From positions 1 through 32,257 of IMG/VR virus record IMGVR_UViG_3300044675_000655: DNA of 32,257 nucleotides; one strand, given 5' to 3'. A program made the position numbers and the translations under genes. The first letter of the stretch is position 1. Every line of letters begins with the position of its first letter. Shown one piece after another: positions 1 through 32,257 of this stretch. A model generated the notes under the pieces. It saw only the letters and a program-made list of their open reading frames with translations, did not search any database and was not told the origin of the DNA. The stretch comes from a virus.

Positions 1-127
1 CTTAAAGGCTTTTCGTTTAGCTTAAATTGAATCATTTACAAGCTCTATAAACGAAGTCCATTGCAATTGTGTACAAAGCAACCAAAACCATAAAAAGAAA
101 GCCAAAAGGCATCTTAAAATGAGTTAA
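1..127. repeat. Terminal direct repeat (circle overlap), left copy
   Basis: Bases 1-127 are identical to bases 32131-32257. An exact 127-base end overlap is what a de Bruijn assembler with k=127 leaves on a circular contig, so I read it as one physical copy seen twice rather than a biological terminal repeat. The join places a small membrane-protein gene directly upstream of rusA with an ATGA overlap, which is how neighbouring genes are packed elsewhere in this genome. Confidence 0.93.
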
Positions 128-208
128 GGCGAAAATACCTAGCACCGTATTAACGATGCTAAATAAATTTTCTTGGCTTGGTTTAAAAAGGTAAAGTATC
201 TTTTTCAT
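32..208 (-). CDS. Small membrane protein, about 58 aa, two hydrophobic segments
   Basis: The product begins MKKILYLFKPS and has two hydrophobic stretches (about residues 14-28 and 33-50) joined by a short polar turn, so a two-pass inner-membrane hairpin is likely. I chose the ATG at 208; a GTG at 214 in the same frame would add two residues. Its start lies inside the 3' end of the preceding gene (stop at 183-185). Its TGA overlaps the ATG of rusA across the circle junction, seen in the right-hand copy at 32162-32165. Both overlaps suggest translational coupling in the replication operon. No family is recognised. It could be a minor membrane anchor or a host-interaction peptide; that is speculation. 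Confidence 0.6.
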   Translation of the reverse strand: MKKILYLFKPSQENLFSIVNTVLGIFALTHFKMPFGFLFMVLVALYTIAMDFVYRACK

Positions 209-482
209 AACCACTAAAGTTTGTCTTTTTATCCATTGCTGGCTTAAATTCTTTTTTCTCCTTAACCGCGTTCGGTTTCCATTCGTCTATTTGTAAATAA
301 TGGGTTGGCTTGCCTTCGACCTTTTGCGGCTTTTCCTTTACGTTTAGACTTACAAATTCCGTGTCGTTGTCGTTTAGGTATTGCAAAAGCGTGTTTAAAT
401 CTTTTCTTGAAAACGTAACCTTTGGCAACGTTCCAAATTGAGTAGTTAACATTCTGGCGGTTCCAGCGTAAATCTTTTCCAT
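183..482 (-). CDS. Small protein with SSB-like acidic LPF tail, 99 aa
   Basis: A 99-residue protein starting MEKIYAGTAR and ending GYEKDTLPF. The body looks like a short beta-rich fold (repeated alternating hydrophobic strands, HYLQIDEWKP near residues 62-71), compatible with an OB fold. A linker rich in K, E and P follows. The last residues resemble the acidic, phenylalanine-ended tip by which bacterial SSB recruits partner proteins (consensus DDDIPF). The gene sits between the methyltransferase and the small membrane protein or RusA, in the block that carries the replication protein. The inferred role is single-strand DNA binding or a decoy for SSB-tip partners. The family is not firmly identified. 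Confidence 0.7.
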   Translation of the reverse strand: MEKIYAGTARMLTTQFGTLPKVTFSRKDLNTLLQYLNDNDTEFVSLNVKEKPQKVEGKPTHYLQIDEWKPNAVKEKKEFKPAMDKKTNFSGYEKDTLPF

Positions 483-488
483 TGTTTT

Positions 489-1157
489 TTATTTGTTTAA
501 ATTGTTTAAATATTCTCCCCATTGTGTAGCCATTGCATTGGCTATTCCAGGAAATGTTTTAGACCTAAGTTTACCAACTTGACTTTTATCATTATTTCTA
601 AAAGCATCATAAAACCACATAGGCTGTCTTTTCTTTTTTCCTGTTTTTTTATCAATCCACTCAAAAAATTCGCCTTTATGAGTATGGGTAATTTCTTGGT
701 CAAATAATGTGATTTCTTTATTGTGATAAAGCAAAGGTAAATTCTTTAGCCAAAGACAAGTTGCTTTTGAAAATGGGTCTCCAAAATAATATGGGTGAAT
801 AATTTGAGTTGGCTTTTTATATTCTTTGCTCATTATTCCAATTGGATTTTCAATTGCAATATGCTTAATAGGAGCATTTACCATTTCCATAAAAAACTTA
901 ATGCCTTCTTGTTGCCGTCCGTCTTTTCTTTTTTGCTCAAACCAAGCCGCTCCGCTTACTGCTAAATGCGTACAAGGTGGAAATGCAATCATTACGTCCC
1001 AGCCTTGGTTTATAACCTCTAAAACATCTCCTTTAATATGCCATTCTGAAAAACCTCCAGAATGGTCTTGTATGTCGCAAGAAAAAGCCTCAAAACCAAG
1101 CTTTCTAAATTCAATCGTTACTGCTTGGCTTTCCTCACAAGCTAATAAGATTTTCAT
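489..1157 (-). CDS. Dcm-like DNA cytosine methyltransferase (orphan phage type)
   Basis: The 222-residue product is the compact phage version of a C5-cytosine methyltransferase. An N-terminal Rossmann start (MKILLACEES) is followed by a second strand ending in CDI near residue 28 and by the motif IV loop FPPCTHL with the candidate catalytic Cys62. The IENPIG segment near 102-107 corresponds to motif VI (ENV). It is much shorter than typical enzymes and has no clear separate target-recognition domain. No restriction endonuclease lies next to it, so self-protection against host restriction, or epigenetic marking, is more likely than a restriction-modification system. The ATG at 1157 overlaps the upstream stop by 4 bp. 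Family assignment is confident; target site and exact base product are not visible. Confidence 0.82.
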   Translation of the reverse strand: MKILLACEESQAVTIEFRKLGFEAFSCDIQDHSGGFSEWHIKGDVLEVINQGWDVMIAFPPCTHLAVSGAAWFEQKRKDGRQQEGIKFFMEMVNAPIKHIAIENPIGIMSKEYKKPTQIIHPYYFGDPFSKATCLWLKNLPLLYHNKEITLFDQEITHTHKGEFFEWIDKKTGKKKRQPMWFYDAFRNNDKSQVGKLRSKTFPGIANAMATQWGEYLNNLNK

Positions 1158-1783
1158 ATCAATTTATCTAAGTTTCTATTTTCTCTAATTGACTCCAAAA
1201 TAAACAATTTCCAAATCTTATTCTTTGATTTGGCTCCAACTGTTGACTCTTCTACCCAATGTTTAGTTAAACGCAATTCTTTTCTTACGTCTTGCTCAAT
1301 TTCCTCAACGTTAAAAGTCCAAGGCTTTAAAATCCCTTTTTCTTGAAACTTGTTGAACCAGTTAACTCCCCATTCTGCTAGGTCGAGGCAATAGCCGGTA
1401 TCTTTTGCGTGCTGGTAATTCTCGCGGAATATGTTTTTACCTACTTCAATCCAGTAAGCTATTTCCTCAGCGCTTGGCTCTTTGCCTTTGTTGTTTTGGT
1501 TTTGGATTTCCATTACGATTTGGCTTTGGTGATGCTGGTAATACTGGGTAATCCATCCATTTACCGTCTTCTCGTTGACGTGGTAAAAGTCGCCGTATTG
1601 TCCACGCATTCCAGCTTGAAGAATATAATCAACTCTTTGCTCAGTCATCCAACCAAACTTTTTAAACAATTCGTTTAGACATTCAATCAATTGCAAGGCT
1701 TCCTCTTCTTTGTATTCTTTGAATTGTTTTAAGCCGCAAACAAACTCCATTTTTTTTAGGTGTTTTACGATTATTGGTTTCAT
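1154..1783 (-). CDS. Unknown protein downstream of the replication initiator-like gene, 209 aa
   Basis: I do not recognise the family. The 209 residues appear mainly helical. An N-terminal helical segment (EALQLIECLNELFKKFGW) is followed by a stretch with a possible helix-turn-helix (NEKTVNGWITQYYQHH, near 69-84) and an amphipathic, Q/N-rich middle. It begins with an ATG four bases inside the end of the DUF4373 gene and overlaps the methyltransferase start by 4 bp, so it is translationally coupled to both. The position directly after the initiator-like gene matches where lambda-type phages keep a helicase loader. That role is inference from gene order, not from motifs. Confidence 0.72.
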   Translation of the reverse strand: MKPIIVKHLKKMEFVCGLKQFKEYKEEEALQLIECLNELFKKFGWMTEQRVDYILQAGMRGQYGDFYHVNEKTVNGWITQYYQHHQSQIVMEIQNQNNKGKEPSAEEIAYWIEVGKNIFRENYQHAKDTGYCLDLAEWGVNWFNKFQEKGILKPWTFNVEEIEQDVRKELRLTKHWVEESTVGAKSKNKIWKLFILESIRENRNLDKLI

Positions 1784-2541
1784 TGTTCGTTTTGTTTTAG
1801 TTGCTCTTTTTCTCTTTGCATATCTTGGTAAATCTTTTCAAAAATATTATGTTTAGCGCTTTCCTTTTTTGGAATTGGATTACCTCTTTTTACCCAATTA
1901 AAAAAATGCTGCTTTGCAAGCTTTTCGTTTTCTTTGTATTCAGCTTTAAAAATACATTCTTTTCGAAACGTATTTAAATGGTCTTGAACTTCTTTTACTT
2001 CAGCTTTCCAGTTTATTGCTAATCCTTCCAACCAAATCTTATTATTCCATAATTCACGAAAAATCGCATTATGTGAATCCTCATTTACTTTAATTTCTTT
2101 TTCTTTATTTTCTTTTATTTCTTTTCCTTTACTTTCCTTTACTTGCATTGCATCCGCATTGCGTTCGCTATGCGTTCGCATTGCATTCGCATCGTTATCC
2201 TTATTCCAGCGTTTTTTGGCGGATTCTCGTGCCTTTTCTGAGCGCTCACCTTTTAACTCCATACGTTTTAAAAGGCTTTCACTCCAAAAATAATCGCCAT
2301 CAATTACGAATAAATCGAAATCGTTTATAATCTTTTTTATGCTATCTTCTTGCGTTTGCAATGCGAATGCAATGCTTTTGCAATGCGTTCGCATACGGTA
2401 ATCGCTCTCGTTTCTGAGTAACTCAATCAACGCCCAAAAAAGACCGTAACCCTCCCAGCCTAATTCCATTCTGAGCCTTAGAATTTTAGGGTCATCTTTC
2501 GCGTTCGCATCGTGCGAAAAGTAATAAGCTTCCTTTTTCAT
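1780..2541 (-). CDS. DUF4373 replication initiator-like protein (Lin1244/Lin1753-type N-domain)
   Basis: The 253-residue product opens MKKEAYYFSHDANAKDDPKI and continues with LGWEGYGLFWALIELLRNES, the signature of the DUF4373 / Lin1244-Lin1753-like winged-helix N-domain found in phage replication proteins (residues about 5-100). The centre (residues about 105-155) is charged and low in complexity. The C-terminal 90 residues are helical (HFFNWVKRGNPIPKK), as in DnaD-like or initiator C-domains. Two blocks of 11-bp iterons and an AT-rich purine tract lie inside the gene, as in the lambda O gene. The gene follows a structured leader whose terminator U-run ends 5 bases before the ATG. It probably recruits the host replisome to the embedded origin; no helicase or polymerase is encoded here. 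Confidence 0.8.
   Translation of the reverse strand: MKKEAYYFSHDANAKDDPKILRLRMELGWEGYGLFWALIELLRNESDYRMRTHCKSIAFALQTQEDSIKKIINDFDLFVIDGDYFWSESLLKRMELKGERSEKARESAKKRWNKDNDANAMRTHSERNADAMQVKESKGKEIKENKEKEIKVNEDSHNAIFRELWNNKIWLEGLAINWKAEVKEVQDHLNTFRKECIFKAEYKENEKLAKQHFFNWVKRGNPIPKKESAKHNIFEKIYQDMQREKEQLKQNEQ
2145..2193. repeat. Iteron array A, 11-bp period, four units plus a partial
   Basis: On the plus strand the consecutive units are GCATCCGCATT (2150), GCGTTCGCTAT (2161), GCGTTCGCATT (2172) and GCATTCGCATC (2183), preceded by a half unit GCATT at 2145. The consensus is GCRTTCGCATT. Because 11 is not a multiple of three, the repeat is not a simple amino-acid repeat; it reads through different frames as ANAMRTHSERNADAM. 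This favours selection on the DNA. Eleven base pairs is about one helical turn, so bound proteins would line up on one face. Confidence 0.85.
2352..2395. repeat. Iteron array B, 11-bp period, four units
   Basis: On the plus strand the units are GCGTTTGCAAT (2352), GCGAATGCAAT (2363), GCTTTTGCAAT (2374) and GCGTTCGCATA (2385). They share the GC-N4-GCAWW pattern with array A. Here they fall in codons for the conserved N-domain (about residues 50-64), so coding and binding functions overlap. A further single copy, GCGTTCGCATC, is at 2501-2511 near the start of the gene. Confidence 0.83.
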
Positions 2542-2546
2542 AAAAT

Positions 2547-2578
2547 AAAAAAGCCCAACTGGTGGTAGTCAGTCGGGC
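2547..2578 (-). terminator. Intrinsic terminator or attenuator before the replication gene
   Basis: Minus-strand stem GCCCGACTG pairs with CAGTTGGGC (one G-U pair) around the loop ACTACCAC, followed by TTTTTT. It ends 5 nt before the ATG at 2541. Full termination here would leave the replication operon without an obvious promoter of its own, so regulated read-through is the simplest reading. Confidence 0.75.
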
Positions 2579-2630
2579 GGTTAGGTATCAACCTATGGAA
2601 TTATTCTCGCTACCACACAGGAATAATTCG
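2547..2630 (-). ncRNA. Structured leader RNA or small RNA with three hairpins and a loop-loop contact
   Basis: Transcription from the promoter at 2636-2663 should begin near 2630. The RNA then folds as H1 (9-bp perfect stem, 2621-2629 with 2598-2606, 14-nt loop), H2 (5-bp stem with 4-nt loop, 2582-2595) and H3 (9-bp stem with one G-U pair, 8-nt loop, 2553-2578) followed by six U. Seven bases in the H1 loop (GTGGTAG, 2610-2616) are exactly complementary to seven in the H3 loop (CTACCAC, 2562-2568), so a kissing interaction or pseudoknot is possible. The start codon of the initiator-like gene lies 5 bases after the U-run. It could be an attenuator or a free small RNA of about 84 nt. I do not recognise a named RNA family. 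Confidence 0.65.
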
Positions 2631-2635
2631 ATATA

Positions 2636-2663
2636 CAAATATAACTCTTTTTCAGTTATCCAA
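2636..2663 (-). promoter_or_regulatory. Promoter of the leader and replication operon
   Basis: The -7 box TATATTTG (2636-2643) and a -33 TTG (2661-2663) are separated by 17 bp, the Bacteroidota sigma-A arrangement. The predicted start coincides with the first base of hairpin H1. The same ATTGGATAA plus 11 bases plus TTATATTTGT arrangement recurs at 31777-31805 before the Xre gene. Confidence 0.72.
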
Positions 2664-2725
2664 TTAGTGAACGCTTCTTTAGTTGAATTAAAATGCAATT
2701 ATAGGAACGTCCCATTTTAAACGCT

Positions 2726-2743
2726 ATTGCCTTAGTTGGCAAT
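2726..2743 (-). terminator. Short 3' hairpin after the early operon (weak)
   Basis: A perfect 6-bp stem (ATTGCC with GGCAAT, 6-nt loop) begins three bases after the stop codon of the last early gene. No long U-run follows, so it may be a mild terminator or an RNA 3' end rather than a strong one. The rest of 2644-2746 holds the imperfect palindrome GGGACGTTCC at 2705-2714, a possible operator. Confidence 0.35.
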
Positions 2744-2746
2744 CTG

Positions 2747-3142
2747 TCACGCCAGAGGTTTAGCATTATTTCCGCTTCTTGTTCGCTGAATTTCCGCATT
2801 ATCATTTAAAATTTGTTCAACGGCTGCCAAGCAATCAGTATATACCCCACCCCCCCGGTCAATTGCTTGGTGAATGCGTTCAAATAATTTGACAAAATCG
2901 TGAAACTGCTTAATTGTTGCCTCGCCTTCGTCATATCCCTCAAGAAATCGAAAAGCTTTGGTTGCGTTGCGCTTTAAAGAGTTTATAATATTCTTATGCT
3001 TAACCGTAAGGTCGTGGTCGTAATCCTTTAAGAATGTACAATCTTCGTAATTGTCCAACATTATTTCTTGGAGCGCCAAGTAAATTAGATATTTCTGGGT
3101 TGCCCTAAATTGCAACTCCTTTACAATTTCTTCTTTTGTCAT
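2747..3142 (-). CDS. Hypothetical helical protein, 131 aa
   Basis: The product starts MTKEEIVKELQFRATQKYLI and looks all-helical, with a central segment FHDFVKLFERIHQAIDRGGG and a polar tail. No catalytic motif stands out and I do not recognise a family. It is the last gene of the early recombination and regulation operon and begins 1 base after the nuclease gene ends, so it is probably co-translated. The codons for RGGGV contain a 7-base G run on the coding strand (2850-2856), unusual in this AT-rich genome. Confidence 0.7.
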   Translation of the reverse strand: MTKEEIVKELQFRATQKYLIYLALQEIMLDNYEDCTFLKDYDHDLTVKHKNIINSLKRNATKAFRFLEGYDEGEATIKQFHDFVKLFERIHQAIDRGGGVYTDCLAAVEQILNDNAEIQRTRSGNNAKPLA

Positions 3143-3143
3143 A

Positions 3144-3503
3144 TTAAACTAAGTCTTTGATTTTAACCAAAACGCCTACGCTGGTGTTATTGTCACCGCC
3201 TCGAACGTTTTGGATTGCTTTTTTATCTAAAATTAATTGCCTTACAATTGTTTTCAATTCCTCGGTCTTAATAACAATTGCCTTTGTTTCCGTTACCTTA
3301 TAAACCCAGTAATCAGCTTGCGTTGTTGCAATCCCAGAGGGCTTACCTCGGCTTTCGTACTCAATGTAAATGTTACCAGTTTTCGCGCTTAATCGGTCTG
3401 TTTTAACCTCAAATTTACGATTGGAAACTATTTCATCAAACCAAGTTTCGCCCTCTAAAACGCCAAATTCTAGGTCGTATTTAAAATCGCTATTATACTT
3501 CAA
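3144..3503 (-). CDS. PD-(D/E)XK endonuclease-like protein, possible Holliday junction resolvase
   Basis: The 119-residue product matches the layout of small phage PD-(D/E)XK nucleases. An N-terminal acidic segment (DLEFGVLEGETWFDEI) is followed by the core strand KFEVKTDR (residues 30-37, giving the E-x-K pair E32/K34) and a strand NIYIEYES. Then comes GKPSGIATTQADYWVY (residues 54-69), a segment typical of enzymes that process branched or damaged DNA. A likely job is resolving recombination intermediates or trimming DNA. RusA is also encoded, so the two may act at different stages. The ATG overlaps the upstream HTH gene by 4 bp. The fold assignment is fairly good; the substrate is inferred. 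Confidence 0.7.
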   Translation of the reverse strand: MKYNSDFKYDLEFGVLEGETWFDEIVSNRKFEVKTDRLSAKTGNIYIEYESRGKPSGIATTQADYWVYKVTETKAIVIKTEELKTIVRQLILDKKAIQNVRGGDNNTSVGVLVKIKDLV

Positions 3504-3703
3504 CGGCTAAGGTAATAACGTGCAACTCGTTTGTCGTTAATTGTTACCATATCGGTAACTACTGGCAAACCTTCGTCTCTGAGGTTAGCAATGCGAGCGG
3601 ATAGCCTAAAGCATCCAAACATATTTAAAGCCTCCATTGGCGTAATTGAGTAGCCGTTTAATAGCCAGCCTTTTATCAATGCATTTTGTGATTCTGGTTT
3701 CAT
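3500..3703 (-). CDS. Small helix-turn-helix protein (HTH_39-like), 67 aa
   Basis: The sequence ALIKGWLLNGYSITPMEALNMFGCFRLSARIANLRDEG (first 45 residues) is the winged-helix HTH seen in many small phage proteins. There, a tri-helical unit recognises DNA or replaces an excisionase-like regulator. The C-terminal part (VVTDMVTINDKRVARYYL) forms the wing strands. It is packed with ATGA overlaps to both neighbours, so the three genes are coupled. A role in early-gene regulation or in assisting the neighbouring nuclease is inferred; no operator can be assigned. Confidence 0.75.
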   Translation of the reverse strand: MKPESQNALIKGWLLNGYSITPMEALNMFGCFRLSARIANLRDEGLPVVTDMVTINDKRVARYYLSR

Positions 3704-3990
3704 AAGATTATACCAAGGTTTTCGATTAAATATTTAGTTTCAAAATAAGCGGTTAAAAATTCCTCCTCTGTAACTTCATTCCAGTTGTGATTTTCAAACC
3801 AGTAAAGGACGCGGTTAGGTTTAATTTTGATATCTGGGTAAAGCTCCAACATTAATTCTCCTTTACTAACGTGGAGGTGAATATTGTCATTTAAAAGCTT
3901 AACATAATTTAGTTCGCCAACTCTAAAGAATTGCGGCAACTCAATTTCTGAGTTTATTACCTGTTTAGTCGTAATCTTAAAATTTTCCAT
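3700..3990 (-). CDS. Hypothetical protein, 96 aa
   Basis: I start this at the ATG at 3990, giving MENFKITTKQVINSEIELPQ, because it is preceded by AACACCT, a motif also found before two nearby starts. A longer TTG-started version (to 4041) would overlap the tiny gene upstream. The protein is mixed alpha/beta with a strand-rich N-terminus and a WFENHNWNEVTEEEF segment. No family recognised. It overlaps the HTH gene by 4 bp. Confidence 0.65.
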   Translation of the reverse strand: MENFKITTKQVINSEIELPQFFRVGELNYVKLLNDNIHLHVSKGELMLELYPDIKIKPNRVLYWFENHNWNEVTEEEFLTAYFETKYLIENLGIIL

Positions 3991-4003
3991 AGGTGTTATT
4001 TGG

Positions 4004-4105
4004 TTAAAGTAATTTAAGTCCAAGTAAATAGCCAAGCGCAAAGATTGGCGTAAAAGCTAGGATTGTGTAAAGGATTTTTCCGGTAATCTTAATGGCTTTT
4101 TTCAT
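4004..4105 (-). CDS. Tiny membrane peptide, 33 aa
   Basis: Reading from the ATG at 4105 gives MKKAIKITGK, then one long hydrophobic segment ending LGLKLL, with stop TAA at 4004-4006. A lysine-rich start followed by about 20 hydrophobic residues predicts a single-pass inner-membrane peptide with the N-terminus inside. It is preceded by AACACCA, like the next two AACACC starts of this operon. It sits 13 bases upstream of the next gene. Function unknown; it could be a host-targeting or toxin-like peptide, with no direct evidence. Confidence 0.5.
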   Translation of the reverse strand: MKKAIKITGKILYTILAFTPIFALGYLLGLKLL

Positions 4106-4124
4106 TGGTGTTTTGTTAAGTTTT

Positions 4125-4157
4125 CGAAATATCTAAAGAATAAATTATAAAACAAAA
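4125..4157 (-). promoter_or_regulatory. Possible internal promoter (weak)
   Basis: Minus-strand TTTTGTTTTATAATTTATTC resembles the start of the early promoter near 6017. It is followed by an imperfect -7 element, ATATTTCG (4125-4132). The -7 box departs from TAnnTTTG, so any activity is probably low or needs an activator. It would serve the 33-aa peptide and downstream genes. Confidence 0.3.
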
Positions 4158-4158
4158 G

Positions 4159-4500
4159 TTAAACTAAAATTTTAATTAGATTTTTTTTCGTTGCCTCTCT
4201 AATTAGGATGTCGACTCGGTTATAAGGTAAACGCGTTTCCTCTGCGATTTCTTTTTTGTTATAACCCCAGCTCGCTAGTTGAATAACTCGGTTAACCAAT
4301 TGCTTTGGCATATTCTCGACAAGATTTGTACTTATTGCCATTCGTGGAGCTTTCTCGTGCATTCTAAGCTTAGTGTAAAGAATGTAAGCCACTTGGTTAG
4401 GACTTAATCCAATTGCCTTGGATATGGCGTTTTTAGTGTATCCATTTAGATACAAGTCTTGAATTATTTGGTTAAGTTTTTGGTATTTGTCAGCTGCCAT
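4159..4500 (-). CDS. Double helix-turn-helix regulator, 113 aa
   Basis: Two HTH units are visible. The first is GYTKNAISKAIGLSPNQVAYIL (about residues 20-41, given here only to show position). The second is GYNKKEIAEETRLPYNRVDI (about residues 79-98). Both follow the sigma-like or Xre-like pattern, in which a turn precedes the recognition helix. The protein is small and basic, consistent with a sequence-specific DNA-binding regulator of the early genes. Its ATG lies inside the preceding 48-codon gene (37-bp overlap). No effector domain is present. Confidence 0.75.
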   Translation of the reverse strand: MAADKYQKLNQIIQDLYLNGYTKNAISKAIGLSPNQVAYILYTKLRMHEKAPRMAISTNLVENMPKQLVNRVIQLASWGYNKKEIAEETRLPYNRVDILIREATKKNLIKILV

Positions 4501-4610
4501 AAACGCTCGAAAGTTTCGTTAAAAGGTAATTTTTCAGTTTGGTAAGTTGACCGAACGCCTTTTGGCGCTAGGTCTTTAGGTCTTTGGATTTCTTTTCCTA
4601 AGTATCTCAT
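4464..4610 (-). CDS. Small gene overlapping the nuclease and HTH genes, 48 aa
   Basis: An ATG at 4610 overlaps the nuclease stop as ATGA and opens a frame of 48 codons, MRYLGKEIQRPKDLAPKGVR and onward to a TAA at 4464-4466. The frame fills the only gap between the nuclease and the HTH gene and then runs 37 bp into the HTH gene in another frame. The ATGA junction is the main argument for reality. The product is basic and hydrophilic with no known domain. Confidence 0.55.
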   Translation of the reverse strand: MRYLGKEIQRPKDLAPKGVRSTYQTEKLPFNETFERLWQLTNTKNLTK

Positions 4611-5221
4611 TTGATTTGGAGGTTTGATTCTATATAATTACGGCACTCAATAACTCGATTTTTTACACGCTCAATAAATTCTGGGTCGTATGCAATTTCA
4701 AATTCTTTGATTCGTAAATAATCTGGGTAAATACTGTAATCAATTGGCTCATCCCATTGCAATTCCTCTGGAGTATTTTGCAGCGTATAAACGAGCTTTG
4801 CCGTTTTTAAACCAGTTAGATTCATATAACCTTGCAATTGAGCTTCGTAATTTTTATCAACTTTGGTTTCAAAAAGAGGAAAAGTAAAGCAATCCCAAGA
4901 CGATTTAAAATCGTAAACCGTAAATTGAGTAATTAGGTCTGGAGTTCCAGTAATAAATTCATTTTCAAAATAGTCTTGATTTTTAAGTACAAAACCTAAA
5001 TTTTTGACCTCGGAATAATATTCAATAGCTTCAATTTCAACCTCGTGACCTTTAGTTAAATACTTGGAATTAACTTGCTTTTTGATGTTGTACAATTGCT
5101 CCTTTACCCATTGTTCTAGGTAGCTTATACACGTCTGCGAAAGCGTTTCGCTTTTTGACCTTGGCTCGGTCATAATTTGACAAATTGCCGAGCATCTGAT
5201 TTTAAATTGATTTAGTTGCAT
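4607..5221 (-). CDS. YqaJ / lambda-exonuclease-type recombination nuclease
   Basis: The 204-residue product has the RecB-like PD-(D/E)XK order of the YqaJ and lambda-exo families: an upstream acidic helix (GHEVEIEAIEYY, residues 58-69), GTPDLI (92-97), VYDFKSSW (102-109, giving D104 and K106) and the QLQGYMNLTG helix (128-137). The N-terminal IMTEPRSKSETLS segment is the usual start in Bacteroidota phage homologues. It likely digests one strand of double-stranded DNA ends to give single strands for annealing. It pairs with the OB-like protein encoded just upstream (10-bp overlap), though no obvious Bet or Erf annealase is present. Confidence 0.8.
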   Translation of the reverse strand: MQLNQFKIRCSAICQIMTEPRSKSETLSQTCISYLEQWVKEQLYNIKKQVNSKYLTKGHEVEIEAIEYYSEVKNLGFVLKNQDYFENEFITGTPDLITQFTVYDFKSSWDCFTFPLFETKVDKNYEAQLQGYMNLTGLKTAKLVYTLQNTPEELQWDEPIDYSIYPDYLRIKEFEIAYDPEFIERVKNRVIECRNYIESNLQIK

Positions 5222-5679
5222 AATAATTTCTCGTTTTCAGATGAAATGGTAAACTGCTTTTTAATCTGTTCAATCGTTACTTTATTAGCTTTTAATGCCT
5301 CTTTGGCTCCATTCCACTTTGGATGATTTGGCGTAAGGTCTAGCGAATTTTTTACAATTCTTAAAGCGTCGTGTATTTCTCCAAATGCTCTAACTTTTTC
5401 GGTTGAAATCTCTATTTTCTTACCAATCCAATCCTCAATATAATTGGAGTTCATTGTCTTAGCAGTAACTTTTAAATTGGTTGCGTTCATAATCATTGGC
5501 TTGTATTCGTCAAAAAACAAAACAATGCATTCGCTTTGCCCTCCTTTACCATCGTGTACCATTTGCTTTTTAATTTCTTTAATGGTTGCAACAATGTTTT
5601 TGGTTTGACCATTGGAATCGATTAAATCCCAGCTACCTAAATAATCGGTGTTTTTTAATTTTTTAAAATGTGTTTTCAT
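5212..5679 (-). CDS. Phage OB-like ssDNA-binding-type protein of the recombination operon, 155 aa
   Basis: The product has the pattern LGSWDLI at residues 14-20, then a strand-rich core with CIVLFFDEYKPMIMNATN (about 51-68) and EDWIGKKIEISTEKV (about 81-95). This arrangement occurs in small phage proteins encoded beside exonucleases and is compatible with an OB fold. It probably binds or protects single-stranded DNA made by the downstream nuclease. No SSB-like tip is present here; the 99-aa protein near 183 has one instead. The start is supported by the AAACACCTATG context. Confidence 0.65.
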   Translation of the reverse strand: MKTHFKKLKNTDYLGSWDLIDSNGQTKNIVATIKEIKKQMVHDGKGGQSECIVLFFDEYKPMIMNATNLKVTAKTMNSNYIEDWIGKKIEISTEKVRAFGEIHDALRIVKNSLDLTPNHPKWNGAKEALKANKVTIEQIKKQFTISSENEKLLCN

Positions 5680-5691
5680 AGGTGTTTAGTT

Positions 5692-5958
5692 TTAAAGGTT
5701 ACGTTCAATTTCAATTTCAATTTCTGCCAATAAGCTTGGCGTTGGCTTTACCTCAATTACTTCGTCAGTTATTTCGTCGTTAAACGAAAGGCTTGCCGTG
5801 TGGTCAATAGTTACCTCGGTTTCGCCGTATCCCGGACAAACATCGGTATCGTCTTCGCCCCAGTAGCTAACTGAGTAATCTCCAGTCCAATAGTACGTTT
5901 TGCCTTCGTACTCAAATTCGATTTCTTGGTCGTAATAATTTTGCTCGTCGTAATTCAT
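5692..5958 (-). CDS. Highly acidic small protein, first gene of the early operon, 88 aa
   Basis: The 88 residues are very rich in Asp, Glu and Tyr and poor in Lys and Arg (for example QEIEFEYEGKTYYW, residues 11-24, and EIEIEIERNL at the C-terminus). No signal peptide or membrane segment is visible. Alternating acidic and hydrophobic residues suggest beta strands with a negative face. It is the first gene after the early promoter, a position where phages often place host-takeover or DNA-mimic inhibitors. A DNA-mimic or anti-restriction role is inferred only from charge and position. Confidence 0.7.
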   Translation of the reverse strand: MNYDEQNYYDQEIEFEYEGKTYYWTGDYSVSYWGEDDTDVCPGYGETEVTIDHTASLSFNDEITDEVIEVKPTPSLLAEIEIEIERNL

Positions 5959-5986
5959 TGGGTTAGTATTTAAATGAATAATGAAC

Positions 5987-6017
5987 CAAATTTATAAGCA
6001 ATAAATTAAAAACAAAA
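5987..6017 (-). promoter_or_regulatory. Early promoter, minus strand
   Basis: The -7 box TAAATTTG (5987-5994) lies 18 bp from a TTTTG -33 element (6013-6017). It reads into the acidic-protein gene starting at 5958. It is the only convincing promoter before the recombination operon, placed back to back with the plus-strand island. Confidence 0.68.
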
Positions 6018-6052
6018 GAAAAAGTAAAAATATTTTCAACACTTCGACGCGG

Positions 6053-6088
6053 TTTGTCAACCAATAAATTTTAATTCGTTATAACTTG
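6053..6088 (+). promoter_or_regulatory. Possible plus-strand promoter of the small island
   Basis: TTTG (6053-6056) and the -7-like TATAACTTG (6080-6088) are the best plus-strand elements before the ATG at 6100. The -7 box departs from TAnnTTTG. The implied start would give a very short leader or a leaderless mRNA. Confidence 0.35.
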
Positions 6089-6099
6089 CAAAAAAAACA

Positions 6100-6348
6100 A
6101 TGGACGAAAGCCAAGTTTTAAATCCGTTTGGCTACGGAAATGCCAGCCGGGTAATTGACGAAAACAGAAAGCCAGCGGAATGGTATTGGGACTATTTAGA
6201 GTTTAACGAAGTGTTTGCCGAAAACGAGTTTTACGTTTTATTCTCGGACGGCTTGCTAGTTAAAAAAGGTCGGTCTAAGTTTAGGACTTCCCAATATTTA
6301 AAAGGCGAACGTTTCACCTCATTTAAAAAGGTTTATGAAAGGCTTTAA
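6100..6348 (+). CDS. Hypothetical protein, first gene of the plus-strand island, 82 aa
   Basis: The product starts MDESQVLNPFGYGNASRVID and ends with a basic segment (KKGRSKFRTSQYL, then FKKVYERL). Aromatic residues are frequent in the middle (EWYWDYLEF). I do not recognise a family. It is one of only three genes read from the plus strand. Its last 14 bases overlap the tiny membrane-peptide gene that follows. The opposite orientation to all other genes suggests separate control. Confidence 0.7.
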   Translation: MDESQVLNPFGYGNASRVIDENRKPAEWYWDYLEFNEVFAENEFYVLFSDGLLVKKGRSKFRTSQYLKGERFTSFKKVYERL

Positions 6349-6415
6349 AGAGTTTTTATTTGTTGTACTTGGCGCGATTGCTTTTGCCGTGTTCGTAATC
6401 TGGCTTTACTCATAA
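6335..6415 (+). CDS. Tiny single-TM peptide, 26 aa
   Basis: An ATG at 6335 opens MKGFKEFLFVVLGAIAFAVF and ends at TAA 6413-6415, sharing its last base with the ATG of the next gene (TAATG). A charged start followed by about 18 hydrophobic residues and WLYS predicts a membrane-spanning peptide. The tight overlaps with both neighbours argue that it is translated. Function unknown. Confidence 0.55.
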   Translation: MKGFKEFLFVVLGAIAFAVFVIWLYS

Positions 6416-6729
6416 TGGAATTTAACATTGCAGTTTCGGTGGTCCTTGAGGATATTCAAGAAATGCTAATTGCGAAAAATCAAAAGTACGGCAACTCAGC
6501 GCTTGAGCCGCTTGGTGTATTTAGCAAGCTAACGCCAGAACAAGCTTTATTTGTAAGGATTGACGATAAGCTAAAACGAATTAAAAACGGCTCTTTAGAA
6601 AATGACGATGAAGACGTTGTTAATGATTTAATCGGCTACCTTGTTTTGTTAAAAGTAATTGAAAATTCAAAACGTAATTACGACGAACTAGACGGGTCCC
6701 ATAAATGGAAAAGCGTTAAAAATTTGTAA
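6415..6729 (+). CDS. DUF1599-type (nucleotide-modification associated) all-alpha protein
   Basis: The 104-residue product matches the DUF1599 pattern. A helix ending KNQKYGNSALEPLGVF (residues 22-37) is followed by LFVRIDDKLKRIKNG (about 45-59) and DDEDVVNDLIGYLVLLKV (about 63-80). The acidic residues resemble the metal site of all-alpha NTP pyrophosphatases such as MazG. Members of this family occur beside phage nucleotide-modification genes. It may therefore hydrolyse or sanitise a nucleotide used in modified DNA. The family assignment is good; the substrate is unknown. It is the last gene of the plus-strand island. Confidence 0.78.
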   Translation: MEFNIAVSVVLEDIQEMLIAKNQKYGNSALEPLGVFSKLTPEQALFVRIDDKLKRIKNGSLENDDEDVVNDLIGYLVLLKVIENSKRNYDELDGSHKWKSVKNL

Positions 6730-6771
6730 AACATAGTTTACAATTTGGCGCGTTTTGTAAAAAATGTTTAA

Positions 6772-6797
6772 CGTTATCGGAAATCTTTCGAATAACG
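6772..6797. terminator. Stem-loop between convergent genes
   Basis: A 12-position stem with a 2-bp internal mismatch (CGTTAT with ATAACG outside, GAAA with TTTC inside) lies between the plus-strand gene ending at 6729 and the minus-strand gene ending at 6824. A second weak stem, GGTAAA with TTTACC, follows on the plus-strand side with a T-rich stretch between. Together they could stop transcription from both directions. Neither has a clean U-run directly after the stem. Confidence 0.4.
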
Positions 6798-6823
6798 CGG
6801 GTAAATTTTGCACTTTTTTACCT

Positions 6824-7363
6824 TCAAAATAACTTTTTAGAAACGCCGATTTGGTGAACTCTTTGCAAAGGCTGGTATTGGTAACTAAATAAATACTTGT
6901 TGTCCAAATAGCTTACGTTTGCGCTTGGTTGTAACAAAGAGTTTACGTTTGCGCCTAAATATATTCCTTTGCTCTTCTTAATTATGGTCTCTGTTTTTGT
7001 CTCGGTTATCGTATTAGTTACCACCGGTATTTTATAATCGTTCGTAGCGGTAATTTTAAGCACCTCTCCCAAGACTTCGCCGCTCACGTTAGTACTTCCA
7101 TACTCGAAAGGAAAAGACGCGTTAAACTGGCTTATTTTAGGCTTAAAATCGATTAGTACCGTATCCCTTAAAACTTCCGTTTTAATCTTAGTTTTTGGCA
7201 CATAAATAGTATCCTTTTGGCTTACAAAAACCGTGTCCGTTTCTGTTTTAATTTCCGTTTTATAGACGGTTTCAAACTCTGGCCTTGGGAAAAGTACAAA
7301 GGCTAGAATAAAGCCAATTAAAGCGGCTATAATTGCAATGGTAATTTTTTCTCTGTCTTGCAT
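6824..7363 (-). CDS. Membrane-anchored periplasmic protein, spanin-like (DUF6808-like), 179 aa
   Basis: An N-terminal transmembrane helix (IAIIAALIGFILAFVLFP, about residues 9-26) is followed by a T/K/E-rich stalk with repeated TxTVFV and DTIYVP motifs (30-72), a beta-rich middle, a second TETKTET stalk, and a C-terminal domain with alternating strands ending VSKKLF. An inner-membrane anchor plus a long periplasmic stalk at the end of a lysis operon fits an inner-membrane or single-molecule spanin. The final amphipathic strands and terminal Phe resemble an outer-membrane beta-signal, unusual for a spanin. No lipobox is seen. The role is inferred from architecture and position. Confidence 0.65.
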   Translation of the reverse strand: MQDREKITIAIIAALIGFILAFVLFPRPEFETVYKTEIKTETDTVFVSQKDTIYVPKTKIKTEVLRDTVLIDFKPKISQFNASFPFEYGSTNVSGEVLGEVLKITATNDYKIPVVTNTITETKTETIIKKSKGIYLGANVNSLLQPSANVSYLDNKYLFSYQYQPLQRVHQIGVSKKLF

Positions 7364-7584
7364 TATTCGTAAATATCAATGTTTTCGTCTTGCAACAACG
7401 CCTGTAACTGTTCCCTTGTTTCTTTTATAGCATCGTAAGCGCCATCGCTTAAATCTTCAAACTTTAACTTGGCTCGCATCCATTGTTCTAGCTCCCACAA
7501 TACGCCACGATATTTAGTGCCTTCTCTAGCCGCATTGTATTCGTAACTTTCTTCTGGTAGGTTAAACTCTAGTATTGCTTTCAT
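7363..7584 (-). CDS. Small conserved phage protein, 73 aa
   Basis: The sequence MKAILEFNLPEESYEYNAAR then W-E-L-E-Q-W belongs to a widespread small phage protein in which one short strand precedes two helices. The function is unknown. It is acidic and soluble. It overlaps the phosphoesterase stop as ATGA and the following gene by one base, so it is part of the lysis transcript. It may be a partner of the metallophosphoesterase, by adjacency only. Confidence 0.75.
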   Translation of the reverse strand: MKAILEFNLPEESYEYNAAREGTKYRGVLWELEQWMRAKLKFEDLSDGAYDAIKETREQLQALLQDENIDIYE

Positions 7585-8462
7585 AACGGAAATTTACAAG
7601 AATCGATTAACAACTCATAACTCTGTTTTCCCTCTTCGCGTTCCCTAGTTACGTTTAGCGTAAGTATTCGGCCTCCAACAGGTTTAACAGGCGCTCCGCG
7701 TTCAACGTGCCAGCCAAAGGCGCCGTCTTGATACTCTTCTTTATACGAGCCAGTAATTGCAAGGTGAATTTGTTTGTGTTTGTATTCGTAAATCCTCTTT
7801 CCGGGATTGTATTCCATTATTTCGCGCACGTCATTACGGCTTGCGTTTTCGTGAATATGGCCCATAATAAAGACGTCCATATTTTCGTAAGTTTCTAGCG
7901 CTCTGGTCAAGTTAATAGCGCCTTTTGTTACTATACCCCCCCCTCCTGAGCCGTGGAAATACTTAATATTTTTACTCATATGGGTGTTTTCCCAAATTGA
8001 GTATTTAAGTAAAAGCCAGCCGCCATAACCTCCAGTTTGAACGTTAGTTTTGTTCGTGTAATTGAGCAAATCGACAAATCTTTGCAAAGGGTCTGTTTCT
8101 AGGTTTTTAATAATTGCCGTTTCGTGGTTTCCGTAGCCAATAACTGTTAACAAATCCGCGTAAGGCGACCAATACTCAACGGCGGTTTCAATTACCGCGT
8201 CTATGTAATTGGCTTTGTTATGTTCTGGGAGAATGTCTTTTTTATTTCGCCTTGGGTCGTACTTACCTTGCATTAAACAAAAGAAATCGCCGTTTACAAA
8301 GATTGGAATTTGATTCTCTTTGCAATATTCCAAATGCGCCTTTAGCATTTTGCGGTCGCATTTAGGATTATCCCAATGCACGTCGCTAAGTAAGGCTAAT
8401 CGGTTTTCGTCCTTGCTTAGTGCGATTGTATGCACGTTGCGCGCAATTTTAGTTAATTCCAT
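7581..8462 (-). CDS. Calcineurin-like metallophosphoesterase, 293 aa
   Basis: All five metal-site motifs of the calcineurin-like superfamily are present in order: SDVHWD (D27, H29), NGDFF (D59), GNHE (N112, H113), HGSG (H170) and GHIHE (H202, H204). It should therefore be an active two-metal phosphoesterase, with phosphodiesters or DNA as possible substrates. No extra domain is visible, unlike SbcD. It lies in the lysis operon between the homing endonuclease and a small conserved gene. The codons for SGGGG contain an 8-base G run on the coding strand (7936-7943), which could slip and truncate the protein. The ATG at 8462 shares a base with the preceding TAA. Confidence 0.88.
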   Translation of the reverse strand: MELTKIARNVHTIALSKDENRLALLSDVHWDNPKCDRKMLKAHLEYCKENQIPIFVNGDFFCLMQGKYDPRRNKKDILPEHNKANYIDAVIETAVEYWSPYADLLTVIGYGNHETAIIKNLETDPLQRFVDLLNYTNKTNVQTGGYGGWLLLKYSIWENTHMSKNIKYFHGSGGGGIVTKGAINLTRALETYENMDVFIMGHIHENASRNDVREIMEYNPGKRIYEYKHKQIHLAITGSYKEEYQDGAFGWHVERGAPVKPVGGRILTLNVTREREEGKQSYELLIDSCKFPL

Positions 8463-9127
8463 TAAATAGGTATGTTTATGTAAGAGGTTTTATCTTTTAG
8501 CCAGATATATCCTCCAGCTGTCTTTTGACGACCTTTTAAACAATCTGTTATTGATGTTCTATTTAAATTATAAAAATCAATAGCATATTTTGCACAATCC
8601 CATTCTTTTAAAAATACTCCATCAATAGAATACTGGTAAATTTTAAATGCTTTACCATTTTTATGTCCTTTGCTTTCTAGCCAAATACCGGTTTTATTTT
8701 TTTTATGAATTAAAGACATTTTTAATCTAGTTTCATCTGAAACTTTTTTACCTTTTGCCTTTATTCTAATCTTATCTTTGGTTACTTGAGTAAGTATGTG
8801 TCCTTTTAAAGATTGCTTTCTTTTTTCATTTACCTCATGGCTTAGATATCCTCCATTTCCACCATTTGCAATATTACACAAGCTGCCATTTTCCGTATTT
8901 TTTTTATACAAATTGATAAACTCAATTTCTTTTTCACAAGCTTCTTTCCAAGTTATATCTTGAATCATTATTTCTACTCTATATTCAGTAAAATTTACAA
9001 TGTTATTCCAATAGACATTTCTATTTTTACTAGAGTAAGCTCTTTCAAAATCAGATTCACTTTTGCCAATGCCAATATAAAAAGGCTCATTTTTATCAAG
9101 TCTAATATGTCTATAAACGTAAGCCAT
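8462..9127 (-). CDS. GIY-YIG homing endonuclease with NUMOD modules
   Basis: The N-terminal GIY-YIG domain shows a YVYRHIR start and PFYIGIGKS (residues 15-23), R29 and the EKEIEFINLY helix (about 64-73) with the metal-binding Glu. A GGNGG linker then precedes a NUMOD3-like AKGKKVSDETRLKMS (about 124-138). The C-terminus (KIYQYSIDGVFLKEWDCAKY to GGYIWLK, about 162-210) is a NUMOD1/HTH DNA-binding module. This is a free-standing selfish nuclease. It sits exactly in the junction between the peptidase and phosphoesterase genes with one-base contacts at both ends, and its sequence is visibly more AT-rich than both neighbours. Both points indicate insertion by homing. Confidence 0.88.
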   Translation of the reverse strand: MAYVYRHIRLDKNEPFYIGIGKSESDFERAYSSKNRNVYWNNIVNFTEYRVEIMIQDITWKEACEKEIEFINLYKKNTENGSLCNIANGGNGGYLSHEVNEKRKQSLKGHILTQVTKDKIRIKAKGKKVSDETRLKMSLIHKKNKTGIWLESKGHKNGKAFKIYQYSIDGVFLKEWDCAKYAIDFYNLNRTSITDCLKGRQKTAGGYIWLKDKTSYINIPI

Positions 9128-9609
9128 TATTTTAAATCAGCATCGGATTTATACGCAATGTACTTAGTTACTCCAGAAATTCTTTTAGCAACTAAAATTT
9201 GTTTTCTGTTTTTATCTTTGGAATAGCTAACATGAACCCATTCTGGGTTACTATTTTTTGGGAATTCGGCTATTAATTGGTCGAAATCCAGCTTGTTTTT
9301 GATAAAGTCAAAGACCATTCGATTGGTAACTTGTCCGTTTCCGCCATCCATATCGATGTCAATGGCTTGCCCTTTGCAATGCTGAGAAGATGCGCTACCT
9401 TTTATAAAATCGTTTAGTTCCTTTGAGCGGTAACCAGAGCTTATGAAAATAGGCGTATTAAAATGCATTCGGATAGGTTCGAAAACTCTTTCGGCTAAAA
9501 GCTTAAAATTTTCTAAATGCTCGGCGGTTGGCGTGTTGTCAATTCCATTACGCTTGGCCGTGTCGCTTCTAGTAATTTCAGCTAGATTTAAATTAGGACT
9601 TATTTTCAT
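9127..9609 (-). CDS. Peptidase M15-type endolysin (Peptidase_M15_3-like)
   Basis: The 160-residue product carries the zinc peptidase signature of the M15 / D-Ala-D-Ala carboxypeptidase family. SSGYRSKELN (57-66) leads into SSQHCKGQAIDID, giving H77 and D84, and EWVHVS gives H126 as the third ligand. It should cleave peptidoglycan peptide bonds and is the likely cell-wall hydrolase for lysis. There is no signal peptide, so export would need the holin encoded just upstream (17-bp overlap). The C-terminal basic tail (SKDKNRKQILVAKR onward) has no known binding domain. Confidence 0.87.
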   Translation of the reverse strand: MKISPNLNLAEITRSDTAKRNGIDNTPTAEHLENFKLLAERVFEPIRMHFNTPIFISSGYRSKELNDFIKGSASSQHCKGQAIDIDMDGGNGQVTNRMVFDFIKNKLDFDQLIAEFPKNSNPEWVHVSYSKDKNRKQILVAKRISGVTKYIAYKSDADLK

Positions 9610-9817
9610 TGTTTGGCTTTTTAAATATCTTTTCGGCTGCGGTTATTCCTAAAGCTGCGGCCGATAATGCAGCAACAGAATAAACAAGCGGCTCATTTTG
9701 ATTTAAAAACAAAGTAATGCATAAAGTTATTCCGCTGGCCACTCCAACAAGGCGTTTGCTAGATGCTTCGCCGTTTTCGCTAAAAAATCCTTTTGACCAA
9801 CTAAAAAATCGTTTCAT
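9593..9817 (-). CDS. Holin-like two-TM protein, 74 aa
   Basis: Two hydrophobic helices (RLVGVASGITLCITLFL, about 22-38, and LVYSVAALSAAALGITAA, about 44-61) are separated by a short polar turn. A charged start and a basic tail (EKIFKKPNNENKS) flank them. Length, topology and position directly before the M15 peptidase fit a class II-type phage holin of Bacteroidota phages. It would open the inner membrane to release the endolysin. The ATG overlaps the preceding small gene as ATGA. Confidence 0.75.
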   Translation of the reverse strand: MKRFFSWSKGFFSENGEASSKRLVGVASGITLCITLFLNQNEPLVYSVAALSAAALGITAAEKIFKKPNNENKS

Positions 9818-9939
9818 CGTCCTTGCCCTCTATAAGTTTTAGGTTTTTGCTGGCTCTTTGAATAAGCCTTTTTGGCTTTGCCGTTTCGACGCTTGCCAAA
9901 TGATGTTGGCTTTAAATTTGAGTTACTTCCCTTTTTCAT
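9814..9939 (-). CDS. Very basic small protein, 41 aa
   Basis: An ATG at 9939 reads MKKGSNSNLKPTSFGKRRNG and ends in a TGA overlapping the holin ATG (ATGA). The product has about a dozen Lys and Arg residues, almost no acidic residues and no hydrophobic core, so it is probably disordered and nucleic-acid or membrane-surface binding. Coupling to the holin suggests a lysis or timing role, but nothing in the sequence proves it. Confidence 0.6.
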   Translation of the reverse strand: MKKGSNSNLKPTSFGKRRNGKAKKAYSKSQQKPKTYRGQGR

Positions 9940-10126
9940 TTTTGCGCTGCTCAAATAAAGCCTTTTCGTTTTTAATCTTGAATATTAGCCAAACGATTGA
10001 AAGACAAGAAATAATCACCGTTAGGAAAATATTTATGTTCATTAAATCCAGACTTTGAAACACGTTCGCAATAATTGCCGCAAGTGTGCTTGGTAGTCCT
10101 ATTTCGTCCTTTTGGAAAATATTCAT
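9923..10126 (-). CDS. Single-TM membrane protein of the lysis operon, 67 aa
   Basis: From the ATG at 10126 the product begins MNIFQKDEIGLPSTLAAIIA and has one strong transmembrane helix (NIFLTVIISCLSIVWLIF, about residues 32-49) followed by a highly charged KIKNEKALFEQRKNEKGK tail. A TTG at 10174 would add 16 residues but lies almost against the terminator. The helix plus charged coil fits a spanin subunit, an anti-holin or a holin partner. It is the first gene after the structural-operon terminator. A TATATTTG-like box, TATTTTTG (10151-10158), could start its mRNA, but no well-spaced -33 box is seen. Confidence 0.65.
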   Translation of the reverse strand: MNIFQKDEIGLPSTLAAIIANVFQSLDLMNINIFLTVIISCLSIVWLIFKIKNEKALFEQRKNEKGK

Positions 10127-10176
10127 TTCATTTAATAGCGTTTCGTTTACCAAAAATAAGTCATTTATAGGCAAAT

Positions 10177-10198
10177 AAAAAAGGGCTATTTCTAGCCC
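10177..10198 (-). terminator. Intrinsic terminator ending the tail operon
   Basis: Minus-strand GGGCTA-GAAA-TAGCCC is a perfect 6-bp stem with a stable GAAA tetraloop, followed by TTTTTT. It lies 26 bases after the last tail-region gene and before the lysis genes. Confidence 0.88.
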
Positions 10199-10224
10199 TC
10201 TAAATTCTCGGTAATGGTTTACCC

Positions 10225-10503
10225 TTACTTGTCGCTCAAAGCCTCAAATAAAGGCGCTAAAACAAGCACAGTAAAGCCTTTAGCCTTTACCTTGTCCTTA
10301 ATCAAATCGGCATCGCTTTTGGTCATTTCAATCTCGCCCTCAGAATAGTAAATCTTTTTTGCCAACTCATAAACTCTAATTGGGTCGTCTTTTTCCTCGG
10401 CGGTAAACAAAGCGTTACCTACTAACTTGGACAATAGCATTGGCTCGCCTTGTAATGGGTTGCCTTCGATGTCCTTAATCTCAATTGCTAAATTGACTTT
10501 CAT
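10225..10503 (-). CDS. Hypothetical phage protein, last gene of the tail operon, 92 aa
   Basis: The product reads MKVNLAIEIKDIEGNPLQGE with a helical middle (VYELAKKIYYSEGEIEMTKS, about residues 44-63) and ends in LVLAPLFEALSDK. Similar small proteins with this two-part layout (a short strand pair plus a helical KIY...D...IK segment) occur in many tailed phages without a firm function. It overlaps the upstream stop by 4 bp. A tail or adsorption accessory role is inferred from position only. Confidence 0.72.
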   Translation of the reverse strand: MKVNLAIEIKDIEGNPLQGEPMLLSKLVGNALFTAEEKDDPIRVYELAKKIYYSEGEIEMTKSDADLIKDKVKAKGFTVLVLAPLFEALSDK

Positions 10504-10781
10504 ATAATGGTTAAGTTTAATTTTTCGGCAATATATGCATAAGCCGCGTCATTTGAATCGTCCCAGTTTAAATAATCCTCGCCGCTCATTGTAACGTTTC
10601 CGTCTGCAAGCGTTTGACCAATAACCAAAGGCATTGCCTCCGTTCCTTCGCCACTTGCACAAAGAGAATAATAAAACGTGCAAGACGTTGCCAAGTTGTC
10701 GTTAATAATTACTGCGTTTAATAAGTTAGCCTCTTGGCTTTCGCCGTTTTTCCAGATGATTACGCTTTCAATTTGTTTCAT
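10500..10781 (-). CDS. Hypothetical tail-region protein, 93 aa
   Basis: The 93-residue product is beta-rich (VIIWKNGESQEANLLNAVII at the start) and ends in a short acidic helical segment (NDAAYAYIAEKLNLTII). No catalytic residues, signal or membrane segment stand out. It directly follows the large fibre gene and precedes the last gene of the operon with ATGA-type overlap. A fibre-tip cap or fibre chaperone is possible from its place after the fibre gene; that is inference. Confidence 0.7.
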   Translation of the reverse strand: MKQIESVIIWKNGESQEANLLNAVIINDNLATSCTFYYSLCASGEGTEAMPLVIGQTLADGNVTMSGEDYLNWDDSNDAAYAYIAEKLNLTII

Positions 10782-10798
10782 ATTTTTTTTATTTAAAG

Positions 10799-13700
10799 TT
10801 ATGCAATTTTTAAAGTTCCAGAATCGTTATAAACGTCACCGCTAGAAAGTCCAGCGGACGAGGTTGGTAAACCTACAATTCGCAATTTACTTGCTCCGCT
10901 TGTTGCCGTTCCAATCAAGACGTTGCCGCCTGAGGTGATTCGCATTCGTTCGGTGTTAGCAGTTTGGAAATACATAAAATCCGATGCGTTTCCAAAATAT
11001 ATACCTTCTCCTCCTTGAGCAGTTGCCGTGCTTATCATAACTCCAGCGCTATCAGGTCTAAAGAATAGTTTTTGAGAAGATGTTCCAACCGATAAAATTT
11101 CAGTTGCTCCTCCTTCAATTTGCAACCTTGCTCCGTTATCCGTAGTTGTGCCGACTAGGAGGTTGCCTGTGGATGTAACTCTTGATTTTTCAGAGCCAGC
11201 AGTCCAAAAGGTTAAATTACCATTTGTATGAGTATCTGCAAGTATGGTTAAATTTAAAGCGCTAATTGAAACCATAGCACCATATCCGCTAGTACTTGTT
11301 GAGCGTATTTCCCCAATAACGTCTAACTTGACCGCTGGACTCGTTGTACCAATCCCAACGTTGCCAGCTGAGGTAATGCTTATTCTTTCTGCATCAGCTG
11401 TAGGGTCATAAATAGAAAATCTATTTGTTGACGATATAGATAAATGGTATGTCCCAAAACTTGTTCGGGTCATAATCAGTCTATCAGCTCCAGAGCCTGA
11501 TAAAGTTGCAGTTGTAGCCGTCAAAGCTCCACTAAAACGCCCAGTCCCGTTCACGTCTAGCTTATATCCAGCGTCTGTGGTTGTACCGACAAGGAGGTTG
11601 CCGCCTCCACTAAAATACAATCTTGGAGTTCCTGCTGAAATTGCATCTCCTCCATTTGATGTACTTTGATAAATACCAAAATCACTTGCGGCTAAATTTG
11701 TAGTAGCAAAACCCCAATTCTTAGTGACACCACTAGTCGAATTCATTTTTAAAGTAGTAACGTCATTTGTTACTATTGTTATTCCATTTCCACTAGTAGT
11801 TGAAAAAGTAGCCGCGCCTGTGGAGGTTATTGTTAGTCTAGTTGCCGCAGCGGTTACATCGTAAATTGTAAAGTCAGAGTTATTTGCTCCAGTTAATCCT
11901 CCAGTTAATTCCCAAGTTCTACCGCTTACGTTTTCAAGTCTAAGCCTTACGTTTGCTTGGTCATTTCCGTAAATAGTTGTTCCAGCAACTGAGCCGCCTA
12001 CATTGTTTATGTATGCTCGACCACTAACGTGCAACCTAGCCCCGTTGTCCGTTGTCGTGCCGACAAGTAGGTTGCCTGTGTTTTTTATTGTTACTGGAGT
12101 ATACCAAACACTTGTTGAGCGATTAAATACGTCAAAACACAAATCCTCAGACGTTGCTCCATTTCTTAAAACAAAAGAGTTTCCACCAAATACGCCAGCG
12201 CCAGCCGTGTCGCTTGTTCTTGCTTGGTAAAATCCTTGGACTGAATTATTTGACACTCTAAATTGTCCAGTTGCTTCTACTAAAGCAAATACACTTGGAG
12301 TTGTTGTCCCAATACCAATATTTGTCCCATTGTCAAAAACTAGGCTATTCCCAATCGTGCTTGTTCCAGTAAACTTGGCTAAATAGTTAGTCGTCCCTGT
12401 TCCCGTGACTGGATTAGTTAAAGCGTTTTGCTTGTTGTTAAAGGTTGTCCAGTCCGCTGCACTTAAAGCACCGCGATTCGTAGCGCTTGCAGTAGGTACG
12501 TTAAGCGTTATTACTGGCGTGGTTGTGCTATTAGCAACCGTACTATTTAAGTCCGTTCCGCTAGTTCCTAAAGTCAAAGCCGCGACGCTTGTAACCGTGC
12601 CAACTCCAGCACCGCCAACTAAAGCAATTGTTCCGCTTGCATTAGGTAAAGTGTATGTTTGTTGGCTAGTTAAATTACCTACATTTAAAACCGCATATTT
12701 TGAACTACTTGCAGCCAAAAAGAAATTATTCGCATCGCTTCCGATTGTCGAATAACCAGAAATATGGTCTAAATAAATATCGTGCTTTAAACGAATGTAA
12801 GCGTCAAATCTTGTAGCAGTTGTAAATGTCTTGGCTCCGCTAATTGTTTGCCCTGTGTCAATTGTAACGTAGTTTCCAGCGTTCTGCTTGTTATTAAAGG
12901 TTGACCAATCGGCCGAGCTTAAAGCGCCTCTATTTGTCGCGCTTGCAGTCGGTAAATTAAACGTGTGGGTATCAACTGAACTAGCAATATTAAAGTCCGT
13001 TCCGCTAGTCCCAACCGCAAAGAATTGCACTTGCGTAGTCAATCCATTTAAAGCCGTTAAACCAGTCGTAAACGTGGTTATAATCTGGCATAAATGGTTA
13101 TTTTCAGTATGCATCGTAATTGTACGACCTGAATGAGTAACGTAATATCTAACCGCAAGCCTATCCGTTAAAGCTAAAGTAGTTGTCGGTACTGCAAGAC
13201 TAGAAAAATAAGGCGTTAATGTAGTGCCAAACGCAATAAATTCTGGAGATGTAACACTTGAAGCAATCAAAGTCGCAGTCGTTCCGCTAACCTTGTAAAG
13301 TTCAACGTAAAACGTTGGAGTACCTCCACTACTTGACGCGCTAAAGTACGTTTCAAAGTTCCAGTTACCTCCGGGAATCTCCAATAAATTTGGGTCGCCA
13401 AAATCTGTAATAAACGAAGCAATATATCCGTCTGCGTTAATGCTGAAATCCGTTCCAGCTCCCAAAATGGGAACTTTGTTTAATTCCTTATAAGCAACGC
13501 CGCCAATCGTACCTTGGTTAACTGAGCCATTTAAATAGTAACTAACTGACGAACCGCCACCGCTAGACTCTGGGAAATCGGCCAAAGAGCCGTCGCCTCG
13601 AATGTATTGCGCAACCGTTCCAGCGCCACTTAAAACTTGGTTTTCTGTAATGGCCAAAGCAGTAGAAATAGGCGCAATAGTTACCGGCAAATGATTCTGG

Positions 13701-13819
13701 CCGCTGCCAGCTGGGTCGGTTGGACTTTGTCCCTCAGAAACTACAAAGCCGGGGGAAGCTGGTTTGCTTCCTTCCCTTACAACGCTTGCTCTGTATTTGC
13801 TAATATTTACGTCTTCCAT
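10799..13819 (-). CDS. Large repetitive tail fibre / receptor-binding protein, 1006 aa
   Basis: The protein is Ser, Thr, Gly and Asn rich. Its N-terminus (residues 1-90) probably attaches to the tail. Two copies of an ASATNRGAL...FNNKQN module lie at about 292-313 and 444-465. From residue 499 to the end there are six copies of a G-N-[LV]-[LG]-[VI]-G-T module, at about 499, 582, 740, 819, 885 and 965, each followed by a short L-x-V/I strand. It ends in SSGDVYNDSGTLKIA, a typical Bacteroidota phage fibre end. No intramolecular chaperone peptidase domain is seen. It probably forms a trimeric fibre that binds the host surface. Repeats this similar promote recombination and length change. Confidence 0.85.
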   Translation of the reverse strand: MEDVNISKYRASVVREGSKPASPGFVVSEGQSPTDPAGSGQNHLPVTIAPISTALAITENQVLSGAGTVAQYIRGDGSLADFPESSGGGSSVSYYLNGSVNQGTIGGVAYKELNKVPILGAGTDFSINADGYIASFITDFGDPNLLEIPGGNWNFETYFSASSSGGTPTFYVELYKVSGTTATLIASSVTSPEFIAFGTTLTPYFSSLAVPTTTLALTDRLAVRYYVTHSGRTITMHTENNHLCQIITTFTTGLTALNGLTTQVQFFAVGTSGTDFNIASSVDTHTFNLPTASATNRGALSSADWSTFNNKQNAGNYVTIDTGQTISGAKTFTTATRFDAYIRLKHDIYLDHISGYSTIGSDANNFFLAASSSKYAVLNVGNLTSQQTYTLPNASGTIALVGGAGVGTVTSVAALTLGTSGTDLNSTVANSTTTPVITLNVPTASATNRGALSAADWTTFNNKQNALTNPVTGTGTTNYLAKFTGTSTIGNSLVFDNGTNIGIGTTTPSVFALVEATGQFRVSNNSVQGFYQARTSDTAGAGVFGGNSFVLRNGATSEDLCFDVFNRSTSVWYTPVTIKNTGNLLVGTTTDNGARLHVSGRAYINNVGGSVAGTTIYGNDQANVRLRLENVSGRTWELTGGLTGANNSDFTIYDVTAAATRLTITSTGAATFSTTSGNGITIVTNDVTTLKMNSTSGVTKNWGFATTNLAASDFGIYQSTSNGGDAISAGTPRLYFSGGGNLLVGTTTDAGYKLDVNGTGRFSGALTATTATLSGSGADRLIMTRTSFGTYHLSISSTNRFSIYDPTADAERISITSAGNVGIGTTSPAVKLDVIGEIRSTSTSGYGAMVSISALNLTILADTHTNGNLTFWTAGSEKSRVTSTGNLLVGTTTDNGARLQIEGGATEILSVGTSSQKLFFRPDSAGVMISTATAQGGEGIYFGNASDFMYFQTANTERMRITSGGNVLIGTATSGASKLRIVGLPTSSAGLSSGDVYNDSGTLKIA

Positions 13820-16800
13820 TTATGTCGTTGGTTCAATTCCTAAATCGTAAAGTTCAATTTGCGCCGTTCCTGTTCTGCAATTTAGTTGGTAGCTAACTAG
13901 CGCCCAATAACGTCCGTTGAATAAAAAGGAGCGCCAAGGTTCGATTGGTCTACGTTCCAAAGTTGCCATAATTCTGTAATTGGTTCGCCCTTTCAAGTTA
14001 GCCAATTCTTGCACGATAATATCTAACAAAGGTAAGGTTTCTACGCCATCTCGGCTCCATAACTCCGAAACAGGATTGCCAGCCGTAAGCAATTGAATTG
14101 CCGAAGCTGAGTTGCTAGTAATTGCGTCGCCAATGTAGGTATTGTAATCTGGGTGAACGTTTGCGTAAGGCGAACCGGTAACCGCTTTAACTCCCAATTT
14201 AGAAAGCGAAAGGCCGTCAGTTTTTTCAATTTTTAAAGAAAGGTTATCGTAACGGATAACGTATCTGTTGGCCGTGCCTCCGTTGCAAATCAATTGGTAA
14301 AGCCTAATTTCAACCTCGCCGTCTACTGGGACTAAAACGTTATTAATTGCAATGCTATTCCAAACGCTGCCAGCCGTAACCGCGAATTGCATAACTGTAG
14401 GCGTTGCCGTCCAATCAAAAGTTGTTGTTGTATCTCTGTATAAATACTGATTACCAATTTTAACCATTAAGCCAACGGAATGCGTTCCACCGGCTGGAGT
14501 AATTGGAAAAGAAGAGCCAACCCTTTCGACCATATATTCAAAAGTCAAAGAAATTGTGTTGGCCGTTTCTTGCGCTATTGTAATCGCTCCGCCAGTACTA
14601 TTCGTATTCGCTGAAATCCAGCTAATATTTGGGTCGCTGGCGCCAGCCGTTGTAGTTGTTGTCCATATCTGGCAATATTCACCGCTAGAATCTGCAACGT
14701 ACTGCACCAAAGCAGTAGCGCCACTTGGAACGCTAGACGGTTGCAAGCTAGGTATTGCGTTATGGTAATCCCAAAGCGTTAATTGGTATGTGTTTGGGTA
14801 AGGCGAAGCGGAACTATTCAAGTTCCATTCTGGCGATTCAAACTTGGCATCGAAAACACCGCCTTGCGAATCTTTGTCTAAAATACCAAGGTTTAGAAAA
14901 GCGTTAAACTCGGTAAATACTCTTCGCGCCGTTTCCTCTGGTCTATTGATATCCGCGTTAATATCGTCGCCGTTTATAATCGTTTCACTAAGTAAAAGCG
15001 ATTGATTAGGGTCAAACGTAAAAGCCTTATAACTGATTTGGTTATATTCATTTAAGCGGATAACATAAAACTTGTCCCTCCACAAAAATACGCGGCCTAA
15101 GAAAGGATTAACCATCCGCTCAATGGTATCTTTTAAATACAATTGCTCGTTTTCTATGCGTACTCCGTTGGAAAACTTAGCCGTTTCTCCATCGGTATAA
15201 ATAGCGTTTAAAGGGACGTTAAATTGTCTAAATGGCGAAATATTATTGTTCATTCTAGTTTCGTGAATATTCACGCCAACAAAAACGTCTCTTTTATCGA
15301 CAAAGCTTTGGTTTAAGCCGCCAACAACCGCGGAAAGCGCTTGAGTTCGTGGGTCTGGCCAGCTTGCAAAGTTTGACCTAATCGAATCCAAACCTTTTAA
15401 GCCGTCAATAGCCGTAAATTGAAATAGCTTGTTTCCGCTACTGTATGGACTTGTTATAAAGTCAGGCGCAATAAAGCCGGTAAAAAAGGCTTGTACTCCT
15501 TCAAATAACACATAGTTAATTCTTTGTGTTCCTGAAGTAGCGCCTACAATAAATCTATCCTTTCCAAATATTACAGATTCAAAGGTGCCTACTGATGCCG
15601 CTGGAATTGCCGTCCAATTAATAGCGTTTGTTGAGTATGCTATTCGATTAGTTCCAAAATTTGTAACTGCAACAAAATAACCATTTCCGTAAGATATGTT
15701 TAAAGTTGAGTTTGAAAGAAATGGAGCAGTATTAGTTATCCAAGTTAATCCATCAACTGAATACATAGAGCCAGTTGTAAATTTACCATCTGCAAAATAA
15801 ATTGTTGTAGAACTAAAAATTGTAGGTTGCTCATTCCAATTAATTCCATCATATGAGGTAAAAGTAGTTCCTCCCGGAGAGAAGTCGCAAACTGCAACCC
15901 AAATTCCAGCACCATAAGCCACACTTGTAAATGTTGGCGTTATTGACGTTGTTCTAGAAGTCCAAGTTATACCATCTGGAGAGGTCATTATTCTATTAGT
16001 TCCAGACCTTGCAACTGCTACAAATAAGCCGTTACCATATTGAACATCTTGAAACGACATTGTCTCACTTGGAGTTCTTGCAGTCCAATTAATTCCGTTT
16101 GAAGAGGTAGCTATAAAACTAGTATCTACTCCTGAAACAATAGCAAAACCAACACCAACAAATAACCCATTTCCAAAGGTAACGTGTGTAATGCTAAAAC
16201 CAGTAGGAACGGTATTCCAAGTAATTCCATCTGTAGAATAATATAAAAGAGAAAACGCTCCAACAAACATCCCATTTCCAAACGCTAAACTTCTAAAACT
16301 AGCAGTTGTTGTAACTCCGTTCCAATCTGTAATATCGTTATTAGTACCGATTTGGCTTAAAACTACTTTCCAAGTTCTATTTCCCCCAACAAGAAACTCG
16401 TTAAAATCTCCAGTTTCTCCAGCAATTGTAAAGTCAACTGAGGAGCCTATAATTGTCTCTGTTGGGTCGTTTCCTGTGTTGCCCCAGTTGTAAGTAATGT
16501 CGTTGATTTCAAGCGGCGTAACGGCCCCAGAATAGCCAAGTCTTTGTATTTGCAAATCCCAAACGTTACCGCCATAATTTGTCGCGTAACCGCCTTGGTA
16601 TTTTAATCCATAAGTATTAATCGGTACGTTTTGACCAGTTAAAACAGTATAAATTTTAACGTCTTCGCTTGGCATTGTAAAGCTAAACGAGAGCGCAGAG
16701 GATAAGAAAGTATTACCTGAAACCGTGTACCACATAGCCGTGTGAAAGCCATCCGCTGGAACGACTGAAATGGTTAAAACGTCTCCCTCGGTGTAAAATT

Positions 16801-16879
16801 CTACAAAAGGTCCGCCATTAACTAGAATCGTGCCTAAGCCTTCACGCACGGCCGCTTGAAACCTGTAATCGTTTGCCAT
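13820..16879 (-). CDS. Tail hub / tip protein with an inserted seven-repeat beta-propeller, 1019 aa
   Basis: Residues about 15-80 resemble an InlB-type beta repeat (GDVLTISVVPADGFHTAMW, SFTMPSEDVKIYT). Residues 95-175 and 460-1019 look like a tail tip or hub protein with strands such as FFTGFIAPDFITSPY. Between them, residues about 185-455 hold seven repeats with a core like YGNGLFVAV, at about 199, 234, 281, 321, 360, 396 and 437, alternating with SxDGITW segments. That pattern fits a seven-bladed propeller. The insert interrupts a hairpin (KVVLS to FFTGF). The C-terminal third carries carbohydrate-binding-like strands (SFPITPAGGTHSVGLMVKIG). It is translated just before the fibre. A hub and host-binding role is inferred from order. 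Confidence 0.78.
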   Translation of the reverse strand: MANDYRFQAAVREGLGTILVNGGPFVEFYTEGDVLTISVVPADGFHTAMWYTVSGNTFLSSALSFSFTMPSEDVKIYTVLTGQNVPINTYGLKYQGGYATNYGGNVWDLQIQRLGYSGAVTPLEINDITYNWGNTGNDPTETIIGSSVDFTIAGETGDFNEFLVGGNRTWKVVLSQIGTNNDITDWNGVTTTASFRSLAFGNGMFVGAFSLLYYSTDGITWNTVPTGFSITHVTFGNGLFVGVGFAIVSGVDTSFIATSSNGINWTARTPSETMSFQDVQYGNGLFVAVARSGTNRIMTSPDGITWTSRTTSITPTFTSVAYGAGIWVAVCDFSPGGTTFTSYDGINWNEQPTIFSSTTIYFADGKFTTGSMYSVDGLTWITNTAPFLSNSTLNISYGNGYFVAVTNFGTNRIAYSTNAINWTAIPAASVGTFESVIFGKDRFIVGATSGTQRINYVLFEGVQAFFTGFIAPDFITSPYSSGNKLFQFTAIDGLKGLDSIRSNFASWPDPRTQALSAVVGGLNQSFVDKRDVFVGVNIHETRMNNNISPFRQFNVPLNAIYTDGETAKFSNGVRIENEQLYLKDTIERMVNPFLGRVFLWRDKFYVIRLNEYNQISYKAFTFDPNQSLLLSETIINGDDINADINRPEETARRVFTEFNAFLNLGILDKDSQGGVFDAKFESPEWNLNSSASPYPNTYQLTLWDYHNAIPSLQPSSVPSGATALVQYVADSSGEYCQIWTTTTTAGASDPNISWISANTNSTGGAITIAQETANTISLTFEYMVERVGSSFPITPAGGTHSVGLMVKIGNQYLYRDTTTTFDWTATPTVMQFAVTAGSVWNSIAINNVLVPVDGEVEIRLYQLICNGGTANRYVIRYDNLSLKIEKTDGLSLSKLGVKAVTGSPYANVHPDYNTYIGDAITSNSASAIQLLTAGNPVSELWSRDGVETLPLLDIIVQELANLKGRTNYRIMATLERRPIEPWRSFLFNGRYWALVSYQLNCRTGTAQIELYDLGIEPTT

Positions 16880-18798
16880 TATCCTTTATTTATCCTGTTA
16901 CTAGCTTGTCCAAATACATAAACCAAGTCTTGGCCTCTAACTACCAATTCGCCGTTCAAATCTCTTTGCGTTGCAAACATTCCGCCTTGTGCGCCAGTAC
17001 CGGTAAATTGAGAGCCTCCACCAACGCCAGCTCCACCCATTCCGCCGCCACCGCCTCCACCTCCAGCGCTACCTTTTTTACCACCTCCACCAAATGCAGC
17101 AAAAGCCGCCGCAACAAGTCCTAAAGCTCCAGCTATAAAAGCCGGTAAAGTAATTGGCGCCGCTGGTCCGGTAGCCGCCGCAGCTTGTGAAGCTCCAGCA
17201 ACCGCGTTGGATGCTGCAATTTTAAAGTTGGCCGCAATTAACTTGGCTGCAAAACCAACAAACTGAGCAATAAATTGGCCTAGTTTTGGATTATTACCAA
17301 AGGCGCTTCCTATAATTGCACCAAGACCACCAAAGCCAGCCGTTAACTCTTGAATTGTAGCGCCAATAGTTTGCAAGTTTGAATTAAAAGTTAAAGCTTG
17401 GTCATTTAATTCATTTGGTATTACTTTTTTTGGTTCAATAATTCCCTCAGTTTCAGCTTTTCCAGACGAAATTGTAAAAGGAGCCTCGACTTCTTGTCTA
17501 AATTTATCAAATCTTTCAAGTTTTAATTTGTCAAGTAATGGGCCTAAATTTCCTATATCCTCGAAACTTCTTTTTAATTTTTGAGTTGATTCTGCTCCTT
17601 TATCAGATAATTGAAAAAAGTCACTTAATTCCAAATTAAGGTCAAAGAATTGATTTTTTAATTTCTCAGTTGCAACATCGTTTTTTTGCAACTCTGATAA
17701 TGTTTTTACTGCTGTTTCATTACCAAGTGTATTAAATTGTTTGTTAACGTTAACTATTGCCTCTCCTAAATCAAGTAAGGCAAAATCAACTGTTTGATTT
17801 CCAAAAATTTCAGCTAGAGTTAAACCATTTTGATTTATTTTAACACCTCTTTCAGCAATTTGAGCCATTAAGGCTTCGCGTTGTTTTAAAAGGCTATTTT
17901 GTAAGTTAGTTTCATTACCTTCTTTTTCAATTAAATCAAATCTTTGCTTTGCTAATTCAACAAGTTTTTCCTCGATTGCAATTGCTGACGCTCGTTGTGT
18001 AATTGCAGAAACTACTTTTAAATATGATTCACCCAATCCTCTTGTTAGAGCTTGTTCTTGAGTAAGGTTTGATAAAATAGTAGGATACTCTTCCTTTAGT
18101 TTTTTATAAGCAGCAATTCTTATATTTTGCGGTTGGCTACTGTCAGTTAAAGCTCTGTTTAATAAATCCAACTGCACTAATTCGTCAGCTGCACCTTTAG
18201 AGCCTTCTAATCTAGCTTGCTCAACTGCACCTAAAGAATCAATTACCTTTCTTAAAGTTTGCTCGTAAGTTTCTGTTTCTTTTTCTAATTCCTCAGTTTC
18301 TTCTTTAGAATCAAATGCGCCCATTTGATACGCAGTTAATGCAGAAGTAACCAAAGAAATTACTAAAACTAAAGCGTTACCCGGTGATAAAATAGATGCA
18401 AACCCAGCCTTTAAAGCCGCAGCCGTCGAGCCAGTTTCATTTTTTAACATTTGAAAAGAGCCAGCTAATTGGGTGATGTTGTTACCAACTCCAATAATTC
18501 CAAATGGAGCATCTTGGATAATTCTCGCAAAATCAGTACCTACGGAATTATATTGACTTGTCGCTTTTGTTAATGGTTGAATTCCAGCGGTTTTGAGTTG
18601 CGTTATTGCCGCTTTTGTTTGCGCAAGCTGAGAATTTAAATTTTGAATTGTCGGTAAATCGGTTGCCGCCTTTAAAGCTTTGTCAAGGTCTAAAGCTTGT
18701 TTCTCTAAGGTTTCTATAATCTTTACCGATTCTCCAAAACCTTTTCGCAGTCCATCAATGACCGCGCCAATCTCAACCTCTATTTTTGGATTTGCCAT
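16879..18798 (-). CDS. Tape measure protein, 639 aa
   Basis: The N-terminal part is a long helical and coiled-coil region (EKQALDLDKALKAATDLPTI, repeated L-x-x-x-A patterns to about residue 120). It is followed by a hydrophobic helix (GNALVLVISLVTSALTAY, about 145-162), more coiled coil, and a C-terminal hydrophobic block (about 500-575) ending in a Gly-rich linker. This is the standard tape-measure layout, placed right after the frameshifted chaperone gene. At about 1.5 angstrom per residue the tail would be near 95 nm, an estimate from a general rule. The C-terminal DLNGELVVRGQDLVYVFGQA segment is conserved in Bacteroidota phages. It has no lysozyme domain. Confidence 0.85.
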   Translation of the reverse strand: MANPKIEVEIGAVIDGLRKGFGESVKIIETLEKQALDLDKALKAATDLPTIQNLNSQLAQTKAAITQLKTAGIQPLTKATSQYNSVGTDFARIIQDAPFGIIGVGNNITQLAGSFQMLKNETGSTAAALKAGFASILSPGNALVLVISLVTSALTAYQMGAFDSKEETEELEKETETYEQTLRKVIDSLGAVEQARLEGSKGAADELVQLDLLNRALTDSSQPQNIRIAAYKKLKEEYPTILSNLTQEQALTRGLGESYLKVVSAITQRASAIAIEEKLVELAKQRFDLIEKEGNETNLQNSLLKQREALMAQIAERGVKINQNGLTLAEIFGNQTVDFALLDLGEAIVNVNKQFNTLGNETAVKTLSELQKNDVATEKLKNQFFDLNLELSDFFQLSDKGAESTQKLKRSFEDIGNLGPLLDKLKLERFDKFRQEVEAPFTISSGKAETEGIIEPKKVIPNELNDQALTFNSNLQTIGATIQELTAGFGGLGAIIGSAFGNNPKLGQFIAQFVGFAAKLIAANFKIAASNAVAGASQAAAATGPAAPITLPAFIAGALGLVAAAFAAFGGGGKKGSAGGGGGGGGMGGAGVGGGSQFTGTGAQGGMFATQRDLNGELVVRGQDLVYVFGQASNRINKG

Positions 18799-19473
18799 TA
18801 CCTTTTTTCTCTAGTTTAGATGCAATTTCCAACAATTTCTTCGCTTTAGCAAAGTCGCCGTCTGTGGATTGGAACGGCTTTAACTTTTTATCCCACGGCA
18901 AAGGCCAAATTTTCTCTGGGGAAATATTAGCGCCTTTTTTTAAATGCGGTTGCAATCCGATAACCGCGTGAACTCGCATAGATTCGATAAAATCCTTTTG
19001 GTCTATTTCGTGACCCTTAATTAGCGCCTTTATCTCTTTCCGTGATAAAGCAAAAAGCTGATTGTAAGGGATTTTTGTTCGCCCTACAATCAGCATTAAA
19101 TTTTCTCTCGCGGAATAAACTTCCTCTTCGTCTTCTTGGTACTCAGTTAAATTTTTTTTTCTTGGGTTTCACCAATTCCAAGCTCAAGCAACAAATCCGC
19201 CAAAACTTCATTAAATAACTTCATTACGTCTTTACCTTCAATCCAAACCTTTAACTCTTCTAAAGTTACCGGGTTGGTTCCTTTGCGAACGCAAGCTACT
19301 TTGTGGCACTCAATTAATAAGGCGTAAATCATTTCGATTTTAGGTATTGATTGGCCATTAAATGCGTCTGCAATCCCTTGTCCTGTAAAGTCCTCAAAGT
19401 TGGCCAAAGCGCCCAAATTTGGGTAAAAGAAAATCTCTCCCTCTTTGTAGGGAGCTGAATGGTATTTAGCCAT
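18773..19473 (-). CDS. Tail assembly chaperone gpGT-type fusion, made by -1 frameshift, 233 aa
   Basis: The zero-frame gene (19473-19147) ends GAA AAA AAA ATT TAA. After a -1 slip on A-AAA-AAA, the frame continues as N-L-T-E-Y with no stop. It joins in frame the 107-codon frame beginning MLIVGRTKIPYN at 19096 and ends at 18773. The fused product is 107 codons plus 126, i.e. 233 residues. Its end overlaps the tape-measure start by 26 bp. This mirrors lambda G/GT, in which the fused form binds the tape measure and tail tube protein. The ATG at 19096 might also be used alone, but open reading from the slip site without a stop favours the fusion. Confidence 0.83.
19147..19473 (-). CDS. Tail assembly chaperone, gpG-type, zero-frame product, 108 aa
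   Basis: The 108-residue product starts MAKYHSAPYKEGEIFFYPNL and is helical after residue 45 (IEMIYALLIECHKVACVRKG, then DVMKLFNEVLADLLLELG). Size, position between major tail protein and tape measure, and the slippery end identify it as the short tail assembly chaperone. It coats the tape measure during tail building and is absent from the virion in lambda. The last codons are the frameshift site described separately. Confidence 0.83.
   Translation of the reverse strand: MAKYHSAPYKEGEIFFYPNLGALANFEDFTGQGIADAFNGQSIPKIEMIYALLIECHKVACVRKGTNPVTLEELKVWIEGKDVMKLFNEVLADLLLELGIGETQEKKI
19152..19160 (-). other. Slippery sequence for programmed -1 frameshift (A9 run)
   Basis: Nine A residues on the coding strand include the canonical A-AAA-AAA heptamer in the zero frame, immediately before ATT TAA. 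Slipping back one base bypasses the TAA at 19147-19149. No strong downstream stem is obvious; only a small GGAA-TTCC hairpin lies about 20 bases on. The rate may therefore be low, as needed for a minor fusion product. Confidence 0.83.
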
Positions 19474-19482
19474 ATAATTGTT

Positions 19483-19899
19483 TTAGGTTGGTATTACCGT
19501 GATTGTTGGAGCGCCAGCAAAGTCGAAAGTTCCAGAGAAAGATACTTGAGAGTTTCTTTCCGCAGTAATTTCGATTGAGTTTAGTTGAGCGTCAACAGTA
19601 ATGATTTTGTCACCTGATTCAGTACCTCCAAAAACCAATTCAAATACTTTGCCAATGTCTTCCATTAGGTCAAAAGCTGAAAGGTTAGAAGCGCCTGTAG
19701 ATGCAAAATCTAGGTCTCCAGAGAAAGAAAAGGAGCCAGATTTGTCACCGCCTTCAAGTCTAACGCCATAGTCACCGGTACAATCGTTTCGAACGGTAAC
19801 AGATTCGTTGGAAATAGAAACAGAGGCGGAGGTTTTGCAAACGACTGGAAGATTATTCCACTCGAATGTAAAGAAATTTCCTAATTGGTAAGTTGCCAT
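19483..19899 (-). CDS. Major tail tube protein, 138 aa
   Basis: The compact beta-rich product (LGNFFTFEWNNLPVVCKTSA onward, with SFSFSGDLDF and SFSGTFDFAG strands) follows the tail tube protein pattern. It lies between the tail terminator and the chaperone genes, as expected for the main tail protein. It has its own late promoter, consistent with the need for many copies. Its own ATG is 12 bases after the AAACGAATA motif. Confidence 0.82.
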   Translation of the reverse strand: MATYQLGNFFTFEWNNLPVVCKTSASVSISNESVTVRNDCTGDYGVRLEGGDKSGSFSFSGDLDFASTGASNLSAFDLMEDIGKVFELVFGGTESGDKIITVDAQLNSIEITAERNSQVSFSGTFDFAGAPTITVIPT

Positions 19900-19902
19900 A
19901 GC

Positions 19903-19923
19903 TTATTCGTTTTAACAAATATA
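19903..19923 (-). promoter_or_regulatory. Late promoter of the major tail protein
   Basis: The -7 box TATATTTG (19916-19923) is followed by TTAAAACGAATAAG up to the ATG at 19899. The same string occurs before the portal gene (27924-27943), and a near-copy before the prohead protease (25718-25736). No -33 TTG is seen at the usual distance, so an activator or phage-modified polymerase could be needed. Confidence 0.65.
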
Positions 19924-19939
19924 CAGAAATTTTTATTTA

Positions 19940-20389
19940 TTAAGATACTTGGAAAATATCGAGCGTATAACCAATAATTTTTTGGTAGCCTATTTGGCTT
20001 GTACCTTGCTCGATTTGTGTACGCGAAAAGGATTTGCGTAGGTTTATTAATTGCAAATCAGCTGGTAAAACTAAATTATCAATCGTCAAAGCTAACTGAA
20101 TAACGTTGCTAATTGTTTCGCTTGCTCTTTTGCCTCCAGACCCTTGCGGAAATTTGGTTATAATGCTAATCGATACGGTTGCCGCTTGTCTAATTGAGCA
20201 ATCGTTGTTAGTTGTTTCAGCTTCGTTTTGGTCGGTAATTAAAACATACGCTTGTCCACCCATAAAACTAGCTGGCGAAACAGTTGGAGGTAAAAAGGTA
20301 TCAAAAACAGGAATTGTAACGCCATCAACTATTAAAGGCGAAATTTCAGCTAAAATTGCGGTTCTTATGTTTGTAGCTATTTCTCTCAT
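19940..20389 (-). CDS. Tail terminator / tail completion protein (gpU/DUF3168-like), 149 aa
   Basis: The 149-residue protein has a helical start (REIATNIRTAILAEISPLIV) followed by strands and the KRASETISNVIQLAL helix (about 88-102). The layout and position, between the HK97 gp10-like and major tail protein genes, match the gpU-like terminator that stops tail tube growth. It overlaps the previous gene by 4 bp. The family call rests more on order than on a clear motif. Confidence 0.65.
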   Translation of the reverse strand: MREIATNIRTAILAEISPLIVDGVTIPVFDTFLPPTVSPASFMGGQAYVLITDQNEAETTNNDCSIRQAATVSISIITKFPQGSGGKRASETISNVIQLALTIDNLVLPADLQLINLRKSFSRTQIEQGTSQIGYQKIIGYTLDIFQVS

Positions 20390-20850
20390 CCTAAATCCTT
20401 GTTTATTTCTTTTTCAATTTCATCCACTAAGTTAGCCGTATTTCTTAAAAAGGCTGGCATCAAATAAGGTTGGCCAATAATTCGTCCGCGTCCGTTTCGG
20501 TAAAAACGCCTTGCAACGTCTCTAATTTCTTGCGTATATTGAGGATTTGATAAAATTTCTCGCGCGCTTAATCCCGTGCCAAATTCCAACCAAGCCTCAA
20601 TCTCAAAGTCTGGGTCGCCGCTTTGAACGCCTACGCGCCAACTTAAACCGTTATCCTCAACAACTTTGTCAATTCTTTGTTTTATTGATAATGGTAAGCC
20701 TTCCCATGTACTTGGAGCCGCTGCAATAGCTTGTCTTTCAATATCGGTCGCAACGCTTGATAAAATGTCCTTTACCGACTCAATAACAATGTCTTCTTGT
20801 TTATCGAGGTCTTTTAAAGCCGCGTCCAATCCTTTAACAACTACTGCCAT
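20386..20850 (-). CDS. HK97 gp10-like head-tail or tail component, 154 aa
   Basis: The product shows the HK97 gp10 pattern. A helical start (DAALKDLDKQEDIVIESVKD) contains the IERQAIAAAPSTWEG segment. EAWLEFGTG (about residues 85-93) is followed by a C-terminal PYLMPAFLRNTANLVDEIEK helix (about 128-147). Members join neck and tail or aid tail completion. It overlaps both neighbours by 1-4 bp in the head-tail joining set. Confidence 0.78.
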   Translation of the reverse strand: MAVVVKGLDAALKDLDKQEDIVIESVKDILSSVATDIERQAIAAAPSTWEGLPLSIKQRIDKVVEDNGLSWRVGVQSGDPDFEIEAWLEFGTGLSAREILSNPQYTQEIRDVARRFYRNGRGRIIGQPYLMPAFLRNTANLVDEIEKEINKDLG

Positions 20851-21176
20851 TAGATGCCTACCATTGTTATAACATACTCTTTGTGCTGGCGTTCGTCAAG
20901 AAGTTGAACGCCTGTAATTTTGTAATACTTTGACCGATAAAGGATTTGGTAAGCCTCAGACGGCGTAAAGCTATTGCGGTACTGGATGCCTACGCGGTAA
21001 GTGTTTGGTAACACCAAGTCGCTAGATTCGATAGCGTTGGATGCCCTTGTCTGAGTAACTGAGGCAAATGTAGTAAGCGCAGTCGAAGCCGTTGGAGTTG
21101 TTCCGCCAGCTCCATCGCCAAGGTTCTGAAAGCTAACAAACGCAACTTTCTGGTCGTATTTTCCAAAGTTTATCAT
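20850..21176 (-). CDS. Head-tail joining protein (Phage_H_T_join / gp9-like), 108 aa
   Basis: The beta-barrel-like 108-residue product has the family marks: KVAFVSFQNLGDGAGG at the N-terminus, a Thr-rich middle, and YQILYRSKYYKITGVQLLDE (about residues 77-96) before a final strand VITMVGI. It would sit at the neck between connector and tail. It overlaps both neighbours by one base in the connector cassette. Confidence 0.78.
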   Translation of the reverse strand: MINFGKYDQKVAFVSFQNLGDGAGGTTPTASTALTTFASVTQTRASNAIESSDLVLPNTYRVGIQYRNSFTPSEAYQILYRSKYYKITGVQLLDERQHKEYVITMVGI

Positions 21177-21637
21177 TATACGAAATAATCAGCTCGGTAC
21201 TTGGTTTCAGTTGTAATACTTGCCTTTTGCGCGTATTGCTCTTGGACGCTAATAATATTTTGTCTAAAGGCGAAATCCGTTGCAATTCTTCTAAGCATTG
21301 CAATTTGTAGGTCTTGGGGTAAAGGGTTAGAGTTATTAAATCCAGCCGTATAAGTGTAATTCTCAACCTCTGTTTCGTCGGTTGTCACATCCGCCACCCA
21401 AGGGCCAATTGGATAAATTCTCTCAGCTCTTTTATTATTCGTAATAACCACATTTCTTTGAACGTAAAGCATTCCGGATGCTTTTTCCGATTCTATCCTT
21501 GCCGCTGGGATTAATTCGTTTGTTATCAACGTATCCCAGTCGTTAAAATCTATTTGCATCCAAGCCTTTGCCTCTGCCAAAGTAATTGGCTCGGTTGCAA
21601 CTTGCGACGCGTAACTAATGTTTAAAGGCTTGCTCAT
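21176..21637 (-). CDS. Head-tail connector (gp6-like), 153 aa
   Basis: The ITLAEAKAWMQIDFNDWDTL start (about residues 18-37) is the classical opening of HK97 gp6-type connectors (L-x-x-A-K-x-x-L-x-I/V-D-x-x-D). A helical LITNELIPAARIESEKASGM and a later QDLQIAMLRRIATDFAFRQN segment follow. It forms the ring below the portal. The ATG is coupled by ATGA to the 46-aa gene upstream. Confidence 0.8.
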   Translation of the reverse strand: MSKPLNISYASQVATEPITLAEAKAWMQIDFNDWDTLITNELIPAARIESEKASGMLYVQRNVVITNNKRAERIYPIGPWVADVTTDETEVENYTYTAGFNNSNPLPQDLQIAMLRRIATDFAFRQNIISVQEQYAQKASITTETKYRADYFV

Positions 21638-21774
21638 TTCGTTTTAAATTCTTTTTTGTCCACCTTAATCCAAACGGCTAGACCTTTATCGACCAAGTAA
21701 GTGTTGTAGGTCTTGCCTACGCAAATAACTTCGCCTTTCTCAAAAGGTACTAAGTCCACCAATAATTTAATCAT
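21634..21774 (-). CDS. Small gene coupled to the connector, 46 aa
   Basis: An ATG at 21774 reads MIKLLVDLVPFEKGEVICVG and stops at 21634-21636 as TGA, overlapping the connector ATG. The strand-turn-strand pattern (VICVGKTYNTYLVDKGLAVW) looks like a tiny SH3-like barrel. The tight ATGA overlap and lack of other use for this 140-bp stretch support it. Function unknown; small virion or neck accessory is possible. Confidence 0.6.
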   Translation of the reverse strand: MIKLLVDLVPFEKGEVICVGKTYNTYLVDKGLAVWIKVDKKEFKTK

Positions 21775-21787
21775 AAAGATACAATTT

Positions 21788-22399
21788 TTATTTTGTCAAA
21801 TGTTTTTTATCATTCCAAGGCTCAAAGTCTTGCCAGAGTCGATATCCGTGGAAAACGTACAAAGACCGAATCAAACCTACCTTTAAACCTAACTCCTTTA
21901 CTCGCATCGAAAACAGAGAATCAAAGGCCAAACTATTTTCGACAAACCTAATTTTTTTCCAAGTCTTGTATTTGAAAGCCATAAAGAAGCCAGCTATATA
22001 CTGGCTAATCTCTTCTATGCCTTCGCCTTGGTAAGCCATTGCGATTTCGTAATGCCTACGCACGTTTAAATCGTAACTAAACTCGTTTTTATGCAGTTGA
22101 TGTTTTGACCTTAGCCGATTCGTATAACATCCAACCAATCCAAATTTATCTCCATCTAAAGCCAAAGCATCGTGAACTCGCTTGCCCCAGTCTCCAGTTA
22201 GATACAGAATGTCGCCGTCTTGCATTACAATCCAATCGTCATCTTCAGCGTTTAGGCTACTCAAATACTCGTTATAGGCTTTGCCAATATTTTTATTTAA
22301 GTCGAACGGATTCGAGTAAAATATCTTTAAAGATTCAGCCACGTCTTTTCCTCGTAAAAGTTCAAATTCTTGTTTGAAGACGGATAACCAAATAGGCAT
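21788..22399 (-). CDS. GT-A-type glycosyltransferase-like protein, about 203 aa
   Basis: Residues about 25-70 (KIFYSNPFDLNKNIGKAYNE, then DDDWIVMQDGDILYLT) match the start of a GT-A (family 2-like) domain, with a D-x-D-like QDGDILY site. Residues 85-195 (LVGCYTNRL, IAGFFMAFKYKTW, FDSLFSMRVKELGLKVGLI, VFHGYRLW) continue the fold. The ATG at 22399 lies 73 bp inside the preceding gene. A GTG at 22342 with nearby purines gives a shorter protein starting just before the GT core and may be the true start. It probably transfers sugars to phage virion or host-related targets, as one of three co-located surface-modification genes. Confidence 0.72.
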   Translation of the reverse strand: MPIWLSVFKQEFELLRGKDVAESLKIFYSNPFDLNKNIGKAYNEYLSSLNAEDDDWIVMQDGDILYLTGDWGKRVHDALALDGDKFGLVGCYTNRLRSKHQLHKNEFSYDLNVRRHYEIAMAYQGEGIEEISQYIAGFFMAFKYKTWKKIRFVENSLAFDSLFSMRVKELGLKVGLIRSLYVFHGYRLWQDFEPWNDKKHLTK

Positions 22400-22968
22400 T
22401 CGCTTTGATTTGCAATTATACTTGGAAAGCGTTCTGTTAAATATCTATCCATCTGGTAATCCTTTATCCTAGCTTTTACTTTTTCGGTATTGAACCAGTA
22501 GAAAGAGCCAGAGTAATGAAAGTCTTGTGGAACGTATGGAGGGCAAGGCAAAAGCTTACCACAAACCCCAGAAAATAGCTTATTAGAAAGGTCTGGAATC
22601 GTTTCCAAGTTGCCTTTATAGCTATGCTCAATCCAAAGGTCTAAGCCTCGCCAAATAGGTCTAGAAACTCCTTTGCAATGAGCGTAAAACGTTATCCCAT
22701 CTTTGACGCGTTTAATTGAATCGATAAAATGCACCGACTCACCCAAAACGCGATTATTTTCCACAAGCTCAATTTGGCAGTCGCTTGGTAAAAGCGATTT
22801 TAAAGGCTCTAGGAAGGCTCTTCCGTCAATTGCGACCTTTACCACCTTTTTGCCGTCAAAGAGGCTCCAGTACTTGTTTAATAGCTTTAAATTGAGCCTG
22901 TGGTAATGGGTTATTTTACCGCCGTAGTAAATGAAGTAAATTAGATTCTTTGGAACGTTAACGCCCAT
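22327..22968 (-). CDS. Glycosyltransferase-like protein, 213 aa
   Basis: The product opens MGVNVPKNLIYFIYYGGKIT and has a Rossmann-like core (VVKVAIDGRAFLEPL). Next come YAHCKGVSRPIW (about residues 95-106), WIEHSYKGNLETI, and DFHYSGSFYWFNTEKV (about 149-164), an arrangement of small polysaccharide glycosyltransferases. It overlaps the methyltransferase by 28 bp and the next glycosyltransferase by 73 bp or less, so the three are one expression block. I see no membrane helix. A role in sugar decoration of capsid or tail is inferred; the donor and acceptor are unknown. Confidence 0.62.
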   Translation of the reverse strand: MGVNVPKNLIYFIYYGGKITHYHRLNLKLLNKYWSLFDGKKVVKVAIDGRAFLEPLKSLLPSDCQIELVENNRVLGESVHFIDSIKRVKDGITFYAHCKGVSRPIWRGLDLWIEHSYKGNLETIPDLSNKLFSGVCGKLLPCPPYVPQDFHYSGSFYWFNTEKVKARIKDYQMDRYLTERFPSIIANQSECLFGYPSSNKNLNFYEEKTWLNL

Positions 22969-23474
22969 AAAGTTGGAGTTTTTGGTTGCTCTATTAAATT
23001 AAATCCAAAGCCTTTAAACATATCAATCCATTCATTTTCGCTTTTAATATTTATGTGGCCCCAATCTTCGTCAAACTCTGTTTTGTTTGGAGTTGAGGAA
23101 AACAAAATAACGCGTGGTTTTACGGCCTCTAGAGCCTTTGAAATCTCTTGGTCGGTCATATGTTCAGCCACCTCAATCCATAGCATTAAATCGGCTTCTT
23201 TTGGCTTTTGGTAAACCTTTAGCAAAGGGTAATTTTCTTTGCAATAATCTCGATGCGATTTAAATATGTCTTGCCCAATAATGTTAAAACCTTCTTGTCT
23301 TAAAACCTCGGCATAAACCCCAGTCCCACAACCAAAGTCTAAAACGCTTTCTGGGTTAAACTTCTTGCAGTATTCTGCGACTTCTTTTGCCAAGCCAACA
23401 AAGTCGGCGTTATTCATTGTAAGGTTTAGGCTTTCAATCTCAGCCTTTAAAAACTCGTTTTCTGTAATTTTCAT
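22941..23474 (-). CDS. SAM-dependent methyltransferase, class I, 177 aa
   Basis: A Rossmann methyltransferase with motif I ESVLDFGCGTGVYAE (about residues 42-56), a GQDIFKSHRDYC acidic end of strand 2 (about 66-77), and motif II-like ADLMLWIEVAEHM (about 94-106). It lacks the NPPY or PCQ motifs of DNA methyltransferases, so small-molecule or sugar methylation is more likely. It is translated just before two glycosyltransferase-like genes, so a methylated sugar modification is the best guess. Confidence 0.8.
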   Translation of the reverse strand: MKITENEFLKAEIESLNLTMNNADFVGLAKEVAEYCKKFNPESVLDFGCGTGVYAEVLRQEGFNIIGQDIFKSHRDYCKENYPLLKVYQKPKEADLMLWIEVAEHMTDQEISKALEAVKPRVILFSSTPNKTEFDEDWGHINIKSENEWIDMFKGFGFNLIEQPKTPTLWALTFQRI

Positions 23475-23477
23475 ATT

Positions 23478-23654
23478 TTAGATTTCACCACACGTTTTAC
23501 AATTCTTTTTAAAGTACATAGGGCATTCCGTTCCATCTTGGTTGCTTGGCTCTTTAGTAAAGTAAGCTTGCATTTCTCCCGGCTTGGTTAAATACCGCTC
23601 GCAACTCATTTTGAGTTTGCATCTTTGCGGCTTGCATAAAGTAAAATCGGCCAT
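23478..23654 (-). CDS. Cys-rich small protein, possible zinc-binding, 58 aa
   Basis: An ATG at 23654 reads MADFTLCKPQRCKLKMSCER and ends CKTCGEI at 23478. It has six Cys (residues 7, 12, 18, 44, 52, 55), arranged as two C-x4/5-C pairs and a final C-x2-C, a spacing that could bind one or two zinc ions. It ends three bases before the methyltransferase start, so it leads the modification block. It is similar in style to small phage zinc peptides with unknown function. An imperfect -7 box TACATTTA (23667-23674) lies upstream; otherwise it may depend on read-through of the capsid terminator. Confidence 0.62.
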   Translation of the reverse strand: MADFTLCKPQRCKLKMSCERYLTKPGEMQAYFTKEPSNQDGTECPMYFKKNCKTCGEI

Positions 23655-23713
23655 CGTTTTTTTCTTTAAATGTAATAATATTTTTAATGTTTTTGATTTT
23701 CAAGTGATTGTAT

Positions 23714-23739
23714 AAAAAAAGGCGGGAAAAATTCCCGCC
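23714..23739 (-). terminator. Strong terminator after the capsid gene
   Basis: Minus-strand GGCGGGAA-TTT-TTCCCGCC is a perfect 8-bp GC-rich stem followed by TTTTTTT (23714-23720). The other side is also T-rich, so it may work in both directions. It closes the short protease-capsid transcript and insulates the methyltransferase/glycosyltransferase block. Confidence 0.92.
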
Positions 23740-23769
23740 CTTTTTACCATTTAAAACACCTATGAAAGA

Positions 23770-25041
23770 TTAGGTAGTTTCAAGCAAACTTTTCGCAGCT
23801 GCGAAAGTTCCTTTAACCAATACTGGAGTATCGTTAGCAGAGATGAATTGAACCAAACGCTGCTCGATACGAACTGTCTTCAAGTTGTCGATGAAATCGT
23901 CTCCGCTGTCTCCGATAGCTACTTGCAAACCGCTTCTCAAACGTACGTTGATAACTGAAAGGTCACCACCAATGAAATCGGCTGCGGTTCCAGTCAAAGC
24001 GTTAGTTGGGATAATCTGAACACCCCAAGCGTTAATTCCACCATTTGCGTTGAAAGTAACGCCAGCTGGTAGGATATATTGCTTGTCGTTGTCCTTCTCA
24101 GAAAGCATAACATGGTAAGCGCCAGTCTCAACGAATACGCCGTTAGCGGTTCCGTTAGCAGCTTTAACCTGTGCAATGATTCCGTGAATTACGTCCCAGT
24201 TAGTTGCGCTTTCAACTTTTCCAGCCATAGTTGCGCCGGTGAAAGTAGTTGACTTAGAAAGCAAACCAGCAAGTTGAGGAGATGTACCGTTACCAGTAAA
24301 CAATTGGTTTTCAATTACAGTCTCAACGCGCTTAACGCCGTTAGTTTGGATGTAAGAAGCCAAGTAAGCTGCATCCTCAAGCATTTCCATAGAAACCTTC
24401 ATGTGAACGCCAATCTTCTCAACTTTAGCTCTCTGCTCTTTGTATTGTACGTCGATTTGAGTTTTCTCAACACCTTCGCCAATCATTACTGGAGTACCGT
24501 CTTGGTTGTATTCTTCAACCCAAACTGCATACTGAGTTCCGATAGCTCCAACAGATACGTTAGAAAGGTAAACAAGTAGTCTCTGGCGGATTGGGGAAAC
24601 AACACCGGTAAACTCAGAAATAGTTACTTGAGAAGAGGAAGCAACGTTGGCAATAGTTGAAGCCAAAGTGATTGTTCCAACTGCTTTCTCGCTGATTTCG
24701 AATACCAAAGGAGCCTTCAAACGAGCGTTAGGCTCGGACTTCAATCTTTCGATTTCTGCGCGTACTGGCTCGTAAGCCTTCATAAATGCGCTTTTGAAAT
24801 CTTCAGCGCTTACTTCTTTCTCAACTGCATTTTTCTGCAATGCGATGTCAAGCTTGTCAAGTTGCTTTTGCATTTCTGCCGCATCTTCCTTGCTCATTAC
24901 TTTGTCAAATGATTTCAACAAAGATTCTGCCTTTTCGAAAGCCTCATTGGCTTTTACTTCGGCGTTGCTAGCTTTTGCCTTTAGAGCTTCGCCAGCTTCT
25001 GCGATTACCGCTTTAACGGCATCCAAAGTTAGATTTTCCAT
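23770..25041 (-). CDS. Major capsid protein, HK97 fold, 423 aa
   Basis: Residues 1-108 are a helical, charged scaffold (delta) domain rich in coiled-coil A/E/K patterns, as expected to be cut off by the prohead protease. The mature part has the HK97-fold marks: an E-loop-like FTGVVSPIRQRLLVYLSNV (about residues 142-160) and ESATNWDVIHGIIAQVKA. A P-domain EKIGVHMKVSMEMLEDAAYL segment follows. The C-terminus (RIEQRLVQFISANDTPVLVK) is the conserved A-domain strand. It builds the T=7-like icosahedral shell; T number is family knowledge, not read here. It is coupled to the protease by a 13-bp overlap. Confidence 0.92.
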   Translation of the reverse strand: MENLTLDAVKAVIAEAGEALKAKASNAEVKANEAFEKAESLLKSFDKVMSKEDAAEMQKQLDKLDIALQKNAVEKEVSAEDFKSAFMKAYEPVRAEIERLKSEPNARLKAPLVFEISEKAVGTITLASTIANVASSSQVTISEFTGVVSPIRQRLLVYLSNVSVGAIGTQYAVWVEEYNQDGTPVMIGEGVEKTQIDVQYKEQRAKVEKIGVHMKVSMEMLEDAAYLASYIQTNGVKRVETVIENQLFTGNGTSPQLAGLLSKSTTFTGATMAGKVESATNWDVIHGIIAQVKAANGTANGVFVETGAYHVMLSEKDNDKQYILPAGVTFNANGGINAWGVQIIPTNALTGTAADFIGGDLSVINVRLRSGLQVAIGDSGDDFIDNLKTVRIEQRLVQFISANDTPVLVKGTFAAAKSLLETT

Positions 25042-25712
25042 GATTCAAATTGTTTTTTAAGTTCGTTTATAGTTAGGGAATCAACTTGAACGGCTTCCTT
25101 TTCTACCAAAGTAGTGGCAACTGGCTTCAATATGTCCAAAAGTGATTTAAGTTGATTTTCTAATTTCTCAAGTGTTGCGTCCGTAGCGTCTGAGGTCTTT
25201 ACAAACTTCTCAAGTTTTGCAAGGTATTCAAATGCTGCGGCTTCGCTTTTAAGGTCAATAAAGGTTGTCTCTGGGTTAGCGCCTAAGAATTGCACCGCGC
25301 TACCTTCGTACATCATAACTTCCTTAATTTTATTTGCCTTCGCTTGGTCGTCGTACATTTCCTTAATTGTACGGAATCCAAACGAATGCTGGTTAATCAA
25401 TTCCGATTCAATCATTTTCTGAAAGTCCTGACCAGCCGCGTGGCTACCAATTTTCGCCTCGTATCTCAAACCTTTCTGGTCTTCGTAAAGATTGGTGATT
25501 TTTGCGACTACTTTATTTTTGTCGTGGTCAAGTAAATACTTAATCAATTGCTTTCCAGATGGTCCGCGCTCCATTACCGTCTTGCTAAACGCTCCGGGTT
25601 CGATTACGTCTCCATCTAAATCCTTGTTACCGAAAACGGCAAAATAGCCAGAAACAATGCCTTGTTTCATATCGCTATCCGCAAATCCTTGATTAAGTCC
25701 CTTTAATAACAT
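25029..25712 (-). CDS. Prohead protease, HK97 family (S78/U35), 227 aa
   Basis: The product has the protease marks: SGYFAVFGNKDLDGDVIEPG (residues 21-40), KYLLDHDKNKVV with candidate catalytic H63, and NQHSFGFRT with S110 as the Ser nucleophile. It cleaves scaffold and itself during maturation. The C-terminal tail (TLEKLENQLKSLLDILKPVA) is helical and may act as an internal scaffold. It begins at a late promoter, just before the capsid gene it processes. Confidence 0.9.
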   Translation of the reverse strand: MLLKGLNQGFADSDMKQGIVSGYFAVFGNKDLDGDVIEPGAFSKTVMERGPSGKQLIKYLLDHDKNKVVAKITNLYEDQKGLRYEAKIGSHAAGQDFQKMIESELINQHSFGFRTIKEMYDDQAKANKIKEVMMYEGSAVQFLGANPETTFIDLKSEAAAFEYLAKLEKFVKTSDATDATLEKLENQLKSLLDILKPVATTLVEKEAVQVDSLTINELKKQFESWKI

Positions 25713-25717
25713 AGTTT

Positions 25718-25762
25718 ATTCGTTTAAGCAAATATACAAATAAAAAAAATTAGGAAACAAAA
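25718..25762 (-). promoter_or_regulatory. Late promoter of protease and capsid genes
   Basis: The -7 box TATATTTG (25729-25736) is followed by CTTAAACGAATAAAC before the ATG at 25712. A TTTTG -33-like element sits 21 bp further upstream (25758-25762). It shares the AAACGAATA extension with two other late promoters. The unit ends at the terminator near 23714. Confidence 0.7.
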
Positions 25763-25765
25763 GGG

Positions 25766-26533
25766 TTAAATCCCAAAGGCATCTGGGAAGTTTCTGCGAG
25801 CGTAACTTTCGGAAACGTAAACCACAACACAACTACAATTAACCGTTTGAGCCGCTCCGCCATTTATATCGCCGGGTTTATCCATTAATACTTGGACTCC
25901 TTTAGTTGTAAATAGAAAAAACGAACTTGCTGGAATTGGTTTGTCTTGCGCTTGGATGTGTTGTAAACGTGGCTCTTTAGCTCCGCCATGTATCCATATT
26001 TTCCAAAGTGTTACGCCTGTTTGGTTTGCCCAATCTTGTGCGCTTTTCTTTTTGCCTTCGTTAAACGCTCTAGTCGATTCCGTTCTAGCTATTGCTCGCG
26101 CTCGTTTAATGTCTGGGATTTGTTCTAATAATAATTGCTCAATCTGAAAAGGATTTAATCCTTGCTCAATTCCATCCGCAATTATTTGTTTAATCTTGTT
26201 ATTGGTGTTGGTATTAACGTCAAAAATTAGCTGGCTCAAGTTTTGTAAAACCCAATCCTTAATCCAAGCAATCCAAGTATTTAAAAAGAAATCGTCTGGA
26301 ACAAAAGCCTTTTCTCGGTTGTCTTGGCGAATGCGATTAAACTCTTTTCTCGCTGAGTCAACAAAGACGGCGGTATAAAAATCAATGTAAGCCTTTTGCA
26401 TAGGCAAAGGCGACGGATTAGGAACCGCTTGCAACTTTAACGCCTCAGTAAATATTTTTACCCCAAGGCGTTCGTATCTCTTTAAATCAGCTTGCGCCGA
26501 CCTTCTAACCTTGGAATAATTAATAAGCCTCAT
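25766..26533 (-). CDS. Mu gpF-like / SPP1 gp7-like head morphogenesis protein, 255 aa
   Basis: The Phage_Mu_F signature is visible: IPDIKRARAIARTESTRAFN (about residues 141-160), followed by WIHGGAKEPRLQHIQA and, near the C-terminus, GGAAQTVNCSCVVVYV (about 222-237). It binds the portal and is packaged as a minor head protein. It follows the portal gene after three bases and shares its transcript. No ADP-ribosyltransferase or toxin domain is fused. Confidence 0.87.
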   Translation of the reverse strand: MRLINYSKVRRSAQADLKRYERLGVKIFTEALKLQAVPNPSPLPMQKAYIDFYTAVFVDSARKEFNRIRQDNREKAFVPDDFFLNTWIAWIKDWVLQNLSQLIFDVNTNTNNKIKQIIADGIEQGLNPFQIEQLLLEQIPDIKRARAIARTESTRAFNEGKKKSAQDWANQTGVTLWKIWIHGGAKEPRLQHIQAQDKPIPASSFFLFTTKGVQVLMDKPGDINGGAAQTVNCSCVVVYVSESYARRNFPDAFGI

Positions 26534-26536
26534 TTT

Positions 26537-27919
26537 TTACGCTTGAAAATCGCTAAAATCCGTTGTTGCATTGCCTAAAGCTTCCTCGCTTGGAATTACG
26601 TTGCTAGGAATCCAATGCACGTCCATTGCTGGGTCTTCGCTTGCGTGCCAGTTCAATAAGCTTCGTACTTCGTTTCCAGTAAAGTACGGCGATTTACCGT
26701 ACGTTTCGAGAATAACTTGAACGTCTGGTTGTAACTCAGAATAGCTAGAAATGTCGAAATCAATAACGTAATCCATGCCATAAGACCTACCAATCCACTC
26801 AGTAAATTTTTCCTCAATCATTTGGAGTTGCGGCATTAAAACGTCGGTAACCAAAGCCTTTTGCGCGTGTTCTAGATTGGCAAAGGTAGCGTTGGAGCTG
26901 AACAAAACCGGGTTAACTCCCCAAAGACCACAAAGCGTCTGCAAGTCCATATTCTGGGAATTAATAATATCCATTGCAACAGGAGACAAACCGATTGCAT
27001 CGTAACGCAAAGGAATTGAAGAGGCAACGATTTTATTAATGTTTTTACTTCCGTTAATTCTTTCGTCAATTCTTTCGTCCATCTTAGCTCTTTGCTCAGG
27101 ACTTGGCCAAAACTCTGGATTAGGAACGTTAGGCGAAATTATACCTTTTGCGCCGCCATTCTGGAAAGTCTTTTGCTTTGCCTCTGTCGCTTCGTTGTTA
27201 GCTTGCAAAGTTTTAATACCAGCCAAAAGCGGAGGCATTCCGCGAAGTTGTGCGCCGTTCAAATCCCAAGTTAAATTGGTAGTTTTTAGATGCAATACTT
27301 GGTCGGCTGGAATCTCAATGTTTTGGTCTCCAATAATCAATTTATAGCCGCGTACTGGCTCGAATAGGTTGCCAGCAACTATTTCCACATAGTTGGACGG
27401 CATAACGTACATTTCTTGGATTTTGCCCTTATTTAGGCCCTCAGTCGGTTGGAAACCGTAAACGAATATTTCGCCGCTAGTATTGTACCAAGTAAGCATA
27501 TTATCAAGAAACTCCGCCCAAGTTTGCATCGGATTCGGATTCTTAATAAGCTGGCTAACTGGGTCTGAATAGGTAACGTCTTCTAATTCTTTTTTACGCA
27601 TTGCAATAGACTGCAATCGGTTTAATTCCTTAGTTGTGTATTTGGCTCCTCTGTATCTTTTGCTTGCCTCGGTTTCTTTATAAACGTAAGTTGGGCATTG
27701 CTTACCTTTCTCGGCTATTTTGCGAATGATTGAGTAAACCAGCGCGTTGCCTTTGTAACCTTGGTCGATAAATGTTTGTTGGTTAGCGTCGTACCAAACA
27801 ACAAGCGTTGAGGCCGTAAATTGGCCATATAGGATTTGATTGAGTAGGTTTGCATTTGGTTCCTGTGGCGTGGAAATGACCGCTGGATTAATGTACGACC
27901 TTAGAGCCTTTAATAGCAT
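26537..27919 (-). CDS. Portal protein, HK97 family, 460 aa
   Basis: The 460-residue protein begins MLLKALRSYINPAV and carries the portal core: YSIIRKIAEKG and a conserved NPMQTWAEFLDNMLTWYNTS (about residues 129-148). Then come VLHLKTTNLTWDL and the long WPSPEQRAKMDERIDERING stem (about 268-287). The C-terminus is Glu/Asp rich. It forms the ring through which DNA enters and leaves. It has its own late promoter 17 bases before the ATG. Confidence 0.9.
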   Translation of the reverse strand: MLLKALRSYINPAVISTPQEPNANLLNQILYGQFTASTLVVWYDANQQTFIDQGYKGNALVYSIIRKIAEKGKQCPTYVYKETEASKRYRGAKYTTKELNRLQSIAMRKKELEDVTYSDPVSQLIKNPNPMQTWAEFLDNMLTWYNTSGEIFVYGFQPTEGLNKGKIQEMYVMPSNYVEIVAGNLFEPVRGYKLIIGDQNIEIPADQVLHLKTTNLTWDLNGAQLRGMPPLLAGIKTLQANNEATEAKQKTFQNGGAKGIISPNVPNPEFWPSPEQRAKMDERIDERINGSKNINKIVASSIPLRYDAIGLSPVAMDIINSQNMDLQTLCGLWGVNPVLFSSNATFANLEHAQKALVTDVLMPQLQMIEEKFTEWIGRSYGMDYVIDFDISSYSELQPDVQVILETYGKSPYFTGNEVRSLLNWHASEDPAMDVHWIPSNVIPSEEALGNATTDFSDFQA

Positions 27920-27923
27920 AGCA

Positions 27924-27964
27924 TATTCGTTTTAACAAATATACATTAAATATTTTTTTCAAAA
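27924..27964 (-). promoter_or_regulatory. Late promoter of the portal gene
   Basis: The -7 box TATATTTG (27936-27943) is followed by TTAAAACGAATATGC and the ATG at 27919. A TTTTG element lies 16 bp upstream (27960-27964), inside the end of the two-TM peptide gene. It is nearly identical to the major-tail promoter over 20 bases. Confidence 0.72.
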
Positions 27965-28110
27965 TAAGCCACTCCCCAAAACCACATTATAACCAAGCCA
28001 AGACGGCCGTACCACTCCCAACCAAAAACGTTAAAAGATAGGAAAACAAAGGATGCCAATAGATAGCAAATTAGAATCCATAGAATTAGCGTAATACTTT
28101 CTTTTGTCAT
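27946..28110 (-). CDS. Two-TM small membrane protein between terminase and portal, 54 aa
   Basis: An ATG at 28110 overlaps the terminase stop as ATGA and opens MTKESITLILWILICYLLAS. A Trp-rich second helix (GLVIMWFWGVAYF) and the end EKNI follow, with stop at 27946-27948. Two hydrophobic helices around a WEWYGR turn predict a hairpin membrane protein. It is not a standard terminase neighbour. Possible roles include early lysis timing or superinfection control; none is shown. Confidence 0.62.
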   Translation of the reverse strand: MTKESITLILWILICYLLASFVFLSFNVFGWEWYGRLGLVIMWFWGVAYFEKNI

Positions 28111-29324
28111 ATTGAAAAGGTGAATTTTGTGCCTAACATTAATTCAGTAAAACCCCAGACCAAAGCGTCCACGCGGTCGGGCGATTTGCCTTTGTCCGGG
28201 TCAAATGTAACCATTTGTTTTTCTAGTATCGGAAAACTCCCAACGTGGTAAATTTTATTTTGCTCGTAAAGGCTATAAATAGGCTCTGCGCGGACGTACT
28301 TTCCTTTGGTCGCCGTTACTAGCTTAATTCTAGCGTTGCCGCTCTGCGACCTTAAAACGCTTTCGACCATATCGCCGCCTTGGTTTTTTTCGGCTACTAT
28401 ACAATCAGCGTCCCAATTTTTAAACGCTTGGCTAGCAACCTTTGCCCATTCGTTAGGCGAATACTTACCGGACAAATCCTCCAGGACGTAGCCTTTGCCT
28501 TGGCTATCTTTTCCTAATACCATTATACCGGTTTCGTCCGATTCTAAGTTTGCGGACGCAGCTGGGTCAATAGCAACAACAATGCGCTCCAAATCTGGCT
28601 TGGCTGCAACTCTAATTTTATCAATCAAAGGTTTAGACCAAAGTAAACCCTCGGCATCGTCTAGCCATTTGCCCAAAAATAAATGCTCGTACCTATGTAG
28701 GTTTTCCGCTTTAACTCTTTGCGCTTGGTCTATAAAGCTTTGCGAAAGGTTGCGCTCGTTGTCTAAATAAGTAGTATGGATGTAGCTACAATTGTCAGTT
28801 TTATGCTTTACAAAGCGATTATAAATCCAATGCGACTTGTAACTTGGATTCATTACCAAAATAACACGGTTGGGCTTATTTGCCGCTCTAATTGAAAGGT
28901 CTATGCGGTCGAATACGTCTTCGTCGTTTAGTTCCTCGGATTCGTCGAGAATAAAGGTTGTAACGCCAGCGATTGATTTGAGGTTAGCGGTTGCCGTGCC
29001 TTGGCTGGTCTTGATTCCGCGAAATAAAATCTTTGAGCCTGTTACCTTGTTTATAATTTCGCTTTGCGTAATCTCAAAATCGCCTTCTTTATTCATTAAC
29101 TCTATTTTGTCAATGAATTCTGGGATAATCGAAATAAAGGCTGATGTTAAAGTCCAACGAGTAAAAAGGATAACGTGGCCCTCTTCGTAAGTTAGATTTA
29201 AAAGGAAAAGCGATAAAGTCCAAGACTTACCGGAGCCTCGGCCGCCAGTAATTAGGAAATAGCGAGTTTCTGGCTTCTCGTAAAAAAGCAGTTTGTATTT
29301 ATCCAGTAATTGGATTGACTCCAT
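28107..29324 (-). CDS. terL: Terminase large subunit
   Basis: The ATPase has Walker A GGRGSGKS (27-34) and Walker B FILDESEE (124-131), with the C-motif-like VMNPSYKSH. The nuclease domain begins with VVAIDPAAS (D253) and has IVAEKNQGG (E312) and SPDRVDALVW (D384 or D387) as metal ligands. It packages and cuts the DNA. It belongs to the Terminase_3/6 type. At 405 aa it is slightly short but complete. The stop overlaps a small membrane gene, and the ATG overlaps the TAA of the small subunit (TAATG). Confidence 0.93.
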   Translation of the reverse strand: MESIQLLDKYKLLFYEKPETRYFLITGGRGSGKSWTLSLFLLNLTYEEGHVILFTRWTLTSAFISIIPEFIDKIELMNKEGDFEITQSEIINKVTGSKILFRGIKTSQGTATANLKSIAGVTTFILDESEELNDEDVFDRIDLSIRAANKPNRVILVMNPSYKSHWIYNRFVKHKTDNCSYIHTTYLDNERNLSQSFIDQAQRVKAENLHRYEHLFLGKWLDDAEGLLWSKPLIDKIRVAAKPDLERIVVAIDPAASANLESDETGIMVLGKDSQGKGYVLEDLSGKYSPNEWAKVASQAFKNWDADCIVAEKNQGGDMVESVLRSQSGNARIKLVTATKGKYVRAEPIYSLYEQNKIYHVGSFPILEKQMVTFDPDKGKSPDRVDALVWGFTELMLGTKFTFSI

Positions 29325-29674
29325 TATTCAGTCGATATCCAAGTAATTGGAGGTGTAACCTTATCGCCTTTAGTCGTATGGTCAAGGTCTTGCTTATCTC
29401 TTTGACCTAGCCTTTGTTTACCAAGCCAAATAAGCATTCCTCTGTCCTTATCCTTTAAAGCTGACTCATATTGCTTAGCTAATAGCAACGCATCTCCTTT
29501 GCTTCTATTTTGCCGTAAAAAGTCGGTAAAACCCATTGACAAGTCTTCCTTGCATCGGTTGTACAAAGTCTCTGGGTCGCATCCAAAATAAGCTGCTATT
29601 TGAACGCCATCGCATCCAGCTTGCAAAAGCCTTCCAGCTTCTATCCAGTCTATATTTGCTCTTGGTCTTGCCAT
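29324..29674 (-). CDS. terS: Terminase small subunit-like protein, 116 aa
   Basis: Residues 8-45 (NIDWIEAGRLLQAGCDGVQI, then AAYFGCDPETLYNRC) form the N-terminal DNA-binding HTH of small terminases. A central helical part (LLLAKQYESALKDKDRGMLI, then WLGKQRLGQRDKQ) serves oligomerisation, and the polar end is probably the large-subunit contact. It recognises the packaging site. The gene sits between the ABC-ATPase-GNAT and large terminase genes with one-base overlaps. Confidence 0.85.
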   Translation of the reverse strand: MARPRANIDWIEAGRLLQAGCDGVQIAAYFGCDPETLYNRCKEDLSMGFTDFLRQNRSKGDALLLAKQYESALKDKDRGMLIWLGKQRLGQRDKQDLDHTTKGDKVTPPITWISTE

Positions 29675-30744
29675 TATTTTAATTCAAAAGATACTGTAAT
29701 TCTATTTTGTGATGTCTGCATATTACCTACTGTGCTACCTTTGCTTTGAGACGGTGTTCTTCCACTTCTAGCACAAATCCAACTTTTTGAATTTTTTAAA
29801 GATTTAATTAATGAAGGAGATGAAGAAACAATATTAAAACGAAATTTATCTTTTTTGTAAATATAACCAATATCGTTTAGAAGTTTTAAACCAATTCCTA
29901 TTCCTTGATAATCTGGCAAAACAACTAATCTGTGAACTTTTTTTATGTTTTTAGCGTGTGGATGAGGAAAATGTAAAATTGAAATAAATCCAGCTACTTC
30001 ATTATTTACTAAAGCAATAAAACATTCTGCTGCATTATTATGAGTATGACTTAAATAATGGTGCTTAGCAAACATTTTCCAGATTGCTTTATCTTTTGTG
30101 TTGAAAATCTCAAATTTGATATCTGGTCTATTTTTTTTTTGCCCTTCAAGCAATTGAAAGGTCATTGAATCGGTATTAAAAACCCAATCTGGTAAAAGCC
30201 AATCTATAATATCAAAATGACAAGAAACTGCAATAAATTGTTTTTTAGTTTTTCTTATTGCTTTTTGCATTGCAAATGAACCTACTTGAGCAACTTGTCT
30301 GTCAACTACAGAGGTAAATTCGTCAAATACAAATAATTCTTGTTCTTCTAGAATTGCTCTTGCTAAATCAACTCTCATTTTTTGTCCGTTAGATAAAACG
30401 GAATAAGGTTTTAACCAAGATGGAGGGGAAGAAAACCCAACTGAATTAAAAGCTTTAGTTATTTCGTCAACTGAGCAATTTTTTGGCATATCGTCTAAAA
30501 CTGTTTCAGCTTCATATTGATAATTTGTAATATATGATTCTGGAAATAACTGCTTAGCAATTGTAGTTTTACCAGTTCCAGATTTGCCAACAATTATTCC
30601 AATTTGCCAATCTTTTTGTAAATCAATATCTCCTTGAAATCTTTCTATAATGTGTTCAGATTGTAAATCAAATTTTCCAATTACTGAAGCAACTCTAAAC
30701 GTCTGTTTAGGCTTAACTTCTTTTACAATGTCAAAAGTCGGCAT
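29674..30744 (-). CDS. ABC-type ATPase fused to a GNAT acyltransferase domain (Mom-like?), 356 aa
   Basis: Residues about 40-200 form a small ABC ATPase: Walker A GKSGTGKT (53-60), signature LSNGQ (117-121), Walker B FVFDEF (138-143) and H-loop SCHFD with H176. It has no transmembrane or transport part, so it is a soluble, DNA-repair-type or switch-type ATPase. Residues about 208-335 are a GNAT domain with KHHYLSHTH at the start, motif A VLPDYQGIGIG (275-285), SSSPSLIKSLKNSKSW and CARSGR. GNAT-fold Mom of phage Mu modifies adenine; the HHYL and late W..RSGR patterns recall Mom-type enzymes. It overlaps parB-like by 22 bp. DNA base modification coupled to packaging is my inference. The sequence looks more AT-rich than the terminase genes. 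Confidence 0.75.
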   Translation of the reverse strand: MPTFDIVKEVKPKQTFRVASVIGKFDLQSEHIIERFQGDIDLQKDWQIGIIVGKSGTGKTTIAKQLFPESYITNYQYEAETVLDDMPKNCSVDEITKAFNSVGFSSPPSWLKPYSVLSNGQKMRVDLARAILEEQELFVFDEFTSVVDRQVAQVGSFAMQKAIRKTKKQFIAVSCHFDIIDWLLPDWVFNTDSMTFQLLEGQKKNRPDIKFEIFNTKDKAIWKMFAKHHYLSHTHNNAAECFIALVNNEVAGFISILHFPHPHAKNIKKVHRLVVLPDYQGIGIGLKLLNDIGYIYKKDKFRFNIVSSSPSLIKSLKNSKSWICARSGRTPSQSKGSTVGNMQTSQNRITVSFELK

Positions 30745-31235
30745 TCTAATCCTAGTTCAATTAATTTATTATAAGTCTTTTCCTGTTCTTCTTCTGAATT
30801 ACAATTAACTTCAATTTTAAACATTGAAATAATTGAATCAGATAAATCGTTTAATTCTTTTGTTTCTTCAAAATTTGGCACATCCAATCCCCACTCTTCT
30901 AACAAATTAGGTTCCCATTCATTTGCAAGCATTTCCCAGTCCCATTCTCCAAATCCTACGTTGTCCTTAATAATAAACTGCTTTTGCTCATCTTCTGTAA
31001 GGTCGTCAGCTTTAACAATAAAAACCTCTTTTAATCCAGCTTCTTTGCAAGCCTTTAGGCGCATATTACCACCCAAAACAATCATATCGCTATTAACTAC
31101 AATTGGCCGAATCTCTAGCATTTTAGGAAACTCTTGTATTGACTTTACAAGCTTTGCAAATTTGTCATCCTTTAAAATCCTTGGGTTATTAGGATTGTTT
31201 TTAACATCGTTTAGCTTTACTTTCTGTATATTCAT
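30723..31235 (-). CDS. ParB-like N-domain protein, 170 aa
   Basis: Residues 1-75 match the ParB/sulfiredoxin domain: NPNNPRILKDDKFAKLVKSI (14-33), IRPIVVNSDMIVLGGNMRLK (41-60) with the GGNMRLKACKEAG box, and KADDLTEDEQKQFIIKDN. No partner ParA is encoded, and the HTH DNA-binding part of chromosomal ParB is absent. In phages such stand-alone domains often precede DNA methylase or modification genes. The C-terminus (MFKIEVNCNSEEEQEKTYNK) is a separate small domain. It begins the ABC-GNAT and terminase operon and likely works with the ABC-GNAT protein. Confidence 0.8.
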   Translation of the reverse strand: MNIQKVKLNDVKNNPNNPRILKDDKFAKLVKSIQEFPKMLEIRPIVVNSDMIVLGGNMRLKACKEAGLKEVFIVKADDLTEDEQKQFIIKDNVGFGEWDWEMLANEWEPNLLEEWGLDVPNFEETKELNDLSDSIISMFKIEVNCNSEEEQEKTYNKLIELGLECRLLTL

Positions 31236-31254
31236 TTTTTTTTGATTTCAATTT

Positions 31255-31282
31255 AAAAAAAACCTTGCCCGATTGAGCAAGG
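31255..31282 (-). terminator. Intrinsic terminator before the ParB operon
   Basis: CCTTGC pairs with GCAAGG (6-bp stem, 8-nt loop) followed by TTTTTTTT on the minus strand. It lies between the 83-aa gene and the ParB start codon 20 bases downstream. As with the replication leader, a terminator stands close before an operon whose own promoter is unclear, so attenuation or read-through should be considered. Confidence 0.8.
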
Positions 31283-31312
31283 CTTTTCGCAGTTAACATA
31301 AACCCAATAAAA

Positions 31313-31564
31313 CTATTTTAATTCAATTACTTTTCCAGTTGGATTACCTGTAAAATCGCAGAGTTTACCGTTCCATTCAAATTTAACTTCTTTCTCTCTC
31401 CCTTGGTAAGCCGCTGCAATCAATCTTATTTGGCGCTGGACTATTTCCATATTCTGAAAATATCCTTTTCCTTTATTACTCCAAGGCGACCATTGGCCGT
31501 CCCTTAATCTGTATCTAATCTCCAGCGAATAATCTGGCTTACTCTTTGGCAGTTGTTTAGCCAT
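31313..31564 (-). CDS. Hypothetical protein after the Xre gene, 83 aa
   Basis: From the ATG at 31564 (a GTG at 31573 would add three residues) the product reads MAKQLPKSKPDYSLEIRYRL, then a basic beta-rich part with RDGQWSPWSNKGKGYFQNME and KVIELK at the end. The pattern resembles small beta-barrel phage proteins with no firm name. It overlaps the HTH gene by 8 bp, so the two are co-expressed. It might modulate the regulator; that is only from adjacency. Confidence 0.68.
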   Translation of the reverse strand: MAKQLPKSKPDYSLEIRYRLRDGQWSPWSNKGKGYFQNMEIVQRQIRLIAAAYQGREKEVKFEWNGKLCDFTGNPTGKVIELK

Positions 31565-31760
31565 TCTTTTCACGAATTAAAACCTCTAATCCAATCGCAT
31601 CGCAAATTTTACGCAAGTTAAACAAGCTAATCGACTCAAAGCCATTTTCGACTTGATTAATCGGTTGGTGACTCAAACCAATTTGGTTTGCCAAATCTAC
31701 TTGGTTAATCCCAAGCCTCTTTCGTGTTCGTCTAATTAGTCGGCCTTCCTCTAAGCTCAT
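31557..31760 (-). CDS. Xre-type helix-turn-helix regulator, 67 aa
   Basis: Residues 7-60 are an Xre/Cro-family HTH: RLIRRTRKRLGINQVDLANQ, IGLSHQPINQVENGFESISL, with the second helix and recognition helix in the standard positions. There is no C-terminal effector part. It is a small DNA-binding regulator, similar to antitoxin-type or early-gene control proteins. A toxin partner is not evident unless the next gene is one. It has a strong promoter of the same class as the replication leader, so it may control or be controlled with it. Confidence 0.85.
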   Translation of the reverse strand: MSLEEGRLIRRTRKRLGINQVDLANQIGLSHQPINQVENGFESISLFNLRKICDAIGLEVLIREKNG

Positions 31761-31776
31761 TTTCGTTTCGTTTCCA

Positions 31777-31804
31777 CAAATATAACTTTTAAATAATTAT
31801 CCAA
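31777..31804 (-). promoter_or_regulatory. Promoter of the Xre gene
   Basis: The -7 box TATATTTG (31777-31784) and -33 TTG (31802-31804) have the same 17-bp spacing and the same ATTGGATAA plus TTATATTTGT frame as the replication leader promoter at 2636-2665. The leader to the ATG at 31760 is about 10 bases. The two promoters probably share a regulator or sigma use. Confidence 0.75.
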
Positions 31805-31823
31805 TCAAAAACAGACAATTTGT

Positions 31824-32165
31824 TTAAAATGGCAAAAGCGGATAGATTCCCATTTGTATAAATTCCTCGCCTTTCTTTACGATGCATTTGCGAACGTTAA
31901 GCTCAAAAACGTTTTTATCGTTAAAGCCGTATTTTTTTTGCGCTATGTCCAAAAGCAATTTTACTGGGTTATCGAGGTCGCTTGCCTTGTTGCTAAAGCC
32001 AAAAAAAAACTCAATCCTTAGCATTTGGTCAACGTCAATTTTACCCTTTGGCATCGTTAGCAAAATCGTTTCCTCGTACGACTTATAAGCTGGCGTTTTA
32101 AAGCGTTTGCCTTGCCAAGCCTCGTTAATGCTTAAAGGCTTTTCGTTTAGCTTAAATTGAATCAT
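31824..32165 (-). CDS. rusA: RusA-like Holliday junction resolvase
   Basis: The 113-residue product matches RusA. The N-terminal KLNEKPLSINEAW is followed by TPAYKSYEE, and the acidic site is SDLDNPVKLLLDIAQKKYGF (D63, D65, N66, K69, D73) plus ND83. It cuts four-way DNA junctions formed by recombination or replication. The ATG overlaps the end of the small membrane gene across the circle junction. It ends in LLPF, another F-ended tail like the 99-aa protein. The product is the last gene of the replication operon. Confidence 0.85.
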   Translation of the reverse strand: MIQFKLNEKPLSINEAWQGKRFKTPAYKSYEETILLTMPKGKIDVDQMLRIEFFFGFSNKASDLDNPVKLLLDIAQKKYGFNDKNVFELNVRKCIVKKGEEFIQMGIYPLLPF

Positions 32166-32257
32166 TTACAAGCTCTATAAACGAAGTCCATTGCAATTGT
32201 GTACAAAGCAACCAAAACCATAAAAAGAAAGCCAAAAGGCATCTTAAAATGAGTTAA
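32131..32257. repeat. Terminal direct repeat (circle overlap), right copy
   Basis: This is the exact second copy of 1-127. It includes the 5' end of rusA and a 96-nt 3' part of the small membrane-protein gene (32162-32257), which is complete only when the ends are joined. Remove one copy before using this sequence as a circular genome. Confidence 0.93.

Follow-up and report, generated by a model that had tools for sequence, protein, structure and literature searches.

The window analysed here, 32,257 bp long, comprises an entire virus contig from IMG/VR. On its minus strand a gene for a ParB_N protein is followed by one for a protein that joins an ABC-type ATPase to a GNAT domain (ABC-GNAT), and then by the terminase genes. 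The features of the locus are as follows.

30723..31235, minus strand: ParB_N gene, 170 aa, putative adapter (PF02195, 1.2e-6)
30849..31235, minus strand: constant part of ParB, codons 1-129, 85% identical to a ParB-methylase fusion; DNA homology stops here
30723..30848, minus strand: exchangeable tail of ParB, G+C 24.6%, C-terminus ECRLLTL; tails vary with partner class
30723..30744, minus strand: overlap of the ParB stop and the ABC-GNAT start, 22 nt, from the ORF coordinates
29674..30744, minus strand: ABC-ATPase::GNAT gene, 356 aa, predicted ATP-dependent DNA base acyltransferase (phrog_11143, 3.2e-99; AF2)
30562..30588, minus strand: Walker A, GKSGTGKTT, residues 53-61 (motif; homologue alignment)
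30382..30396, minus strand: ABC signature, LSNGQ, residues 117-121 (motif; homologue alignment)
30298..30336, minus strand: Walker B, catalytic Glu and D-loop, residues 137-149 (D141, E142, S145, V146, D148 and R149 invariant)
30049..30063, minus strand: HHYLS motif, residues 228-232, where the GNAT domain starts (H229 and Y230 invariant)
29890..29907, minus strand: acyl-CoA pyrophosphate loop, QGIGIG, residues 280-285 (Q and glycines nearly invariant)
29324..29674, minus strand: probable TerS, right flank of the cassette (phrog_309, 3.8e-5, weak)
28107..29324, minus strand: TerL (PF04466, Terminase_3, 3e-28)

The overlapping ParB, ABC-ATPase::GNAT and terS genes reported in a preliminary description of this DNA are real, with ORFs at these coordinates and the Pfam domains present; the overlap between the ABC-GNAT and TerS genes, on the minus strand, is a single nucleotide. 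Upstream of the cassette we recognised by eye an XRE-type HTH protein (31557-31760) and a RusA-like resolvase (31824-32165). G+C content is 29.8% in the ABC-GNAT gene and 38.4% in the contig as a whole, and only 0.3% of stretches of the same size are as low. The dip starts within ParB, where G+C is 35.1% over codons 1-129 and falls to 24.6% in the tail; in TerS it has risen again to 41.9%. The earlier suggestion that low G+C hints at transfer is backed by these figures and by the sharp DNA breakpoints described below, with the dip beginning inside ParB.

In the ABC-GNAT protein Pfam detects both ABC_tran (3.8e-10) and Acetyltransf_1 (2.2e-9), and the match to phrog_11143 extends across residues 11-352, making it a full-length member of that family. 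The AF2 model comprises two well-folded domains, with a mean pLDDT of 89.9. Walker B is LFVFDE (residues 137-142) and includes the catalytic Glu, the D-loop is SVVDR (residues 145-149) and the H-loop is formed by H176. Among 83 diverse homologues the key ABC and acyl-CoA residues are invariant or nearly so. The complete ABC motifs and intact acyl-CoA loop of the preliminary description are thus borne out, with the signature reading LSNGQ, not LSGGQ. Membership of an ABC transporter was rejected: ParB and terminase are among the genes annotated nearby, in the window and in the loci surveyed, and none of these neighbours is named as a permease partner.

Pfam finds only ParB_N in the 170-residue ParB protein of the window, and no HTH or other partition domain. 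A partition ParB was rejected since the protein is without the central HTH/parS-binding domain and without ParA, and its neighbours are ABC-GNAT, terS and terL. The combination of a ParB with an ATPase nevertheless recalls partition or clamp systems, and the protein could be read as a soluble ABC ATPase for defence, counter-defence or DNA partition in which the GNAT domain is secondary. We find this reading barely credible: besides the absence of HTH and further domains from ParB, the GNAT residues, including the CoA loop, rank among the most conserved of the family, and Gram-positive phages keep the GNAT even as a separate, split-off gene.

A Foldseek match that spans both domains is TmcA (2zpa), at rank 30 with an rmsd of 14. 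TmcA, a tRNA cytidine acetyltransferase, resembles the window protein in fusing an NTPase to a GNAT domain, and offers a precedent for ATP-coupled access to a base. Its ATPase is, however, of the RNA-helicase type and its substrate is RNA, whereas the window ATPase is of the ABC type, and on this ground membership among TmcA-like RNA acetyltransferases was rejected. That ABC-GNAT acylates tRNA or another RNA as TmcA does, and acts on host or phage translation, appears highly improbable to us: ParB is a DNA-associated fold, and the partners found in the same genomic slot, described below, are DNA enzymes.

Conservation of the gene pair and its neighbours

In the window's branch, all 68 viral loci that extend far enough upstream have a ParB_N gene ahead of ABC-GNAT, and an overlap of exactly 22 nt is kept in 67 of these and in 20 of 69 chromosomal loci. 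ParB is adjacent in 59 of the 69 chromosomal loci (from Planctomycetota, Treponema, Nonomuraea, Bathyarchaeota and others), in 17 of 34 loci from Jace-like phages and, where a detectable ParB is scored, in 6 of 80 Mu-like loci. ParB is a frequent, non-obligatory partner of ABC-GNAT; since most Mu-like members have no detectable ParB, it is not essential to the enzyme. In several lineages the ABC and GNAT domains are encoded by two separate genes.

Linkage to the terminase is more variable. TerL lies at most 2.5 kb downstream in 31 of 44 viral loci of the window's branch, 35 of 53 chromosomal, 11 of 22 Mu-like and 6 of 33 Jace-like loci, and in P12024S, EastWest and Vibrio phage 32 the ABC-GNAT gene adjoins genes other than terminase. 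A universal linkage was rejected; the coupling to terminase proposed in the preliminary description holds for many lineages, viral and chromosomal, but not for all, and TerL is seldom close in the Jace-like phages.

These counts bear on the proposal that an acyl mark chiefly licenses packaging, with the terminase or the adapter reading the acylated base. The frequency with which TerL is close by in viral and chromosomal loci, and the terS gene that directly abuts ABC-GNAT in the window, are in keeping with such a role; the few Jace-like loci with TerL nearby, and the three phages that carry the gene elsewhere, speak against it. Close relatives of the window's TerL weigh further on this point. 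We read the region before terS in TerL relatives with at least 82% identity, 59 of which gave enough sequence. TerS without ParB was found in 43, TerS with ParB but without ABC-GNAT in 13, the ParB/ABC-GNAT pair in two, and in one there was no TerS, ParB or ABC-GNAT. Because 43 of the 59 have no ParB cassette before terS, the window's terminase type packages without it. The replacement of ABC-GNAT by methylases, documented in the next section, argues for general protection. The packaging mark put forward in the preliminary description is therefore not supported, and we regard it as quite improbable.

Full-length ABC-GNAT proteins occur in many Planctomycetota and some Bathyarchaeota contigs (L093-L172), often near terminase and portal genes. 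Many of the chromosomal copies look like prophages because they stand beside terminase and portal genes, and a housekeeping role, as the Planctomycetota chromosomal copies might imply, was set aside for this reason. These contigs suggest a poorly known group of prophages.

Exchange of modifying enzymes behind a constant ParB part

The slot before terS holds different enzymes in relatives of the window. L254 matches the window at 85% identity across 129 residues of ParB and at 79% identity in TerS, yet its ParB continues as a fusion into an N6/N4 DNA methylase (PF01555). Such ParB-N6/N4 methylases fill the slot in L253, L254, L258, L288, L325 and L364, and L259 has a gene of 234 aa after ParB and then a TET/JBP oxygenase. 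When the window is compared with these seven loci, DNA homology stops at ParB codons ~108-129 and restarts at the start of terS. The ParB tail and the effector are cleanly exchanged as one block between relatives. The ParB-DNA methylase fusions of phages (phrog_498, PF01555) thus have a ParB 85% identical to that of the window and the same place before terS, but their catalytic part is a methylase and is fused, whereas in the window a putative acyltransferase is encoded by a separate, overlapping gene. Phage TET/JBP and TAGT genes (L259, L361, L365, L409 and L412) likewise use the same adapter and slot, with a chemistry of oxidation and glycosylation that is unlike the acylation predicted for the window.

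A census of the 79 closest relatives of the window ParB, two of which were cut, left 77 informative slots, with ParB 72-86% identical. The partner is an N6/N4 methylase in 35, Mom in 12, TAGT and/or TET in 14, a C5 methylase in three, ABC-GNAT in seven and a PAPS-reductase class in three, with three partners without class. Established families of DNA base-modifying enzymes, the 12 Mom included, account for 64 of the 77. Representatives are clear in Pfam (TAGT 3e-37, C5 methylase 1.5e-45, Tet_JBP 5e-10), as is Mom in L402, L388 and L382 (2e-45 to 3e-30). In a tree built from 120 columns of the ParB part, many of whose forks are unresolved, parsimony gives 40 changes of partner class, and well-supported sister groups unite an ABC-GNAT partner with a methylase (L008/L364) and with Mom (L193/L430). 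The ParB tails differ between partner classes.

The slot in L371 (703-2669) holds a cupin-like gene and a PAPS-reductase/DUF3440 gene, possibly another type of DNA modification, and L386 and L387 are of the same class; in L363 an amidotransferase-like gene (4579-5190, by eye) comes after the ParB slot. The PAPS-reductase class and L363 are slot partners that are not clearly base modifiers. The 22-nt overlap with ParB is also present, as in the window, in the Mom loci L388, L396, L401, L402, L404, L414, L423 and L430, and its sequence differs between the unrelated Mom and ABC-GNAT classes.

We read these patterns as pointing to ParB as a shared adapter for DNA base-modifying enzymes, ABC-GNAT among them, that would replace one another on it. 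The idea in the preliminary description that ParB chooses the sites to be modified is not supported. Sharing the slot is a matter of kinship of role, not of identity of substrate. A literature search that covered ParB with TET and Mom, and Mu-like phages with a formyltransferase, turned up no paper dealing with the slot.

Predicted activity of ABC-GNAT

From this sequence evidence we consider it probable that ABC-GNAT acylates a base in phage DNA in an ATP-dependent manner, with ParB as its adapter. ParB_N and ABC-GNAT would then form a two-gene phage DNA-modification cassette in which ABC-GNAT, a soluble protein, carries out ATP-dependent acyl transfer. The GNAT domain would move an acyl group from a CoA thioester to the exocyclic amine of a base, while the ABC domain, dimerising with ATP, may gate, clamp or remodel the DNA to give access to the base. 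ParB_N would be the constant part, probably engaging DNA or the replisome, onto which the modifying enzymes are swapped, and the acyl mark would most likely shield phage DNA from host nucleases. If this is correct, a DNA modification made by an ATP-using acyltransferase is widespread and uncharacterised, and ParB_N is a common adapter of phage DNA-modifying enzymes. Given the frequent swaps with methylases, TET/TAGT and Mom, the product would be expected in the virion DNA of cultured phages, among which Arthrobacter phage EastWest, Gordonia phage Axumite, Rhodococcus/Gordonia phage Jace, Nonlabens phage P12024S and Lactococcus phage P335 are carriers.

The preliminary description had likened the GNAT domain to Mom of phage Mu. 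At the family level this identification is not supported: PF25680 (Mom) has no Pfam match in the window ABC-GNAT protein. Similarity by other means is weak, with probabilities of 22.7 and 30.7 in profile-profile comparison with hhalign, which are of low significance, and rank 37 for the Mom fold in a Foldseek search of the viral library with the GNAT domain. With the same low significance, hhalign places the invariant HY of the ABC-GNAT family on the HY of Mom (HYS motif). The two have membership of the GNAT superfamily and an HY motif in common, and Mom genes occupy the same slot, with the same ParB and the same 22-nt overlap; ABC-GNAT differs in its canonical CoA loop and fused ABC ATPase, both of which Mom lacks.

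The best solved folds for the GNAT domain are ordinary protein or small-molecule acetyltransferases, RimI-like ones among them. A closest resemblance to protein or tRNA acetyltransferases had been named in advance as an argument against DNA modification, and in part this is what was found. The fold rank leaves the substrate unfixed, and it is the slot evidence that points to DNA. The GNAT domain could instead acetylate a protein, such as the terminase, host RNA polymerase or a host defence protein, with the ABC domain regulating it and the side of the terminase serving as a common insertion spot for accessory genes. In addition to these folds, this is in line with the terminase neighbours of ABC-GNAT in many lineages and with the phage GNAT Rac, which acetylates RNA polymerase (cited in PMC7824862). 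We nevertheless judge a protein target unlikely, because the slot behind the same adapter is filled almost only by DNA-modifying enzymes, donor-type genes lie beside some members, and the gene comes after tail genes in the Mu-like Komp_PAO1_1 and a Porphyromonas phage.

The prediction of base acylation itself is not new. Iyer et al. 2021 (PMC7824862), citing Tenacibaculum phage pT24, predicted that GNATs coupled to ABC ATPases acyl-modify bases in DNA, and credited the prediction to Iyer et al. 2013 in NAR. We matched the pT24 exemplar as a phage by tblastn (35% identity, E 2e-48). It has the same domain pair at full length, though annotated there as two separate genes, and our search detected no ParB in it, unlike in the window locus. 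Through the Iyer prediction and the pT24 match, DNA acylation is already known as a prediction, and the window protein belongs to a large family earlier predicted to acylate DNA, its activity, base and acyl group all being predicted. The novelty claimed in the preliminary description falls to this extent; a role in DNA modification gains from the exchange with methylases, TET/TAGT and Mom.

The passages of PMC7824862 on the ABC-GNAT family make no mention of ParB as an adapter, of exchange at the slot or of genes for donor supply. The literature searched, which did not extend to Iyer et al. 2013, likewise yielded nothing on slot exchange, on the conserved overlap of 22 nt or on the accessory genes, and the same search found no demonstration of DNA-base acylation by any ABC-GNAT member. 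It also found no paper for COG2401, and nothing relevant to the cassette in the PM105 phage paper. The LE3/LE4 phage paper files the ParB/ABC-GNAT pair under 'replication' and reports neither digestion nor modification data. The slot evidence sharpens a prediction made in 2013.

Accessory genes in other branches

Genes for donor supply or tailoring (formyltransferase-like, PanD, CoA-transferase-like and ASCH) were sought within the window and were not found there, but they adjoin ABC-GNAT in other branches, in two of which they hint at the acyl group to seek. Members of the Jace-like branch carry, after ABC-GNAT, a gene for an aspartate decarboxylase (PF02261, 2e-33) whose Gly-Ser self-cleavage site is intact by eye, and one for a short CoA-transferase-III-like protein with weak, partial similarity (2.2e-8); the two recur as a pair in 14 loci. 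Loci with both genes were noted as L086, L523-L529, L534, L536-L540 and L543. Because aspartate decarboxylase makes beta-alanine, beta-alanyl-CoA is a possible acyl donor in this branch, although the decarboxylase has a part in normal CoA synthesis as well.

In 56 of 80 loci from Mu-like phages the gene immediately after ABC-GNAT encodes a formyltransferase-like protein, and most of the other loci are cut by the contig end. A gene of this kind, usually overlapping ABC-GNAT, was seen in L443-L522 (Mu-like), L087, L438, L441 and L552. The three proteins read by eye keep the His and Asp of the catalytic triad but have Gly or Ile in place of Asn, so the chemistry of the formyltransferase-like proteins is uncertain. 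In Komp_PAO1_1 and the Porphyromonas phage, where transposase and Gam are present, the position of ABC-GNAT after the tail genes is like that of mom in Mu, which lies near the right end after the tail-fibre genes.

A more far-reaching scheme, which we offer as a speculation and hold to be doubtful, would combine these features: ATP-gated aminoacylation of DNA by the GNAT domain, with a beta-alanyl group where PanD and the CoA-transferase-like gene are present, a formyltransferase-like protein that tailors the product or supplies a one-carbon donor in Mu-like phages, and ParB as a universal plug for interchangeable DNA-modifying enzymes of tailed phages.

ASCH domains are proposed readers of modified bases. 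ASCH genes lie downstream of ABC-GNAT in three Gram-positive phages (Streptococcus and Oenococcus phages), and an adjoining ASCH-domain gene was noted downstream in L083, L085 and L091 and upstream in L093.
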